A stretch of 64,000 bases of DNA. Source: Clostridium tyrobutyricum DSM 2637 = ATCC 25755 = JCM 11008. GTDB taxonomy: Bacteria; Bacillota; Clostridia; Clostridiales; Clostridiaceae. The stretch is taken from contig NZ_APMH01000005.1 in NCBI RefSeq assembly GCF_000359585.1, positions 62,001-126,000 on the forward strand. The letters run 5' to 3'. The notes under the pieces were generated by a model that searched no databases, was not told where the DNA came from, and was given only the letters and a program-made list of their open reading frames with translations. Shown here in pieces: positions 1 through 64,000 of the stretch; position 1 is the first letter of the stretch, and each line of letters starts with the position of its first letter. The position numbers and the translations under genes are program-made.

Positions 1-335
1 GAATCATTTTGAACTATGGATTTAACTGATACACCTACAACTGCGGGACTGACTTTTTTTGCTATTTCTGCTGTAGTGAGACCAGTTCCATTAGAAGTAG
101 ATATTGGAGAGGCCTGCTGTGATGATTTTGTAGTAGCTTGATTTGAAATAGTATTAGCTCTTATACTTTCATAAAGTGGTGTATTCTTGAAAAAATTTGT
201 ATTGGGAACAATATATAAAAATGCAGATGCACATATACTTCCTCCGATTAAACTTGCAATTATGGCTACTGCAATATAGGATAAAAACTTCTTACCTTTG
301 AATTTGCCATCTAAAATATTATTTTTTGATTCCAT
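1..335 (-). CDS. HtrA/DegP-type serine protease, N-terminal part
   Basis: Only the first ~111 codons are inside the window; the gene runs off the left edge. Translation of the minus strand starts MESKNNILDGKFKGKK, followed by one hydrophobic segment (about residues 18-38) typical of a signal anchor, then a Ser/Thr-rich linker, then TAEIAKKVSPAVVGVSVKS. The SPAVVGV stretch is the usual entry into the trypsin-like domain of membrane-anchored HtrA proteases of Firmicutes. The catalytic triad and PDZ domain lie outside the window. A GGAGGTA ribosome binding site precedes the ATG. Expected role: extracytoplasmic protein quality control. The family call rests on the anchor-linker-SPAVVGV layout only. 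Confidence 0.75.
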   Translation of the reverse strand, partial: MESKNNILDGKFKGKKFLSYIAVAIIASLIGGSICASAFLYIVPNTNFFKNTPLYESIRANTISNQATTKSSQQASPISTSNGTGLTTAEIAKKVSPAVVGVSVKSIVQND

Positions 336-546
336 GTAATTACCTCCTTTTTGATTATTAATGCACTTTATAGTTATATAATATCCATGTTTTGTTACAT
401 TATCATGTCAGAAATGTTAATTAGTTATGACAATTTTGTTTATTAGATGCTGCTGGTTAAAATCTTTTTAATAAATAATTAAATCTTTATGTTATAATTA
501 TTTGATGTGAAAGTGCTTTTTATTTATGATTAGGGGGTGTTTTTTG

Positions 547-1893
547 TTGGAACGTTCAATTAAATTGAAAGATGGAAAAGTGGGCAAACTACTTTTGGAA
601 TTTTCTATACCAGCTATAGTTGGTATGTTGGTTAACTCTTTGTATATTGTTATAGACAGGATGTTTATAGGAAGAGTGGTAGGAGCCATGGCGATATCAG
701 GGGTTAGTTTGACTTTTCCTATAGTAATACTTATAATGGCATTTTCTATGTTGGTTGGGATCGGATCAGCAGCTACTATTTCTATAAGACTTGGGCAGAA
801 TAAAAAAAGTGAAGCAGAAAATATATTGGGAAATGCACTTATTCTCTTAATTATAGTTGGAATAATAGTAACATTTTTGGGACTTGTATTTTTAGAGCCT
901 ATGCTCATATCATTTGGAGCAACTAATAATACTATAGAATATGCTAAACAGTTTATTGTAATACTGCTTGCTGGTTCAATATTTCAAGTTATAGGATTTG
1001 GATTGAACAATATAATACGATCAGAAGGAAATCCTAAAAAGGCAATGTCTACTATGCTAGTAGGTGCAGTTTCAAATATAATATTGGATTTTATATTTAT
1101 ATATATTTTAAAGTTTGGTATAAGAGGTGCAGCTGTAGCTACTGTTATATCACAAGCCATAAATATGCTATGGGTGCTTTATTATTTTTTTAAGGGAAAC
1201 AGTATGCTTAAAATAAGAAAGCATAATTTATTCCTTAAAAAAGATTTGGTTATGAGTATATTCTCCATAGGAATGGCACCTTTTGCTATGCAGATTGCGG
1301 CAAGTCTTGTGAATATAATACTAAATAGAAGTTTAGGTATATATGGAGGAGATTTAGCTATAGGAGCCATGGGCATAATTAATGGTATAGCTACTATAGT
1401 GCTGATGCCTATATTTGGAATTAATCAAGGCTCACAGCCTATAATTGGATTTAATTATGGGGCGAAGTTATATAGCCGTGTAAAGGAAGCATTAAAACTT
1501 GCCATTATAGCAGGAACAGTTATAGCTACGGCAGGAGCAGTAAGTGTTCATATTTTTCCATATCCATTGGTCTCGCTTTTTAATAAATTTGATATGAATT
1601 TGACCAAAATAACTGTAAATGGGATAAAGATATTTATGCTTATGTATCCTATAGTAGGATTTCAAATAGTAAGTTCCAATTATTTTCAGGCAATAGGAAA
1701 GGCTAAAATATCTATGTTTTTAGCATTGTTAAGGCAGGTTATAGTTCTCATTCCACTAATAATGCTGCTTCCGAAAATATTTGGACTTAATGGAGTGTGG
1801 ATAGCTGCACCAGTATCGGATACAGTATCGTCTGTACTTACAGCAGTATTTTTATTTATTGAAGTTAAAAAACTAAATTTAAAAAAGCAGTAA
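547..1893 (+). CDS. MATE family efflux transporter
   Basis: A ~449-residue polytopic membrane protein with about 12 hydrophobic segments. The N-terminus (KLLLEFSIPAIVGML, then IDRMFIGRVVG) and the internal repeat (GMAPFAMQIAASLVNIILN) are typical of MATE/NorM-like exporters, which expel cationic drugs or metabolites in exchange for Na+ or H+. An in-frame ATG at 526 lies upstream, but AGGGGG at 532-537 falls after it and fits a TTG start at 544 or 547, so I chose 547. It is the first gene of a probable three-gene operon; the phosphoesterase begins 9 bases after its stop. Substrate cannot be inferred. Confidence 0.88.
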   Translation: MERSIKLKDGKVGKLLLEFSIPAIVGMLVNSLYIVIDRMFIGRVVGAMAISGVSLTFPIVILIMAFSMLVGIGSAATISIRLGQNKKSEAENILGNALILLIIVGIIVTFLGLVFLEPMLISFGATNNTIEYAKQFIVILLAGSIFQVIGFGLNNIIRSEGNPKKAMSTMLVGAVSNIILDFIFIYILKFGIRGAAVATVISQAINMLWVLYYFFKGNSMLKIRKHNLFLKKDLVMSIFSIGMAPFAMQIAASLVNIILNRSLGIYGGDLAIGAMGIINGIATIVLMPIFGINQGSQPIIGFNYGAKLYSRVKEALKLAIIAGTVIATAGAVSVHIFPYPLVSLFNKFDMNLTKITVNGIKIFMLMYPIVGFQIVSSNYFQAIGKAKISMFLALLRQVIVLIPLIMLLPKIFGLNGVWIAAPVSDTVSSVLTAVFLFIEVKKLNLKKQ

Positions 1894-1902
1894 GGTGATT
1901 TT

Positions 1903-3030
1903 ATGTTAAATAGGAATGTATTCTTTGCAGTATATACTATTGTTAACTTATATTTAGGATTTAGAATCTTAAACATTGTTAAATATTTCATGCCTAATAT
2001 TAATTTGTATTTATACTGGTTTATATTTATTGTAGTTGCTTTTTCTTTCGTAGTTGAAAGATACAAACCCAATATACCATTTAAGAGAATTAACAAGACT
2101 ATTTATTTTATAGGATCTTATTGGATGGCCATATTATTATATGCTGTAATGGCTTCAATTATAATTGGAATTTTAAGAATATTAATCTTGATCAATATTA
2201 TAAAATATTATGATTGTATAATAATTTCAGATTTAATAGCTGTAGGTGTAATATCATTTATTTTAATATTGGGGACATTCAATGCAAGGCGTATAAAAGT
2301 CACTAAGTATAATATAAATTTAAATAAAAGTATTAAGGAATTTGACAAACTGAATATTGTGATGGTGTCAGACATTCATCTTGGAAGGTTAATGGGAAAA
2401 AACAGATTGAAAGCAATGGTTGACAGAATCAATTCTATGAATTCAGATGTTTTAGTTTTAGCTGGAGATATAATTGATGATGATATGAATATGGATGATT
2501 GTTATGATATTCTAAGATACTTTAAAAATATAAAGAGTAGATATGGAATATATGCTGTATATGGAAATCATGAATATATTGGATCAAATACATATGATAT
2601 AAGGCCAATTTATAAAAAATTGAAAATAAACTTATTAGAAGATACTGCAAAGAACATAGATGATAAATTTTATATAGTTGGAAGAAATGACAAATATAGT
2701 GAGATATGCAAACAGACTTCAAGGAAAACAGTGGAGGAACTACTGGAAACTTTGGACTTGAAAAAACCTGTAGTACTTGTTGATCATCAGCCTTTAGATC
2801 TGGAAAATTGCAAGAAATACGGGGTGGATATTCAATTATCAGGACATACACATAAAGGACAAATGTATCCTAATAATTTAATAACAAAAAAAGTATTTAA
2901 AATAGATTATGGACATTTGAAAGATGGCAGTTTTAACTGCATAGTATCTTGTGGCTTCGGGACATGGGGTCCGCCTATAAGGCTTGGAAGTAAATCTGAG
3001 ATTGTCCAGATTTTAGTAAAGTTCTTATAA
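1903..3030 (+). CDS. Membrane-anchored metallophosphoesterase (YkuE/YaeI-like)
   Basis: 375 residues. The N-terminal ~125 residues hold four hydrophobic segments; the rest is a calcineurin-like phosphoesterase domain with the metal-binding blocks in order: SDIHLGR, AGDIIDD, YGNHEY, DHQPLDLE and SGHTHKGQ. Related membrane-linked enzymes (YkuE, YaeI/LpxH-like) act on phospholipid or nucleotide phosphodiesters, but the substrate here is unknown. AAGGTGAT precedes the ATG. It sits 9 bases after the MATE gene and 24 before the methyltransferase, so the three are probably co-transcribed although no shared pathway is evident. Confidence 0.87.
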   Translation: MLNRNVFFAVYTIVNLYLGFRILNIVKYFMPNINLYLYWFIFIVVAFSFVVERYKPNIPFKRINKTIYFIGSYWMAILLYAVMASIIIGILRILILINIIKYYDCIIISDLIAVGVISFILILGTFNARRIKVTKYNINLNKSIKEFDKLNIVMVSDIHLGRLMGKNRLKAMVDRINSMNSDVLVLAGDIIDDDMNMDDCYDILRYFKNIKSRYGIYAVYGNHEYIGSNTYDIRPIYKKLKINLLEDTAKNIDDKFYIVGRNDKYSEICKQTSRKTVEELLETLDLKKPVVLVDHQPLDLENCKKYGVDIQLSGHTHKGQMYPNNLITKKVFKIDYGHLKDGSFNCIVSCGFGTWGPPIRLGSKSEIVQILVKFL

Positions 3031-3054
3031 AATATTTTTAGGGAAGAGTTAGTA

Positions 3055-4710
3055 ATGGATATAGATGATGTGGATTTATTGGGATATGAATATGAAAATT
3101 CATTAGATAAAAAAGGACGTAAAATCAAGGGGGCCTTTTATACGCCTCCATTTATCATAGATTATATATTAAAGTATACAATGGGTAATTTGGATGTTTT
3201 AAAAAATCCATTTGTAAAAATATTGGATCCTGCATGTGGATGTGGATATTTTTTAATAGGTACATATAAATTTTTATTTTCCAAGTTTAGTATAAGTTTA
3301 GAAAAACTTAGATTGAAATTTTCAAATAGACCTTATGTAATAGATACCTCATTTGGACAAAAAATTGTATATGGAAATGAATATTGGAATATTTGCAATT
3401 TAGAATATCATATACTTAAAAATTGTATATATGGAGCAGATATAGATCCTAAAGCTGTAGAGCTTACTATATACAATTTGACTTTAGTATCTAAAACGAG
3501 GATGAATTTAGATAACAACATAGTTTGCTGCAATAGTCTCATAAAGTTGGATAAATATTTTAACATTAATAATTCTTTTAGAATAAATAAATTTTGGAGA
3601 AGGAAATATGACTATGTAATTGGAAATCCACCGTGGGTTTCTTTAAGCAGAAGATTCAGAAATAATATAAAAAAAGATTTAATTGATTATTATATGAAGG
3701 AATACCAGGGAGGCAGATATCTTCCTAATTTATATGAATATTTTATAAAAAGATCATTTGAAGTTGTAAGTTTAAAAGGAAGGATTGGATTTATAATTCC
3801 TGATAGATTTGCAAATAATCTTCAGTATGTAAATCTTAGAAAGTATATATTGAGAAACTATAATATAATTAGATTGGGATTTAAGATAAAGTTTCCAAAT
3901 ATAAATACAGATACCATGATATTTATAGCAGAAAATAGTTATACTCCTGATAATAAATGTACCATTGAAATTAATAATATACGCAGCTATTTTGTAAATC
4001 AGATTGATTATATGAAAAATCCCAATTTGGAATTTTCATATGATTTAGAACCTGTAAATGAGTATATAAAAAGTATTATAGAAGATAATAGTATTAAATT
4101 GGGAAACTTATGTATAACTTTTACAGGATTTATCGGTATTAAAAGTTTAATTACTAAAATCAGAAAAAATAAGAATCAGATTAAAATAATAAAAGGCGAA
4201 AATATAAAAAAATATAGGATATTGAGCAATTATTATTATGAGTTTGTTGATGTCAACATAAAAGGAGGAACTAAAGATATAAAAAAACTCAAGAATAACA
4301 ACAAGGTAATTGTGAGAAAAACCGGCAAGAGTATAATAGCTGCCTTGGATAATACGGGATATGCAATAGAGCAGTCATTATATGGCATAATACCTGATAG
4401 AGAGGAAATTTCCAGTGAATATATATTGGGAATATTGAATTCAAAATTAATACAATGGTACTATATGAATTTTTTAATTACGAATTCTAATTCAATGCCT
4501 CATGTAAAAAAATATAACCTGGATAAGATACCCATTAAAATATGTAGTAAAGCTCAACAGACGAATATAGAAAATTTAATTCAAAATATGATTAAATGTA
4601 GTAAATATGATAAAAGGCTTAATATCGAAACACAAATAAATAATCAAGTGTTTAGCATATACGGAATTGATGAAACACATAAGAAAATTATAGAAAGTGT
4701 TGTGAAATAG
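3055..4710 (+). CDS. Orphan N6-adenine DNA methyltransferase (Eco57I/TaqI-like)
   Basis: 551 residues. FYTPPFIIDYIL near residues 28-39 and DPACGCGYFL (about 58-67) form the SAM-binding motifs X and I. A GADIDP motif follows, and the catalytic motif IV NPPW lies at about 191-194, a signature of N6-adenine methylases of the TaqI/Eco57I type. The C-terminal ~250 residues resemble a target-recognition domain. No nuclease gene lies next to it, and its operon partners are a transporter and a phosphoesterase, so it is probably a solitary methylase that may mark the genome. C. difficile CamA has a similar size and solitary context, but orthology is not shown. GGGAAG lies 8 bases before the ATG. Confidence 0.85.
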   Translation: MDIDDVDLLGYEYENSLDKKGRKIKGAFYTPPFIIDYILKYTMGNLDVLKNPFVKILDPACGCGYFLIGTYKFLFSKFSISLEKLRLKFSNRPYVIDTSFGQKIVYGNEYWNICNLEYHILKNCIYGADIDPKAVELTIYNLTLVSKTRMNLDNNIVCCNSLIKLDKYFNINNSFRINKFWRRKYDYVIGNPPWVSLSRRFRNNIKKDLIDYYMKEYQGGRYLPNLYEYFIKRSFEVVSLKGRIGFIIPDRFANNLQYVNLRKYILRNYNIIRLGFKIKFPNINTDTMIFIAENSYTPDNKCTIEINNIRSYFVNQIDYMKNPNLEFSYDLEPVNEYIKSIIEDNSIKLGNLCITFTGFIGIKSLITKIRKNKNQIKIIKGENIKKYRILSNYYYEFVDVNIKGGTKDIKKLKNNNKVIVRKTGKSIIAALDNTGYAIEQSLYGIIPDREEISSEYILGILNSKLIQWYYMNFLITNSNSMPHVKKYNLDKIPIKICSKAQQTNIENLIQNMIKCSKYDKRLNIETQINNQVFSIYGIDETHKKIIESVVK

Positions 4711-4807
4711 GTAAGCAAAATTTCAACTGAAACGAATTATACTGTAGAATATATGGTAATAGTATGGTATATACAAGAATAATAACAACTTTTTTTACAG
4801 CAATGTA

Positions 4808-4836
4808 TTGACTTATACATAATATGATATTATACT
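4808..4836 (+). promoter_or_regulatory. Sigma-A promoter of the purine permease leader
   Basis: TTGACT at 4808-4813 and TATACT at 4831-4836 are separated by exactly 17 bases, about 30 bases before the guanine aptamer. This is a near-consensus vegetative promoter and places the transcript start near 4843. The preceding stretch 4711-4807 shows no gene. Confidence 0.72.
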
Positions 4837-4865
4837 TGATATTAATTATTAATATTCATTGATTA

Positions 4866-4936
4866 TCATCTATATAATCTTGATAGTATGCTCAAGAGTT
4901 TCTACCAGAGAGCGAAAAATCTCTGACTATAGGTGA
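4866..4936 (+). promoter_or_regulatory. Guanine (purine) riboswitch upstream of the permease
   Basis: The conserved purine aptamer is present. A 9-bp P1 pairs 4866-4874 with 4928-4936, with one G-U. P2 is CTTGA/TCAAG, the J2/3 core is GTTTCTACC, P3 is CAGAGA/TCTCTG, and J3/1 is CTAT. The specificity base corresponding to C74 of xpt is C4927, which predicts guanine/hypoxanthine rather than adenine binding. A competing hairpin (GAATCC 4935-4940 with GGATTC 4949-4954) overlaps both P1 and the terminator stem and could be the antiterminator. Confidence 0.93.
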
Positions 4937-4951
4937 ATCCGTTAACATGGA

Positions 4952-4998
4952 TTCTAAGGGAAATTTATTTTTAAATTTCAACTTAGAAATTTTTATTT
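4952..4998 (+). terminator. Riboswitch expression-platform terminator
   Basis: TTCTAAG (4952-4958) pairs with CTTAGAA (4982-4988), and inside it GAAATTT (4960-4966) pairs with AAATTTC (4973-4979). A run of five T follows at 4990. Its position between the aptamer and the ribosome binding site fits ligand-induced transcription termination. Confidence 0.78.
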
Positions 4999-5014
4999 GG
5001 AGGTAAAATTGTAT

Positions 5015-6445
5015 ATGGAAAAACCTAATGGAACTAATCAAGAGAAGAAATCATTTTTAGAATCTTTTTTTAAGCTCTCAGAAAACAATACTACAGTTAA
5101 AACGGAAATTATAGCGGGTATAACGACTTTTATAACTATGGCCTATATAATTTTTGTAAATCCAAGCATATTGATGCAAGCGGGAATGAATGCCAGGGGA
5201 CTTATGGGAGAAGCAGCCGTCAAAGCAGGGCTTTCTGCAATTAATGATCCGGTAGTTGCATCGGTATTTGCAGCAACATGTATAGCAGCAGCAATAGGAA
5301 CTTTTATTATGGCATTTAATGCAAACCTTCCTTTTGCACAAGCACCTGGAATGGGGTTAAATGCATTTTTTACTTACAGTGTATGCCTTGGAATGGGATA
5401 CAGATGGCAGCAGGCATTGGCTGCAGTACTTGTTTCAGGAATAATCTTCATAATAATTACGGTAACATCTATAAGAGAAAAAATTGTAGATGCACTTCCA
5501 CATAATCTAAAGCTTGCCATATCAGGTGGTATTGGATTGTTTATAGCTCTTATAGGATTGAAAAATGCAGGAATAGTAGTGTCAGATGCTTCGACATTGG
5601 TGGCTTTTGGAAAATTTACAAGTCCTCATGTATTATTGGCCATTATAGGAATCTTAATTACATCGATACTTATGGCGAGAAAGATTAAAGGGTCCATACT
5701 TATAGGAATAATTCTTACTACTATAATTGGAATACCTTTTGGAGTAACCCACCTTTCAGGAATACATATAATAAGCAGGCCACCTTCTTTGGCACCTACA
5801 TTTATGGCCTTTGATTTTAAGGACCTTTTGGGTATTGGAAAGGCAGGGGCTTTAGGAGCTGTCAGCAGTTTGATTATGGTAATAATAACATTTACTTTGG
5901 TAGATTTGTTTGATACCATAGGAACTTTAGTTGGAACAGCTGAAAAAGCTGGAATGGTTGATAAAAATGGAAGAGTCAAGAATATGCATAAAGCTCTTTT
6001 TTCAGACGCCATTGCAACTACTGTAGGTTCAATGCTTGGTACAAGTACTGTTAATACCTATGTTGAATCAACATCAGGGGTATCAGCAGGAGGAAGAACC
6101 GGGCTTACTTCTTGTACGGTTGGAATACTATTCATACTTTCATTATTCTTTTCAGGATTAGTTGGAATAGTTCCTACAGAGGCTACAGCACCAGCACTTA
6201 TAATAGTCGGAGTACTTATGATGGGTGCAGTTACCAAAATAAATTTTGATGATTTTACAGAAGCTTTACCTGCTTTCTTCGCTATAGCATTTATGCCGTT
6301 TAGTTATAGTATAGCAAATGGTATAGCAGCAGCAATAATCTTTTATCCAATAGTTAAAGTAGTTACAGGAAGATATAAAGAGGTTCATCCTATAATATAT
6401 ATACTGGCGGCACTCTTTGTATTTAGATTTGCCATGCTTGGATGA
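5015..6445 (+). CDS. pbuG: Guanine/hypoxanthine permease (AzgA/PbuG-like, NCS2)
   Basis: About 477 residues with 12 or more hydrophobic segments. The protein shows the usual AzgA/PbuG blocks: AGITTFITMAYIIFVNP at the N-terminus, NANLPFAQAPGMGLNAFF, DLFDTIGTLVGTAEKAG, and GTSTVNTYVESTSGVSAGGRTG. It imports hypoxanthine/guanine by proton symport. The guanine riboswitch directly upstream agrees with that substrate and predicts repression when purines are plentiful. A TTG at 4997 overlaps the GGAGGT ribosome binding site, so the real start is the ATG at 5015 (a TTG at 5009 is possible). Confidence 0.92.
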   Translation: MEKPNGTNQEKKSFLESFFKLSENNTTVKTEIIAGITTFITMAYIIFVNPSILMQAGMNARGLMGEAAVKAGLSAINDPVVASVFAATCIAAAIGTFIMAFNANLPFAQAPGMGLNAFFTYSVCLGMGYRWQQALAAVLVSGIIFIIITVTSIREKIVDALPHNLKLAISGGIGLFIALIGLKNAGIVVSDASTLVAFGKFTSPHVLLAIIGILITSILMARKIKGSILIGIILTTIIGIPFGVTHLSGIHIISRPPSLAPTFMAFDFKDLLGIGKAGALGAVSSLIMVIITFTLVDLFDTIGTLVGTAEKAGMVDKNGRVKNMHKALFSDAIATTVGSMLGTSTVNTYVESTSGVSAGGRTGLTSCTVGILFILSLFFSGLVGIVPTEATAPALIIVGVLMMGAVTKINFDDFTEALPAFFAIAFMPFSYSIANGIAAAIIFYPIVKVVTGRYKEVHPIIYILAALFVFRFAMLG

Positions 6446-6458
6446 TTATGAAGTTGCA

Positions 6459-6492
6459 AATAACCGGTTAGAATTCTAATCGGTTATTCTTA
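6459..6492 (+). terminator. Terminator-like hairpin after the permease
   Basis: AATAACCG (6459-6466) pairs with CGGTTATT (6481-6488), with an internal TTAGAATTCTAA palindrome extending the stem. The trailing sequence is only moderately T-rich, so termination may be weak. Confidence 0.6.
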
Positions 6493-6596
6493 TATCTTCA
6501 GTAAATTAATAGTTTATTAAATATATGAGCATATGGTTGAAATTATAATTTCAATAAATTATGCTATTAGTAAGAATAAAGATAGGTGGTTTTTAT

Positions 6597-7178
6597 ATGA
6601 AAAAAAGTTTGAAACTATTAATATGTCTTACTACCATAGTATTTGTTGTAGTTTTAATAACTGAATTTCAGGTAGTATTTTTTGGAGAAGATGCTCAACC
6701 TAAAAAATCTGATTGCATAATTGTTCTAGGATGTAAGGTCTATGGAAGCACACCCAGCCCATTTTTGGCATGGAGATTGAACAAAAGTTTTGAACTCTAT
6801 AATAGAGGATATGGAAATTATATTATTGTTTCAGGTGGCAAGGGGCAGGGAGAAAATATATCTGAAGCCCAGGCAATGAAAAATTATCTAGTATCCAGAG
6901 GTGCTAATTCATCAAGGATTATAATGGAAGATAAATCAGCTTCAACTATGGCAAATTTAATAAATTCCAAAAAGATAATGGAGGAAAATAATTTTAAGAC
7001 AGCTGTAATAGTTTCAAATAAGTATCATTTGAAAAGAGCTTCGCTGATGTCTGAAAAGCAGCATATAGATGCTAGTTATGCAGGTGTTTTTGTATCTCAA
7101 TATAAGACACATGAAATTATAGGATATGTTAGAGAGATACCAGCTATCTGGAAGTACTATTTAATATCTAAAGGTTAA
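6597..7178 (+). CDS. YdcF/SanA-like DUF218 membrane protein
   Basis: 193 residues from the ATG at 6597, which follows AGGTGG with good spacing; an upstream in-frame ATG at 6561 has no ribosome binding site. One N-terminal transmembrane helix is followed by the DUF218 core: DCIIVLGCKVYGSTPSPFLAWR, an IIVSGGKGQGENISEAQAM motif, then ITMEDKSASTMANL-like and VSNKYHLKRA blocks. DUF218 proteins such as SanA and YdcF are linked to envelope barrier function, with poorly known chemistry. Its 3' end overlaps the convergent esterase gene by 11 bases. Confidence 0.83.
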   Translation: MKKSLKLLICLTTIVFVVVLITEFQVVFFGEDAQPKKSDCIIVLGCKVYGSTPSPFLAWRLNKSFELYNRGYGNYIIVSGGKGQGENISEAQAMKNYLVSRGANSSRIIMEDKSASTMANLINSKKIMEENNFKTAVIVSNKYHLKRASLMSEKQHIDASYAGVFVSQYKTHEIIGYVREIPAIWKYYLISKG

Positions 7179-7755
7179 GAATTTTATTTAACCTTGATAT
7201 TGCTAAATTTGACATAAGTTCATGCCCTAGTTTTGATGGATGAACTCCGTCTATGTACAAGCTTTCGGGTTTTAATGATTTAAGCTTGCTTGAAAATAAT
7301 TTAAAAAAATCTATATATTCTATAGTGTTTTTATTACAAATATCAATTATCCATTTTCTATATAAAATCTGATTTTTATTTATCAAATCGTAATTTGAGT
7401 CAGTTCCCCAATATAAAATAGCTAGTTCACCAATTACAGGAGGTTCTATGCCTAATATTGGAATTATGTTGTGATTTAAAGATTCCTTTATTATTTCATA
7501 CAAGTTGTCTTCCACTATATTTAAGGAATAGTTGTTCATTATATCATTGCATCCACCCATTATAAAAGAATGGGTGGGATTTTTTTCTACAACATCCCTA
7601 AAGGACCTTGACAACATTCCTGCTGTAGTATCTCCATTAATGCCTTTATTTATTATATTTATTTTAAGTGAATTTTTTACTATTGATATCCATGAAACAT
7701 CCATGGATACTCCATATCCTGTAGTTAAACTGTCACCTATACATACAAGTTTCAT
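7168..7755 (-). CDS. SGNH/GDSL-type lipase/esterase
   Basis: 195 residues from the ATG at 7755; a GTG nine bases upstream is too close to the GGGAG ribosome binding site. The SGNH blocks are in order: GDSLTTGYG with the nucleophile Ser, INGDTTAGM (Gly block), GGCNDI (Asn block), and DGVHPSKLGHE with the Asp-x-x-His pair. No signal peptide is seen, so it is probably cytoplasmic, like the small Clostridium/Bacillus GDSL esterases. The substrate is unknown. Confidence 0.88.
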   Translation of the reverse strand: MKLVCIGDSLTTGYGVSMDVSWISIVKNSLKINIINKGINGDTTAGMLSRSFRDVVEKNPTHSFIMGGCNDIMNNYSLNIVEDNLYEIIKESLNHNIIPILGIEPPVIGELAILYWGTDSNYDLINKNQILYRKWIIDICNKNTIEYIDFFKLFSSKLKSLKPESLYIDGVHPSKLGHELMSNLAISRLNKILNL

Positions 7756-7896
7756 GCAAAACACATCTCCCTGAATAATAAATCTATTTTAATGGTAAAA
7801 TATGCTTGTAGTATATCAAATAGTTATGGATATATCAAATATATGAATTATCATAAAATTTGAAAATATTTTCATCACATTTAATGTTCACAATGG

Positions 7897-7953
7897 TACG
7901 AATATTAAATATGATATTAATCATATAACAGGAAAATATACGAATATTAAATA
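7897..7953. repeat. 15-bp direct repeat upstream of the pur promoter
   Basis: TACGAATATTAAATA occurs identically at 7897-7911 and 7939-7953, 42 bp apart (four helical turns), ending 20 bp before the proposed -35 box. It resembles neither the Firmicute PurBox exactly nor any part of the riboswitch. It may bind a regulator of the pur operon. The rest of 7756-8020 is AT-rich with no gene visible. Confidence 0.4.
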
Positions 7954-7972
7954 ATAAATTTTTATTAACGTA

Positions 7973-8001
7973 TTGAATATTATATTATGATATGTTAATA
8001 T
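7973..8001 (+). promoter_or_regulatory. Probable sigma-A promoter of the pur operon
   Basis: TTGAAT (7973-7978) and TAATAT (7996-8001) are separated by 17 bases and lie just upstream of the aptamer, so the transcript would begin near 8008 and include the whole riboswitch. Confidence 0.55.
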
Positions 8002-8020
8002 TATCGTATCAAAACACATA

Positions 8021-8098
8021 GAGTATCCATATAATCCTAATAATGTGGTTTAGGAGTTTCTACCGGAAGCCGTAAATTTCCAGTCTATGGATAAACTC
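8021..8098 (+). promoter_or_regulatory. Guanine (purine) riboswitch of the pur operon
   Basis: P1 pairs ATCCATA-type sequence near 8024-8031 with TATGGATA (8086-8093) and can extend through GAGT/ACTC. P2 is CCTAA/TTAGG, the J2/3 core is GTTTCTACC, and P3 is GGAA/TTCC around a GCCGTAAA loop. The base equivalent to C74 is C8085, which predicts guanine or hypoxanthine as ligand. The element stands alone 150 bases before purE and should shut the operon when guanine is high. Confidence 0.92.
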
Positions 8099-8103
8099 AT
8101 TTG

Positions 8104-8134
8104 AAACCATTATTATATTATTAATGGGTTTTTA
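8104..8134 (+). terminator. Putative pur leader terminator
   Basis: AAACCATTA (8104-8112) can pair with TAATGGGTTT (8122-8131) with one bulged G, followed by a T run. It lies directly after the aptamer, as expected for a transcriptional off-switch. Confidence 0.55.
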
Positions 8135-8245
8135 AATTAGTTTGCCAATTTTAGGGTTTCGTATAGATTCATAGTTATGGATTTAGCGGAACTTTTTATA
8201 TTTTTAGAATAAAAATTAGTTTTATAAATTTTAAGGAGGATACAT

Positions 8246-8725
8246 ATGAAGGTAGCAATTATATTTGGCAGTAGTTCTGACACGGAAAAAATGAAGGGGG
8301 CAGCTAAAGCTTTAAAGGAATTTGATATTGAGTATAAAGCTTATATTTTATCAGCACATAGAGTACCTGAAAAATTATTGGAGACTATAAAGAAGGTAGA
8401 AAGTGAAGGCTGCGAATGTATAATTTCTGGTGCAGGACTTGCAGCTCATCTTCCAGGAGTAATTGCAGCAAATACTACTGTTCCGGTTATAGGAGTTCCA
8501 CTTAATGCAGCTATATCAGGACTTGACTCTCTCTTTTCAATAGTTCAGATGCCAAAGTCAATACCTGTAGCTACAGTGGGAATAAATAATAGTTATAATG
8601 CAGGTATGTTGGCTGTAGAGATTTTGGCTCTCAAATATCCTGAAATTAAAGAAAAATTAATTGAATTCAGAAAAAATATGAAAGAAAAATTTATTAAAGA
8701 AAATGGAAACGGAGTTGAATTATAA
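8246..8725 (+). CDS. purE: PurE, N5-carboxyaminoimidazole ribonucleotide mutase
   Basis: 159 residues, the normal length for class I PurE. Key segments are IIFGSSSDTEKM (phosphate-binding SxSD), SAHRVPE with the catalytic His, and SGAGLAAHLPG. It converts N5-CAIR to CAIR in de novo purine synthesis. AAGGAGG precedes the ATG. First gene of the pur operon; its TAA abuts the purC ATG. No purK is visible nearby, so the N5-CAIR synthetase must be encoded elsewhere. Confidence 0.96.
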   Translation: MKVAIIFGSSSDTEKMKGAAKALKEFDIEYKAYILSAHRVPEKLLETIKKVESEGCECIISGAGLAAHLPGVIAANTTVPVIGVPLNAAISGLDSLFSIVQMPKSIPVATVGINNSYNAGMLAVEILALKYPEIKEKLIEFRKNMKEKFIKENGNGVEL

Positions 8726-9433
8726 ATGGAAAAGGGAAAAATGATTTATGAAGGAAAAGCAAAAAAAGTATATGAAACAGATGACAAAGATAGAGTTATA
8801 ATTTATTATAAAGATGATGCTACAGCTTTCAACGGAGAAAAAAAGGGTCAGATTTCAGATAAGGGAGTACTTAACAATACTATTACTTCCATGTTGTTTG
8901 AGTTGCTGGAAAAGCATGGCGTTGAAACTCATTTTGAAAAGAAATTGAGTGAAAGAGAACAACTCTGCAAAAGGGTTGATATAATTCCTCTTGAAGTAAT
9001 AGTTAGAAATGTTGCAGCTGGAAGTATGGCTAAGAGGCTTGGATTGAAAGAGGGTACAGAGCTTAAGACAACTGTATATGAACTTAGCTATAAAGATGAT
9101 GCCCTTGGAGATCCTCTTATAAACGACTATCATGCAGTTGGAATAGGAGCTGCAACTTTTGATGAGCTTAAAATTATATACAAGATGACAGCTACTGTAA
9201 ATGATGTATTGAAAGAATTTTTCTTGAAACAGGGAATAAAGTTGATAGATTTTAAATTGGAATTCGGAAAATTTAACGGAAAGATAGTATTGGCTGATGA
9301 AATTTCGCCAGATACATGTAGGTTCTGGGATGCAAAGACAAATGAAAAGCTGGATAAGGATAGATTCAGAAGAGATATGGGTAATGTAAAAGAGGCTTAT
9401 GAAGAAATACTTAGCAGAATAAGTGGAAAATAA
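8726..9433 (+). CDS. purC: PurC, SAICAR synthetase
   Basis: 235 residues with the class signatures [33 protein letters not shown] and [14 protein letters not shown]. It ligates aspartate to CAIR using ATP. It begins on the base after the purE stop, so the two are translationally coupled. Confidence 0.96.
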
Positions 9434-9458
9434 TTATTTATAGAAAGGAAATAATCTA

Positions 9459-10865
9459 ATGCACATTTCAGATGATAAGTTCAAGGAAGAATGCGGAGTG
9501 TTTGGAATATTATGTACCAACAAAGATATAGATGTAGCTTCTATAACTTACTATGGTTTATATGCCCTTCAGCATAGAGGTCAGGAAAGTGCCGGAATAG
9601 TAGTATCTGATGGACAGAATTTAAACTGCTATAAAAATATGGGACTTGTTGCAGATGTATTCAATGAAAGTATATTAGGTGATCTCAAAGGAACCAGTGC
9701 TATAGGCCATGTTAGATATTCCACTGCAGGATCAAGCAATGTAGAGAATGCACAACCACTAGTAAAAAGATATAAATCTGGGAATATAGCTATGGCTCAT
9801 AATGGAAATTTGGTAAATGCAGTACAGGTAAAGGAAGAACTCTGTAAATGTGGAAGTTCCTTTAAATGTGATTCAGATACGGAAGTTATATTAAATCTTA
9901 TTGTTGACAACAATGATTCTGAGCTTAAGGATGCTATTTCAGGTGCAATGAACAATATCAGAGGATCTTATGCTCTTGTTATATTAACAGAGGATAAATT
10001 GATCGGAGTTAGAGATCCAAATGGGATAAGGCCTCTTTGCATTGGAGAAATAGAAGGTAATTATATACTTGCTTCTGAAAGTTGTGCATTAGATGCAGTT
10101 GGAGCAAACTTTGTAAGGGATGTACTTCCAGGTGAAATTGTTACTATAGATAAAGATGGAATAAAGTCTGACAGGTATGATGGAAAAATAGAGAACAAAA
10201 CTTGTGCATTTGAATATGTATATTTTGCCAGACCAGACAGTACTATAGATGGAATAAATGTTTATGAATCAAGAGTAAAGGCAGGAAAAATATTATATAG
10301 AGAAAGTCCTGTAGATGCCGATATTGTAATTGGAGTTCCGGATTCCGGTATTCCAGCTGCAGTTGGATTTGCAGAAGCATCTGGTATACCTTATGGTATT
10401 GGATTTATAAAAAATAAATATATAGCTAGAACATTTATAGCTCCATCAAAAGAAATGCGAGAAAGAGCGGTATCTGTTAAATTGAATCCTCTTAAAATAA
10501 ATGTATCAGGAAAAAGAGTAGTAATTGTAGATGACTCTATTGTAAGAGGAACTACGAGCAAAAGATTGGTAGAGATATTGAGAAGAGCAGGTGCAAAAGA
10601 AGTACACTTCAGAGTATCTTCACCTGTAGTCCAATATCCATGCTATTTTGGAATAGATACACCTTATAGAAAAGATCTTATTGGAGCAAATTATTCTGTA
10701 GATGAGATAAGAGAAAAAATAGGAGCAGACAGCTTGGCATATATAGATGTTCCAGGGATGATTGAATCTTTTGGGAAAAATAGAAAAAAGGATTATTGTC
10801 TTGGTTGTTTTGGAGGAGCTTATCCAATGCCTACCCCCGACAAGGAATCTGAAAGTTTAGTATAA
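9459..10865 (+). CDS. purF: PurF, amidophosphoribosyltransferase
   Basis: 468 residues. A short 11-residue propeptide precedes Cys12 in EECGVFGI, which becomes the N-terminal nucleophile of the Ntn glutaminase domain after processing. The C-terminal half has the PRPP loop VVIVDDSIVRGTTS. Four Cys at positions matching the Bacillus-type iron-sulfur ligands are present (in KTCAFEYVYF, VVQYPCYFG and YCLGC), so it is the oxygen-sensitive Fe-S type. It makes phosphoribosylamine from PRPP and glutamine, the committed step. Confidence 0.96.
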   Translation: MHISDDKFKEECGVFGILCTNKDIDVASITYYGLYALQHRGQESAGIVVSDGQNLNCYKNMGLVADVFNESILGDLKGTSAIGHVRYSTAGSSNVENAQPLVKRYKSGNIAMAHNGNLVNAVQVKEELCKCGSSFKCDSDTEVILNLIVDNNDSELKDAISGAMNNIRGSYALVILTEDKLIGVRDPNGIRPLCIGEIEGNYILASESCALDAVGANFVRDVLPGEIVTIDKDGIKSDRYDGKIENKTCAFEYVYFARPDSTIDGINVYESRVKAGKILYRESPVDADIVIGVPDSGIPAAVGFAEASGIPYGIGFIKNKYIARTFIAPSKEMRERAVSVKLNPLKINVSGKRVVIVDDSIVRGTTSKRLVEILRRAGAKEVHFRVSSPVVQYPCYFGIDTPYRKDLIGANYSVDEIREKIGADSLAYIDVPGMIESFGKNRKKDYCLGCFGGAYPMPTPDKESESLV

Positions 10866-10907
10866 TTAATCGTGTAGAAACTAAAAATGTATTTATGAGG
10901 TGATATA

Positions 10908-11903
10908 GTGGCAACCTATAGAGATTCTGGTGTTAATATTGAAGAAGGATATAAATCTGTAAAACTTATGAAAGAGTATTCAGCATCTACTTTTATTCCA
11001 GGAGTATTAAATGGTCTTGGAAGTTTTGCTGGAATGTTTGAACTTGGAAAATATAAAAATCCTGTATTGGTATCAGGTACAGATGGAGTAGGCACCAAAT
11101 TGAAAATAGCTTTTCACGAGAAAAAATACGATACTGTAGGTATTGACTGTGTGGCTATGTGCGTAAATGATATACTATGTCATGGGGCAAAGCCTATATT
11201 TTTTCTTGATTATGTGGCATGTGGAAAATTGGATTCAAAAACAGCATCTGATTTGGTAAAGGGAGTTTCACAAGGCTGTATTCAGTCAGATTGTGCATTG
11301 ATCGGAGGAGAAACAGCAGAAATGCCAGGGTTTTATTCTGAAGGTGAATATGATATGGCAGGTTTTGCAGTAGGTGTTGCAGAAAAAGATGAAATAATAG
11401 ACGGAAGTAAAGTAAAAAATGGAGATGTTCTTGTAGGAATAGCTTCAAGTGGGGTACATAGTAATGGCTATTCTCTTGTTAGAAAACTTATAACAGATTT
11501 GGATGCGGATTTTTCAGGAAAAACTTTTGGGGCTGAATTACTGACTCCTACAAAGATATATGTAAAGCCTGTACTTGAGCTTGTACGAAATTTTGATATT
11601 AAGGCTATGGCTCATATAACAGGAGGAGGATTTTTTGAAAACATACCTAGGATGTTTAAAGAAGATTTTACTGCATTTGTAAATAAAGACAGTTTTCCAA
11701 AGCCTGAAATATTTAATCATATAATGAAGCTTGGAGTATCTGAGGAAGAAATGTATAATACATATAATATGGGAATAGGGTTTGTATTATGTGTATCATC
11801 TCAAGATGCCAATAGAATAATAAATAAGCTTTCTGAAATGGGAGAAAAGGCTTATTTAATAGGAGAAGTAAGAACGGGAGATAAAAAAGTATGTTTAAAA
11901 TAG
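10908..11903 (+). CDS. purM: PurM, AIR synthetase
   Basis: 331 residues from a GTG start behind GAGGTGAT. Characteristic blocks are YRDSGVNIEEGYK, LVSGTDGVGTKLK, CVNDILCHGAKP, LIGGETAEMPGFY and AHITGGGF. It closes the imidazole ring (FGAM to AIR) with ATP. Its 3' end overlaps purN by 13 bases. Confidence 0.96.
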   Translation: MATYRDSGVNIEEGYKSVKLMKEYSASTFIPGVLNGLGSFAGMFELGKYKNPVLVSGTDGVGTKLKIAFHEKKYDTVGIDCVAMCVNDILCHGAKPIFFLDYVACGKLDSKTASDLVKGVSQGCIQSDCALIGGETAEMPGFYSEGEYDMAGFAVGVAEKDEIIDGSKVKNGDVLVGIASSGVHSNGYSLVRKLITDLDADFSGKTFGAELLTPTKIYVKPVLELVRNFDIKAMAHITGGGFFENIPRMFKEDFTAFVNKDSFPKPEIFNHIMKLGVSEEEMYNTYNMGIGFVLCVSSQDANRIINKLSEMGEKAYLIGEVRTGDKKVCLK

Positions 11904-12505
11904 CTGTTCTTGCATCGGGCGGGGGAACAGACCTCCAATCCGTGATAGATGCTGTCAATGAAGGTTATATAGAAAATTGCTCTATAGAGGCAGTTATATG
12001 TGATAGACCAGGAATATATGCATTGGATAGAGCAAAAAAAAATAATATTCCCACTTATGTATTCGATAGAAAAATATATAAAGAGAAAGTTTCAAATTGT
12101 ATATTGGATATTTTAGATGGAAAAGTTGATCTTATAGTCTGTGCAGGTTGGCTTTCTATATTGAAGGGTGACTTGATTTCAAGGTTTAAAAATAGGATGA
12201 TAAATATACATCCATCCTTGATACCAAGTTTTTGCGGACGGGGAATGTATGGTATTAAAGTTCATGAATCAGCTATTGAATATGGAGTAAAAGTTTCTGG
12301 CTGTACTGTTCATTTTGTAGACGATGGAACAGATAGCGGACCTATAATAGTTCAAAAAGTAGTGCCTGTATTGTTTGGTGATACACCAAAAACTCTTCAA
12401 AGTAGAATATTAGAAGAGGAACACAAAGCACTTCCGGAAGTTGTAAGACTTATTTCACTTGGAAAAGTAAAGATTTCTGGAAGAAAGGTCAATATTTTAG
12501 ATTAA
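11891..12505 (+). CDS. purN: PurN, GAR formyltransferase
   Basis: 204 residues. The Rossmann start VLASGGGTDLQSVIDA, the NIHPSLIPSF block with the catalytic His, and VHFVDDGTDSGPII match PurN. It transfers a formyl group from 10-formyl-THF to GAR. The ATG is inside the end of purM, so translation is coupled. HPSLIPSFCGRGMYG carries the common Clostridium variant of the usual HPSLLPAF block. Confidence 0.95.
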   Translation: MFKIAVLASGGGTDLQSVIDAVNEGYIENCSIEAVICDRPGIYALDRAKKNNIPTYVFDRKIYKEKVSNCILDILDGKVDLIVCAGWLSILKGDLISRFKNRMINIHPSLIPSFCGRGMYGIKVHESAIEYGVKVSGCTVHFVDDGTDSGPIIVQKVVPVLFGDTPKTLQSRILEEEHKALPEVVRLISLGKVKISGRKVNILD

Positions 12506-12544
12506 ATATTTTATCCAGGGTAAATATGGAGGTTGTAAAATAAT

Positions 12545-14044
12545 ATGATAAAACGTGCATTGATAAGTGTATATAATAAAGACGGACTTTTAGAACTGGC
12601 AAAGTTCTTGGTAAATAAAGATGTGGAGATAATATCCACAGGAGGTACATACAAGTACCTGCAAGACAACAACATACCTGCAGTTGAAATATCAAAAATT
12701 ACAGGTTTCGATGAAATACTGGATGGAAGAGTAAAAACACTTCATCCTATAATTCATGCAGGTATACTGGCTAGACGTGACAGTGAACAACATATGAATA
12801 CATTAAAGGAGAAGAATATTACTCCAATAGACATGGTAGTAGTAAATCTATATCCTTTTTTTGATAAAGTAGAAAGCAATATAAGTTTTGATGAAAAAGT
12901 TGAGTTCATAGATATAGGCGGTCCTACCATGATAAGGGCGGCAGCTAAGAATTTTAAAGATGTTTTGGTTCTTACAGATGTAAATGACTATGCTGATATT
13001 ATAGAAAATCTAGATAATAATGAAGAAGTGAATTTTAACACTAGAAAGAAATTGGCAGGTAAAGTATTTAATTTGATGTCTGCCTATGATGCATCTATTG
13101 CAAATTTCCTTTTAGATGAAGAATATCCTGAGTATTTATCTCTTTCCTACAAAAAATCTTCAAGTCTCAGATATGGTGAAAATCCTCATCAAAGTGCAGC
13201 TTATTATGTTTCCACTTCGGGAAATGCTCCTATGAAAAATTTTGAACAGCTTAATGGAAAAGAACTTTCCTACAATAATATAAAAGACATGGATATTGCG
13301 TGGAAGGCAGTAAATGAATTTGAGGAAATATGCTGTGTGGCTGTAAAACACAACAGCCCATGTGGAGCTGCAATTGGTGAATCCTTATTTGATGCTTACA
13401 CAAAAACTTTCAACTGTGATTCCACTTCTATATTTGGAGGAATTGTAGCTGTAAATAAAAAACTTGACTTTAAGACTGCAGAAGAGATAAGCAAGATATT
13501 TCTTGAAATAGTAATAGCTCCAGATTTTGAAAAGGAAGCATTGGCACTATTACAGAAAAAGAAGAACCTTAGAATAATCAAATGTGATGTAAAACCAACT
13601 AATGGTTTCGAAATTGCAAAAGTTGATGGTGGAATGCTTCTTCAATCTTCAGACAATAAGCTTACTGCAAAAACGGAAGTAGTAACTGATAAAAAACCGA
13701 CTGAGAATGAAATGAATAATTTGATATTTGCCATGAAAATTTGTAAATATGTCAAATCAAATGCCATTGTAGTGGTAAAAGACTTTATGGCTAAAGGAAT
13801 TGGTGGAGGTCAGGTTAATAGAATATGGCCTACATGCCAGGCGCTTGACAGAGCTGGTGATGGTGTAGTACTGGCATCTGATGCATTTTTCCCATTTGAT
13901 GATGTAGCTAAAGAGGCGGCAAAGCATGGAATAAAAGCTATAATGCAGCCAGGAGGATCTATAAGGGATAAGGACTCCATAAAGGCATGTAATGAAAATG
14001 GAATATCCATGGTATTTACTGGTATAAGACATTTTAAACATTAG
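12545..14044 (+). CDS. purH: PurH, AICAR transformylase/IMP cyclohydrolase
   Basis: 499 residues, bifunctional. The N-terminal cyclohydrolase (MGS-like) domain shows [25 protein letters not shown] and [13 protein letters not shown]. The C-terminal AICAR transformylase domain shows [24 protein letters not shown] and the [16 protein letters not shown] block (QxxR type). It performs the last two steps to IMP. GGAGG lies upstream of the ATG. Confidence 0.96.
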
Positions 14045-14066
14045 AAATATGTAGGGAGGAAGTTCT

Positions 14067-15314
14067 GTGAAAATACTTGTAATTGGATCAGGTGGAAGAG
14101 AACATGCTATAGCTTGGAAAGCAGTACAAAATAAAGATGTGAATACTGTATTTTGTGCACCTGGAAATGGTGGCACGGCTTTAGAGAAAAAATGTAAAAA
14201 TGTAAATATAAAAGATAATGACATAGATAATTTGACTGCATTTGCAGAAAAGGAAAACATTACTCTTACAATTGTCGGGCCTGAAGTTCCATTGGTAGGT
14301 GGAATAGTTGATAGATTTAAAAGCAGGGGACTTGCAATCTTTGGACCTGACGCCAAGGCTGCCCAGCTTGAAGGAAGCAAAACCTTTGCCAAGGACTTTA
14401 TGAAAAAATATGGAGTCAAAACTGCGGAATATGGCAGTTTCAAGGATGCAGACAGCGCATTGAAGTACATAGAGAAATGCAGTTATCCACTAGTTGTAAA
14501 GGCAGATGGATTGGCAGCAGGAAAAGGGGTTGCAATATGTCAGAATTATGAAGAGGCATCTTCTAAAATAAGGGAATTTATGATTGATGACATATTTGAA
14601 GGATCTGGGGAGACAGTTGTTATAGAAGAGTTTTTAGAAGGAGTAGAGGCATCAATACTTTCAATTACCGATGGTAAATGTATAATTCCATTTATATCTG
14701 CCAAAGACCACAAACAGATATATGATGGAGGTAAAGGTCCAAATACTGGTGGAATGGGTGCTATTGCGCCAAACCCATACTGTAATGAAGCTGTACTTAA
14801 AGATTTTGAAGAGAATATAATGGCACCTACTTTAGAAGGTATAAAAAGTGAAAATATGGACTATAAAGGCATAATATTTTTTGGAGTAATGATAACTAAA
14901 AAAGGCAACTATCTTCTAGAGTACAATGTTAGAATGGGTGATCCTGAAACTCAAGCTGTACTTCCCCTTATGGACAGTGATTTAGTAGAACTTATAGATT
15001 CTACACTTAACGGAGAACTGTCAAATTTTAATCTCAAGTGGAAAAATGGAGCTTCCTGCTGCGTGGTTGCAACCTCAAAAGGTTATCCACTAGGGTATGA
15101 AACAGGTTTTAAAGTAGATGGAATAAAAGAGGCAGGAAGTGTTTTTGCTTCAGGTCTTAAAAATGAAGATGGAGTATTTAAAACAAGTGGTGGAAGAGTG
15201 CTCTGCACTTATGGAATAGGAGATACTCTTGATTCTGCTGTTAAAACTGCCTATGATAAGTTGGATAAAATAAAATTTTCAGGGAAATATTTTAGAACTG
15301 ATATTGGAGAATAG
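14067..15314 (+). CDS. purD: PurD, GAR synthetase
   Basis: 415 residues from a GTG behind GGGAGGA. ATP-grasp enzyme with the N-terminal IGSGGREHAIAWK, KADGLAAGKGV and LEYNVRMGDPETQAVLP blocks. It joins glycine to phosphoribosylamine. Last gene of the operon; purB, purL, purQ and purS are not in the window. Confidence 0.96.
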   Translation: MKILVIGSGGREHAIAWKAVQNKDVNTVFCAPGNGGTALEKKCKNVNIKDNDIDNLTAFAEKENITLTIVGPEVPLVGGIVDRFKSRGLAIFGPDAKAAQLEGSKTFAKDFMKKYGVKTAEYGSFKDADSALKYIEKCSYPLVVKADGLAAGKGVAICQNYEEASSKIREFMIDDIFEGSGETVVIEEFLEGVEASILSITDGKCIIPFISAKDHKQIYDGGKGPNTGGMGAIAPNPYCNEAVLKDFEENIMAPTLEGIKSENMDYKGIIFFGVMITKKGNYLLEYNVRMGDPETQAVLPLMDSDLVELIDSTLNGELSNFNLKWKNGASCCVVATSKGYPLGYETGFKVDGIKEAGSVFASGLKNEDGVFKTSGGRVLCTYGIGDTLDSAVKTAYDKLDKIKFSGKYFRTDIGE

Positions 15315-15341
15315 CAGACCTCAGGGTCTGCTTGTTTTTTT
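15314..15341 (+). terminator. Rho-independent terminator of the pur operon
   Basis: GCAGACC (15314-15320) pairs with GGTCTGC (15325-15331) around a TCAG loop, followed by TTGTTTTTTT. It begins at the purD stop codon. Confidence 0.9.
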
Positions 15342-15443
15342 ATTATAAAGTTACAATTCTCTTAAATATCATCATATTAGTAGAAAAAAATTGCAGATAA
15401 TAGTAAAATATGATTTGTAGTATTTTTTATGGAGGTAAATTAT

Positions 15444-16460
15444 ATGGGCAATCCAAAGAGGACTGTTAGAAAGAACAAAAAGAGTAGAAAACGAAGGCGC
15501 AGAAGATTGATTGGCTTTTTTTTAGTATATGAACTTGTAGTTATTGCTATAACTACACCTTTGTTGGTGTTTTATGGTCCTTTTACAGATGTTAGGAATA
15601 TGATAGTGAATTCAGCCATGTTGACTTTCAGCCACCAGTACATAGCTACAGCTTTCTTGTCTAAAGACAAGATAAATCAAATAATGGCAGAAAGTAAAAG
15701 TGGGGAGATATCTGGAGACGAGACTGAAAATCAGAGTGGAGTTACTATAGAGCACCGTAATGATAAAGGAATAGAAAGATATGACATACCGGGAAGTAAA
15801 TTTGACGGATATATTTTGGAGATAAAGGATCCAACAAGAATAAAAATTGGGTATACCAAGAAATTAGGTCAGGTTGGTGAGAAAACTAGTGAAATAGCCC
15901 AGGATCATAATGCCATTGCAGCCATTAATGGTGGAGGTTTTACTGATAGGGCATCTAATGGCGCCCAATGGGTAGGAACAGGCGGCATTCCTGAAGGAAT
16001 TGTTATATCAGATGGCAAAAGTATAAATTCTGTTAATTCATCTGAAAAGATGTCTAGTGTAGCTGCTTTTACTGCAAGTGGGAAACTTATAGTAGGGAAA
16101 CATAGTTTGAATGACTTGTTGAATCAAGGTGTTACAGAAGCACTTTCTTTTCAAGATCCACTTATAATAAATAGCAAAACCGTATCAGTGGATGCAGTAG
16201 GGCTGAATCCTAGAACAGCAATAGGACAAAAGGCTGATGGAACTGTTGTAATGCTGGTAATTGATGGAAGAAGAGGACTCAAACTTGGAGCTACATTAAA
16301 GCAGGTTCAAACTATACTTCTTCAAAGGGGTGTGGTAAATGCTACCAGTTTGGATGGCGGTTCATCATCCACAATGTATTTTGACGGTGATGTAATAAAC
16401 AATCCCTGCGACTGGAACGGTGAGAGAACTGTAGCTACCGCAATATATGTAAAACCTTAG
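15444..16460 (+). CDS. Membrane-anchored phosphodiester glycosidase (NAGPA-like)
   Basis: 338 residues. A GGAGGT site lies between an upstream in-frame ATG (15429) and the ATG at 15444, so the latter is used. The N-terminus is a run of Lys/Arg followed by one transmembrane helix (about residues 20-45), then an extracellular domain with AAINGGGFTD, GGIPEGIVISDGK, NPRTAIGQ and TSLDGGSSSTMYFDG. The last two blocks mark the NAGPA/DUF2233 phosphodiester glycosidase domain found in proteins annotated for exopolysaccharide biosynthesis. The substrate is probably a cell-surface glycan. It is followed 15 bases later by another anchored protein. Confidence 0.82.
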   Translation: MGNPKRTVRKNKKSRKRRRRRLIGFFLVYELVVIAITTPLLVFYGPFTDVRNMIVNSAMLTFSHQYIATAFLSKDKINQIMAESKSGEISGDETENQSGVTIEHRNDKGIERYDIPGSKFDGYILEIKDPTRIKIGYTKKLGQVGEKTSEIAQDHNAIAAINGGGFTDRASNGAQWVGTGGIPEGIVISDGKSINSVNSSEKMSSVAAFTASGKLIVGKHSLNDLLNQGVTEALSFQDPLIINSKTVSVDAVGLNPRTAIGQKADGTVVMLVIDGRRGLKLGATLKQVQTILLQRGVVNATSLDGGSSSTMYFDGDVINNPCDWNGERTVATAIYVKP

Positions 16461-16475
16461 AGGAGTGTAGTTTTA

Positions 16476-17525
16476 ATGAAATTACTTAAGAGAATAATTG
16501 TCTGGTCTCTAATACCTATAATTTTAGAGTTAACTGGTTTGTTTTTTATAGATAAATTCTATTTAGGAGATAATATGGATTTTAATATAAAGAAGGTTGA
16601 TATATCTTCAAAAAAATCTCATGCAAAAATAAAAGTAAAAGTTCCTGAGGATGCTAAAAATATAAAAATATCTCATAATGGAAATTATATATCCTATTAT
16701 GAAAATGAAACTATATATGTAGTAAATACAGATACTAATGCTAAAAAAGAAGTGGATATAGATGATGGTGCAAAACTGTCATATTATAGATGGGATCTCG
16801 ATAGTGATGTAATTCTCATGGCGGAAAAGTTTTCCAGAGCCGGTTCAAGCTATTTGAAATTTGTAGCCTATGATGCAAAACGGGACTCTATAACTGAACG
16901 TAAAAATGATGAAAATCAGGTACTTGAAATATTGCTTCCAAATAGCAATTATGAAGTTAGAAACATTACTTTTTCCGGAGCAAGCAATGTCACCTATGTG
17001 ACATCAGGATCAGAAGGTGAAAGGAGCAGGATATATAGAATAGATCGTATGACGAAAATGAACCTTATAAAATTTGGTGGAATTCAACTTGGAAATATAT
17101 CAGCAATAAATAATAGTGATGGAGATCAAATTGTATATGAAGATAGAAGCAGCAACAGGATAAGAATAGGCAATTATCAGGATGTTATAGCTACAGGAGA
17201 AAATGCAATGCATTATTTATTGGGAACTGATAATAACGAGCAGGTATACATAGGTAATGGAGAAAATGATAAAATAAACAAGATATTTATTGTTGACTCA
17301 AATAAGATTATAAGGAAGACATACCAACTTCCCAATTATGTAAATAAAAATAATATATATATATTGAGAGATGGAAGAATATATATAAATGATTCTCAGA
17401 ATAATACTGTAACTGAATTGTCCACAAAAAAGTCTGTAAAATATGATGGAACTTTAGCTGGAGTATATAATTATGGCGTTATAGGTAGAGATGGCAATAA
17501 GATTTTGGGAAGCCTATTTGAATAA
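16476..17525 (+). CDS. Membrane-anchored protein, beta-propeller-like, unknown function
   Basis: 349 residues. One N-terminal hydrophobic anchor is followed by a soluble extracellular portion rich in beta-prone repeats of the kind NGNYISYYENETIYVVNTD and NNIYILRDGRIYINDSQ, resembling blades of a propeller such as the N-domain of DPP IV-like proteins. No catalytic motif is recognised. It probably shares a transcript with the phosphodiester glycosidase gene and may act with it at the cell surface. Confidence 0.7.
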   Translation: MKLLKRIIVWSLIPIILELTGLFFIDKFYLGDNMDFNIKKVDISSKKSHAKIKVKVPEDAKNIKISHNGNYISYYENETIYVVNTDTNAKKEVDIDDGAKLSYYRWDLDSDVILMAEKFSRAGSSYLKFVAYDAKRDSITERKNDENQVLEILLPNSNYEVRNITFSGASNVTYVTSGSEGERSRIYRIDRMTKMNLIKFGGIQLGNISAINNSDGDQIVYEDRSSNRIRIGNYQDVIATGENAMHYLLGTDNNEQVYIGNGENDKINKIFIVDSNKIIRKTYQLPNYVNKNNIYILRDGRIYINDSQNNTVTELSTKKSVKYDGTLAGVYNYGVIGRDGNKILGSLFE

Positions 17526-17528
17526 TAG

Positions 17529-17554
17529 ATAAATCCGCAGTAATGCGGATTTAT
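17529..17554. terminator. Bidirectional terminator between convergent genes
   Basis: ATAAATCCGC (17529-17538) pairs perfectly with GCGGATTTAT (17545-17554) around AGTAAT. It sits exactly between the ends of the two convergent genes and has A/T-rich flanks on both sides. Confidence 0.82.
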
Positions 17555-18447
17555 TATTTCGCCTTAAAATAATATAATTTCCCGTCTTCTATAGAACAGT
17601 CAATTAATCTATTGTTGTACAGATAAGATATAAAGGCTGATACTCCTGAAAGGTTGAGATAGTATTCATTGAAATTTAATTTCAAATTATTCAATATTGT
17701 TATATTTTCTAAAATGTCCTCTTTAGTTAAAGGTTGATCCAAAAGCTCCAAAAGTTGATTCTTATAATTGTTTATATTTTTAATGTTTTTGTCAACTAAT
17801 TCTATTATTTCTTCTTTTGTAACTGGTTTTTGTGAGTGACTTATGAGAAAATAATCTGCATCAATTTCCTTTATTGTTTTAAGAGAATTCAATGTATTTG
17901 AAATATTATATAAATATGGGAAAGAATACTTTTCAAGTATTTCAGAACTGAATATAGAATCTCCTAAAAAGCAAACTTTATCAGAAGTTGTTATTCCTAT
18001 GTGTTCAATGGAATGTCCAGGAAGAGGAATTATATTGAATTTCTCATCTCCTATTTTATTTATGCCATAGTCTAGTATATAATCTACTTCAATGGGCTTA
18101 TTGCTCTTATTTATTGATTTTAGTGGATAAGACGAACATAAAATAGATGCATGGAGATCTTCATTTTCCATAAATAATTTTTCCATTTTAGAAGTATAAA
18201 CCAGTACCCCCGGATAATTTTTTTGGAAGTATATATTACCACCACAGTGATCCAGATGACTGTGAGTATTTATTATATATTTGGGATGTAGTTTGTTTTC
18301 TATGATAATATCATCTATTTTTTTTGCTGCACTGTTGTTTAAACCTGTATCTATAATAAGGCAATTTTTATTTTTAAATGTAACTATACCTGAATTAGTA
18401 GGAGCATCTATATAATAAGTACTGCTGTTTATCTTGTTTAATTTCAT
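17554..18447 (-). CDS. MBL-fold metallo-hydrolase
   Basis: 297 residues. The metallo-beta-lactamase metal site is clear: NTHSHLDHCGGN (HxHxDH), PLPGHSIEHIG, and GDSIFSSE with the bridging Asp, plus ISHSQKPV near the end. The C-terminal ~80 residues look like a small helical domain common in glyoxalase II-like or RNase-like hydrolases of Clostridium. The substrate is not predictable. It is one base downstream of the MetH-activation-like gene, so they form an operon. Confidence 0.85.
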   Translation of the reverse strand: MKLNKINSSTYYIDAPTNSGIVTFKNKNCLIIDTGLNNSAAKKIDDIIIENKLHPKYIINTHSHLDHCGGNIYFQKNYPGVLVYTSKMEKLFMENEDLHASILCSSYPLKSINKSNKPIEVDYILDYGINKIGDEKFNIIPLPGHSIEHIGITTSDKVCFLGDSIFSSEILEKYSFPYLYNISNTLNSLKTIKEIDADYFLISHSQKPVTKEEIIELVDKNIKNINNYKNQLLELLDQPLTKEDILENITILNNLKLNFNEYYLNLSGVSAFISYLYNNRLIDCSIEDGKLYYFKAK

Positions 18448-18448
18448 T

Positions 18449-19087
18449 TCAAACCAAGTCCTTTCTCATATTACAAAATTCTTTGTTCTTGCAGTTTGCA
18501 CAGTTATGATCAAATTTATTTAATTTTATGTTTTTATCAGCTCCATATATATAAGTCATGGAATGCATTGAGGTCAACATATAATTTTCTGTAATATTCA
18601 AATCTAAAATATTATCAATATTAAGTCTGTCCAATATATTTTTTTGATATTTAAGAGGCAGTTTATCATCCCCAGGAGATATTCTGCAGCTCAATCCAAG
18701 ATTCATTTTAGATGTATTTTCGTATATACAATTAAAAAGCTGTGAACTTATTTCAAATAGATAAGAAGTACACATTGCATCTAATACTAGTCCTTCTTTT
18801 GGTCTGTTGTCTGAAAAATAGTTCTCTATTTTTTTATCTACTGTAGTTCCTGCAGTAATAATACATGGAACTATATATTGATATTTATCATCATATGTTG
18901 GGATTTCATTAGTACAAATATCAAATATAGCTGCAGGTTGTACTAATTGATATAAAATCGGAAGCATTGAGTTATAGAATAAAGTCAGTTCATTTTCGTT
19001 TAAAATTTCACCATAGCTTCTTAGTGCTTTTATAATTTGGTTCCTGTTTAATTTGAATTTAAAGTTTTTTACTATCTCTATTCTCAT
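18449..19087 (-). CDS. Methionine synthase activation domain-like protein
   Basis: 212 residues. The stretch LSCRISPGDDKLPLKYQ followed by ENYMLTSMHSMTYIYG resembles the reactivation domain of B12-dependent methionine synthase (RxSPGYG...P plus a PxxSxS block) as found in stand-alone Firmicute proteins. It ends with a CANCKNKEFC cluster that could hold a metal or an Fe-S centre. Such proteins probably rescue oxidised cobalamin enzymes, but no corrinoid enzyme gene is adjacent. The ribosome binding site (GAGG) is unusually close to the ATG. Confidence 0.62.
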   Translation of the reverse strand: MRIEIVKNFKFKLNRNQIIKALRSYGEILNENELTLFYNSMLPILYQLVQPAAIFDICTNEIPTYDDKYQYIVPCIITAGTTVDKKIENYFSDNRPKEGLVLDAMCTSYLFEISSQLFNCIYENTSKMNLGLSCRISPGDDKLPLKYQKNILDRLNIDNILDLNITENYMLTSMHSMTYIYGADKNIKLNKFDHNCANCKNKEFCNMRKDLV

Positions 19088-19212
19088 TACCTCATTTCAA
19101 TTTTTAATTATAGGTTTAAACAGTTATATTATACACTATAATAATTTTATGTGAAGAAATTTTAAACTATAGTTTCTATATAGGGTATTGTTTGTTATAA
19201 TTATTTAATAAG

Positions 19213-19228
19213 TGTTTACTTTCGTTTA
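19213..19228. promoter_or_regulatory. Candidate operator of the DeoR regulator (two phased repeats)
   Basis: TGTTTA and CGTTTA occur 10 bp apart (19213 and 19223) about 60 bases before the regulator start. They match the core of the three-copy array between rpiB and gpsA, suggesting that the regulator controls its own gene. Confidence 0.4.
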
Positions 19229-19288
19229 ATTTTTATATGTTTTTGTTTTAGTAAAATTAAGATTGATTTTAAAAGAGGAGGTTAAATT

Positions 19289-20068
19289 GTGCTTGCATTT
19301 GAAAGACATAATAAAATATTAGATTTATTATATAAGAATAAAAAAGTAACAAATGATAATTTGAGTAAATTAATTGGAGTTTCTGCCTGCACTATAAGAA
19401 ATGATTTAAATAAATTAGAAAAAGATGGGCTCATAAAAAGAATCCATGGGGGAGCTGTATTACCTGAAATAATAAATAGAGATCTAAGTTTTCCAAGTAG
19501 GAAGAGTAAAAATCAAGTTGAAAAAAATGTAATAGGAAACAAAGCTTATGATTTTATAAAAGATGGTCAGTGCATTATAATAGATGCCAGTTCAACCTCA
19601 ATATCTCTTGCTAGACGTCTAAGCAAGACCAACCTTAGAATTACTGTAGTAACTAATGGTATATATACTGCACTTGCACTTAAGGATAACAATAATATAA
19701 ATGTAATACTTGTTGGGGGGGTTGTAAGGCCGAAATCTGGAGCACTGGAAGGATTATTAGGAAAAAACTTAGTTTCCCAGATTAATGCAGAAATAGCTTT
19801 TATATCTGCAAGAGGATTTACTGTTGAGCAAGGGCTTACAGAATTTAATATATATGAAGGAGAATTAAAAAAATTTCTTATTTCAAGAGCTAAGAAGATT
19901 GTAGCTATGCTGGACTTTTCTAAACTAGAAGTAAATTCAATTTCAAGTTTTGCAGACCCTAAAAGAGTAGATACTATAATTACTGATTTTAATTCATCAA
20001 AGGAATTGTTAGAAAAGTATAAGAAATATGGAATAGATGTTATAGTCGCTGAAAAAGATAATGGATAG
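19289..20068 (+). CDS. DeoR/GlpR-family transcriptional regulator
   Basis: 259 residues from a GTG behind GAGGAGG. N-terminal winged helix: RHNKILDLLYKNKKV, LSKLIGVSACTIRNDLNKLE and IKRIHGGAVLPE. The C-terminal DeoRC sensor domain shows IDASSTSISLARRL, VVTNGIYTALAL and VILVGGVVRPKSGALEG. DeoR proteins usually respond to phosphorylated sugars and repress carbohydrate operons. It lies at the edge of the polyol cluster and is the likely local repressor of it. Confidence 0.88.
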   Translation: MLAFERHNKILDLLYKNKKVTNDNLSKLIGVSACTIRNDLNKLEKDGLIKRIHGGAVLPEIINRDLSFPSRKSKNQVEKNVIGNKAYDFIKDGQCIIIDASSTSISLARRLSKTNLRITVVTNGIYTALALKDNNNINVILVGGVVRPKSGALEGLLGKNLVSQINAEIAFISARGFTVEQGLTEFNIYEGELKKFLISRAKKIVAMLDFSKLEVNSISSFADPKRVDTIITDFNSSKELLEKYKKYGIDVIVAEKDNG

Positions 20069-20143
20069 GCTATTATAATAAATAGAACAACTTTTTTAAG
20101 AACATAATATAATAAAATAATTATAGAAAAGGGGAAATTAGTT

Positions 20144-20227
20144 ATGTCTGAAAAAAAGGAAACAAAAAAGAGGCATAATTATACAACGAAATCTAAAAAT
20201 CAAATATTGAATGGGAATGTTGGTTGA
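20144..20227 (+). pseudogene. Short reading frame, possibly the 5' remnant of a gene
   Basis: 27 codons beginning MSEKKETKKRHNYTTK, preceded by AAGGGGAAA at suitable spacing, ending in TGA. The good ribosome binding site but abrupt end suggest the start of a gene whose remainder was deleted; a genuine small basic peptide is also possible. No family is recognised. Confidence 0.3.
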
Positions 20228-20278
20228 CGTTTTGTGTTTAACTCAAATCTATCCATGTCGACTAATTAAACCTATCAT

Positions 20279-20329
20279 AAAAAAGTAAGCATAGATATCT
20301 ACTAATAATTTGATAGTTATCTATGCTTA
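20279..20329 (-). terminator. Terminator for the tkt operon (minus strand)
   Basis: TAAGCATAGATA (20286-20297) and TATCTATGCTTA (20318-20329) form a perfect 12-bp stem. On the minus strand it is followed by CTTTTTTAT, the expected orientation for stopping transcription coming from transketolase. It lies 120 bases beyond the tkt stop. Confidence 0.72.
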
Positions 20330-20445
20330 TATTGTACAGATCTATTGGCATTCTCTATTTTTACTAAAACAGGATCTTTCTTGATTCTCAAATGATCATT
20401 TAATGCTTGTACGATAAAAACGCCAGCAGCAATACTACAAAATGA
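20317..20445 (-). pseudogene. 3' remnant of an unidentified gene downstream of tkt
   Basis: About 42 codons stay open on the minus strand (including AAGVFIVQALNDHLRIKKD) and end with TAA just inside the terminator stem. There is no start codon or ribosome binding site. It looks like the tail of a gene that once followed tkt, leaving its terminator behind. Low confidence; no family recognised. Confidence 0.3.
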
Positions 20446-20451
20446 TTAAGT

Positions 20452-22440
20452 TTATGACTGTATAAGTTTCAATGCCTTAGATACAACATTTTCAACAGTA
20501 AAACCATAGTTGTTGAACAGTTCTTTAGCTGGTGCAGAAGCTCCAAAATGATCTATGGATATTATATTTCCCTCTAAACCGATGTATTTATACCAGCCAA
20601 AAGATGTAGCAGCTTCTACAGCTAATCTCTTTTTTACAGATTTCGGAAGTATACTTTCTTTGTATTTATTATCTTGATTTTCAAATACCTCGAAAGAAGG
20701 GAAACTTACAACTCTTGCATCTATACCTCTTTTTTCTAATTTTTTTTCAGCTTCGTATATAAGTTCTACTTCAGAACCAGAAGCCATCAAGATTAAATCT
20801 GGTACTTCTTTCTTACTGTCTTTTAAGATATAAGCACCTCTTAGAGCATCTTTTCCTGTCTCATCATATAGCGGCACATCTTGTCTTGTTAGTACTATTG
20901 AAGTAGGACTATTTTTATTCGTAAGAGAGTAGTACCATGCAGCGGCAGTTTCTTTTGCATCAGCAGGTCTATACACTGTCATATTTGGTATACTTCTCAG
21001 AGAAGCCAGTTGTTCTATTGGTTCGTGAGTTGGACCATCTTCGCCAACCCCTATGCTGTCATGAGTCAGTACATAGATTATAGGAAGTTTCATAAGAGCA
21101 GATAGTCTCATAGAAGCTTTCATGTAGTCACTAAATACTAGAAAAGTAGAAACGTAAGGTATTAGCCCTCCATGAAGATATATTCCATTAGCTATGGCTG
21201 ACATGGCATGTTCTCTTATTCCAAAATGCAGATTTCTGCCTGCTCTGTTTTCTTTGGTAAAGTCTCCCTCATTTTTCATTCTGGTTTTATTTGAAGGAGC
21301 AAGATCTGCAGAGCCACCTATTAAATTTGTCAATTTATCTGCAAGTCTATTAATTACTTTACCTGAAGCATTTTTAGTAGACATTTCATGTTGAAATGAC
21401 CAAAAATTTTTATTCCCAAGAAGATTTATAGGAAGATCTTTAGAATGGTATATTTCCCATTCTTTAGCCAACTCAGGAAATTCAAGATTATATTTAGTTT
21501 TTAACTTATTCCACTTATTTTCTTCAATTTCTAGGTTCTTTATTAATTTATTCATATGATCTTTTACTTCTTCTGGAACAAAAAAGCTTTCCTTATGCTC
21601 CCAATTAAGGAATCTCTTCGTACACTTTATATTCTCCTCACCTAGAGGTTCACCGTGAGCAGAAGCTTTTCCTTGTTTTTCTGGACAACCATATCCTATT
21701 TGAGTCTTTACTATTATGATGGTAGGTTTATTAAATTCTTTCTTAGCTACATCAAGTGATGTTTCTAAGATTTTAATATCATTTCCATCGTTGATATTTA
21801 ATACTTGCCATCCATAGGATTCAAATCTTTTGCCTACATTTTCAGTAAATGCGATATTTGTATTACCTTCTATAGTTATATTATTTGAATCATAAAATAC
21901 AATTAATTTACCAAGTCCTAGAGTACCAGCTAAGGATGCTGCTTCTGATGATATACCTTCCATCATACATCCGTCGCCAGCCAGACAGTAGGTATTGTGA
22001 TCTACTACAGGATATCCAGGTTTATTGAATTTTTTTGCCAGGTAAGCTTCAGCAATAGCCATACCGACACCATTGGCTATACCTTGTCCAAGAGGACCGG
22101 TTGTGGTTTCTATTCCAATGGTGTGTCCATATTCAGGATGACCTGGAGTTTTGCTTCCCCATTGACGAAATTGTTTTAAATCATCAATTGTTAATTCATA
22201 TCCAAACAAATATAAAATGGAGTATAGAAGTGCAGAACCGTGTCCTGCAGACAATATAAATCTGTCTCTGTTTGACCAATTTGGATTTTTAGGATTATGC
22301 TTCAGTCCTTTTGCCCACAGAGTATATGCAATAGGTGCAGATCCAAGAGGAAGTCCCGGATGTCCTGATTTAGCTTTTTCAATAGCTTCTACAGATAATA
22401 TCCTTATGGTATTTATAGTTAATTCATCGATATCTTTCAT
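20452..22440 (-). CDS. tkt: Transketolase
   Basis: 662 residues from the ATG at 22440, which follows AAGGATG; the open frame upstream lacks a ribosome binding site and would overlap the neighbour. Typical blocks: SGHPGLPLGSAPIAYTLW, GPLGQGIANGVGMAIAE, thiamine-PP motif GDGCMMEG...DSNNITIEG, FGIREHAMSAIANGI and HDSIGVGEDGPTHEPIEQ. It moves two-carbon units in the pentose phosphate pathway and uses erythrose 4-phosphate as acceptor. Last of the rpiB-tal-tkt set, which probably drains the product of the polyol pathway. Confidence 0.95.
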   Translation of the reverse strand: MKDIDELTINTIRILSVEAIEKAKSGHPGLPLGSAPIAYTLWAKGLKHNPKNPNWSNRDRFILSAGHGSALLYSILYLFGYELTIDDLKQFRQWGSKTPGHPEYGHTIGIETTTGPLGQGIANGVGMAIAEAYLAKKFNKPGYPVVDHNTYCLAGDGCMMEGISSEAASLAGTLGLGKLIVFYDSNNITIEGNTNIAFTENVGKRFESYGWQVLNINDGNDIKILETSLDVAKKEFNKPTIIIVKTQIGYGCPEKQGKASAHGEPLGEENIKCTKRFLNWEHKESFFVPEEVKDHMNKLIKNLEIEENKWNKLKTKYNLEFPELAKEWEIYHSKDLPINLLGNKNFWSFQHEMSTKNASGKVINRLADKLTNLIGGSADLAPSNKTRMKNEGDFTKENRAGRNLHFGIREHAMSAIANGIYLHGGLIPYVSTFLVFSDYMKASMRLSALMKLPIIYVLTHDSIGVGEDGPTHEPIEQLASLRSIPNMTVYRPADAKETAAAWYYSLTNKNSPTSIVLTRQDVPLYDETGKDALRGAYILKDSKKEVPDLILMASGSEVELIYEAEKKLEKRGIDARVVSFPSFEVFENQDNKYKESILPKSVKKRLAVEAATSFGWYKYIGLEGNIISIDHFGASAPAKELFNNYGFTVENVVSKALKLIQS

Positions 22441-22456
22441 CAAAAACACATCCTTA

Positions 22457-23104
22457 TTATTTTTTTGGAACCGTTTTCCAGTCATCTAAAAATCTCTGTA
22501 TACCTATGTCTGTCAAAGGATGTTTGGACATTTGTACTAAAACTTTATATGGAACTGTAGCAATATCAGAGCCTGATCTTGCAGCATTTATAACATGAAG
22601 AGAACTTCTTACACTTGCAGATATGATTTCTGTTTTTATATCATAAATTTTAAATATTTCAGATATCTGCTTGACAAGCTCTATACCATTCATGCCTATA
22701 TCATCAAGTCTTCCAAGAAATGGACTTACGTAGGAAGCACCAGATCTTGCGGCAAGAAGAGCCTGGGCAGCTGAAAATATCAATGTAACATTAGTTTTTA
22801 TTCCCAATTTAGAAAGGATCTTTACAGCTTTTAATCCTTCTATAGTCATAGGAATTTTTATTACAATGTTTTTGTGTATTTTTACAAGTTCTTTAGCCTC
22901 AGATACCATCTTTTCAGATTCCAAACTTACAACTTCAGCACTTATTGGACCATCAACTATAGTAGTTATTTCACTTACAACATCTTTGAAAATTCTTCCT
23001 TCCTTTGCGATAAGAGAGGGATTAGTAGTAACCCCGCAGATTACTCCCATTTCATTGGCTTTTCTAATTTCCTCTACATTAGCAGTGTCTATAAAAAGTT
23101 TCAT
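22457..23104 (-). CDS. tal: Transaldolase, short TalC/FSA-type
   Basis: 215 residues. [28 protein letters not shown] and the Schiff-base segment [11 protein letters not shown] (Lys83, equivalent to Lys85 of E. coli FSA) identify the short class I family. The residue matching FSA Gln59 is Glu here (in SAEVVS), which by family knowledge favours true transaldolase activity over fructose-6-phosphate aldolase. [17 protein letters not shown] also fits the TalC type. It connects erythrose 4-phosphate with fructose 6-phosphate. 16 bases upstream of tkt. Confidence 0.9.
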
Positions 23105-23129
23105 ATGATTACCTCCAATATAAATAATT

Positions 23130-23588
23130 TTATGATATTTCTTTTCTGAAATTTTTGTCTATTTCGTTTATTAATTTTACTTTTGGAGTAGATCTACCAT
23201 CTACAAATTTTGAATTCAACCATATATCCAGTAGATATTTTGCAAGAGATGGACCAACTATTTCTGCACCAAAAGTGGCAATTTGAGCATTATTGCTTTT
23301 TTGAGCTCTTTCAGCAGAGTAGATATCATGACACACAGCAGCTCGTACACCAGGTACCTTATTAGCTGTTATTGCCATACCTATTCCAGTACCACAGATT
23401 AGTATTCCTCTATCGAAGTTTCCACTTGCTATTTCCTTACCGACTTTTAATGCTATATTAGGATAGTATACTGATTCCCCCTCGTTTGATCCGAAGTCTA
23501 CATATTTGATATTTTTTTCTTGTAGAAATTTTATTAATTGTGATTTCAGAGCATAACCATTCTGGTCACAGCCTATAGCAATTTTCAT
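23130..23588 (-). CDS. rpiB: RpiB/LacAB-family sugar-phosphate isomerase
   Basis: 152 residues. The catalytic [13 protein letters not shown] segment with Cys65 and VRAAVCHD are intact. The N-terminal block is [10 protein letters not shown], where most RpiB enzymes have Asp-His followed by Ala/Val; His is replaced by Gln and the next position is Asn. That divergence and the gene neighbourhood suggest a paralogue such as the erythritol-pathway enzyme RpiB2/EryI/DerI (D-erythrulose 4-phosphate to D-erythrose 4-phosphate) rather than housekeeping ribose-5-phosphate isomerase. First gene of the minus-strand trio. Confidence 0.85.
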
Positions 23589-23706
23589 AATATATCATTC
23601 CTTTATATAATTTTTTATATTCTTTTATTATAGTATCATTTAGAAAATATATATCCAAATGCACTATTTAGTGGATAAGCCTGTTTATTTTAATAAAAGT
23701 TTATAT

Positions 23707-23753
23707 TTTCGTTAACTATCGTTTATTATCGTTTATTTTTATTTAATTATAAT
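23707..23753. promoter_or_regulatory. Operator array and promoter between rpiB and the gpsA-like gene
   Basis: Three copies of CGTTNA-type hexamers begin at 23710, 23720 and 23730, exactly one helical turn apart (CGTTAACTAT, CGTTTATTAT, CGTTTATTTT). A TATAAT at 23748-23753 lies just downstream, so the array would overlap the -35 region of the rightward promoter and sit upstream of the leftward one. This is a strong candidate site for the DeoR regulator. The remainder of 23589-23979 is AT-rich without a gene. Confidence 0.5.
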
Positions 23754-23979
23754 TTTATAAGTTAATTCAACAAAACCCTGGAATAATATAATTAAGTCTT
23801 GGCTGTAAGAAGTGTATCATCAATTTTTTTAGTTTTAGCAGCAAAAATAAAAGAAAACACAAGTAAATAAAAGAAAATAATAATAAACATTAATATAAAT
23901 AAAGTATAAAAGAAAATTACAGATTTGGAAATTAATAATATTGATGATACTATGATTACAAGGGATGGTGATATTAGAT

Positions 23980-25032
23980 ATGAGTACGGTAACAATTATT
24001 GGTGCAGGGGCAATGGGAAGTGCTCTAACGGTTCCTTTGATTCATAATGGACATAGAGTAAACTTATGGGGTACAGAATTGGATGGTAAAATAATTAAAA
24101 ATCTTAGAGAAGGTAAGGAGCATCCAAAACATAAATGTAAGTTGCCTGACGGTATAAATGCTTATTATGTTGATGAACTTGAAAAAGCCCTTAAAGATAC
24201 AGATCTAATAATTATGGCTATCACATCTGATGCAATTAAAAAGATATTTAAAAGAATTATACCTTATATAAATGGCAAAACTATAGTTGGAAGTGTATCA
24301 AAGGGATTGGAATTCAATAAAAATAAAAGAATAGTTATTTTGCCAGAAGTTCTTAAGGAAAGTTTGCCTGAAAAGTTAAAGGATGAAGTTGATTTTGTAG
24401 TAGTTGGAGGTCCCTGTAAAGCTATAGAAGTTATTTTTCAATCTCCTACTTCTGTTGTATACTCTTCCCAAAACATAGAAAGTGCTAAATATATGCAAAG
24501 TTTGTTAATGACAGATGCTTATAGAGTTAATGTGAACAAAGATGTTGTGGGTACAGAAATCTGTGCGGCCATGAAAAATGCATATTCCGTAGGTTTAGGG
24601 ATAGCAGAAGGATTTGAAAATATAAATGGACATGTTCATAATAATACTAAATCTGCATTGTTTACATTTGCCTTAAAAGAAATGATTAAGCTAACAGACT
24701 CAATGGGAGGAAAAATAAAATCTGCAATAGGATTATCAGGAACTGGAGATCTTGAAGTTACGGGTGAAGCTGGTAGAAATAGAATGTTTGGAAAATTAAT
24801 TGGTGGAGGTTATACTCCTAGCCAAGCAGTAGAAAAAATGAGAAACGAAAATATAACGGTAGAAGGATATTCAGCAATAAAGTTTGGATATGATTTGGTT
24901 ATACAATTAGAAGAAGATAAAAAATTATCATTGTCAGATATGAAGTTCTTAAATAACTTATATGAAATTGTTTACGGAAATAAACCAGCTTATAAATTAA
25001 TAAAAAAAATATTACACCATTATTCAAATTAG
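23980..25032 (+). CDS. GpsA-like NAD(P)-dependent glycerol/polyol-phosphate dehydrogenase
   Basis: 350 residues from the ATG at 23980; GGTGAT lies 9 bases before it, whereas an upstream ATG (23965) has no site. The Rossmann motif TIIGAGAMGSALTVPLI and the C-terminal GLSGTGDLEVTGEAGRNRMFG block are those of GpsA. CAAMKNAYSVGLG carries the catalytic Lys. GpsA normally interconverts DHAP and glycerol 3-phosphate. In this cluster it could instead oxidise a tetritol phosphate or dispose of DHAP, but the substrate is inferred from context only. First gene of the rightward polyol operon. Confidence 0.83.
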   Translation: MSTVTIIGAGAMGSALTVPLIHNGHRVNLWGTELDGKIIKNLREGKEHPKHKCKLPDGINAYYVDELEKALKDTDLIIMAITSDAIKKIFKRIIPYINGKTIVGSVSKGLEFNKNKRIVILPEVLKESLPEKLKDEVDFVVVGGPCKAIEVIFQSPTSVVYSSQNIESAKYMQSLLMTDAYRVNVNKDVVGTEICAAMKNAYSVGLGIAEGFENINGHVHNNTKSALFTFALKEMIKLTDSMGGKIKSAIGLSGTGDLEVTGEAGRNRMFGKLIGGGYTPSQAVEKMRNENITVEGYSAIKFGYDLVIQLEEDKKLSLSDMKFLNNLYEIVYGNKPAYKLIKKILHHYSN

Positions 25033-25099
25033 TTTAAATAATAAGTAATATTAATAAGAATATAATAATACAGTTTAATTAATATTGAAATCGTCATAT

Positions 25100-25114
25100 T
25101 GTAGACGTTTACCA
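25100..25114. promoter_or_regulatory. cre-like catabolite repression site
   Basis: TGTAGACGTTTACCA is close to the CcpA cre consensus (TGWAANCGNTNWCA), a near palindrome in the gap between the gpsA-like and tpiA-like genes. It also contains one CGTTTA core of the proposed DeoR site. Either CcpA or the local repressor could bind. Confidence 0.35.
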
Positions 25115-25155
25115 TAGTTATTATAAATATAATATTTAAAAAAGGAGTATCTAAT

Positions 25156-25929
25156 ATGAGAAAACCAATAGTAGCCTCAAGCTGGAAAATGCATATAAAT
25201 TCACTTAATATTGGAATGGAGACAGCGAGAAAAATAAGAAATTATGTGGGAAATGAAGAAAAAGTTGAAATGTTTATTTTACCCACATTTCCGTTAATAT
25301 CATATGTAGCTAAAATATTCGAAGACTCGAATATTGGTTATGGCGGGCAAAATATGTGTTATGAAGAAAGGGGAGCTTTTACAGGAGAAGTACCACCATT
25401 AATATTAAAAGAATTGGGAAGTTCTTATGTAGAGATTGGACATGCTGAGAGAAGGGCTTATTTTAATGAAACAAATGAAGATGTTAACAAAAAGGTAAGA
25501 CTTGCGTTTAAATATAATATGATGCCAGTGGTATGTATTGGCGAAAATGAAAACGATAAAATTAAAAAAATTTCAAGTATAAAGTTAAAAGATCAAGTTC
25601 TATGGGCCTTAGATAAGTTGAATGAAGAAAATATGAAAAATGTGATACTTGCTTATGAACCTGTATGGGCCATAGGTAAGCAGGAATCAGCGGATAGTAA
25701 TTATGTTGAACACGTGCACAGCTTTATAAGAAACGAAATTCAAAAAAATTATGGAAGAAATGTATCTGAAAATATAAGAATAATTTATGGAGGATCAGTA
25801 AGTATAAATAATATTGAAAAATTAGCTATAAAAGAAAATATAGATGGATTTTTTATCGGAAGATTCGGACTAAAACCTGAGAATTTTAGGAATATGGTAG
25901 AAAAGGTTGTCAATTTAAATAATTTATAA
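25156..25929 (+). CDS. Divergent triosephosphate-isomerase-family enzyme (EryH/TpiA2-like)
   Basis: 257 residues of TIM fold. The catalytic Lys11, His96 and Glu168 (AYEPVW) are present. The usual NWKMN is SWKMH (Asn to Ser), GHSERR is GHAERR, and the phosphate-binding GGASL region is replaced by FIGRFG. These changes are unlike a housekeeping TpiA and resemble the paralogues that isomerise L-erythrulose 1-phosphate to D-erythrulose 4-phosphate (EryH/TpiA2, LerI). The neighbours (EryC-like, RpiB-like) support that reading. AAAGGAG precedes the ATG. Confidence 0.78.
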   Translation: MRKPIVASSWKMHINSLNIGMETARKIRNYVGNEEKVEMFILPTFPLISYVAKIFEDSNIGYGGQNMCYEERGAFTGEVPPLILKELGSSYVEIGHAERRAYFNETNEDVNKKVRLAFKYNMMPVVCIGENENDKIKKISSIKLKDQVLWALDKLNEENMKNVILAYEPVWAIGKQESADSNYVEHVHSFIRNEIQKNYGRNVSENIRIIYGGSVSINNIEKLAIKENIDGFFIGRFGLKPENFRNMVEKVVNLNNL

Positions 25930-25947
25930 GATGGAAAGGTGATTTTA

Positions 25948-26886
25948 ATGACTGACATTAGGCTTGGAATGAATACTAGTTTTGCCCTTAACAGATATCC
26001 TCTTACTAAAGAGTGGATGGATATAATAGCTGATGATTTAAAAATAAAGTATGTACAGTTCTATTTTGATTTATTGGATCCCGTAATAATTGAACAAAAA
26101 GTGAGAGATGAAAAATGTTATGAAATAAGAGAATATTCTAAGAAAAAAGGAATTATAATTCAAAGTACAGCAACAGGAGCTATATCTCATCAATCTAATT
26201 TCTTGTTGCATCCAGATAAAAAAATAAGAAAATCGTTTATATCCTGGTACAAAAAAGGAATATATGAAACATCATTAATTGGATCTGAATCGATGGGTGT
26301 ATATGTAGGTGCATTTAGTATGGCAGACATAAAAAATGAAAAAAGGAAGAATCAACTTCTAGATGAGTATGTAGATATTATGTCAGAGCTTTCTGTTTAT
26401 GCCAAACAAAATGGGCTTAAATATTTACTTATAGAACCTATGTCTATACCTAGAGAATATCCAAGTACTATTGAAGAAACAAAATATATTTATAATAAAT
26501 TAAATGCTTCATCAGATATTCCAATATACTTAAATTTGGATGTAGGACATTTAAACATCAATTCATCGGATCCTGCCGATGGTGATACTTATGCATGGAT
26601 CAGGGAACTTCTTAAATATTCGAAAGTCCTTCATTTACAGCAAACTAAAAAAGGAGCTAGTTTACATGCTGCATTTACTAAGGAAAATAATAATGATGGA
26701 ATTATAGATGGAAAAAAGGTTATAGATGAAGTAGTAAAAACCAACATAAGAGAAATTTATCTTACAATGGAGTTATTTTTTAAGCCAATTGGATTAAATG
26801 ACAATATAATTATTTCCTCGCTAAAGGAGAGTATTGATTATTGGAAAGATATCATAGATACCTATAAAAGTATTAATCAGAAATGA
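25948..26886 (+). CDS. EryC-like sugar-phosphate isomerase/epimerase (TIM barrel)
   Basis: 312 residues from the ATG at 25948, 8 bases after AAAGG. A xylose-isomerase-like TIM barrel: LGMNTSFALNRYPLTKEW at the start, LIEPMSIPREYP, LNLDVGHLN and HLQQTKKGASLHAAF. The start and the QQT block are, as I recall them, the hallmarks of EryC, the Brucella enzyme converting the 3-keto tetrose phosphate formed from erythritol phosphate to L-erythrulose 1-phosphate. Glu, Asp and His residues in the later blocks are likely metal ligands. Assignment to EryC is by remembered similarity and context. Confidence 0.7.
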   Translation: MTDIRLGMNTSFALNRYPLTKEWMDIIADDLKIKYVQFYFDLLDPVIIEQKVRDEKCYEIREYSKKKGIIIQSTATGAISHQSNFLLHPDKKIRKSFISWYKKGIYETSLIGSESMGVYVGAFSMADIKNEKRKNQLLDEYVDIMSELSVYAKQNGLKYLLIEPMSIPREYPSTIEETKYIYNKLNASSDIPIYLNLDVGHLNINSSDPADGDTYAWIRELLKYSKVLHLQQTKKGASLHAAFTKENNNDGIIDGKKVIDEVVKTNIREIYLTMELFFKPIGLNDNIIISSLKESIDYWKDIIDTYKSINQK

Positions 26887-26962
26887 TGAGATATAAACAT
26901 TAATAGCAAGGATTTAGGAAGGTGGTAGTTATAAAAAATAATTATGATAAGGGGGATTGCTA

Positions 26963-27607
26963 ATGTTATTAGAAGACAATAGGAAGAAAGTAATAGAAAT
27001 AGCATTGAAGGTGCAAGAAAAAGAGCTTGTCACATTGACTTTCGGAAATTTTAGCATTAGAGATAAAGAGACAGATTATATATGTATTACTCCAAGTGGA
27101 ATAAATTATGAGGACTTAAAACCTGAAGATATTGTGGTTGCTAATTTACATGGAGAAGTAATTGATGGAAATAAAAAACCATCTACAGAGATATTAATGC
27201 ATTGTGCAATCTATAAAAAACGACAAGATGTATTTGGCATAATCCATACTCATTCAACTATGGCTACATCATGGGCTTGCTGTGGCATGGATATACCATG
27301 TATTTCTTCAGAACTTTCATCTCTTATAGGTGGACCAATAAGATGTGCTCCTTATAAAACTCAGGAAACTAGAGAATTAGGGGAAGTAGCTGCTGCAACA
27401 CTAAAAGATAGCAATGCTATATTGTTAAAAAATCATGGCACCATTTCAGTCGGAAAGGATATAAATGAAGCATTTATTAATTCAATAATAGTAGAGGAAA
27501 GTGCTAAAAAAGCATTTTATGCAAAACAGATAGGTGTTTTGAGTATAATCTCGGAAGATGAATGTAATCTTATTAAAAAAAATGTTAAAAAAAAATATGG
27601 ACAGTAA
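26963..27607 (+). CDS. Class II aldolase (FucA/AraD family)
   Basis: 214 residues from the ATG at 26963 behind GGGGG; a TTG six bases upstream overlaps that site. Zinc ligands are visible in IHTHS (two His) and KNHGT (His), with the catalytic Glu in STEILMH. GNFSIR and TPSG are substrate-phosphate loops of the family, which includes fuculose-1-phosphate aldolase and ribulose-5-phosphate 4-epimerase. In this cluster it might cleave a ketose 1-phosphate to DHAP plus an aldehyde or be an epimerase. Role unresolved. Confidence 0.83.
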   Translation: MLLEDNRKKVIEIALKVQEKELVTLTFGNFSIRDKETDYICITPSGINYEDLKPEDIVVANLHGEVIDGNKKPSTEILMHCAIYKKRQDVFGIIHTHSTMATSWACCGMDIPCISSELSSLIGGPIRCAPYKTQETRELGEVAAATLKDSNAILLKNHGTISVGKDINEAFINSIIVEESAKKAFYAKQIGVLSIISEDECNLIKKNVKKKYGQ

Positions 27608-27617
27608 GGTGATGAAT

Positions 27618-28076
27618 GTGGATATACTTAATAAAGAATTGGTAAAGATTAGTTTAGATGCTGAAAAATTTAGTGATGTAATAGAAACATTAGGAAGTTT
27701 AATGTATAAACAGAAAAGTGTAAAAGATACTTATATAAATGCTGTTATAGAACGAGAAAAAGTATTTCCAACAGGACTTCCAAGTGAAGGTATGTGTGTT
27801 GCAATTCCTCATACTGATAGCATACATGTTAATAAATCATGTATGGCCATAGCTACGCTGAAAAATCCAGTAGAATTTAGTATGATGGGGAATATAAATA
27901 AAAAATTGAGCGTAAATGTTGTATTCCTTTTGGCTATAAAAGACCCTAATAATCAGCTTATGTTATTAAAAAACTTAATGCTTTTAATTCAAAATGGAGA
28001 ATTGCTTAATAGGTTAAAAGATGCGGAATCTGTAGATAAAGTTCTAGAAGTATTACAGTTTTGCGCTATTAGTTAA
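27618..28076 (+). CDS. PTS EIIA component, galactitol/fructose type
   Basis: About 153 residues from a GTG 8 bases after AAGG; ATGs further upstream lie inside the ribosome binding site or the preceding gene. PTGLPSEGMCVAIPHTDS contains the phosphorylatable His in the AIPHTD motif of EIIA-Gat/Fru proteins. FLLAIKDPNNQLMLLKNLM is a conserved helix. It relays phosphate from HPr to the IIB subunit. Eleven bases after the aldolase gene; same operon. Confidence 0.88.
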   Translation: MDILNKELVKISLDAEKFSDVIETLGSLMYKQKSVKDTYINAVIEREKVFPTGLPSEGMCVAIPHTDSIHVNKSCMAIATLKNPVEFSMMGNINKKLSVNVVFLLAIKDPNNQLMLLKNLMLLIQNGELLNRLKDAESVDKVLEVLQFCAIS

Positions 28077-28102
28077 AAAATTAAAAATAAGGAGTGTTAG
28101 TA

Positions 28103-28411
28103 ATGAGGCAAATAAAAATTATTACAGTATGTGGCTCAGGAGTTGTAAGTTCAACAATGGTGGCAAATAAATTAAAAAATCAAATTGAAGATGAAAAGGG
28201 TTATCAGGTAGAAGCAACAGAGGCTAATCCAGGGCAACTTGAGGGAATTATGAGTTCAGGCAGTTATGATTTTATAGTGGCACTTACACCAGTTACCCAG
28301 AGTTACGATATTCCAATAATTGATGGAATAGGCTATTTGACAGGATTTGGTGAAGATGAAGTTATGGAGGAGATATATAAAGTCATAGATGGGTTAGATT
28401 CAAATAATTAG
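28103..28411 (+). CDS. PTS EIIB component, galactitol type
   Basis: 102 residues from the ATG at 28103, 8 bases after GGAG. The N-terminal VCGSGVVSSTMVANKL holds the phospho-accepting Cys typical of GatB-like IIB domains. It receives phosphate from IIA and transfers it to the polyol carried by IIC. Confidence 0.9.
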   Translation: MRQIKIITVCGSGVVSSTMVANKLKNQIEDEKGYQVEATEANPGQLEGIMSSGSYDFIVALTPVTQSYDIPIIDGIGYLTGFGEDEVMEEIYKVIDGLDSNN

Positions 28412-28422
28412 GAGGAGATCTT

Positions 28423-29835
28423 ATGTTTTTTGAAGCATTGAAAAGAGTTTTTGATTCATTTGGTGCATATATTTTTGTTCCAATAATGTTATATATAATT
28501 GCAAGGGTTATGAAATGTAACAGGAAAAGAGCTTTTCAATCTGCATTATTTGCAGGAGTAGGACTTGAAGGATTTAGTTTATTAATTAACTCATTTATAC
28601 CCATTATTACTCCTTTGGTTAGATCCATGGTATCAAGCACAGGAATACACCTTCCTGCTATTGATATGGGTTGGCAGACTACTTCAATAGTTGCTTATTC
28701 CACTAATGTTGGAATGATTTATTTAGGACTCTGTATATTATTGCAAGTTATATTATTTTTGGTGAAATGGACAGATGTATTTCAAGCGGCAGATCTATGG
28801 AATAATTATTCTTATATGGTTTGGGGATCCATAATATATCTACTAACTAAAAATATGTTTCTTGCACTTGGATGCATGATTATACTTACGCTTTATACTT
28901 TGCTTTGTACTGAATTGACACAGAAGAGATGGTCGACTTACTATCACTATCCAAGATGTACAATTTCTGCATTACACACAATAGGAGCGGCACCCTTTGC
29001 AATAGTTTTAGATATATTACTGGACAAACTTCATTTAAATAAAATTAAGGCGGATCCTCAGACTATTCAAAAAAAACTAGGATTTTTAGGTGATCCAACT
29101 ACATTAGGATTCTTACTTGGCATGCTATTAGGAGTAATTGGAAATATTAAAAGATTAAATACCTTGGGGGCCTGGGGGAATATAGCACTTATTGGTGTTG
29201 CAACTGCTGCAGTTATGACCATATTCCCTAAAATAGCAAGCATATTTGCTTCAGCTTTTACTATAATAACTGATGCTTCTAAAAAGGCTACTAAAGGTAA
29301 GAAGGATACGAGGGTTTGGTATATAGCTATTAATGATGCCGCAGGGTATGGTGAAACTGCAACTCTTATTTCTGGTTTACTTTTAATTCCTATTTTGCTT
29401 ATAATATCATTTATTTTGCCTGGAAATAGAGTATTACCTATGGTTGACCTAATAGCAATACCTTATGGAATACAGGCAATGGTATGTGTTTCAAATGGGA
29501 ATATAGTAAAGACAATTATTAGTGGAGCTATATGGTTTACACTAGGATTATTATTAGCGTCTTTTACAGCACCTGTATTTACAGAAGTTGCAAAGCAGGT
29601 AGGTGTAAGTATTCCTTCTACTGGTCTCTTTATAACAAGCCTTCTTATTTTAGCACAGCCGCTGGCAGGAGTAATATTTTTGGCATTTTTATCACAGAAT
29701 CCAGTGTTAATTGGATTAGTTGTTGTGGCTTACTTACTCGGATATGTAATTTTCAGAAAAAATAAAGTAAAATTACAGGATTTCCTAGAAGAAAGAGTTA
29801 AAAAGAATAAAGAGTTAATTCAAAATAATGTCTAA
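28423..29835 (+). CDS. PTS EIIC component, galactitol type (polyol permease)
   Basis: 470 residues, about 10-12 membrane segments. The start (FDSFGAYIFVPIMLYIIARV), GVGLEGFSLLINSFIP and NDAAGYGETATLISGLLL are characteristic of GatC family permeases, which transport galactitol, arabitol and related polyols. The neighbouring TpiA2-, EryC- and RpiB2-like genes point to a C4 polyol. AGGAGG precedes the ATG. Confidence 0.88.
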   Translation: MFFEALKRVFDSFGAYIFVPIMLYIIARVMKCNRKRAFQSALFAGVGLEGFSLLINSFIPIITPLVRSMVSSTGIHLPAIDMGWQTTSIVAYSTNVGMIYLGLCILLQVILFLVKWTDVFQAADLWNNYSYMVWGSIIYLLTKNMFLALGCMIILTLYTLLCTELTQKRWSTYYHYPRCTISALHTIGAAPFAIVLDILLDKLHLNKIKADPQTIQKKLGFLGDPTTLGFLLGMLLGVIGNIKRLNTLGAWGNIALIGVATAAVMTIFPKIASIFASAFTIITDASKKATKGKKDTRVWYIAINDAAGYGETATLISGLLLIPILLIISFILPGNRVLPMVDLIAIPYGIQAMVCVSNGNIVKTIISGAIWFTLGLLLASFTAPVFTEVAKQVGVSIPSTGLFITSLLILAQPLAGVIFLAFLSQNPVLIGLVVVAYLLGYVIFRKNKVKLQDFLEERVKKNKELIQNNV

Positions 29836-29846
29836 TATAAAATTGG

Positions 29847-29880
29847 GAATAGATAGTTTAATTCTATCTATTCTTCATTT
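29847..29880 (+). terminator. Intra-cluster hairpin, possible terminator/attenuator
   Basis: GAATAGATAG (29847-29856) pairs with CTATCTATTC (29864-29873) around TTTAATT, followed by a moderately T-rich tail. It separates the PTS genes from the dehydrogenase trio and may reduce read-through. Confidence 0.6.
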
Positions 29881-29932
29881 TAAATATAGTATTGAAACTA
29901 TACTGAATTTTGTATAGAGAGGAGTGGTTTAT

Positions 29933-31375
29933 GTGGAAAAATATGATTTGATAATTATTGGGGGCGGAATAGTCGGATGTGCTGTAGCTAGAGAATTATC
30001 TAGGTATAGGCTTAAAAGTGCTCTCCTAGAAGCAAATCAAGATATAGCTTGTGGTACTACAAAAGCAAATGGTGGTATAATCCATGCAGGATATGATCCA
30101 AATCCATCATCTTTAAAAGGGAAGTTGAATGTAAAGGGAAGTTTAATGTATCCGAAATTGAAGGAAGAATTAAATTTTAAATATGAAAACAAAGGGTCAA
30201 TGGTTTTGGGATATAACGAAAAGGATCTTGAATTTTTAAATAAGCTTTTAAAAAATGGCAAAAAAATCGGAGTACCTAATCTAAAAATATTAAAAAGTCA
30301 TGAAATAAAGGATATGGAACCAGGAATAAATAAAGATGTAAAGTATGCTCTATTTGCTCCTACAGCAGGTGAAGTAGATTCTTTTGAAATCGCAATTGCT
30401 TTTGCTGAAAATGCAGCCCAAAATGGAGTAAATATTTATAGAAATCAAAAGGTAATAAATATTAAATATGATAATCATTTATTTTATATAAATACAGAGA
30501 ATAAAGAATATGTATCCAATTATGTAGTAAATTGTGCAGGGCTTTATGCTGACAGAATAGCAAATATGGTTGGAATATATGACTATAAAATAAAACCAAG
30601 AAAAGGGGAACTGTTAATTCTTGACAAATCTTCTAAAGCTAAGGTAAATAGAATACTTTTCCCTATTCCTGGAGAACACACTAAAGGTATAGTTGTTATT
30701 CCAACTGTTTCAGGAAATATCTTAATTGGGTCAACTGCGGAAGAAATAGAAGATAAAGAAGATACCACCACCAGTGCAATAGGTATAGATTCACTGTTAA
30801 ATGGAGCTATAAAATCGGTACCATCAATTTCCCAAAAGGATGTAATAAGGACTTTTGCTGGATCTCGTGCTGTAACTATTAATAACTCGAATGATTTCTA
30901 TATAGAAGCTTCAAAAGTTATAAAAGGATTCGTCAGTGTTGCAGGTATACAGTCTCCTGGTATAGCTTCATCACCTGCAATTGCCGAGTATGTAAGAGAT
31001 ATATTAGCTAATGAGGGTGTTGAACTTAAGGTTAATGACAATTTTGACCCTTATAGAAGAGATATATTACGCATGAGTGAAATTGATAATAAAGTTAAAG
31101 ATCAACTAATTAAAGAGAATTCAAAATATGGACATATAATATGTAGATGCGAACAGGTTTCAGAAGGTGAAATCATTGATTGCATCAAAAGACCTGTTGG
31201 TGCAACAACTGTTGACGGAGTGAAAAAAAGGACTAGAGCCGGAATGGGACGTTGTCAAGGAGGATTTTGTCAAGATAGAATTATTTCAATTCTATCTCGT
31301 GAATTAAATAAATCAGAACTTGATATTTTAAAAGAAAATACAGGTTCAAAAATTATTTATACAAACTTAAAGTAA
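29933..31375 (+). CDS. GlpA-like FAD-dependent polyol-phosphate dehydrogenase with BFD-type Cys cluster
   Basis: 480 residues from a GTG at 29933; the nearby ATG at 29931 is out of frame. IIIGGGIVGCAVARELSRY is the FAD motif, GGIIHAGYDPNP and VNCAGLYAD are DAO/GlpA signatures. The C-terminal ~70 residues contain ICRCEQV and RCQGGFCQD, a BFD-like four-Cys [2Fe-2S] site. Family members oxidise glycerol 3-phosphate; here a tetritol phosphate (EryB-like role) is proposed. With the next two genes it forms the common GlpA/GlpB-like/DUF1667 trio of Firmicutes. Confidence 0.85.
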   Translation: MEKYDLIIIGGGIVGCAVARELSRYRLKSALLEANQDIACGTTKANGGIIHAGYDPNPSSLKGKLNVKGSLMYPKLKEELNFKYENKGSMVLGYNEKDLEFLNKLLKNGKKIGVPNLKILKSHEIKDMEPGINKDVKYALFAPTAGEVDSFEIAIAFAENAAQNGVNIYRNQKVINIKYDNHLFYINTENKEYVSNYVVNCAGLYADRIANMVGIYDYKIKPRKGELLILDKSSKAKVNRILFPIPGEHTKGIVVIPTVSGNILIGSTAEEIEDKEDTTTSAIGIDSLLNGAIKSVPSISQKDVIRTFAGSRAVTINNSNDFYIEASKVIKGFVSVAGIQSPGIASSPAIAEYVRDILANEGVELKVNDNFDPYRRDILRMSEIDNKVKDQLIKENSKYGHIICRCEQVSEGEIIDCIKRPVGATTVDGVKKRTRAGMGRCQGGFCQDRIISILSRELNKSELDILKENTGSKIIYTNLK

Positions 31376-31389
31376 AGGAGACGTTTTTT

Positions 31390-32643
31390 ATGGATACATT
31401 CTATTATGATGTGGTAGTTGTAGGTGGTGGGCCAGCGGGATTAGCAGCTGCTTTGAAAGCATGGGAACATGGAGCAGAAGTGGCAATCTTTGAAAGAAAT
31501 GATGAACTTGGCGGAATACTTAATCAATGCATACACAGTGGATTTGGATTAAGTTATTTTAAAAAGGAATTGACAGGACCTGAATATGCTCAAAGATTTA
31601 TAGACAAGTTGAGTGAGTCAAAAGTAAAAGTCTATTTGAATACTATGGTAATAGATATAGATGAAAATAAAAACATTATTGCAGTTAATGAAAATGGAGT
31701 AATAAATGTAGAAGCGAAATCAATAGTGTTGTCTATGGGATGTAGAGAAAGGACAGCAGGTGCCATAAAAATACCAGGGTACAGACCATCTGGAGTAATG
31801 ACGGCAGGTCAGGCACAGCGGTATATAAATATAAGGAATTTAAAACCTGGAACAAAAGCTGTAATTTTAGGATCTGGAGATATAGGATTAATAATGGCAA
31901 GAAGATTAACATTAGAGGGAATAAAGGTTTTAGGAGTTTATGAAGTAATGCCATATCCTAATGGACTCTACAGAAATATAAGGCAGTGTCTTGAGGATTT
32001 TAATATTCCATTATATCTTTCTACAACTGTGACAAAAATATTTGGAAAAGATAGAATAGATGGGATCATGGTTTCAAAAGTTGATAAATTAATGAGGCCT
32101 ATTAAAGAAACTGAGAAATTTATAAATTGTGATTCTTTATTACTATCAGTTGGATTAATACCGGAAAATGAGCTTTCTGAAAAAGCTGGAATAAGAATAA
32201 ATCCTATAACAAATGGACCTATTGTTGATAATAAACTTCAAACTAATATACCTGGGATATTTGCCTGTGGAAATGTATTACATGTACATGACCTTGTAGA
32301 TAATGTGACATTAGAATCAGAAGAGGCAGGTTTAAGATCAGTTAAGTATGCTAAATCTGAAGAAGAATCAAATGTTTATAATAGAAAAATAATATCGATT
32401 AAGAATGTAAGATACACTGTACCTAATCTTATAGCAAAGGAGATAGATTTACCTGTTAAAGTTAAGTTTAGGGTAGGAAAACCATTGAAGGGTAAAATAG
32501 TTTTAAAGTCAGATGATAAAAAAATATTTGAAACTAAAATTCTAAATTTAAAACCAAGCAAAATGGAACAGATTATATTAACTAAAGATATTGCAAACAA
32601 ATATCAAAATGATATAGAAATTGACGTAGAGGAGGTTTTATAA
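31390..32643 (+). CDS. GlpB-like NAD(P)/FAD-dependent oxidoreductase
   Basis: 417 residues. FAD motif VVVGGGPAGLAAALKAWEHG, a second nucleotide-binding stretch AVILGSGDIGLIMARRL, and the VDNKLQTNIPGIFACGNVLHVHDLVD block place it with pyridine nucleotide-disulphide oxidoreductase-like proteins paired with GlpA. It probably passes electrons from the dehydrogenase to a carrier. LNQCIHSGFGL contains a Cys typical of this subgroup. AAGGAGA precedes the ATG; 14 bases after the previous gene. Confidence 0.85.
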   Translation: MDTFYYDVVVVGGGPAGLAAALKAWEHGAEVAIFERNDELGGILNQCIHSGFGLSYFKKELTGPEYAQRFIDKLSESKVKVYLNTMVIDIDENKNIIAVNENGVINVEAKSIVLSMGCRERTAGAIKIPGYRPSGVMTAGQAQRYINIRNLKPGTKAVILGSGDIGLIMARRLTLEGIKVLGVYEVMPYPNGLYRNIRQCLEDFNIPLYLSTTVTKIFGKDRIDGIMVSKVDKLMRPIKETEKFINCDSLLLSVGLIPENELSEKAGIRINPITNGPIVDNKLQTNIPGIFACGNVLHVHDLVDNVTLESEEAGLRSVKYAKSEEESNVYNRKIISIKNVRYTVPNLIAKEIDLPVKVKFRVGKPLKGKIVLKSDDKKIFETKILNLKPSKMEQIILTKDIANKYQNDIEIDVEEVL

Positions 32644-33006
32644 TTGGAGGTAAATGATCTATATTGCATAGTATGTCCAAATGGATGTAAGTTAACTGTA
32701 ACATTACAAAATAATAAGATAGCAGAAATAAAAGGTCAAAAATGTAATAGAGGAGAGAGTTATGCATTACAGGAAATAAAAGATCCTAAAAGAATCTTAA
32801 CTTCAACAGTAAAAATTAATAACAGCAATAGGATCTTATTGCCTGTTCGTTCAGATATAAGCATATCGAAAGATCTATTGTTTGAAGCAATGAAAGAAAT
32901 TAATAAAGTTAGGGCTACTCCTCCAATTGAATGTGGCGATATAATAATCAAGAATATTTTGAATACAGATGTAAATATTATAGCCGAGAAAAGTATAAAA
33001 TTTTAA
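32644..33006 (+). CDS. DUF1667 small Cys protein
   Basis: 120 residues from a TTG behind GGAGG, immediately after the previous stop. YCIVCPNGCKLTV and GQKCNRGESYA give four Cys, the mark of DUF1667 proteins that follow GlpA and GlpB-like genes. It may be an Fe-S or metal-binding subunit replacing GlpC. The function is inferred from gene order only. Confidence 0.83.
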   Translation: MEVNDLYCIVCPNGCKLTVTLQNNKIAEIKGQKCNRGESYALQEIKDPKRILTSTVKINNSNRILLPVRSDISISKDLLFEAMKEINKVRATPPIECGDIIIKNILNTDVNIIAEKSIKF

Positions 33007-33014
33007 ATTTATTG

Positions 33015-33043
33015 TTGACAATATAAAGAAAAAGGTTTATATT
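33015..33043 (+). promoter_or_regulatory. Sigma-A promoter of the riboflavin operon
   Basis: Perfect TTGACA (33015-33020), 17-base spacer, TATATT (33038-33043), about 28 bases before the FMN aptamer. Confidence 0.8.
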
Positions 33044-33070
33044 GAAAACATAAACAAAACTTAATAAATA

Positions 33071-33179
33071 ACTTTCGGGGCAGGGTGAAATTCCCGATCG
33101 GCGGTATAGTCCGCAAGCTTTTAGAAGCATGAACTGGTTTAATTCCAGTACCGACAGTAAAGTCTGGATGAAAGAAAGT
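33071..33179 (+). promoter_or_regulatory. FMN riboswitch (RFN element)
   Basis: The highly conserved RFN sequence is present: TCGGGGCAGGGTGAAATTCC, GATCGGCGGT, a CCGACAGTAAAGTCTGGATG core, and a closing P1 of ACTTTC with GAAAGT. It senses FMN and represses the rib genes that follow. Confidence 0.97.
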
Positions 33180-33216
33180 AAGGATTGAATTTGATTTATT
33201 AAATTCGAATATTATT

Positions 33217-33250
33217 ATCCCCTGAAGGTTTTTACTTCAGGGGATTTTTG
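33217..33250 (+). terminator. FMN riboswitch terminator
   Basis: ATCCCCTGAAG (33217-33227) pairs with CTTCAGGGGAT (33235-33245) and is followed by five T. It is the expected expression platform between the aptamer and ribD. Confidence 0.9.
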
Positions 33251-33355
33251 AATTCAACCATTAAATAATAGAAAATGTATATAATTTTACATATATACTG
33301 TTATATTTTTATAGAAATTCAAGAAAATTCATCAAACAGAGTGGAAGTGAATTTA

Positions 33356-34471
33356 ATGGAAAATAAAGAAATGGATGAGCACTATATGAAAATAGCACTT
33401 AAACTAGCTTCAAGAGGCAGTGGATTTGTAAATCCCAATCCACTTGTTGGAGCTGTAGTCGTAAATAATGGTGAGATTATAGGAGCTGGCTATCATAAAT
33501 TTTTTGGAGGACCTCATGCTGAAGTTTATGCATTAAAAGAGGCAGGGGAAAAGGCAAAAGGTGCAGACATATATGTAACTTTAGAGCCATGTTCCCACTA
33601 TGGAAAAACTCCCCCTTGTGCAAAAGCTATAGTAAAAGCAGGTATAAAGAGGGTTGTAATAGGAGCAATAGACCCTAATCCTTTAGTATCCGGCAAAGGA
33701 GTAAAAATTCTGAAGGATGCAAATGTTGAAGTTGTAACAGGAGTTATGGCTGACAAGGTTATCAAGATGAATGAAATATTTATAAATTATATAATCAACA
33801 AGACACCATTTGTAATTTTGAAATCTGCAGTTAGTTTGGACGGAAAAATAGCTACTTCAGCAGGAAAGTCGAAGTGGATAACTGGAGAAGAGTCCAGGTT
33901 GAAAGTTCATGAGATAAGAAACAGAGTTATGGCAATTATGGTTGGAATAGGCACAGTAATTGCAGATAATCCACTTTTAACTACAAGACTAAAGGAAAAT
34001 TGCAAGAGTCCAAAAGCTGTAATTGTAGATTCCAAGCTTAGAATTCCAGTTGCTTCTAAAATATTTACTACTATAAAAGATAGGGAAATTATAGTTGCAT
34101 GTACCGAGGATTTCGATAGGGAAAAATCAAAGCAGTTGTTGAGTATGGGTGTAAATGTACTTATATGTTCCAAAGATGGATATGGAAGGGTTGACTTGAA
34201 ATATCTTATCAGAAAATTAGGCGAGCATGGTATAGATAGTATACTTCTGGAAGGTGGAGGAAGTTTAAATTTTTCAGCATTGCAGTGTCAAGTTGTGGAC
34301 AAGGTATTTTATTTTATAGCACCAAAATTAATTGGAGGAAGAAATGCTAAAACATCTGTAGAAGGTGATGGATTTGAAGAATTAAATGAGTCTGTAAAAG
34401 TGAAAGAAGTGACTGTAGAAAATATTGGGCAGGATATTATGATTAAAGCTTATATAGACAAGCAACAGTAA
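33356..34471 (+). CDS. ribD: RibD, riboflavin deaminase/reductase
   Basis: 371 residues. The open frame extends 27 codons upstream, but the ATG at 33356 follows GGAAGTGA and gives the normal N-terminus. The deaminase half shows NPNPLVGAVVV, the zinc motif HAEVYAL and TLEPCSHYGKTPPC. The reductase half shows LKSAVSLDGKIA, GIGTVIADNPLLTTR and SILLEGGGSLNFS. It performs the second and third steps of riboflavin synthesis. Confidence 0.95.
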   Translation: MENKEMDEHYMKIALKLASRGSGFVNPNPLVGAVVVNNGEIIGAGYHKFFGGPHAEVYALKEAGEKAKGADIYVTLEPCSHYGKTPPCAKAIVKAGIKRVVIGAIDPNPLVSGKGVKILKDANVEVVTGVMADKVIKMNEIFINYIINKTPFVILKSAVSLDGKIATSAGKSKWITGEESRLKVHEIRNRVMAIMVGIGTVIADNPLLTTRLKENCKSPKAVIVDSKLRIPVASKIFTTIKDREIIVACTEDFDREKSKQLLSMGVNVLICSKDGYGRVDLKYLIRKLGEHGIDSILLEGGGSLNFSALQCQVVDKVFYFIAPKLIGGRNAKTSVEGDGFEELNESVKVKEVTVENIGQDIMIKAYIDKQQ

Positions 34472-34519
34472 TTGTTATTTGATATTTGTTATTTGATATT
34501 TGTTATTTATTATTTATAA
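34472..34519. repeat. Short tandem repeat between ribD and ribE
   Basis: A 14-bp unit TTGTTATTTGATAT is repeated twice and continues as a degenerate third copy and AT-rich tail just before the ribE ribosome binding site. Probably slippage-prone sequence without known role. Confidence 0.6.
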
Positions 34520-34536
34520 AAAGGGGGGTAATGATT

Positions 34537-35190
34537 TTGTTTACTGGCTTAGTAGAGGAAATTGGTAAAGTTCTGAAAATATCAAAGGGGACAAATTCCT
34601 CACAGATTACCATAAAAGCTGAAAAAGTGCTGGATGATGCAAAATTAGGTGACAGCATTGCTGTAAATGGAACTTGTGTTACTGCAATAGATTTTAAAGA
34701 AGATTGCTTTACAGTAGATGTAATGGCAGAAACTCTTAGGATGAGCAATCTTGGAAATGCAAAAATGGGGAGTATGGTAAATCTTGAAAGAGCGCTTAGA
34801 ATAGGGGATAGACTTGGAGGACATATAGTGAGCGGCCATATAGATGGAACTGGAAGTATAGTCAACATACATGATGAAGACATATCCACATGGCTTGAAA
34901 TTGAAACTTCATCTGATTTATTGAAGTATATAGTATTAAAAGGATCAGTGGCATTAGATGGGGTTAGTCTTACTGTAGCAGATTTAAGTGAAAAGAGTTT
35001 TAGCGTATCTTTGATTCCACACACTAAAGGAGAAACCATTTTACATTATAAAAAAGTAGGGGATGTAATAAATATAGAATGTGATTTGATAGGTAAATTT
35101 GTTGAAAAGATGATCTCAAATTCAAATGAACAAGTCAAGAATAAATCAAATATAGATTCAAATATGTTAACTAAATATGGGTTTATGTAA
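34537..35190 (+). CDS. ribE: RibE, riboflavin synthase alpha chain
   Basis: The start is best placed at the TTG at 34537, 8 bases after GGGGGG; it restores the canonical M-FTGLVEEIG N-terminus, whereas the ATG at 34531 is only two bases from that site. About 217 residues with two lumazine-binding repeats: the first has SIAVNGTCVTA, the second has GSVALDGVSLTV. GHIVSGHIDGTG separates them. It dismutates two lumazines to riboflavin. The C-terminus has a short Asn/Ser/Lys-rich extension. Confidence 0.94.
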   Translation: MFTGLVEEIGKVLKISKGTNSSQITIKAEKVLDDAKLGDSIAVNGTCVTAIDFKEDCFTVDVMAETLRMSNLGNAKMGSMVNLERALRIGDRLGGHIVSGHIDGTGSIVNIHDEDISTWLEIETSSDLLKYIVLKGSVALDGVSLTVADLSEKSFSVSLIPHTKGETILHYKKVGDVINIECDLIGKFVEKMISNSNEQVKNKSNIDSNMLTKYGFM

Positions 35191-35216
35191 AATAATATTT
35201 TGAGGGAGGAAAAAAC

Positions 35217-36416
35217 ATGAGTTATAAATTTAGTCCTATAGAGGATGCAATAGAGGATATTAAAAATGGGAAAATGGTTATAGTTGTAGATGACGAGGGA
35301 AGGGAAAATGAAGGAGACCTGGTTATACCTGCTGAAAATGCAACTGGAGAAAATATTAACTTCATGATCAAATATGCAAAAGGACTTTTGTGTGCTCCAG
35401 TTGAAGAAGAAATAGCAGTAAAACTTGGGTTGAATCCTATGGTTGAAAAGAATACAGACAACCATGAAACTGCATTTACAGTAAGTGTAGATTATAAAGA
35501 TACTACAACTGGAATATCAGCATTTGAAAGAGCTCATACTATTAATATGATTGCTTCATCAGATTGCAGTGATGATTTTAGAAGACCTGGACATGTATTC
35601 CCTTTAATAGCAAAGAAAAATGGAGTATTTGATAGAACTGGTCATACTGAAGCTTCAGTTGACTTGGCTAAACTTTCAGGCTTTAAAGGTGCGGCTGCAA
35701 TATGTGAAATAATAAAAGATGATGGAACTATGGCGAGAAGAGACGACTTGATGGACTTTTCAAAGGAGCATGATATAAAGATAATTACTATAGTGGACTT
35801 AATAGCATATAGAAAAAAACATGAAAAACTGGTGAAGAGAGTTGCTTCAGCCAAACTCCCAACTGAATTTGGAGAATTTAAAATAATAGGTTATGAGAAC
35901 ATATTGAATGGTGAACAGCATGTGTGCCTTGTAAAAGGTGAAAATTTTGAAAATGAAAATACTCTTGTAAGAGTACATTCAGAATGTCTTACAGGCGATG
36001 TATTCCATTCGCTTAGATGCGATTGCGGTGATCAGCTTAAAGCTTCCCTAAAACAAATTGAAAAAGAAGGTAAGGGAGTTCTCCTATATATGAATCAGGA
36101 AGGCAGGGGAATAGGAATTTTGAATAAAATAAAAGCTTACAATCTTCAAGACGGTGGAATGGATACTGTAGAAGCAAATTTAGCTCTTGGTTTTCCAGCA
36201 GACATGAGGGAATATTATATAGGCGCTCAGATACTTCAGGATATTGGTATAAGAAAAATGAGACTTTTAACTAATAATCCTAAAAAGATAGAGGGACTTT
36301 CAGATTATGGTCTCCAGATAGTTGAAAGAGTACCTATTGAAATGAATTGTTCAAAAGAAAATCATAAATACATGGAAACCAAAAAAGAAAAAATGGGGCA
36401 TCTATTGAAATTATAG
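35217..36416 (+). CDS. ribBA: RibBA, DHBP synthase/GTP cyclohydrolase II
   Basis: 399 residues. The N-terminal DHBP synthase domain contains [14 protein letters not shown] and RPGHVFPL. The C-terminal cyclohydrolase II domain has the zinc site [18 protein letters not shown] and [10 protein letters not shown]. It supplies both precursors of riboflavin. GGGAGG precedes the ATG. Confidence 0.96.
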
Positions 36417-36447
36417 AAGCTAAAATATAAAAATGGAGGATTTATAC

Positions 36448-36912
36448 ATGAAAACTTATGAAGGAAAGTTAACTGCAGAGAATTTAAAGATTGGAATAGT
36501 AATTGCAAGATTTAATGAATTTATAAGTGGTAAATTACTTGAAGGGGCACTTGACTGCCTAAGGCGTCATGGAGCAGATGATGAAAATATAAATATCAGC
36601 TGGGTTCCAGGAGCATTTGAGATACCTTTGATTTCAAAGAAAATGGCTCTATCAGGAAAATATGATGCAGTTATTTGTCTTGGAGCAGTAATAAGAGGTG
36701 CCACCCCTCACTTTGACTATGTATCAAATGAAGTTTCAAAAGGTGTAGCAAGTGTTTCACTTGAAGCAAATATGCCGGTTATATTTAGTGTTCTTACTAC
36801 TGATAATATAGAACAAGCTATAGAAAGAGCAGGAACTAAGTCAGGAAATAAAGGCTATGATGGAGCTATGGCTGCCATTGAAATGGCAAATTTAATTAAA
36901 CAATTGGATTAA
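36448..36912 (+). CDS. ribH: RibH, lumazine synthase
   Basis: 154 residues from the ATG at 36448 after GGAGGA; an ATG 15 bases upstream overlaps the site. [35 protein letters not shown] (catalytic His) and [11 protein letters not shown]-like blocks are typical. It condenses DHBP and the pyrimidine to lumazine. Last gene of the operon. Confidence 0.96.
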
Positions 36913-36920
36913 ATTATAAA

Positions 36921-36962
36921 GTCTATGGAATTATACTAGTATATAATTCCATAGACTATTTT
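36921..36962. terminator. Terminator after ribH, shared with the convergent gene
   Basis: GTCTATGGAATTATA (36921-36935) pairs with TATAATTCCATAGAC (36942-36956), a 15-bp perfect stem, followed by TATTTTT on the plus strand and preceded by A-rich sequence for the minus strand. Confidence 0.88.
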
Positions 36963-37688
36963 TACAGCAAGGCATAATGATACTGTTATAAATATTGGCT
37001 TTATAATTTTTGAACCTTTTACAAGTGCTAATTTGGTACCAAATCTTGCGCCTATAATCATACAAATTGCTACAGGTATTCCAAGTTTATAATCAATCTG
37101 TCTGTTTACTATAAATACAATAAGAGCGGTTATATTACTTATAAAGTTTAGAAATTTTGCATTACCAGCAGAGCGTAGGAAATCAAATTTATATATGGAT
37201 ATAAGTCCAAATATTAAAAAAGAGCCTGTCCCAGGTCCAAGAAAACCATCATAAAAACCTAAGGCAGCAGCAAATAGCATCCCAATAAACAATGTTTTTC
37301 TAGTAGTGGATTTGAAATTATCCTTTAAACCTACATTTTTTGAAAATAAACTGTATATGCTTACTATAAGAAGGAGTATAAGTACTATGGAGTTTAAATA
37401 TTTGGCATTTATACTAAGGACTGTTCTGGCTCCTGCCGCTGCACCTATAAGAGTAAATGGTACTAAAAATTTTAATATTTTAAAATCAACTTTCCCTGAC
37501 CTTGCAAATTTTAATGAACTTGTAAATGATGCACAGGATGAAGAGAATTTGTTTGTTCCAAGGGCTAGATGAGGTGGTATACCTGCGAATATGAAAGCCG
37601 GCAGACTTATTATACCGCCGCCTCCTGCAATAGAATCTACAAAAGCTGCAATGAAACCAGCTGCACATAAAAAGACTAATGTTGTCAT
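36936..37688 (-). CDS. TauE/SafE-family (DUF81) membrane permease
   Basis: 250 residues, seven or eight membrane segments. AAFVDSIAGGGGIISLPAFI at the N-terminus and FLGPGTGSFLIF in the middle are the repeated TauE/SafE motif. The family exports sulfite, sulfoacetate and other sulfur-containing anions; the substrate here is unknown. Its stop lies within the shared terminator. Confidence 0.88.
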   Translation of the reverse strand: MTTLVFLCAAGFIAAFVDSIAGGGGIISLPAFIFAGIPPHLALGTNKFSSSCASFTSSLKFARSGKVDFKILKFLVPFTLIGAAAGARTVLSINAKYLNSIVLILLLIVSIYSLFSKNVGLKDNFKSTTRKTLFIGMLFAAALGFYDGFLGPGTGSFLIFGLISIYKFDFLRSAGNAKFLNFISNITALIVFIVNRQIDYKLGIPVAICMIIGARFGTKLALVKGSKIIKPIFITVSLCLAVKIVYGIIY

Positions 37689-37702
37689 GTAATAATCATC
37701 CT

Positions 37703-39517
37703 TTATTTTTCGTCTAATTTTTTAATAAGATTGTGTTTTAATATACTGTCCGAGTACTCAAGTTCATCGAGTACAGACTGCCTTTTCTCCAACAGTGTTT
37801 TGGTTTCAGGAATTTTAGAGCCTGTTTTCATGTTGTAATAGGTGTTGTTTTCTGACATATAATAATAGTTTCCATCTATAAAAGAACCATTTCTGTAAAT
37901 TATTTTTCCTTGAGTGCTATTGAATAAATCTTTTCCCATCATATATTTTTGAGGTAGATTGAATAGATTTGCCATGGTTGGGTAAATATCCATTTCACCT
38001 GAGTTTGTATGATTTATTCCCTTTAATGCACCATCAGGAAAGTGAATTATAAGTGGAACTTTCTGCAGCTTTATCCAGTCGACATCTGAAATTGAACTCT
38101 TGTTATAAAATTTTAAAAATAAATTCTCTTTATTTTTAGGGATTGCATAATGGTCTCCATAAAGTACAATTACAGAATTATTTAATAGCCCACTTTTGTT
38201 TAATTTATCCAAGAACATTCCAAGTTGTTCATCTGTATAATGTATGGATTTTATGTAATTTCCCATAAGAGTATCTTCTAAATTGCCAACGTCAAAATTA
38301 CCATATTGGTTTACATCATCATAGGGAAAATGACTGCTTAATGTAATTAAAAAAGCATAAAATGGACTTTTTAAATTATCTAATTTATCTATGGATTGAT
38401 TTAAAAATGATCTGTCGCTTAAGCCAAGTCCTATAATTTCATCTTTTTTAAAACTTTTTTCACCATAGAAGTGTTTAAAGTCAAAATTTTTATACATTAC
38501 GTCCCTATTCCAGAAATTTTCTCTGAATCCGTGAAGTGCAGCAGTGTCATATCCCTTATTATAGAAAGCTTTTGGCATGGAGTCAAATGTATTTCCAGAG
38601 TATAAAAAATATACTGCACCCGATTGAGCTGGATATAGTGAATTATTGGTCATGAATTCTGCATCAGAAGTTCCTCCTGCAGCAACTTGATAATAAAAAT
38701 TGTCAAAGTATTCAGAGCTTTTTATTAACTTATTTAGATTTGGAGTTATTTCTCTTCCATTAATAGAACTGTTTATAACAAAGCCCTGTAGAGCTTCAAC
38801 TTGTATCATGATTAAATTTTTACCTTCATAGCTTCCATGAAAATTTTTCTCAGAAGCTTTATTGTTGTTTATAAAATTCTGTATATCAGATATTTTATTT
38901 TTTGAAATAGGTGCCAGTCTGTTTATCCTGTTGTATGCTGTATTGTATATGTCTATATAATGATAGTTTAAAACACCTAAAGAGTTTGTTATATACACTT
39001 TATTGTACATAGTTGTTAAAAGTCTTGGCTGTTCTCTGGACAATTTATAAAAGTATTTGAAATTTATTAAAACGCATATAATCAATAAAATTACAGATGG
39101 AAATTTGCTTATCTTTTTTGTATTGTTCATGTATCTGTTTATAAACGGAATTATTGCCAAGTCTGCTAAATATAAAAAATCACTGTATTTAATCAAACTT
39201 TTTACACTGGAACCAACTGCCCCTAATTCCACACTGTTTATAATTACTGGAATTGATATTATATCCTTAAAATATCTGAAATAATTCAAGTCACATATGA
39301 TTAAAATGCTTATTATTAAATTGCATATATATAGAAACTTAAAACGATGAGCTGCTTTTAACAAAAGTCCTATAGCTAGGAAAACAAGTACTGAAGCAAT
39401 TATAGGCATTAAAAGGGATTTGACAGAGAAAGAGTTTGAATTTATCTGATGAGCATATATTAATAATTTACATGGCAGTATTATAATAAAAATAATTACA
39501 TCTATAAAGCTTCTCAT
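37703..39517 (-). CDS. LTA synthase/sulfatase-like membrane protein
   Basis: 604 residues. Five N-terminal membrane helices precede an extracellular sulfatase-fold domain: NLIMIQVEALQGFV (metal-binding Glu), AAGGTSDAEFMTNNSLYP (nucleophile Thr in GTSD), FFLITLSSHFPYDD-like block, and VLYGDHYAIPK (Asp-His metal ligands). These are the LtaS features; it probably adds glycerol phosphate units to lipoteichoic acid or to a related surface polymer. It is 14 bases upstream of the TauE/SafE gene on the same strand. Confidence 0.87.
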   Translation of the reverse strand: MRSFIDVIIFIIILPCKLLIYAHQINSNSFSVKSLLMPIIASVLVFLAIGLLLKAAHRFKFLYICNLIISILIICDLNYFRYFKDIISIPVIINSVELGAVGSSVKSLIKYSDFLYLADLAIIPFINRYMNNTKKISKFPSVILLIICVLINFKYFYKLSREQPRLLTTMYNKVYITNSLGVLNYHYIDIYNTAYNRINRLAPISKNKISDIQNFINNNKASEKNFHGSYEGKNLIMIQVEALQGFVINSSINGREITPNLNKLIKSSEYFDNFYYQVAAGGTSDAEFMTNNSLYPAQSGAVYFLYSGNTFDSMPKAFYNKGYDTAALHGFRENFWNRDVMYKNFDFKHFYGEKSFKKDEIIGLGLSDRSFLNQSIDKLDNLKSPFYAFLITLSSHFPYDDVNQYGNFDVGNLEDTLMGNYIKSIHYTDEQLGMFLDKLNKSGLLNNSVIVLYGDHYAIPKNKENLFLKFYNKSSISDVDWIKLQKVPLIIHFPDGALKGINHTNSGEMDIYPTMANLFNLPQKYMMGKDLFNSTQGKIIYRNGSFIDGNYYYMSENNTYYNMKTGSKIPETKTLLEKRQSVLDELEYSDSILKHNLIKKLDEK

Positions 39518-39747
39518 ATATATCCTCCAAAATATAATATCAATTTAAATTACAAAATATACATGATATAGATTATAAGTCTTATATATACAGTTGTAAA
39601 TGAATTGTTAATAAAATGAAAGGATTTCTTCATATCTATTTACATAAATGTTCTAGTGTAGCATAATATATGTGGTATAGAACTTTTTACTATGATAAAT
39701 TCATATTTCATATAGAATTGGATAAAATAACTATTAGGAGGTATATT

Positions 39748-40398
39748 ATGGCAGAGGATAGTGAAAATAAGGATAAGATTATAATAGATGAAAAAGAAGC
39801 TAAAAAACAGTTCTTTGAAGAATTGAAAAACAAAAACTTAAAAGAAAAGAAAAAACTTGAAGAAACCAAAAAGGCAAAGATAGAAGAGGAAAAGCAGTCA
39901 GAAGATAATAAAGAGGAAGTTAAAAAGCAAGAAGTTAAAAAGCAAGAAGTTAAGAAGGAAGAAACAAAAAAGGAAGAAAACAAGAAACAACAAGTTAAAA
40001 AACAAGCGGTAAATAATATTACTAAACAACAGAAAAAAGAAAAAGATAAAATTAAAGATATCCCTCAAAATCAGAAGAATGAAAAAAAAGAAAGCACTGT
40101 AAAAAAAGATGACTTTTCTAAAATAAGTAAAGTGGATAGTCAAGATATGGATCAAAATAAATCTGGATTTTTTAATAAAAGATTAAAGTGGTCAATTATA
40201 GATACTATAGTTACAGGTGTTGTGTCTATAGCAATAGTGTATCTGATTGACCTTATTTTAAGACTTGCAGCTGGATACTATATTGCGGATATGAAATCTA
40301 TGTTTATAATAGTATTTATCATAGTTTTGATACTTTATCCATTTGTAATGAGCAAAACCAAATTTAGAGCTACTTTAGGAGAAAAATTCAGTAAATAG
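39748..40398 (+). CDS. Lysine/glutamate-rich protein with two C-terminal membrane helices
   Basis: 216 residues from the ATG at 39748 after AGGAGG; upstream codons lack a site. The first ~130 residues are a very charged coiled-coil-like region with repeats of the type KKQEVKKQEVKKEE. It ends with two hydrophobic helices. It resembles no family I can name. RlmD starts 26 bases after it, so they may share a transcript. Confidence 0.7.
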   Translation: MAEDSENKDKIIIDEKEAKKQFFEELKNKNLKEKKKLEETKKAKIEEEKQSEDNKEEVKKQEVKKQEVKKEETKKEENKKQQVKKQAVNNITKQQKKEKDKIKDIPQNQKNEKKESTVKKDDFSKISKVDSQDMDQNKSGFFNKRLKWSIIDTIVTGVVSIAIVYLIDLILRLAAGYYIADMKSMFIIVFIIVLILYPFVMSKTKFRATLGEKFSK

Positions 40399-40424
40399 AA
40401 TAACATAAGAGAGGAAACAGAAAA

Positions 40425-41786
40425 TTGAAAATTGGAAGTGTACATGAATTTGATATAGAGTATGCTTCTTTTCCTTCTACAGGTATAGCACAGTTAGATG
40501 GGAAAGAGGTGTTTATAAAGAATACCTTTCCAGGCCAAAAAGTTCTGGCAAGGCTTACCAAGAAAAAGAGAGACCATCTGGAGGCAAAATCTATAAAAAT
40601 TTTGGAAAATATGGATTGTGCAATAGAAGTGCCATGTCCCCATTTTGAACTATGTGGAGGATGCAATTCACAGTTTATACCCCATGATCTTCAGCTGGAA
40701 TTGAAAGAGAAAGAGGTTATGGATCTATTTAAAAGAACAGGTATAGCTGAATTTGAATTTTCAGGTATAGAAAAGGCACCGGAGCAATTTGAATATAGAA
40801 ATAAAATGGAGTTTACATTTGGAGATGCGGAAAAAGCTGGACCTCTAAATCTTGGCATGCATATAAAGGGGAAAAGCTTTGGAATTGTAAACGTAGAACA
40901 ATGCAAATTGGTAGATGATGATTTTAGAATGATACTAAATGCTGTAGTGGAATATTTTCGTGGAAAAGAGCTTCCTTATTATAAGGTAAAGAGTAGAAAA
41001 GGATACTTGAGAAATCTGGTTATAAGGAAGGCAAAGAATACGGGAGAAATTCTCGTAAATCTGGTTACCACATCACAAATAGATTTTGACCTGCGGGAAT
41101 TTAAAGAAAAACTTTTGAATTTGAGTTTTGAAGGCAAATTGGTTGGAATACTTCATACTTTAAATGATGCTATTTCAGATATAGTTAAAATAGAAAAGTT
41201 AAATGTACTCTATGGAAGAGATTATATAATAGAAGAAATTTTAGGACTTAAATTTAAAATATCACCAGGAGCTTTTTTTCAGACTAATTCAAGAGGAGCA
41301 GAAAAGCTCTACAGTATAGTAAAAGAATTTCTTGGAGATGTATCATCTAAAACAGTATTTGATCTGTATTGTGGAACTGGAACTATAGGACAAATAGTAG
41401 CATCCGATGCAAATAAGGTAGTAGGTGTTGAGCTCATTGAAGATGCAGTAAAGGCTGCCAGTGAAAATGCCAAACTAAATGGGATTGAAAATTGTGAGTT
41501 TATTGCTGGTGATGTAGCGAAAGTTGTAGAGACACTGGTAGATAAACCAGATGTTATAATACTCGATCCTCCAAGACCTGGAGTCCATCCAAAGGCATTA
41601 AAGCATGTTATAGATTTTGGTGCAAAGTCAATAGTGTATGTTTCCTGTAATCCAAAGACACTGGTAAAGGATTTGGAGGCTCTCAAGTATTATGGATATA
41701 AGGTTGACAAGGTAGAGCTTATGGATATGTTCCCACATACGGGGCATGTGGAGTGCGTGGTATTGATGTCGAGGGTGGAGAAATAA
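40425..41786 (+). CDS. rlmD: RlmD-type 23S rRNA (uracil-5-)-methyltransferase
   Basis: 453 residues from a TTG behind GAGG. An N-terminal TRAM domain is followed by a four-Cys Fe-S motif (CPHFELCGGC), the SAM motif FDLYCGTGTIGQIVA, DPPRPG, and the catalytic Cys in VSCNPKTL. It methylates 23S rRNA U1939-type sites. The last ~14 codons (HVECVVLMSRVEK region) are strikingly G-rich compared with the rest of the gene and probably come from the integrated element that follows. Confidence 0.9.
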   Translation: MKIGSVHEFDIEYASFPSTGIAQLDGKEVFIKNTFPGQKVLARLTKKKRDHLEAKSIKILENMDCAIEVPCPHFELCGGCNSQFIPHDLQLELKEKEVMDLFKRTGIAEFEFSGIEKAPEQFEYRNKMEFTFGDAEKAGPLNLGMHIKGKSFGIVNVEQCKLVDDDFRMILNAVVEYFRGKELPYYKVKSRKGYLRNLVIRKAKNTGEILVNLVTTSQIDFDLREFKEKLLNLSFEGKLVGILHTLNDAISDIVKIEKLNVLYGRDYIIEEILGLKFKISPGAFFQTNSRGAEKLYSIVKEFLGDVSSKTVFDLYCGTGTIGQIVASDANKVVGVELIEDAVKAASENAKLNGIENCEFIAGDVAKVVETLVDKPDVIILDPPRPGVHPKALKHVIDFGAKSIVYVSCNPKTLVKDLEALKYYGYKVDKVELMDMFPHTGHVECVVLMSRVEK

Positions 41787-41803
41787 GGATTACTTAAAGC
41801 ACT

Positions 41804-41892
41804 GATAAATAAAGGATTTTTGAGTTTGGAAGGTTTTCTTCCAGTTGCTGGGCAGATACTTTTAACCTCCAAAATCTTTATTTTTATTTATT
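41804..41892. repeat. Large imperfect inverted repeat after rlmD
   Basis: AAATAAAGGATTTT...TGGAAGGTT in the left arm (about 41807-41834) matches the reverse complement of AACCTCCAAAATCTTTATTT (about 41864-41883), with a 6-base insertion. It may be an rlmD terminator or a structure at the element end. Nothing else is visible in 41787-42013. Confidence 0.45.
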
Positions 41893-42013
41893 GGGGAAAC
41901 AAGTCGACCGTAAAAATGTGTGAGAGGTGGAGGAGATAGATTAGATAACTTCATAGGGTTGTGGAGATAGGATAGATGCGAAACAATATTATTATGTTAT
42001 TATCATGTGAATG

Positions 42014-42050
42014 TTGACATTAGACTAAAAAAATGCTAAAATCAGTCTAA
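42014..42050 (+). promoter_or_regulatory. Promoter with overlapping palindromic operator for the methyltransferase genes
   Basis: TTGACA (42014-42019), a 17-base spacer and TAAAAT (42037-42042) form a good promoter. TTAGACT (42020-42026) and AGTCTAA (42044-42050) are an inverted repeat flanking the -10 box, the expected place for a repressor or controller protein. Confidence 0.6.
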
Positions 42051-42076
42051 AATTAGATCGATTAAGGAGTTCAAAA

Positions 42077-42298
42077 ATGCCAAATGAAAAGTATATTTAT
42101 TTAGATACTTACGTTCTTCAAAAAGATATGCGTATACGTTTGCCTAAGCAGGTACTTACTAATCTTGATGTTAAGAAGGGTGAAACATTATTTGATGTTT
42201 ATGTTGATCTAAAAACAAAAGAAATAATTTTACGTATATCGAATAAAAACCAGGACGGAGGTAGAGATGAGAGAAATGAATCCAATTATACATTTTGA
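42077..42298 (+). CDS. Small AbrB/MazE-like DNA-binding protein
   Basis: 73 residues. RIRLPKQVLTNLDVKKGETLF resembles the swapped-hairpin AbrB/SpoVT fold, in which 'LP..V...L.V..GD' is typical. It overlaps the next methyltransferase start by 32 bases and probably controls the modification genes or acts as an antitoxin-like partner. AAGGAG precedes the ATG. Confidence 0.55.
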   Translation: MPNEKYIYLDTYVLQKDMRIRLPKQVLTNLDVKKGETLFDVYVDLKTKEIILRISNKNQDGGRDERNESNYTF

Positions 42299-43355
42299 AA
42301 AGATAGACAGTGTTAATAATCCAAATTCAATGCATGGAATTTATCCATACAGAGGAAAAATTTCAGCTATAGATGCGCAGAATATTATTAAACAGTTACC
42401 ATCAAAAGGAACAATTTTGGATCCGTTTTGTGGTTCAGGAACTATAGTGTATGAGGGACAAAAGCATGGCTTGAAGGCTATAGGTGTTGATAACAATCCA
42501 CTTGCGGTTCAGTTAGCTAAAGCAAAAGTACATAAAGAAGTAGGAAGTAGTGTTGAAGAATGTAAGAAATTGATTGAAATGGCTAAGAAAGATTACGACT
42601 CTAAAAATTACGAAAAAATGTCTGAAGGGCCTTTAAAATCTTTTCATGAACAGACAGCTGCAGAAATCATGTGTATGAAAAACTACTATGAGTCAATGAA
42701 CGATTACCTTAAAGGTGTATTTTTTGGTGCAATTGCACTCGCTGCAAGAGGCTGTAATGGCTATGTTTGGACTTCAAGTACAGTAGGAAAAAATATTGAA
42801 CCAAAACGCTATATTGATTTCTTTGAGAAGATGTTATCAAAGACAAAGAAACATTCTAAATATTTTAATACCCTTGATTGCGAAGCTGCTAAAATTATTC
42901 ATGGTGATAGTAGAAAATTATCAGAAATGATAGAATCACATAGTATTGATTTTGTTTTTACAAGCCCACCATATTTTGATGGATTGGACTATACTGCATA
43001 TTATGGAAAGCTTGTGTATGAAATTTTTGAGATAGATAGGGTAGAGATAAAGAAAAATCTGATTCAATACGTTGATACATATGAAACTAGTATGAGAGCT
43101 GTTATTGAAGAATTAGAGAAAGTTACAACTGAGAATGCGTTAATTATATTTGTAGTTGGTGATAAAAGGGTTAAAGGTGAAGTTATTAACGGCGGAGACT
43201 TTTTTAGAAATATAAGAGAGGCTTCATATATTGAAGAACGAAGTTATAGCGGTAGCTCAAGTCAAGTATTTGATGTTTTAAATAAGACTAAGAGAAAAGA
43301 GCAAATTGTTGTTTGGGATAAATATAAAGGAGAAATAGTAAAACATGAATTTTAA
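42267..43355 (+). CDS. DNA methyltransferase M1 (TSPPY type)
   Basis: 362 residues. Motif I DPFCGSGTIVYEG at about 52-64 precedes the catalytic motif IV TSPPYFDG at about 231-238. S/TPPY is usual in N4-cytosine methylases, though N6-adenine cannot be excluded. GGAGGT precedes the ATG. Its 3' end overlaps M2 by 11 bases, so the two are translated together, as in systems that need one methylase per strand of an asymmetric site. Confidence 0.85.
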   Translation: MREMNPIIHFEKIDSVNNPNSMHGIYPYRGKISAIDAQNIIKQLPSKGTILDPFCGSGTIVYEGQKHGLKAIGVDNNPLAVQLAKAKVHKEVGSSVEECKKLIEMAKKDYDSKNYEKMSEGPLKSFHEQTAAEIMCMKNYYESMNDYLKGVFFGAIALAARGCNGYVWTSSTVGKNIEPKRYIDFFEKMLSKTKKHSKYFNTLDCEAAKIIHGDSRKLSEMIESHSIDFVFTSPPYFDGLDYTAYYGKLVYEIFEIDRVEIKKNLIQYVDTYETSMRAVIEELEKVTTENALIIFVVGDKRVKGEVINGGDFFRNIREASYIEERSYSGSSSQVFDVLNKTKRKEQIVVWDKYKGEIVKHEF

Positions 43356-44202
43356 ACCAAAAGCTGATATATACATAGGTGATAGTAGAAATATGAAAGA
43401 AGTTGCGGATGGAAGTGTACAATTAATTATTACAAGTCCTCCATATGGCGATTTAAAAGATTATGATAATGAAGGCCAGATTGGCCTAAACCAATCATAT
43501 GAAGATTATATTAATGATTTAAATGAAGTTTGGAAAGAATGCATAAGAGTCCTGGGACCAGATGGAAAGTTATGTATAAATATAATGCCTTTGTTTGAAT
43601 CTGGGAAAGCAACCACTTTTAATAGAAGGGTTACACATACAGTAATTTCAGATATTGAAAAGTTCATGGATTCAACAGGTAAAATGTTCACGTTAGCCCT
43701 CTATATTTGGGATAAAAGAAAGATTGTAAGATTTAGCTCTTTTGGAAGTTATCCATATCCGACTAATATTTTTTCAACATTTCCATATGAATGGATTATT
43801 GTATTTTGCAAAAAGGGGAAACGTGATAAAGTAAGTGAACAAATTAAAGAAAAGTCAAAGTTAACACATAAGGAATGGGCCGATTGGGCAGTTGATTCAT
43901 TTTGGGAAATGCAACCGGCAAAGGCAAAGTCTGAAGGACATCCAGCTCCATTCCCGAAAGAACTTCCACATAGGTTAATCAAATTGTACAGTTTTTATGG
44001 AGATACTGTATTAGATCCATTTATGGGAACTGGTACAACAGCAGAGGCGGCATTAGAATTAGGTAGAAATGCTATAGGATATGAAATAAATCCTGAATAT
44101 AAACAGCTTATTGAGGTAAAGTTAGAAAGAACAAAGAATGCTTGTCAGCAAATGTCGCTTTCAGATATGCTTGTTGAAGAGGAAAAACAAGATAATAAAT
44201 AG
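43345..44202 (+). CDS. DNA methyltransferase M2 (beta-order TSPPY type)
   Basis: 285 residues. Here motif IV TSPPYGDLKDY (about 30-40) comes first and motif I DPFMGTGTTAEAA (about 224-236) near the end, the beta arrangement, opposite to M1. EALELGRNAIGYEIN closes the SAM site. It probably modifies the second strand of the same recognition sequence. It ends at a shared hairpin before the convergent nuclease gene. Confidence 0.87.
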   Translation: MNFKPKADIYIGDSRNMKEVADGSVQLIITSPPYGDLKDYDNEGQIGLNQSYEDYINDLNEVWKECIRVLGPDGKLCINIMPLFESGKATTFNRRVTHTVISDIEKFMDSTGKMFTLALYIWDKRKIVRFSSFGSYPYPTNIFSTFPYEWIIVFCKKGKRDKVSEQIKEKSKLTHKEWADWAVDSFWEMQPAKAKSEGHPAPFPKELPHRLIKLYSFYGDTVLDPFMGTGTTAEAALELGRNAIGYEINPEYKQLIEVKLERTKNACQQMSLSDMLVEEEKQDNK

Positions 44203-44240
44203 GATTGTCAGTACCATTCAATACTTGGCAATCCTATTTA
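44196..44240. terminator. Bidirectional terminator between M2 and the nuclease gene
   Basis: TAAATAGGATTG (44196-44207) pairs with CAATCCTATTTA (44229-44240), a perfect 12-bp stem between two convergent genes. Confidence 0.75.
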
Positions 44241-44241
44241 T

Positions 44242-45129
44242 TTAAAAGGACTCTATGGAAATGATTTCGTTATTACTTACGACTTTTCCAGCAGATAATA
44301 ATCCTATGCAATTTAAATCGGAGAATAGTTGACTCAAAAAGATATCCCAAGAATATTTATTACCGCGTTCAAGGTAGCGGCAACATAAGCACCAAAGGGC
44401 GTTTGCAGAGATGAACTTGATGTTATTTGTAGTAACAATATCATAAAAGCGTTTAGATTTTGAGCCGATTTTTCCGGTACAGTATGGGCTAGTGGCGGGG
44501 TATAAATCAGTCTCTTTACCGCCGAAGAGTGTAATATAATTATAGTTTTTTATTGATTTTTCAATTTCTGTTGTGTATTTATAATTTTGTTCAATAAATC
44601 GTTCATCTTTTAATGCATCATCTAAGGAAATTTTTGTTTCAATTGCAATCAACTTATCTGAAGTCATAGAACATACATCCAACCGGCCATTGCGGTCATA
44701 ATCGTTATTAAAAACTGGGATTTCCATACCTACTCGATTAAAAGAGGAACACATGTGATTAACTATACCTGAAGTCCAGGGTTGTATATTTGAAGTTTCG
44801 TCTACTCCGGTAAATTCTTCAAGGTTTTTGATTGGATTTTTTAAGGCTTTTTTTGCATTTGGCATAGGAATAGGATTTCCCTGGAACGATTCATTTGAAT
44901 ACTTATTAATGAAGTCATCTCCCCAAAATTCTTTAAAAGATTTAAACACCTCATCATTATCAAAAATGCAGAAAAGACAACCAAAGCATTTTTGTGTAAA
45001 TGGATTAGATTTTGAAAAATCTAATCCATTACATTTATAGACAATTGTATATTCCTCATCCCTCTTAGTTTTTGGGATATTTTTGACAAAAAAATCAATA
45101 TCTTTGTATTTTCTAAATTTATATATCAT
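44242..45129 (-). CDS. PD-(D/E)XK nuclease with Cys cluster, putative restriction subunit
   Basis: 295 residues, no named family recognised. Asp151 (GRLDV) and Glu164-x-Lys166 (IAIETK) form a classical PD-(D/E)XK active site, followed by a Gln/Tyr-rich helix. Near the N-terminus Cys33 and C48-x2-C51-x2-C54 could hold an Fe-S cluster or zinc, reminiscent of Cas4/AddB-type nucleases. Its start codon overlaps the end of the preceding gene in a four-gene operon. It faces two methyltransferase genes, so a restriction role is the simplest reading. Confidence 0.65.
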   Translation of the reverse strand: MIYKFRKYKDIDFFVKNIPKTKRDEEYTIVYKCNGLDFSKSNPFTQKCFGCLFCIFDNDEVFKSFKEFWGDDFINKYSNESFQGNPIPMPNAKKALKNPIKNLEEFTGVDETSNIQPWTSGIVNHMCSSFNRVGMEIPVFNNDYDRNGRLDVCSMTSDKLIAIETKISLDDALKDERFIEQNYKYTTEIEKSIKNYNYITLFGGKETDLYPATSPYCTGKIGSKSKRFYDIVTTNNIKFISANALWCLCCRYLERGNKYSWDIFLSQLFSDLNCIGLLSAGKVVSNNEIISIESF

Positions 45130-46331
45130 TAGTTAGCCTCCATTTCTTTTATTACTTTTTTAGCCAATGCTATTGATTCCTTGGGTGCATCTTCACTAAG
45201 GATATCATCATTAATAGTTGTTTTAGGAATTAACATACCATGATCATCTATATCAAATGGTATTCCTGCAATATCAGCGATATCACTTTCGGATTCCATT
45301 AGAGTAGTAGGATCATTATCCTCTGAAAAAAATTCATCTGAGTATTTACTCATTGCAGTTACGAGCTTTTCAAAGTCTAGAGCTTTATTTAATTTACTAT
45401 AGTAGTTTAATGTGTATACAAAAACAAAACGTCTATTTAATATATTATTGTTATATTCCAGTGTAGCATTTCTTAAATCTTCGCCTCCATTTTCTCTTAA
45501 AGAAGCGACATTTTTGTGTAATCTCGAATAAGAAAGTGGATTGCTAACATAGGGTTTTGAGTTGAAAAGATTTATATAATGATCAGTTTTTTTATAATTA
45601 CGTACGGTAAGTATTTCGGAATTTACGAAATCTCTATATTTTATATGAGCAAGCGGCGAATCGTTAGTAGAAACGTCTTGGGGCTCAATTAGTCCTACAG
45701 TGACGCACCAGCCAATTAATCGAGACATGGTTCGCGTATTACTATCACGTTGGCTATCTGTGGAAATATCAATATATACTGTATTACCAGAACTATCAAT
45801 ATATTTTACTATTTCTGTAGTATGAGGATAGCTTAAATAAATGCCTGAATAGGAAAAGTTTATAGGTAGTTTTGCTATTTTATTTAGGAGTCCAATTGTA
45901 ACCCCATATGATAACACACCTTTTCTTGCGATATCTTCCCATTCAGATGAATAAAAATCGCTATTAACCCACTTTTCACCCTCTGAAGAAATTTTATATT
46001 TTCTTTTATTACGGGAAATAAAGCCAAGAGCTTCAAGTGAACCGCCAATATCGCTTACAGCTTTTGATTTTGTAGAATCACTAGCAACAGACTGAGTAGC
46101 ATAACATTTGGATAAATTGAGGGGATTGATTAAATAGGGGCAACATTGCCTACCAACAATATTTTTCAAGAGGTTACAATAGTTATGAACATTGTATACA
46201 TCATTTGGATCAAATTTTAAATTTTTAAGATTAAACTCTTTTGTAACGCCATACTTTTTGTAGCATGATGTCAAAATGTAATAAAGGCATTCAAGACGAC
46301 TACCATATTTTCTATTTAGTAATAATGCCAT
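45129..46331 (-). CDS. Unknown protein with winged-helix-like segment, putative R-M or defence subunit
   Basis: 400 residues. The N-terminal third contains a pattern like SDIGGSLEALGFISRNKRKYKISSEGEKW, suggestive of a winged helix found in FokI-like restriction proteins. The remainder is unfamiliar, and the end is acidic. The gene overlaps its neighbours at both ends by a base or so, so it is translated together with the nuclease and the Cys-cluster protein. It may recognise the DNA target. Confidence 0.5.
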   Translation of the reverse strand: MALLLNRKYGSRLECLYYILTSCYKKYGVTKEFNLKNLKFDPNDVYNVHNYCNLLKNIVGRQCCPYLINPLNLSKCYATQSVASDSTKSKAVSDIGGSLEALGFISRNKRKYKISSEGEKWVNSDFYSSEWEDIARKGVLSYGVTIGLLNKIAKLPINFSYSGIYLSYPHTTEIVKYIDSSGNTVYIDISTDSQRDSNTRTMSRLIGWCVTVGLIEPQDVSTNDSPLAHIKYRDFVNSEILTVRNYKKTDHYINLFNSKPYVSNPLSYSRLHKNVASLRENGGEDLRNATLEYNNNILNRRFVFVYTLNYYSKLNKALDFEKLVTAMSKYSDEFFSEDNDPTTLMESESDIADIAGIPFDIDDHGMLIPKTTINDDILSEDAPKESIALAKKVIKEMEAN

Positions 46332-46981
46332 TAGAGATTACCTCCTACTTTAAGATATAATTGTTCTAAATTGTATACTTGAGCATCAAAAGGTAACTTG
46401 ATTCTCAGTTTAGAAGCTGGAATTAAATTCCCATAAATAAAGTTTATATTAGGGTAAATTTCCTTATATGTATCAATCACTTCACCATATGAACGAGAAT
46501 AAAACGGTATCTTATCTAAGTTTTTTATCAACTTTATAAGGTAAGCCGTGTCATTTAAAAAGATTACTAAATCAATACGTTTCGTTCGAAAATTCCCTTT
46601 GACTTGTACTTCAGATGCTACAATTGCAGACGGAATCAAAGATTGAAATAGAATGCTTGCTTTTCCTAGGTCACGGAAAAGGACATCTTCTAATTTTTTA
46701 GTAAACAAACTAGTAACTGATGCTGGATTTTTTTTGCAACATGCAATTTGGCATAATCCACATTCATCGCATGCTGTTAAAACAACAAGTTTATGGTTTT
46801 CAAAGCTCTGAGCGAACTTGTGACAGACAAAATATTCGGAGCATTTTAACTTTGAATTTGTGATAATATCTTCTATGTAACTATTGCTAGGTATATTTTG
46901 AATAATACATTTAGGTATATCTTTTACTTCAGGACAACCGATACAAAAATTTTTATCCATTGATATCATTTCTTTTGACAA
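46331..46981 (-). CDS. Ferredoxin-like Cys-cluster protein with degenerate nuclease core
   Basis: 216 residues. C71-x2-C74-x2-C77-x3-C81 is the classic 4Fe-4S ferredoxin pattern, with five further Cys (13, 16, 25, 47, 53) that could hold a second centre. The C-terminal part, RIDLVIFLNDTAYLIKLIK, looks like a PD-(D/E)XK sheet in which the Asp remains but the Glu of ExK is lost. It could be a structural or sensing partner of the active nuclease. Not recognised as a known family. Confidence 0.5.
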   Translation of the reverse strand: MSKEMISMDKNFCIGCPEVKDIPKCIIQNIPSNSYIEDIITNSKLKCSEYFVCHKFAQSFENHKLVVLTACDECGLCQIACCKKNPASVTSLFTKKLEDVLFRDLGKASILFQSLIPSAIVASEVQVKGNFRTKRIDLVIFLNDTAYLIKLIKNLDKIPFYSRSYGEVIDTYKEIYPNINFIYGNLIPASKLRIKLPFDAQVYNLEQLYLKVGGNL

Positions 46982-47011
46982 TTTGCTACCTCCTTAGTGA
47001 ACAAAATCCCA

Positions 47012-47221
47012 TTAGTCCTTATTATCAACAATTTCCATAATATCTGAAATATCACAGTTAAGAGCCTTACATACTTTTATTAAAATGTCAGTATTAACAT
47101 TTTCATTTTTGCCAAGCTTGGCCATTGAAGCCGTACTAATACCAGCTGCTTCCCTCAAGTCTTTCTTTTTCATGCCTCTATCTATAAGAAGTTTCCAAAG
47201 CTTTTTATAACTTATGGACAT
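47012..47221 (-). CDS. Cro/C1-type HTH regulator
   Basis: 69 residues. KKLWKLLIDRGMKKKDLREA, then AGISTASMAKLGKNENVNTD and LIKVCKALNCDISDIMEI form a complete XRE helix-turn-helix with no sensor domain. As the first gene of the operon leading to the Cys-cluster and nuclease genes it may serve as a controller (C-protein) that delays nuclease expression. AGGTGA precedes the ATG. Confidence 0.83.
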   Translation of the reverse strand: MSISYKKLWKLLIDRGMKKKDLREAAGISTASMAKLGKNENVNTDILIKVCKALNCDISDIMEIVDNKD

Positions 47222-47235
47222 AATGTCACCTCGCC

Positions 47236-47256
47236 TTAGTTACTCATTTTAGTTAC
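47236..47256. promoter_or_regulatory. Direct-repeat operator at the HTH/nuclease operon promoter
   Basis: TTAGTTAC occurs at 47236-47243 and again at 47249-47256, 13 bp apart. On the minus strand TTGTGA and TAAAAT with an 18-base spacer make a plausible promoter whose -10 box is overlapped by the repeat, so autoregulation by the adjacent HTH protein is likely. Confidence 0.5.
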
Positions 47257-47421
47257 AAAATAAAGTTTATCACAAAATTAGCGATGTAACAATTAAAATT
47301 CATGAATGCAAAATAAACATTGAGATAGGTGTAACATATGCTATAATTTACCTATGGATTAGTATTCATAACTAAAGAAATCTATTAAAATATATTTTTA
47401 AATGGGTGAGGGGGGAGTGCC

Positions 47422-49290
47422 TTGTCGGGTAATCGTTCATTTAAAGAGTATGTGGCAGAAAGATTCTATAATGAGATGTTTGCTACCGTACAAAGTTACA
47501 CTGGGGATAACTACGATGACTTAGACTTAAGGCTATATAGAATTAGAAATATCGGTGGCATAGAATTGTCAGATATAGAAATAAAGTATGTGTCTGTTAA
47601 TGATTTACCAGACATGAAAATAGAATTTGATGTTGCTGTGGAAGCTGAATTTGAAGTCCGAGAGTCAGATTATCACTATGATGAATCAGAAAATTGCCGG
47701 CAATGGTTTATGGTGGAATGCTCAGGAGATTTAGATTGTAATTTGGATGATCTTGCCATCTCCAGTATAACTGAGTATACCAGCAAAAATAAGCAGCCCA
47801 AACCTATGTCGGACTCCCTTGTCCCTATCATTCATAAGGAACAACTAGAATCTGTTGCTACAGACTTCCTTAGAAGACATTACCCTGAAGCATTAAAAAC
47901 CCCGATTGCAGTTGAACCACAAGTGTTAGCAGAAAAAATGGGTCTTGTCGTGGAAATGAGAGAGATTACAAAGGATTTCTCTGTTTTTGGACAGATATAC
48001 TTTCATGACTGTGATGCAGAATTTTATGATAAAAACAGCGATGAAATGGTACAAACTCATGTCGATGCCCGTACTATATTCGTAGATCCTAAAGCGTACT
48101 TTCTTCGTAATCTTGGGTCAGTCAATAACACCATTGTGCACGAGTGCGTTCATTGGGACAAACATAGGAAAGCATTTGAATTGGAGCGATTATATAACAG
48201 CAGTGCTAGTAAAATTAAGTGTCAAGTAGTAGGCGGTATAAAAGATAACATTAGAGATGCAGCTGACTGGATGGAGTGGCAGGCAAATGCACTTGCACCA
48301 AGGATTCAAATGCCGTTGATTATGTTTAAGACCAAGGCATTTGAATTTATCAAGCAGTTTAGAACTGAACTTGGAACATCTAAACTTATAGATGTAATGG
48401 AACCAGTTATTGATGCATTGGCAGCATTCTTCTGTGTGTCAAGGTTAGCAGCTAAAATTCGTATGATTGATGCCGGATATGAAGAGGCTATTGGGACTTT
48501 CACCTACATAGATGGTCATTATGTTAAGCCGCATAGATTTAAAAAAGGTACATTGCAAAGAAATCAAACTTTTTCAATAGGTGTAATAGATGCTGCGATT
48601 GAAAGCATAATTAATCCTCAACTGAGAGATATTGGGGTAAAAGGGATTTATCAATATGTGGATTCACATTTTGTTTTAAATCATCCCAAATATTTAACAC
48701 AAGATGAGAATGGTTTTGCAGTATTAACCAATTATGCGCTAAATCATATGGATGAGTGCTGCTTGGTATTCGTTTTATCAGTTAAAGCTGGTTGTAGAGA
48801 AAAATATAATAGTGAGTGTTTTCTTAACAGGGATGAATCATCTGCTATTGATTTTGAGATAAAATACTGTAATGGCTACGAGAACTCAACCAAGGAAAAG
48901 CAGAATAAGTATTTAGAAGAATTAATGGCAGAGAATGCAAAAATGTATGATTTGCTCTCCAATAACTACCTTGATTGTTTAGATAAATTAAGAAAATGGA
49001 GGAAAATTACTTTTGTGAAACTAAACAAGAAAGTTCTTATGGACGAACGCCAGCTAAGACGAATTTTTAAGGGTGAATCTAAGGGCTCATTAAATGCTTT
49101 GTTATCAATTTGTCTAGCAATGCATTTACCACCAGAGATTAGTTTTCACATTATTGAAAAATCTCCATTTACGTTATCTATGGGGGATGAAAATCATAGA
49201 TGGTATAGATTTGTACTTATATATTATTATGGTAAATCCATGGATGAAATAAGGTGCTTTTTAGCTGAGCACAATGTAGAGCCTTTATAA
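47422..49290 (+). CDS. Large ImmA/IrrE-type metallopeptidase with C-terminal HTH-like region
   Basis: 622 residues from a TTG after GGGGGGAG. The zinc motif VHECVH (HExxH, about 239-243) lies in an ImmA/IrrE-type domain preceded by PQVLAEKMGLVVEMREI. The N-terminal ~160 residues are acidic and unfamiliar. The C-terminus (KLNKKVLMDERQLRRIFKGE) resembles a small XRE-like helix-turn-helix. ImmA proteins cleave phage/ICE repressors to induce the element; this one is much larger than usual and diverges from the HTH operon. Confidence 0.72.
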   Translation: MSGNRSFKEYVAERFYNEMFATVQSYTGDNYDDLDLRLYRIRNIGGIELSDIEIKYVSVNDLPDMKIEFDVAVEAEFEVRESDYHYDESENCRQWFMVECSGDLDCNLDDLAISSITEYTSKNKQPKPMSDSLVPIIHKEQLESVATDFLRRHYPEALKTPIAVEPQVLAEKMGLVVEMREITKDFSVFGQIYFHDCDAEFYDKNSDEMVQTHVDARTIFVDPKAYFLRNLGSVNNTIVHECVHWDKHRKAFELERLYNSSASKIKCQVVGGIKDNIRDAADWMEWQANALAPRIQMPLIMFKTKAFEFIKQFRTELGTSKLIDVMEPVIDALAAFFCVSRLAAKIRMIDAGYEEAIGTFTYIDGHYVKPHRFKKGTLQRNQTFSIGVIDAAIESIINPQLRDIGVKGIYQYVDSHFVLNHPKYLTQDENGFAVLTNYALNHMDECCLVFVLSVKAGCREKYNSECFLNRDESSAIDFEIKYCNGYENSTKEKQNKYLEELMAENAKMYDLLSNNYLDCLDKLRKWRKITFVKLNKKVLMDERQLRRIFKGESKGSLNALLSICLAMHLPPEISFHIIEKSPFTLSMGDENHRWYRFVLIYYYGKSMDEIRCFLAEHNVEPL

Positions 49291-49303
49291 TTTTTTTAGG
49301 AGG

Positions 49304-49330
49304 AACGGACATATGGATGTCCGTTTTTTC
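49304..49330 (+). terminator. Terminator after the ImmA-like gene
   Basis: AACGGACAT (49304-49312) pairs with ATGTCCGTT (49317-49325) around ATGG, then TTTTTC. Confidence 0.85.
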
Positions 49331-49343
49331 TATTTTAAATCAT

Positions 49344-49396
49344 GACCGTATATACAGTTACTTATTATTGTAGTTGTGTATACGGTCTTTTTTTTT
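49344..49396 (+). terminator. Second terminator-like hairpin
   Basis: GACCGTATA (49344-49352) pairs with TATACGGTC (49379-49387) followed by nine T. A third hairpin, AAACGGGCA/TGTCCGTTT (49437-49460), follows, giving three in a row that insulate the module downstream. Confidence 0.75.
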
Positions 49397-49562
49397 ATGC
49401 ACTTTTTTCATTAAATCATAGCTTTTTTATGGCAATAAACGGGCATAGAAGTGTCCGTTTTTAGAAACTAATTATAACTTACAATAACAATAGATGGAGG
49501 AAAGGTTCTTCGTAAGTAGCTAAATTCAACCGCTTCCCGTCTACAAAAAAATATTAAATGCC

Positions 49563-49730
49563 TGATTTGCAATAAGGGCAAAGGATACATCATATTGTCT
49601 CGATCCAGTCCGCAAGGACTGTGGTGGTGCAATAGAAGTACCTTCCCTTGTTGCGCTCATTTTCAGGATAAAAGGGTCTGTGTACTTCTGGCACAGACTT
49701 ATTTTTGTATCCTTTGTTGCCAATGCAGTT
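49563..49730 (+). ncRNA. Structured RNA candidate upstream of the sigma-like gene
   Basis: An 11-bp long-range stem joins CAAAGGATACA (49579-49589) with TGTATCCTTTG (49706-49716). Inside are a 6-bp hairpin CAGTCC/GGACTG with a GCAA tetraloop (49606-49621) and a 7-bp hairpin GTCTGTG/CACAGAC (49676-49698). The latter's loop-side GTACTTC (49682-49688) is complementary to GAAGTAC (49635-49641), allowing a pseudoknot. No ORF fits this stretch. It could be a cis-acting leader or a trans-acting phage RNA. Confidence 0.5.
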
Positions 49731-49749
49731 CGGCGGAAAGGATGCGCTT

Positions 49750-50241
49750 ATGTTAAGAAATTACAAAACAAGCAAAAAGAACAGAACAAATTATATTTAT
49801 TACTCAGCTAATGGAGAGGCAATAAAAATTGTACCAAATGAGAATGGAGTCACAGATGCTATAATTGCTACTCTACATAGCTTTGACGATGAAGAATACA
49901 ATGGGGGTAGACGTGAGAAGTACCATGTGCCAGTGCATATGGATGCTTATTGTGACGAAAAAGAAGAAAATTCAGCTGACCGCAATCCATATTTAGTTGA
50001 TAATGATTCAAATCCATTGGAAAGTATTATTCAATCTATTGAGAAAACAGAGCATAAAGAAAAGATAGACAGGCTAAGAGCTGCAATTGAAACCCTAAAG
50101 CCTAAGCAGAAGGAATTAATACAAAAAGTATTTTATGAAAAACAAACTAACGTTTCTATTGCAGCTAAAGCAGGTGTTACGGAAGCAGCTATTAGAAATC
50201 GTTTAAAAAAGATTTATGATAATCTTCGTAAAAAGATCTAA
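49750..50241 (+). CDS. Sigma-70 region 4-like phage regulator
   Basis: 163 residues from the ATG at 49750 after AAAGGATG; the open frame upstream runs through the structured RNA and is not coding. The C-terminal LKPKQKELIQKVFYEKQTNV and AGVTEAAIRNRLKKIYDNLR form a sigma region 4 HTH. Such proteins open the early module of many clostridial prophages and probably activate late or early promoters. Confidence 0.8.
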   Translation: MLRNYKTSKKNRTNYIYYSANGEAIKIVPNENGVTDAIIATLHSFDDEEYNGGRREKYHVPVHMDAYCDEKEENSADRNPYLVDNDSNPLESIIQSIEKTEHKEKIDRLRAAIETLKPKQKELIQKVFYEKQTNVSIAAKAGVTEAAIRNRLKKIYDNLRKKI

Positions 50242-50267
50242 AAATGGGGGGTAAAATCCCCCTAAAT

Positions 50268-50340
50268 AAAGTTTTCAAAAAAGGGGTTCGATTCCCTTAA
50301 GATTTTTGCATATGGACAGATGGGTAAATAAAACCCTTCA
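50268..50340 (+). repeat. Phage leader motif, copy A
   Basis: GTTTTCAA, then GGGGTTCGATT, a TTTTT run, CATATGGACAGA and a small hairpin GGGT/ACCC precede the next gene. The same order of blocks recurs at 54630 before the antirepressor gene, so it is a shared 5' leader. The GGTTCGATTCC part only superficially resembles a tRNA T-arm. GGGGGG/TCCCCC near 50247 may be a separate hairpin. Confidence 0.5.
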
Positions 50341-50356
50341 GAAAGGAGCAAAAGCT

Positions 50357-50563
50357 ATGAGTTTAAAACATAAAGTATGTATCAACATTGCGCAACCAAG
50401 TGGTAACCCTAATCCTGTTATTGAGAGTTGTACAAAGCAAATCCGCAAAAGATTATTAAATTTTCTTTTCGGTGAAAAAGTGAATGTACTTGTGCTTACA
50501 CCGGGTGACTCGGTTGAAACTGTGGAAATCCATGAACTTAAAGGAGGTGAAAGCCGTGAGTAA
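50357..50563 (+). CDS. Conserved small phage protein
   Basis: 68 residues from the ATG at 50357, 8 bases after GGAG. The stretch VCINIAQPSGNPNPVIESC and FGEKVNVLVLTPGDSVE recurs in clostridial prophages and conjugative elements as far as I recall. Function unknown. It overlaps the next gene by 8 bases. Confidence 0.72.
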   Translation: MSLKHKVCINIAQPSGNPNPVIESCTKQIRKRLLNFLFGEKVNVLVLTPGDSVETVEIHELKGGESRE

Positions 50564-50897
50564 AATCAAATTGTTACTTGATGTGGTTTCAGATATTCGC
50601 TCTTTGGCAGACAGCCTGCAGGCTGTTTGTGATGCAATGGCAGAAAGCGAACCTGCAGATAAAAATAAGAAGCCTACTCCAGTTAAAGAGTCAGAGCCAA
50701 AGAAAACAGCAAAGTCAGCTAATAAGAAAATTAAGCTTGAGGATGTAAGGGCTGTTCTTGCAGAAAAGAGTCAAGCTGGAATGACTGCAGGGGTGCGTGA
50801 AATTATTCAGAAATACGGTGCGGCAAAGCTAAGTAAGGTTGACCCTAAGCATTATGCTGATATTTTGAAAGATGCGGAGGGACTTATAGATGGGTAG
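50556..50897 (+). CDS. Phage protein of the Rrp5-like annotation group
   Basis: 113 residues from a GTG after AAAGGAGGTGA, overlapping the previous gene. An N-terminal helix (LLLDVVSDIRSLADSL) is followed by a Lys/Pro/Ser-rich linker and a C-terminal helical domain with EDVRAVLAEKSQAG and VREIIQKYGAAKLS. Proteins of this form are often labelled rRNA biogenesis protein Rrp5 in phages, a name without functional support. Confidence 0.75.
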   Translation: MSKIKLLLDVVSDIRSLADSLQAVCDAMAESEPADKNKKPTPVKESEPKKTAKSANKKIKLEDVRAVLAEKSQAGMTAGVREIIQKYGAAKLSKVDPKHYADILKDAEGLIDG

Positions 50898-52059
50898 TCA
50901 TGCGATACTTTCTGCATCAGGATCACATAGGTGGCTCAACTGCCTGCCATCGGCAAGACTGGAACTTGAATTTGAAGATAAAGATAAAGAAAGCACAGCA
51001 GCTGCTGAAGGTACTGCTGCCCATGCTCTTTGTGAGCATAAACTTCGTAAAGCACTTAGGATGAGGAGTAAAAGACCAGTATCAAGTTATGACACTGATG
51101 AAATGGAAGAACACAGCGATGCTTATGTAGATTTTGTAATGGAGCAGTTGGAAATAGCAAAACAAAGCTGCAGTGATCCACTGGTACTTATTGAACAGAA
51201 GCTGGATTTTTCTTCTTATGTACCACAGGGATTTGGCACAGCTGACTGCATTATTATTGGTGATGAGAAACTCCATATTATTGATTTTAAATATGGCATG
51301 GGAGTTTTGGTAGATGCAGTAGACAACCCTCAAATGAAACTATATGCACTAGGTTCTTTAGAGATTTTTGATAGTCTTTATGATATTAAGGAAGTATCCA
51401 TGACCATATTTCAACCACGCAGGGAAAATATTAGTACATGGACAATTTTAGTGGAAGAATTAAAGGATTGGGCAGAAAATGAACTAAAGCCAAAGGCTCA
51501 GATGGCTATAAATGGTGAGGGAGAATACCTACCTGGAGAATGGTGTACTTTTTGTAAAGCATCAGTAAAATGTCGTGCAAGAGCAGAGGCAAAATTGGAA
51601 CTTGCAAAGGCTGAATTCATGCTTCCACCACTTTTAACGGATATGGAGGTAGAAGAAATTCTTCATAAGATACCTGACTTAACTAAATGGGCAAATGAAA
51701 TTATGGCATATGTCACAGATGCCGCCATCAACCATGGTAAACAGTGGAGTGGATTTAAAGTAGTAGAAGGTCGATCTAATCGCAAGTATAAAGATGAAAA
51801 TGCTGTAGCAGATGCAGCTAAGGCAAATGGATATAAAGATATCTACCATCAAAGACTTATCACCATTACTGAAATGCAGAAACTTATGGGTAAGAAGCAA
51901 TTTGAGAAAATTCTCGGTTACCTCATATATAAACCACCGGGAAAGCCGATACTGGTTCCAATTACAGATAAAAGAACGTCTATAAATACATCAAACGCAA
52001 AAAATGAATTTAATGAAATTATGGAGGATGAAAATTATGATAAATCAAAGCAAAACTAA
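50890..52059 (+). CDS. DUF2800 phage nuclease-fold protein
   Basis: 389 residues. The start HAILSASGSHRWLNCLPSAR, AAEGTAAHALCEHKLR, and IIDFKYGMGVLVDA (D-F-K of a PD-(D/E)XK sheet) with a C-terminal Cys pair WCTFCKASVKC identify DUF2800. These are AddB/Cas4-like exonucleases carried by phage replication modules, probably with the single-strand binding protein encoded next. Confidence 0.87.
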   Translation: MGSHAILSASGSHRWLNCLPSARLELEFEDKDKESTAAAEGTAAHALCEHKLRKALRMRSKRPVSSYDTDEMEEHSDAYVDFVMEQLEIAKQSCSDPLVLIEQKLDFSSYVPQGFGTADCIIIGDEKLHIIDFKYGMGVLVDAVDNPQMKLYALGSLEIFDSLYDIKEVSMTIFQPRRENISTWTILVEELKDWAENELKPKAQMAINGEGEYLPGEWCTFCKASVKCRARAEAKLELAKAEFMLPPLLTDMEVEEILHKIPDLTKWANEIMAYVTDAAINHGKQWSGFKVVEGRSNRKYKDENAVADAAKANGYKDIYHQRLITITEMQKLMGKKQFEKILGYLIYKPPGKPILVPITDKRTSINTSNAKNEFNEIMEDENYDKSKQN

Positions 52060-52585
52060 GGTTGTTACAAGTGTAAATACACGTCTAAGCTACTTTCACG
52101 GCTGGGAGCCGGCATCAATTAATGGAAGTTCTGAAAAATACAGTGTATCAGTACTTATCCCAAAGTCAGATAAGGAAACTATAAACGCTGTTAATGCAGC
52201 AATAGATGCAGCAATTGAAGAGGGTATTGCAAAGTTCGGTGGTAAAAAGCCAAATAAAGCTGCTATTAAACTGCCTTTAAGGGATGGAGACATTGAGCGT
52301 GATGATGAGGCATACAAAGGACATTATTTTGTAAATGCAAATAGTATAACTGCACCTCAGATTGTGGATAAGGCAGTAAGACCTATCCTTGACCGCAATG
52401 AAGTGTATAGTGGCTGCTATGCAAGAGTGTCTTTAAATTTCTATGCTTTCAACAGTAATGGCAACAAGGGTGTTGCCTGTGGACTTGGCAATATTCAAAA
52501 GATTAAGGATGGCGAGCTTTTAGGCGGCAGAACAAATGCAGCTGATGATTTCACTGCTGTGGAAGACGATGATTTTTTAGCATAA
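52037..52585 (+). CDS. DUF2815 phage single-strand DNA-binding-like protein
   Basis: 182 residues from the ATG at 52037 after GGAGG; it overlaps DUF2800 by 23 bases. NTRLSYFHGWEPASINGSSE, SVLIPKSDKETI and the acidic tail with final DDFLA mark DUF2815, an OB-fold family thought to bind ssDNA like phage T7 gp2.5. It likely acts with the polymerase encoded downstream. Confidence 0.87.
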   Translation: MINQSKTKVVTSVNTRLSYFHGWEPASINGSSEKYSVSVLIPKSDKETINAVNAAIDAAIEEGIAKFGGKKPNKAAIKLPLRDGDIERDDEAYKGHYFVNANSITAPQIVDKAVRPILDRNEVYSGCYARVSLNFYAFNSNGNKGVACGLGNIQKIKDGELLGGRTNAADDFTAVEDDDFLA

Positions 52586-52661
52586 GAACTAAATAACTAT
52601 GGAGATGAGGTGGCGGAGGATATTTTCTGCTGCCTTGTTTGCTTTTGAAAGGATGGTATAT

Positions 52662-54611
52662 ATGAAACATATTTCAATAGATATTGAAACTTTTTCCAGT
52701 GTCAATCTTCAAAAGTCAGGTGTATATCATTATGCCGAGAGCGAGGATTTTGATATTCTTCTGTTTGGATATTCGGTGGATAGTGGTGAGGTACAGGTGG
52801 TTGACATTGCTAAGGGTGAGAAAATTCCACAGGAAATCATATCAGCACTTACGGATGATTCAATAATTAAATCTGCATTCAATGCACAGTTTGAAAGAAT
52901 ATGCTTATCAAAGTGGCTTGGTATGCCAACAGGTACTTACCTTTCACCAAAGTCATGGCACTGCACCATGGTATGGTCAGCAACTCTAGGACTTCCATTA
53001 TCCCTTGAGGGTGTTGGAGCGGTATTAGGTCTTGAAAAACAAAAATTATCAGAAGGTAAAAATTTAATAAAGTATTTTTGCATTCCCTGCACCCCAACAA
53101 AATCTAACGGGGGTCGTACTCGTAATTTACCACAGCATGACATAGAAAAATGGGAAACTTTCATCTCCTATAACAAGCGTGATGTGGAAACAGAAATGGC
53201 GATACAAAATAAATTATCTAAATTTCCTGTATCAAAGAGCGAGCGGAAGAATTACCACTTAGACCAGATAATCAATGACCGTGGTATTAATCTTGATATG
53301 GATTTTGTAAAACAGGCAATTTCCTGCGATGAAAAATTCAAAGCAGAAAATATGGAAAAAGCAAAGAAGTTGACAGGTCTTGAAAACCCTAATTCTCCTG
53401 CACAATTAAAGGATTGGCTTCTTGAGCAAGGTATGAAAACAGATTCTCTTTCCAAGGCAGTAGTTTCGGAGTTACTTGAAGATACAGATGGAGAAATACA
53501 TGAGGTGCTTTCAATTAGACAGCAGCTTGCAAAAAGCAGCGTAAATAAATATACAGCAATGGAAAATGTGGTTTGCAGTGACAGCAGAGCCAGAGGTTTA
53601 ATTCAGTTTTATGGTGCAAATCGGACTGGAAGATATTCTGGCAGGCTAATCCAAGTGCAAAACCTGCCTCAAAATCATCTTCCAGATTTAAAGCAGGCTC
53701 GTTCTTTAGTGAAATCCGGAAACTTTACAGCTTTAAATTTACTATATGACAGCATTCCAAATGTATTATCAGAATTAATTAGAACAGCGTTTATACCAAG
53801 GCATGGGAGTAGATTTATTGTAGCAGATTTTTCAGCAATTGAGGCTCGTGTTATTGCATGGCTTGCTAGTGAGAGATGGAGAATGGATATATTTGCAGGT
53901 GGTGGAGATATCTATTGTGCCTCAGCATCACAGATGTTTAATGTTCCTGTTGAGAAAAATGGTATTAACGGGCATTTAAGGCAGAAAGGTAAAATAGCAG
54001 AATTAGCCTTAGGCTATGGCGGATCAGTAGGAGCACTTAAAGCTATGGGCGCAGTTCAAATGGGACTTGCTGAAGATGAGTTAAAACCTATCGTCAATGC
54101 GTGGAGAAATTCTAATCCTAATATAACTTCTCTTTGGTGGGGGATAGACCGTGCAGTAAAAACTGTAGTAAAAACGAAACAACCAATTGGGATATATGGT
54201 ATCGGAATTTTTTATCAAAGCGGAATTCTATTTATTAAGCTGCCAAGTGGAAGAAGGCTTGCCTATGTGAAACCTCTTATTGGAGAGAACAGATTTGGTG
54301 GTGAGTCTGTTACCTATGAAGGTGTTGGTGGTACGAAAAAATGGGAACGAATAGAAAGTTATGGTCCTAAGTTTGTAGAGAATATTGTTCAGGCAATTAG
54401 CCGTGATATTTTAGCTGAGGCAATGCTTAGATTATCTGCTCATGGATTTCAAATTGTAATGCACGTTCATGATGAAGTGGTTCTTGAAGTTCCAGTAGGG
54501 AAATCTTCTGCAGAAGAAGTATGTAGGATTATGAGTGAAACACCAGCATGGGCAAAAGGACTGATTCTTAATACTGATGGCTATGAATGTGGATTTTATA
54601 AAAAGGAATAA
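52662..54611 (+). CDS. Phage family A DNA polymerase with exonuclease domain
   Basis: 649 residues from the ATG at 52662 after AAAGGATGG. The N-terminal ISIDIETFSSVNL is an Asp-x-Glu 3'-5' exonuclease motif. The polymerase domain has motif A VADFSAIEARVIAWLA, motif B RQKGKIAELALGYGG and motif C HVHDEVVLEVP. It is shorter than cellular Pol I and lacks the 5' nuclease domain. It is the replicative polymerase of the element. Confidence 0.92.
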   Translation: MKHISIDIETFSSVNLQKSGVYHYAESEDFDILLFGYSVDSGEVQVVDIAKGEKIPQEIISALTDDSIIKSAFNAQFERICLSKWLGMPTGTYLSPKSWHCTMVWSATLGLPLSLEGVGAVLGLEKQKLSEGKNLIKYFCIPCTPTKSNGGRTRNLPQHDIEKWETFISYNKRDVETEMAIQNKLSKFPVSKSERKNYHLDQIINDRGINLDMDFVKQAISCDEKFKAENMEKAKKLTGLENPNSPAQLKDWLLEQGMKTDSLSKAVVSELLEDTDGEIHEVLSIRQQLAKSSVNKYTAMENVVCSDSRARGLIQFYGANRTGRYSGRLIQVQNLPQNHLPDLKQARSLVKSGNFTALNLLYDSIPNVLSELIRTAFIPRHGSRFIVADFSAIEARVIAWLASERWRMDIFAGGGDIYCASASQMFNVPVEKNGINGHLRQKGKIAELALGYGGSVGALKAMGAVQMGLAEDELKPIVNAWRNSNPNITSLWWGIDRAVKTVVKTKQPIGIYGIGIFYQSGILFIKLPSGRRLAYVKPLIGENRFGGESVTYEGVGGTKKWERIESYGPKFVENIVQAISRDILAEAMLRLSAHGFQIVMHVHDEVVLEVPVGKSSAEEVCRIMSETPAWAKGLILNTDGYECGFYKKE

Positions 54612-54628
54612 GGAACAAGAGAAATAAA

Positions 54629-54690
54629 AAGTTTTCAATATTTAGGGGTTCGATTATGTTTAGTTTTTCGCTTATAGGCAGAGGAATATT
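54629..54690 (+). repeat. Phage leader motif, copy B
   Basis: GTTTTCAA, AGGGGTTCGATT, a TTTTT run, CTTATAGGCAGA and a hairpin GAGGAA/TTCCTC, the same order and spacing as copy A at 50268. The hairpin sequences differ but both can pair, which suggests conserved structure. Confidence 0.5.
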
Positions 54691-54719
54691 TCCTCAATAA
54701 ATTTAACGGAGGTATTCGT

Positions 54720-55493
54720 ATGAGCGAAATACAAATTTTTAAAAATCCAGAGTTTGGTACAGTTAGAACCATTGAAGAAAATGGAAAGGTAATATTTTGT
54801 GGAACTGATATTGCAGCATCATTAGGTTACACAAATCCCCAAAAAGCAATTAAAGATCACTGCCGTGAAGATGGGGTAACGTTTCGTTCGGTCATCGACA
54901 ATATTGGAAGAACTCAGCAGGCTAAGTTTATAGATGAAGGAAATCTATACCGTCTTATAACTCACAGCAAATTACCTGCTGCAGACCGTTTTGAAGGATG
55001 GGTTTTTGATGAAGTTTTACCTTCTATTCGTAAGCATGGTGCTTATATCACAACACAGAAGATGGAAGAAATTATGAATGATCCAGATTCATGGATAAAG
55101 CTATTGACTGCACTTAAGGCTGAAAGAGAAGAAAAAGAGTGCTTAAAAGTACAAGCAACAGAGGATAAGCCTAAGGTTGTCTTTGCTGATGCAGTATCGG
55201 TATCAGATGGAACAATGCTTATAGGGGAACTTGCTAAAATTCTTAAAGGCAATGGCCTTGATATTGGACAAAACCGTTTGTTTGAACGCTTGCGTCAAGA
55301 AGGATACCTTATAAAACGTAAAGGAACAGATTATAATGCTCCAACGCAAATGGCTATGGAATTAGGTTTATTTAAAGTTAAAGAAACAGCAATTACACAT
55401 TCGGATGGTCATGTAACAATTTCAAAAACAACAAAAGTTACAGGCAAAGGTCAGCAGTATTTTATTAATCGATACTTAGGGGAGGTTAAGTAG
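54720..55493 (+). CDS. Phage antirepressor (BRO-N plus KilAC)
   Basis: 257 residues. The N-terminal BRO domain shows FGTVRTIEENGKVIFCGTDIA and DEGNLYRLITHSKLPAA, followed by RFEGWVFDEVLPSIRKHGAYIT. The C-terminal KilAC domain contains LLIGELAKILKGNG-like sequence, GQNRLFERLRQEGYL and KGQQYFINRYL. It probably counteracts the element's repressor on induction. GGAGG precedes the ATG. Confidence 0.92.
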   Translation: MSEIQIFKNPEFGTVRTIEENGKVIFCGTDIAASLGYTNPQKAIKDHCREDGVTFRSVIDNIGRTQQAKFIDEGNLYRLITHSKLPAADRFEGWVFDEVLPSIRKHGAYITTQKMEEIMNDPDSWIKLLTALKAEREEKECLKVQATEDKPKVVFADAVSVSDGTMLIGELAKILKGNGLDIGQNRLFERLRQEGYLIKRKGTDYNAPTQMAMELGLFKVKETAITHSDGHVTISKTTKVTGKGQQYFINRYLGEVK

Positions 55494-55494
55494 T

Positions 55495-55929
55495 ATGGGA
55501 GTTAATAAATTTAATTCCGAAGGTTATTATGACCCAACTCCTTATGCTGCAATTACAAATGTTATCAAAGGTTTAAAGACAGAAAAAAACTCTGTTTTTA
55601 AGCCTCTTGTATATATTTGCTCGACCTATTCAGGGAATATTGAAATTAATGTAAAAAAGGCACGTGCTTTCTGCAGGTTTGCATTGGAGATGAATCGTAT
55701 CCCACTTGCTCCACATTTGCTTTTTCCTCAGTTTATGAATGATGACATTCCACAGGAGAGGGAATTAGCTATGTTCATGAATATGGTTTTACTTGGCAAA
55801 TGCAATGAACTATGGGTATTTGGAAATACTATATCAAATGGGATGGCACAAGAAATTGAAAGGGCAAAGAAACGCAAACAGTTAATTAGATATTTCAATG
55901 AGAAGTTACAGGAGGTGGACAGCTTATGA
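55495..55929 (+). CDS. DUF4406-like nucleoside deoxyribosyltransferase fold protein
   Basis: 144 residues, one base after the previous gene. KPLVYICSTYSGNIEINVKK, IPLAPHLLFPQF, and LLGKCNELWVFGNTISNGM correspond to the DUF4406/DUF7768 branch of the nucleoside 2-deoxyribosyltransferase fold. It may act on nucleotides during phage replication. It overlaps VapE by 4 bases. Confidence 0.82.
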   Translation: MGVNKFNSEGYYDPTPYAAITNVIKGLKTEKNSVFKPLVYICSTYSGNIEINVKKARAFCRFALEMNRIPLAPHLLFPQFMNDDIPQERELAMFMNMVLLGKCNELWVFGNTISNGMAQEIERAKKRKQLIRYFNEKLQEVDSL

Positions 55930-58289
55930 AAATTGCAGTTGGTAATAGCCGTATGGATAAAAAGTGGAAAAACACAGATATTTCATGGAAGGATTTTTGC
56001 TCCCGTGTAAAGACCACGCAAAAAACAACAGAAACCATAGAAGAATACCGCAAACTAAAAAGAGGACAGCAAGATGATATTAAAGATGTGGGTGGATTTG
56101 TGGGTGGCTATTTAAGGGAGGGCAGACGTAAGAAAGGGCATGTGCTTTGCCGTTCTATTTTAACATTAGATATGGATTATGCAGCAGCAGATATATGGGA
56201 GCAAATTATAATGCTTTTTGATTTTAAATGCTGTATGCATTCAACCCATAAACATACACTAGAAAATCCAAGACTTCGTCTAATCATTCCACTTGCTCGT
56301 GAAATTAGTGAGGAGGAGTATGCAGCTGTTGCTCGTATGGTGGCAAAAGAAATAGGCATTGACCTTTTTGATGATACAACCTATGAGGCAGAACGTCTTA
56401 TGTACTGGCCTTCCACATCTTCAAATGGTGTATTTGTATATAAAGAAAATGATGGAGCATTACTTGATCCAGATTTATATCTTGCCAAATATGATAATTG
56501 GCAAGATACCACTACCTGGCCAGTATCTTCACGTCAATCTGAAATTATTAAAAGAAGTTTAAAAGAACAAGCAGATCCTCTTTTAAAGGAAGGTGTAGTA
56601 GGAACATTCTGCCGTACTTATTCAATTCGTGATGTAATTGAAAAATTCTTAAATGATGTTTATGCGCCATCTGCAATTGAAGGCCGCTATGATTATATTC
56701 CTGCTGACAGCAGTGCAGGTGTAATTATTTATGATGATAAATTTGCATACAGCCATCATGCTACAGACCCTGCAAGTGGTTTACTTCTAAATGCATTTGA
56801 CCTTGTACGTATCCATAAATTTGGTTCTCTTGATGATAAGGCGGCTGTAAATACAGCTGCAAGTAAACTACCGTCTTATGTGTCAATGTGTGATTTTGCA
56901 ATTAAGGATACTGCAGTAAAAGCAGAATTTGCAAAAGAAAGACAAGCACAGGCAGAAGAGGAATTTTCAGAGGATGATTGGCAGACTGCTTTAGAACTTG
57001 ATAAGCAAGGTAAAGTAAAGGGCGCTCTGGATAATATTGTGCTGATTTTGCGTAATGATGACGGATTAAAGTCACTTGCTTTTAACTGCCATCGTGATGG
57101 TATAGATGCCAAAGGTGGTTTACCTTGGAAGCAAATTAAGTACGGCTGGAATGATTCAGATAACGCATCTTTAAAGGTGTATCTAAGTAGTAAATATGGA
57201 ATTTATGCTCCTACTAAAACAAAAGATGCTGTGCTGGCAGTTGCTGCGGAAAGAGCTTATCATCCCATCAAGGAGTATCTTGATAATTTGCCCAAATGGG
57301 ATGGTGTGGCCCGTGTAGAAACTCTTTTGATAGATTATTTTGGAGCAGCTGACAGCACATATACAAAAGCAGTAATTAGGAAAACAATGGTGGCGGCAGT
57401 TGCACGCATTTATCAACCAGGAATAAAATTTGACAGCGTACTTATATTAAATGGGCCACAAGGTATAGGTAAATCTACATTCTTTGCAAAACTAGCTGGA
57501 GAATGGTTTTCAGATAGTTTAACCATTACAGATATGAAAGATAAGGCAGGTCCAGAAAAGCTGCAGGGATATTGGATGCTTGAACTTGGTGAACTTGCTG
57601 GAATGCGTAAGACAGATGTTGAAATTGTTAAATCTTTTATTTCAAGAGTAGATGATAAATATAGAGCAAGCTATGGAGTAAATGTAGAAAACCATCCAAG
57701 ACAGTGCGTTATTGTTGGTTCTACTAATGCTGAAAATGGCTTTTTACGAGATATTTCAGGCAACCGCAGATTTTGGCCAGTTCGTATCAGTGGCAATTCT
57801 GTTAAAAAGTCATGGCAAATTACTACTGAAGAAGTGCAGCAGATTTGGGCAGAGGCTATTTATCTATATGAACAAGGTGAAAAACTCTATCTCGAAGGTG
57901 ATGATGCTATTCTTGCCAGTGGTGAACAAGCTGATGCCATGGAAACCGATGAGCGCGAAGGCTTGGTGCGTACTTATCTTGATATTCTTTTGCCAGAGGA
58001 TTGGGGCACAATGTCTTTATACGAACGTAGAAATTTCCTTGGGGGCAGCGAATTTGGTGGCGGCACCCGTGTAGGTACTGTAAAACGAAATCTTGTCTGC
58101 AACATGGAAATTTGGTGTGAGTGTTTTGGCAAAGATGCATCTTCTATGAAAACAGCAGATTCTTATTCTATTGGAGCCATTATGAGAAAAATTAGTGATT
58201 GGAACAAGTACTGTGGGAACAAAAACGGAACAAGTAATTTCCCTATCTATGGAAAGCAGCGTGCTTATTCCAGAGTAAAGGAACGTTAG
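55926..58289 (+). CDS. VapE-type primase/helicase
   Basis: 787 residues. An N-terminal primase-polymerase-like region (LDMDYAAADIWEQI, HSTHKHTLENPRLRLIIP) precedes the virulence-associated E helicase: Walker A LNGPQGIGKSTFFAKLAG, Walker B region WMLELGELAGM, and the sensor STNAENGFLRDISGNRRFWPV. It would prime and unwind DNA at the element's origin. GGAGGTGG precedes the ATG. Confidence 0.93.
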   Translation: MKIAVGNSRMDKKWKNTDISWKDFCSRVKTTQKTTETIEEYRKLKRGQQDDIKDVGGFVGGYLREGRRKKGHVLCRSILTLDMDYAAADIWEQIIMLFDFKCCMHSTHKHTLENPRLRLIIPLAREISEEEYAAVARMVAKEIGIDLFDDTTYEAERLMYWPSTSSNGVFVYKENDGALLDPDLYLAKYDNWQDTTTWPVSSRQSEIIKRSLKEQADPLLKEGVVGTFCRTYSIRDVIEKFLNDVYAPSAIEGRYDYIPADSSAGVIIYDDKFAYSHHATDPASGLLLNAFDLVRIHKFGSLDDKAAVNTAASKLPSYVSMCDFAIKDTAVKAEFAKERQAQAEEEFSEDDWQTALELDKQGKVKGALDNIVLILRNDDGLKSLAFNCHRDGIDAKGGLPWKQIKYGWNDSDNASLKVYLSSKYGIYAPTKTKDAVLAVAAERAYHPIKEYLDNLPKWDGVARVETLLIDYFGAADSTYTKAVIRKTMVAAVARIYQPGIKFDSVLILNGPQGIGKSTFFAKLAGEWFSDSLTITDMKDKAGPEKLQGYWMLELGELAGMRKTDVEIVKSFISRVDDKYRASYGVNVENHPRQCVIVGSTNAENGFLRDISGNRRFWPVRISGNSVKKSWQITTEEVQQIWAEAIYLYEQGEKLYLEGDDAILASGEQADAMETDEREGLVRTYLDILLPEDWGTMSLYERRNFLGGSEFGGGTRVGTVKRNLVCNMEIWCECFGKDASSMKTADSYSIGAIMRKISDWNKYCGNKNGTSNFPIYGKQRAYSRVKER

Positions 58290-58441
58290 TAGGGTTGTAC
58301 TATACTTTGTTTCTAAATTGGTTCACTTAAAAAAGCTAGTGAATTAAAGAAAAATAAGCTATTTAGAATAGGTGGAACAAGTTGAAACCTATATAAACAA
58401 AAAATAATAAAAAAGAAAGAGTGAGCGTGTGCAGGTGTATG

Positions 58442-58455
58442 TATACGCGCGTATA
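58442..58455. other. 14-bp alternating-purine/pyrimidine palindrome
   Basis: TATACGCGCGTATA is a perfect palindrome inside a GT/AT-alternating stretch (58423-58457), in the 220-base gene-free gap after vapE. Alternating purine-pyrimidine DNA can form Z-DNA or a cruciform. A replication-related role is possible. No gene is visible in 58290-58509. Confidence 0.4.
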
Positions 58456-58509
58456 GGAAATTAGTTCAAATTTGTTTTCCTGTTCTAATTTAAAAATTGG
58501 GAGGCATTT

Positions 58510-58794
58510 ATGCTTGAAAAATATATTGAAAATAAACTTGTAACAGCAGTTAAAAAGATGGGCGGCATTTCTCCTAAGTTTGTATCCCCTGGATTTGATG
58601 GAGTGCCAGACCGACTAGTACTTTTACCACAGGGCAGGTTCGCCTTTGTTGAATTAAAGGCAAAAGGTAAGAAAATGAGACCACTGCAAGTAAATAGAAA
58701 AATGCAGCTGGAGCAGTTAGGCTTTTTGGTTTACTGCATAGATGATGCAGAACAGATTGGAGGGGTTTTAAGTGAAATTAAAAATTCAATGTGA
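58510..58794 (+). CDS. VRR-NUC domain nuclease
   Basis: 94 residues. LEKYIENKLVTAVKKMGG, SPGFDGVPDRLVLLPQGRFA and FVELKAKGKKMRPLQ are the VRR-NUC pattern with catalytic Asp and Glu-x-Lys. These small enzymes act with SNF2 helicases in phage replication modules. Normally the helicase follows directly; here an HNH gene lies between. Confidence 0.9.
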   Translation: MLEKYIENKLVTAVKKMGGISPKFVSPGFDGVPDRLVLLPQGRFAFVELKAKGKKMRPLQVNRKMQLEQLGFLVYCIDDAEQIGGVLSEIKNSM

Positions 58795-59239
58795 TTGGTG
58801 TGGAAACGTAATAATGCATAGAATGAGCCATAAAAATAGAAATAAACATTTTTTCTGCTGTAAAGAGTGCAGCTACCAATTCAAGAGCAAAAAGGTGCTT
58901 GTCAAATGTGACTGGTGTGAGAAGGAATTCTTAAAAAAGGAATCTGATATAAAGAGAACTAAGCATGATTTTTGCTCACATAAATGTAGTGTAGATTTTT
59001 ATAGATGGACTGGTTTAAATGAAAAAAATGCAAAAGTTGATGGTAAGGAAATTCATAGAAAAATCGTGGAAGAAGCTACTGGTAGAGAATTACTTCCAAA
59101 TGAAGAAGTCCACCATATTGATTTTAATCATCATAACAATAATTTAGATAATTTAGAAGTTTTATCAAAAAGTAAACATGCCAAAATTCATGCAGCTAGA
59201 AAGGGGCGTGGAAAAGATGGCAGATTTATTAAAACGTGA
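58772..59239 (+). CDS. HNH endonuclease with zinc-ribbon repeats
   Basis: 155 residues from a GTG that overlaps the VRR-NUC end by 23 bases. Two zinc ribbons (CDWCGNVIM...FCCKEC and CDWCEKEF...FCSHKC) are followed by an HNH core VHHIDFNHHNNNLDNLEVLS. The layout is that of free-standing homing-type HNH genes. It separates two genes that are usually adjacent and overlaps both, so it looks like an insertion. Confidence 0.85.
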   Translation: MKLKIQCDWCGNVIMHRMSHKNRNKHFFCCKECSYQFKSKKVLVKCDWCEKEFLKKESDIKRTKHDFCSHKCSVDFYRWTGLNEKNAKVDGKEIHRKIVEEATGRELLPNEEVHHIDFNHHNNNLDNLEVLSKSKHAKIHAARKGRGKDGRFIKT

Positions 59240-60593
59240 TTTTATGCATGACTATCAAGATTATGCAAGTGAATTTATTTTAGAGCATTCTGTGGCAGCA
59301 GTGTTTTTAGAATGTGGATTAGGAAAAACGGTTATTTCATTGACTGCTATTAATGATCTGCTATATGACAGCTTTGAAGTTCAAAAAGTGCTTGTCATAT
59401 GCCCTTTGAGAATAGGCCTTAATGTTTGGAAACAGGAGTGCGATAAATGGGAGCATTTAAATAATCTAAGATGTTCTATTGCAATTGGTAATAAGGAGGA
59501 ACGAATTAGAGCCTTGCATAAGAAAGCTGGTATTTACATCATTAATCGTGAAAATGTGGACTGGCTGATAAATGAGAGTGGCATCCCATTTGACTATGAT
59601 ATGGTTGTAATTGATGAGTTATCATCATTTAAGTCTTATCAGGCAAAAAGATTTAAAAGCCTATTAAAGGTAAGACCTAAAGTAAAACGTATTGTAGGAC
59701 TTACAGGAACCCCAAGCAGTAACGGATTAATGGATTTATGGGCAGAGTTTAGGCTTCTTGATATGGGTGAAAGATTGGGAAGATTCATAACTCATTACCG
59801 TAATAACTTCTTTGATCCAGATAAAAGAAATCAGCAGATGGTGTTTAGTTATAAACCAAAAGCTGGTGCTGAAGATGCAATATACCGTCTCATTTCTGAT
59901 ATTACCATTTCTATGAAAAGCACAGATTATTTGAAAATGCCGGAATGTGTTATAAATGAGGTTGTTGTAACACTTTCAGAAAAAGAACGCAAAGCTTATG
60001 ATGGCATGAAGCAAGATTTGGTTTTATCCCTTAAAGGTGAAGAAATAGATGCTGTAAATGCTGCAGCTTTATCAAATAAACTTTGTCAGATGGCAAATGG
60101 TGCTGTGTATGGTGAGGACAAGCGAGTTTTTACGATACATGATAAAAAACTTGATGCACTGGAAGATTTAATTGAATCAGCAAATGGAAAGCCGGTGCTT
60201 GTGGCTTATTGGTTTAGTCATGATTTAGAAAGAATTAAAAAGAGGTTTAAGGTTCGTGAAATAAAAACTTCAAAAGATATTAAGGATTGGAATAATGGTG
60301 AAATAGAAGCAGCAGTAATTCATCCAGCATCAGCAGGACATGGACTAAACCTTCAAGCAGGAGGTTCAACTCTTATATGGTTTGGGCTTACTTGGAGCTT
60401 AGAGTTCTATCAGCAAACCAATGCAAGACTGTGGAGACAAGGACAAAATGAAACAGTTGTTATCCACCATATTATTACTAAAGGGACTATTGATGAGGAT
60501 ATAATAAGAGCTTTAAAACGAAAAGAAAAAGTACAATCAGATTTAATAGCTGCAGTAAAGGCTAAGTTAAAGGAGGGCAAAACTTATGAATAA
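59217..60593 (+). CDS. SNF2-family DEAD/DEAH helicase
   Basis: About 458 residues from the ATG at 59217 (10 bases after AAGGGG). Walker A is LECGLGKTVISLTA, motif II is VIDELSSF (DE), motif III is GLTGTPSSNGLMDLW, and the C-terminal lobe has HPASAGHGLNLQAGG and QTNARLWRQGQNETV. It remodels DNA in the phage replication module, with VRR-NUC. The start overlaps the HNH gene by 23 bases. Confidence 0.92.
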   Translation: MADLLKRDFMHDYQDYASEFILEHSVAAVFLECGLGKTVISLTAINDLLYDSFEVQKVLVICPLRIGLNVWKQECDKWEHLNNLRCSIAIGNKEERIRALHKKAGIYIINRENVDWLINESGIPFDYDMVVIDELSSFKSYQAKRFKSLLKVRPKVKRIVGLTGTPSSNGLMDLWAEFRLLDMGERLGRFITHYRNNFFDPDKRNQQMVFSYKPKAGAEDAIYRLISDITISMKSTDYLKMPECVINEVVVTLSEKERKAYDGMKQDLVLSLKGEEIDAVNAAALSNKLCQMANGAVYGEDKRVFTIHDKKLDALEDLIESANGKPVLVAYWFSHDLERIKKRFKVREIKTSKDIKDWNNGEIEAAVIHPASAGHGLNLQAGGSTLIWFGLTWSLEFYQQTNARLWRQGQNETVVIHHIITKGTIDEDIIRALKRKEKVQSDLIAAVKAKLKEGKTYE

Positions 60594-60807
60594 AAATTGC
60601 TTTGCAAATAAAAACAATAGGTGTAAAATCCTTAACGATATACAGTGTGCTAATAATAGTTGTTCATTCTTCAAAACTGAAGAGGAGCAAGAGGAAAGTA
60701 TTAATAGAGCAAATGCTCGTATTGCTTCACTAGATAAGGCAGTTCAAAAAAGCATTTCTGATACTTATTACAATGGCAAAATGCCTTGGCTAGAGGGGGA
60801 CAAGTAA
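60586..60807 (+). CDS. Small Cys-containing phage protein
   Basis: 73 residues. NCFANKNNRCKILNDIQCA and NNSCSFFKT contain four Cys that may bind zinc; the rest is helical. It overlaps the helicase by 8 bases and is typical of small proteins following phage SNF2 genes. Function unknown. Confidence 0.7.
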   Translation: MNKNCFANKNNRCKILNDIQCANNSCSFFKTEEEQEESINRANARIASLDKAVQKSISDTYYNGKMPWLEGDK

Positions 60808-60808
60808 A

Positions 60809-61237
60809 ATGACAGCGAAACAATATTTATCACAGGCATATAGAATTGACCAAAGGATAAATAGTAAACTTGAGCAGATAGTATCCTTAAGGGCATTAGC
60901 TGCAAAAGCTACATCCACATTAAGTGATACACTACCTAGTGGAACACGTAATGTGCATTCTATGGAGGACATAATAGCTAAAATGGTGGATTTAGAGAAT
61001 GAAATAAATGCGGATATAGACACATTAGTTGATTTAAAAAGGGAATTCGTATTTATTATAAAAAAGATTAGCAACCCTGAATACCAAACATTGTTAGAAC
61101 TTAGATATCTTTGCTTTAAGACCTGGGAACAGATAGCAGTAGAGATGGGGTATGGCTTACGTTATATTCATAAACTTCATGGGAAGGCATTGGAAAATTG
61201 TGAGATGAATTTAAAAGAGGACACTAAAAGACACTGA
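60809..61237 (+). CDS. DUF1492/sigma-like phage regulator
   Basis: 142 residues. An N-terminal long helix (AKQYLSQAYRIDQRINSKLE) and the C-terminal HTH LELRYLCFKTWEQIAVEMGYG followed by YIHKLHGKALE match DUF1492/ArpU-type regulators with a sigma region 4-like fold. They usually control phage late genes and sit just before the HNH/terminase region, as here. Confidence 0.85.
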   Translation: MTAKQYLSQAYRIDQRINSKLEQIVSLRALAAKATSTLSDTLPSGTRNVHSMEDIIAKMVDLENEINADIDTLVDLKREFVFIIKKISNPEYQTLLELRYLCFKTWEQIAVEMGYGLRYIHKLHGKALENCEMNLKEDTKRH

Positions 61238-61290
61238 AAGACACCCTAGAAAAATGATAAAGTTATAATAGAAAAGTAGAAAGAAAATGC

Positions 61291-61330
61291 AAAAAGTCAT
61301 CGCAGACCAACTGTGGTGACTTTTTATTTT
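61291..61330 (+). terminator. Terminator at the end of the early module
   Basis: AAAAAGTCA (61291-61299) pairs with TGACTTTTT (61317-61325), with CGCAG/CTGTG extending the stem inside and T-rich sequence after it. Confidence 0.8.
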
Positions 61331-61351
61331 GATAAAAATGAGGTGAATCAA

Positions 61352-61738
61352 TTGCCAAGAAAACCAGCTAAACCTTGCAGTTATCCAGGCTGTCCTGAAG
61401 TTACTAATGAAAGGTACTGCAGCAAGCATCAAAAAGAAGTTGAAAGTAAATACGACAAGACAAGCAGACCTTTTAAGAAACTTTATAATAGTAGATGGTA
61501 CAAGTTAAGGAAACAGTTTCTTTTGAAGCATCCTCTTTGTGAAGAATGTAAAAGAGAAGGTATAGTTACTGCTGCAGAAGTAGTTGACCATATTATACCT
61601 CATAAAGGTAATGAAGAACTCTTTTGGGATGAAAGTAACTGGCAGTCTTTATGTAAGTCCTGTCATGATAGAAAGACTGCTAAGGAGGATGGCAGATGGG
61701 AAAAGAAAGGAAGAGTTTACGCTTATGACTTTAAGTAA
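61352..61738 (+). CDS. HNH endonuclease of the terminase region
   Basis: 128 residues from a TTG behind GAGGTG; the frame further upstream lies in the terminator. CSYPGCPEVT...YCSKH is a zinc element, SRPFKKLYNSRWYKLRKQFL and LCEECKREG lead into VVDHIIPHKGNEELFWDESNWQSLCKSCHDRKT. These HNH proteins are encoded next to terminase genes and assist DNA packaging cuts. Confidence 0.9.
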   Translation: MPRKPAKPCSYPGCPEVTNERYCSKHQKEVESKYDKTSRPFKKLYNSRWYKLRKQFLLKHPLCEECKREGIVTAAEVVDHIIPHKGNEELFWDESNWQSLCKSCHDRKTAKEDGRWEKKGRVYAYDFK

Positions 61739-61804
61739 AAATGTTATCAACAGATTGTTTAAAATATCTGTGGGCAAGTTGTGGATAACCTGTGAACAAA
61801 AAGT

Positions 61805-61875
61805 GCCTGGGGTAGGGGGGCGTAAATCCTCCAGTCCTTGCGACAGAAGGCCGGGCGGTCCCCTTCGTGTTAAAA
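61805..61875. other. GC-rich intergenic block, possible cos/pac-type site
   Basis: Between the HNH gene and the ParB-methylase the otherwise AT-rich sequence becomes very GC-rich (runs such as GGGGTAGGGGGGCG and GGCCGGGCGGTCCCC). The position next to an HNH gene, where terminase normally follows, suggests a packaging signal. No other gene lies in 61739-62027; the ORFs seen in this stretch are incidental. Confidence 0.4.
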
Positions 61876-61956
61876 ATCGCAAAATTCCATAAGGGGGTAT
61901 GGGCAAAAAATTAAATATGGAAAATGCTGAATTTTAAAGGAATTACAGAAAGTTTT

Positions 61957-61998
61957 GCACCTTAAGAAGTTAAATGAAAAATATACTTTTTAAGGTGC
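61957..61998 (+). terminator. Hairpin before the ParB-methylase gene
   Basis: GCACCTTAA (61957-61965) pairs perfectly with TTAAGGTGC (61990-61998), followed by a T-rich tail. An ATG inside it (61974) is not a likely start. It may end transcription from upstream or regulate the following gene. Confidence 0.6.
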
Positions 61999-62027
61999 TT
62001 TCTATTGCTTTTAAGGAAGGTGAAAAA

Positions 62028-63272
62028 GTGGACATTCAGAAGATAGCTGTTGAGAAACTTAATCCAGCTAAATATAATCCAAGAAAAGATTTAAAGCCAG
62101 GAGATCCTGAATATGAAAAACTTAAAAGATCAATTGAAACCTTCGGATATGTAGAACCTGTAATTTGGAATAAGAAAACAGGAAATATTGTGGGGGGACA
62201 TCAAAGGTTTAAGGTTTTAAAGCAGGAAGGTACGAAGGAAATTGAATGCGTAGTTGTTGATATAAGTTCAGATGAGGAGAAGGCATTGAATGTAGCTCTT
62301 AATAAAGTAAGTGGAGAATGGGATATGCCAAAGTTAGTTGATATTTTAGATGAACTTGATAAATCTATGTTTGATATCTCACTTACAGGATTTGATGCCG
62401 CAGAGATAGAAGATTTATTTTCTAAAGTTCATGATAAAGAAGTTAAGGATGATGACTTTGATGCAGATAAAACTCTTGAAGAAATAGAAGAACCTATAAC
62501 AAGAGCAGGCGATCTGTGGATATTAGGAAAACACAGGTTAATATGTGGTGACAGCACTAAAGCTTCTGATGTTGAAAAGCTTATGAATGGGAAAAAAGCT
62601 AATCTATGTGTTACTGATCCACCTTATAACGTTAACTATTCAGCAGGAAAAGAAAATGAAAGAGTTATAAAAAATGACAGCATGGATGATAAGAGTTTTC
62701 ATGAATTTCTACTAGCTGCCTTTAAAAATATATTTGCAGCACTTGATGATGGGGCGGGGGCTTATATTTTTCATGCGGATACAGAAGGATTGAACTTTAG
62801 AAAAGCTTTTAAAGAAGCTGGCTTTCATCTTTCAAGCGTATGTGTTTGGGTAAAGCAGTCATTGGTTTTAGGAAGAAGTGATTATCAATTCCAGCATGAG
62901 CCTGTACTTTATGGATGGAAACCAACAGGGAAGCATAGATGGTATTCAGATAGAAAACAGACAACTGTATGGAATTTTGATAGACCGAGCAAAAGTCCGG
63001 ATCATCCAACAATGAAGCCGGTACCATTAATAGCATATCCAATTAAAAATAGCAGCATGACAAACTGTATAGTATTTGAACCTTTTGCTGGAAGTGGATC
63101 TACTTTAATTGCCTGTGAACAAACAGATAGGATATGTTATGCAGTAGAGCTTGATGAAAAATATTGTGATGTTATTGTAAAAAGATATATAGAAACTTCT
63201 GGAAATGAGGAAGTATTCCTAATAAGAGATGGTGAAAAAATAGATTATAAAAATGTGCTTAAAGTTGAATAA
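62028..63272 (+). CDS. ParB-like nuclease domain/DNA methyltransferase fusion
   Basis: 414 residues from a GTG after AAGGAAGGTGA. The N-terminal ParB/Srx domain shows LNPAKYNPRKDL, GYVEPVIWNKKTGNIVGGHQR. The C-terminal beta-class methylase has motif IV TDPPYNVNYS and motif I FEPFAGSGSTLIACEQ. This fusion is common in prophages near terminase; it probably modifies phage DNA to evade host restriction. Confidence 0.93.
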   Translation: MDIQKIAVEKLNPAKYNPRKDLKPGDPEYEKLKRSIETFGYVEPVIWNKKTGNIVGGHQRFKVLKQEGTKEIECVVVDISSDEEKALNVALNKVSGEWDMPKLVDILDELDKSMFDISLTGFDAAEIEDLFSKVHDKEVKDDDFDADKTLEEIEEPITRAGDLWILGKHRLICGDSTKASDVEKLMNGKKANLCVTDPPYNVNYSAGKENERVIKNDSMDDKSFHEFLLAAFKNIFAALDDGAGAYIFHADTEGLNFRKAFKEAGFHLSSVCVWVKQSLVLGRSDYQFQHEPVLYGWKPTGKHRWYSDRKQTTVWNFDRPSKSPDHPTMKPVPLIAYPIKNSSMTNCIVFEPFAGSGSTLIACEQTDRICYAVELDEKYCDVIVKRYIETSGNEEVFLIRDGEKIDYKNVLKVE

Positions 63273-63287
63273 AGCCCTTGCTATTAC

Positions 63288-63326
63288 TGTGTTTTAGAGT
63301 GATATATAGTATAACAAAAAAACACA
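63288..63326 (+). promoter_or_regulatory. Conserved leader hairpin, copy 1
   Basis: TGTGTTTT (63288-63295) pairs with AAAACACA (63319-63326) around a 23-base loop beginning AGAGTGATATAT; the ribosome binding site GGAGGG follows directly. Copy 2 at 63840 has the same length, nearly the same loop and a compensatory pair change in the stem. Confidence 0.65.
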
Positions 63327-63340
63327 TGGAGGGAAACAAA

Positions 63341-63652
63341 ATGATAGTATTATTTGGAAGAAAGATTTTAAATTTAAAGGAACTTAAGGAGTTTACAAAA
63401 GAAGCTGAAAAGGATGGAATGAGAGGAACATCTTATGAAGTTATAAAAGAAATTGAATTGAGTGATGATGAATTTGAACAGTTTGGAAAGGAACTTTGGA
63501 AGGATCAAACATGGATATCAGAAGAAGATGGTGGCTGCAATGAAAAAGGCGAGTTGAGATGCATAAGGGTAAAAAATACAAAAACAAATAAAAGTATCTT
63601 GGTAGATTCAGAAGGATATACATACCCAAGATACACAGCCATAGAAAAATAA
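63341..63652 (+). CDS. Small phage protein of unknown function
   Basis: 103 residues from the ATG at 63341, after GGAGGG. MIVLFGRKILNLKELKEFTKE-like start (shown in part) with an acidic middle (SDDEFEQFGKELW) and a C-terminal VDSEGYTYPRYT. Proteins of this size and pattern occur in clostridial prophages (DUF6329-like, from memory). No function is known. Confidence 0.72.
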   Translation: MIVLFGRKILNLKELKEFTKEAEKDGMRGTSYEVIKEIELSDDEFEQFGKELWKDQTWISEEDGGCNEKGELRCIRVKNTKTNKSILVDSEGYTYPRYTAIEK

Positions 63653-63672
63653 AAAGCCTGAAGGGACTTTTT

Positions 63673-63765
63673 TTAGTGCATAAATTTAACTGTTGCTAAT
63701 ATAAAAATCATAATTGCTGAAATAGTTACAAGGGTATCTATTCTTATGAAACTTGATTTTTTCAT
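63673..63765 (-). CDS. Short hydrophobic peptide, holin-like toxin candidate
   Basis: 30 codons on the minus strand, preceded by AAGGCGGTGA. The peptide is one membrane helix (DTLVTISAIMIFILATVK), with a basic N-terminus and a His end. The TL..I....FI...VK pattern resembles the putative holin-like toxins of type I toxin-antitoxin systems in Firmicutes. An antisense RNA from the plus strand would be expected but is not proven. Confidence 0.5.
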   Translation of the reverse strand: MKKSSFIRIDTLVTISAIMIFILATVKFMH

Positions 63766-63839
63766 TGATATCACCGCCTTGGTACTCATATTAGCCTTTA
63801 TTTAAAGAAAATAAACCTTCATAAATAACTTGATATATC

Positions 63840-63878
63840 TGTGCTTTAGAGTGATATATGTAATAACAAAAAAGCACA
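63840..63878 (+). promoter_or_regulatory. Conserved leader hairpin, copy 2
   Basis: TGTGCTTT (63840-63847) pairs with AAAGCACA (63871-63878), loop AGAGTGATATAT..., followed directly by AGGAGGT. Compared with copy 1, the T-A pair has become C-G, which preserves the stem. Confidence 0.65.
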
Positions 63879-63891
63879 GGAGGTAATTGAT

Positions 63892-64000
63892 TTGGATAGA
63901 AAAGAAACTGTAAAAATATTAGGTGAGCATTTTGGGATGAAACCTGAATATATGGGGACACCAAGTTTTGCATACCAAATTAAATCGCCACAAGGAATTA
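63892..64000 (+). CDS. Phage virulence-related-type protein, N-terminal part
   Basis: Starts at a TTG seven bases after AGGAGGT and runs off the right end of the window. The visible residues (DRKETVKILGEHFGMKPEYM, then GTPSFAYQI) match the beginning of the 'virulence protein' family of clostridial prophages as I recall it. The function is unknown. Confidence 0.6.
   Translation, partial: MDRKETVKILGEHFGMKPEYMGTPSFAYQIKSPQGI

Follow-up and report, generated by a model that had tools for sequence, protein, structure and literature searches.

A module of seven genes carried by a prophage within the window (the 64,000-nt stretch of Clostridium tyrobutyricum DNA analysed here) probably encodes a Type IIS-like restriction-modification (R-M) system whose endonuclease would consist of three chains: a DNA reader (B), a cutter (A) and a third protein, probably inactive (C). 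ORF analysis of the window recovered all seven ORFs of the original prediction at the positions given there (Table 1). The AbrB-like, M1 and M2 genes overlap by 32 bases (AbrB-like/M1) and 11 bases (M1/M2), and they face an operon on the opposite strand in which the HTH gene is followed by C, B and A, the last three with 1-base overlaps. The coordinates thus bear out the HTH-headed minus-strand operon that had been proposed to face the methylases.

Table 1. Features of the R-M locus and its flanks, in window coordinates
Feature	Position	Strand	Basis
Candidate promoter and operator of the AbrB-like gene	42014..42049	+	TTGACA-17-TAAAAT with inverted repeats
Small AbrB/MazE-like protein that likely autoregulates the methylase operon	42077..42298	+	Profile matches weak, none reaching cut-off
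M1, amino-methyltransferase, motif I before TSPPY	42267..43355	+	Pfam N6_N4_Mtase (7e-13) and MethyltransfD12 (8.3e-12); 7/7 loci
M2, beta-class-like amino-methyltransferase, TSPPY before motif I	43345..44202	+	Pfam N6_N4_Mtase (2.2e-48); 7/7 loci
A, putative catalytic subunit, Cys4 followed by PD-(D/E)XK motif	44242..45129	-	Residues invariant in 7/7 loci
B, predicted FokI-type DNA-recognition subunit, a separate chain that has no cleavage domain	45129..46331	-	Model match to FokI
C, ferredoxin-like Cys domain and PD-(D/E)XK-like domain, Leu replacing the acid before K150	46331..46981	-	Sub-cut-off Fer4-type profiles; AF2 model; fold list
HTH_26 regulator at the head of the restriction operon, possible controller protein	47012..47221	-	Pfam HTH_26 (8.8e-21)
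Optional divergent neighbour: 622-aa ImmA/IrrE-like protein containing HExxH	47422..49290	+	3/7 loci; weak Peptidase_M78 and PADLOC capP matches

The original prediction had described a candidate new R-M/defence locus encoding two methylases together with nuclease proteins that bear Cys clusters, had asked for a co-occurrence search of the five genes M1, M2, A, B and C, and had named as contrary evidence minus-strand genes found mostly without methylases or belonging to a named family with a non-defence role. When 98 related genomes were searched with A, two matched, the window's own genome and contig 80 of genome G096, which carries the whole set (locus L003). Scanning genome contigs with B revealed five further loci, namely L009 (Haloimpatiens lingqiaonensis), L010 (a Coprococcus MAG), L011 (a Clostridia MAG), L012 and L013; the total is at least seven including the window, the contig scan being dependent on exact short peptide matches. 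All seven loci found contained the complete set of five genes with order and orientation preserved, and protein identities to the window were 37-87% for A, 42-92% for B, 25-85% for C, 57-92% for M1 and 67-94% for M2. Since the same five genes kept their order across seven loci at identities between 25 and 94%, their association is more than chance. An AbrB-like relative was present in 5/7 loci (window counted), the 622-aa ImmA-like gene in three and the HTH gene in two; the core looks to consist of the five genes, with these three as optional additions. The ratios of dN/dS between the window and L009 were 0.112 (M1), 0.127 (M2), 0.097 (A), 0.152 (B) and 0.253 (C), and 0.035 and 0.112 for the HTH and ImmA-like genes.

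In Type II R-M systems DNA methyltransferases are genetically linked to an endonuclease of matched specificity; a linkage of methyltransferases to putative endonuclease genes was present in 7/7 loci, and among the loci found the minus-strand genes never stood without the methylases. Among 391 genomes of the class, strong matches of A, B and M1 (the latter at E 1e-20) fell in the same two genomes, G000 and G096, the three samples being assumed to be identical sets. Assignment of A, B or C to a named family, with a non-defence role or otherwise, was rejected, as nothing exceeded the Pfam or NCBIfam cut-offs, and PADLOC left the window's A, B and C unmatched up to E 1. Linkage in every locus and the lack of a named family support, at the level of sequence, the prediction of a new R-M locus. 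The locus is rare: the phylum sample yielded 1/398 genomes and the family of the L010 genome 1/160, in both cases one already known. Relatives of A or B were not found on plasmids, nor relatives of the L012 version of B in phages, and a scan of viral contigs with A, B and C returned a single one, IMGVR_UViG_2554235112_000004, at 100% identity. Two weak matches of A in the class sample (E 0.005, with internal stops) were set aside as chance.

The predicted model of B, a 400-aa protein, matched FokI residues 13-379, that is, its recognition part, and the match stopped at FokI 379-385, ahead of the FokI cleavage part. B, first described as a wHTH-like protein, would instead be a FokI-type DNA-recognition subunit, in whose model a C-terminal cleavage domain is absent from the chain. 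Neither the FokI_D1 nor the FokI_dom_2 profile exceeded its cut-off in any of the seven genomes (0/7), and neither was among the Pfam hits of B. The protein also has five invariant cysteines (15, 52, 64, 76 and 209), some of them within or close to a loop modelled at low confidence, which may represent a third metal site.

Protein A contains four cysteines (C33, C48, C51 and C54) that are invariant in 7/7 loci and precede the nuclease motif, whose residues E136, D151, E164-x-K166 and Q181 are likewise invariant in all seven. The E...D...ExK pattern is by sequence a classical PD-(D/E)XK motif, A being the putative catalytic subunit, and the proposal of a nuclease with its own CxxCxxC is upheld for both motifs. 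A significant match to solved structures was not found for A, the top PDB chain in the profile search being a zinc finger (E 0.34), and its family hits were weak and single-member.

In protein C, C25, C53, C71, C74 and C77 are conserved in 7/7 loci and C13, C16 and C81 in 6/7, the cluster-ligand-type residues among them being C53, C71, C74, C77 and C81. A C-x2-C-x2-C-x3-C run together with further upstream Cys is found in 6/7 members. C matched 4Fe-4S ferredoxin profiles and chains, all under cut-off; in a scan of its relatives without L009, the best Fer4 score was 18.5 bits (L010) against a cut-off of 21.1. The AF2 model of C (pLDDT 81.3) gave a structure match list rich in PD-(D/E)XK nucleases, and a PD-(D/E)XK core fold is present in the model. 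D137 and K150 are retained in 7/7 loci; position 148, two residues ahead of K150, is occupied by Leu in all of them and E124 is replaced by Gln in L012. Because C combines a similar nuclease fold with an incomplete catalytic triad, it is probably catalytically inactive or a structural half. The earlier label of ferredoxin-like protein holds for the Cys domain and misses the PD-(D/E)XK-like fold, in which one catalytic acid is absent. The N-terminal Cys regions of A and C align (hhalign P 5.4e-4, probability 30%) with 0/100 column shuffles reaching the score, although shuffling also breaks the CxxCxxC spacing. The nuclease parts aligned in the expected register without significance (P 0.073, 7/100 shuffles exceeding the score). 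Homology of A and C over their whole length was rejected, since the nuclease parts alone fail. In the Fe-S nucleases Cas4 and AddB the cluster cysteines flank the nuclease core on both sides, whereas the invariant cysteines of A and C all precede the nuclease motif.

Concerning the methyltransferases, M1 carries DPFCGSGT at residues 52-59 followed by TSPPY at 232-236, and M2 carries TSPPY at 30-34 followed by DPFMGTGT at 224-231. Motif reading, the ORF list and Pfam all agree with the expected pair of overlapping methylases with opposite motif orders, both with TSPPY. Solved relatives of M2 include N4-cytosine (8s9m, PvuII) and N6-adenine (RsrI, MboIIA, CcrM) enzymes. As a rule TSPPY accompanies N4-methylcytosine, and its presence in both enzymes suggests m4C as their product. 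The FokI site is GGATG; as its top strand has no C, two m4C enzymes would point to a site other than that of FokI. Six plasmid-borne distant relatives of M1 or M2 were examined for their gene neighbours. On a Helicobacter suis plasmid (L014:5025-7825), an M2-like methylase (44% identity) and a second methylase face, in the same convergent arrangement, a 432-aa 'type II restriction endonuclease subunit R'; comparison with A, B and C gave nothing significant for this protein, and Pfam assigned it no family over cut-off. Other plasmid relatives adjoin PLD-type or NucS-type genes, and the PLD-family nuclease genes beside those of L017 and L019 suggest that methylases like M1 and M2 serve other systems.

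Taking these features together, we propose that M1 and M2 would modify an asymmetric site, one strand each, and that the restriction enzyme would be a complex of A, B and C. B would read the site through its FokI-type domain; A, holding the working PD-(D/E)XK site, would cut unmodified DNA nearby; and C, a paralogue-like partner, would serve as a scaffold or, within a cleavage dimer formed by A with C (or by two A chains), as the half that is inactive or structural. The Cys domains of A and C would bind [4Fe-4S] or Zn and might contribute to folding, subunit contact or DNA binding, with the clusters joining A to C or fixing both on DNA. Finally, the AbrB-like protein would limit methylase expression and the HTH protein would time restriction.

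FokI is the classic two-domain nuclease, whose cleavage domain drives zinc-finger and TALE nucleases, and M.FokI is one fused m6A enzyme. The present system resembles FokI in the model of B, in its PD-(D/E)XK-type nuclease chains and in the logic of an asymmetric site; it differs in that the recognition protein is separate and has no cleavage domain, the nuclease parts are separate Cys-rich chains and there are two separate TSPPY methylases. The original prediction took BbvCI as its model, and a pair of methylases with at least two nuclease-type subunits at an asymmetric site is indeed shared. However, both BbvCI subunits recognise and cut (PMC4081073), whereas here the recognition fold sits in B; BbvCI was rejected as the closest model once B proved FokI-like, and the model of B points to FokI and BspD6I (Type IIS) as the nearest systems. 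In the Type IIT pairs BsrDI, BtsI and BspD6I the larger chain recognises and cuts, and separate specificity subunits are described for Type IIB/IIG enzymes (PMC4081073). Reading and cutting are likewise joined in the large chain of BspD6I/BstNBI; here they would lie on different chains, accompanied by a third, Cys-rich one.

Fe-S-type clusters had been called unusual in restriction subunits, a statement that needs qualifying, as PMC4081073 lists Cys4 sites with Zn (BslI, PacI, DpnI) or Fe (NotI). BslI and NotI would share a Cys4 metal motif with the present proteins, and BslI also requires two different chains; set against them are the ferredoxin-type spacing of C, the FokI-type third subunit, which sets BslI apart by description, and the failure of A to match a solved structure. 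These precedents bear on a variant of the same R-M system in which the Cys sites are structural Zn(Cys)4 or single Fe, as in BslI or NotI, and are neither redox- nor oxygen-sensitive. The exactly four invariant cysteines of A and the zinc finger at the top of its PDB hits agree with such a plain site, the sub-cut-off ferredoxin matches and the Cys run of C speak against it, and we regard it as a serious possibility somewhat short of even.

A different division of labour, in which A and C form a Type IIT-like heterodimer, both active on one strand each and C using a relocated catalytic acid, appears unlikely. It would account for the retention of D137 and K150 and for the nuclease-like fold of C, and a Type IIT layout with two methyltransferases is known as a general rule (PMC4081073); of the two catalytic sites that it requires, A has a complete motif and C lacks the acid before K in 7/7 loci, with Gln for E124 in L012 as a further objection. 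It is still far less probable that the minus-strand operon serves site-specific nicking, recombination or another prophage function at a methylated site, with M1 and M2 as modulators. Carriage by a prophage here and the probable lack of catalysis in C would suit such a role, but no prophage genes were recognised by eye flanking L012 and L013, and a FokI-type recognition domain with a nuclease-like chain and two methyltransferases is the usual R-M set.

Returning to the three-chain Type IIS-like reading, our literature search found no description of an Fe-S Type II enzyme or of a split FokI, nor, in the sources as far as accessible, of a free-standing FokI-type reader chain with ferredoxin-like nuclease-fold partners. 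We tentatively suggest, as a possibility that we would not yet favour, that this is the first restriction enzyme with reader, cutter and iron-sulfur partner as three proteins, a natural 'split FokI' that needs [4Fe-4S] clusters for its assembly or activity. It would therefore be gated by oxygen or redox state, occur mostly in anaerobes and have escaped enzyme screens run under air. The named sources of the loci are Clostridia or gut material, so that, judging from these few loci, an oxygen-sensitive enzyme would be tolerated. If true, a free-standing FokI-type reader recruiting separate nuclease chains would show how modularity evolves, and a B-type reader could work with cutters given in trans. 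Should the clusters be [4Fe-4S], restriction could be linked to the oxygen or redox state in anaerobes.

With regard to regulation, the AbrB-like gene does precede the methylases as predicted, but its label is the weakest of all, the matches to MazE_antitoxin (E 0.088) and doc_partner (E 0.0015) being under cut-off. Upstream of it lies a promoter-like TTGACA-17-TAAAAT (42014-42019 and 42037-42042), with TAGACTAA at 42021-42028 inside the spacer and its complement at 42042-42049, at the end of the -10. YAGACTRA was found within 120 bases upstream in 5/5 loci with the AbrB-like gene (112 bases in L003) and in 0/2 without it. Across the whole window the 8-mer was not enriched (4 sites vs 8.8 expected), two of the four being at the promoter. 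The inverted repeats suggest a candidate operator of the AbrB-like protein and autorepression of the methylase operon. In L011 a different HTH gene (HTH_3, E 3.3e-13) stands directly before C in place of the HTH_26 gene. The 622-aa ImmA/IrrE-like gene, with weak matches to Peptidase_M78 (E 0.075) and PADLOC capP (E 1e-4), is divergent to the HTH gene, in a layout resembling the CapH-CapP regulator pairs; by analogy, its product could trigger the restriction operon upon DNA damage. L003 has the protease-like gene, and the HTH gene is absent from its ORF list.

The locus is bordered on the left by rlmD/rumA and on the right by genes for DUF2800, an Enc34-type ssDNA-binding protein, DNA polymerase A, a KilAC antirepressor, VapE and an SNF2 helicase; the element on the right is a prophage, which carries the module. 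These flanks fit the predicted position at the left end of a mobile element, and no convincing attachment-site repeat was found for the prophage. In L009 similar-sized ORFs adjoin the module and the place of the window's rumA is taken by an ORF of equal size (453 aa), and the Coprococcus copy (L010:6310-9411) lies, by eye, near a rumA-like gene. Insertion may recur at the rumA end. Between the module and the rumA-like gene, L010 carries one gene weakly similar to NucS_C (E 0.015) and a small one that looks like a PD-(D/E)XK gene. The surroundings vary among the loci: L012 is flanked, by eye, by speD-like and nitroreductase-like genes, and in L013 an SMC/AAA_13-type ATPase (L013:6682-9327), a possible second defence gene, adjoins the module. 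Further along the window, the prophage contains a gene with fused ParB_N and N6_N4_Mtase domains (61974-63272).
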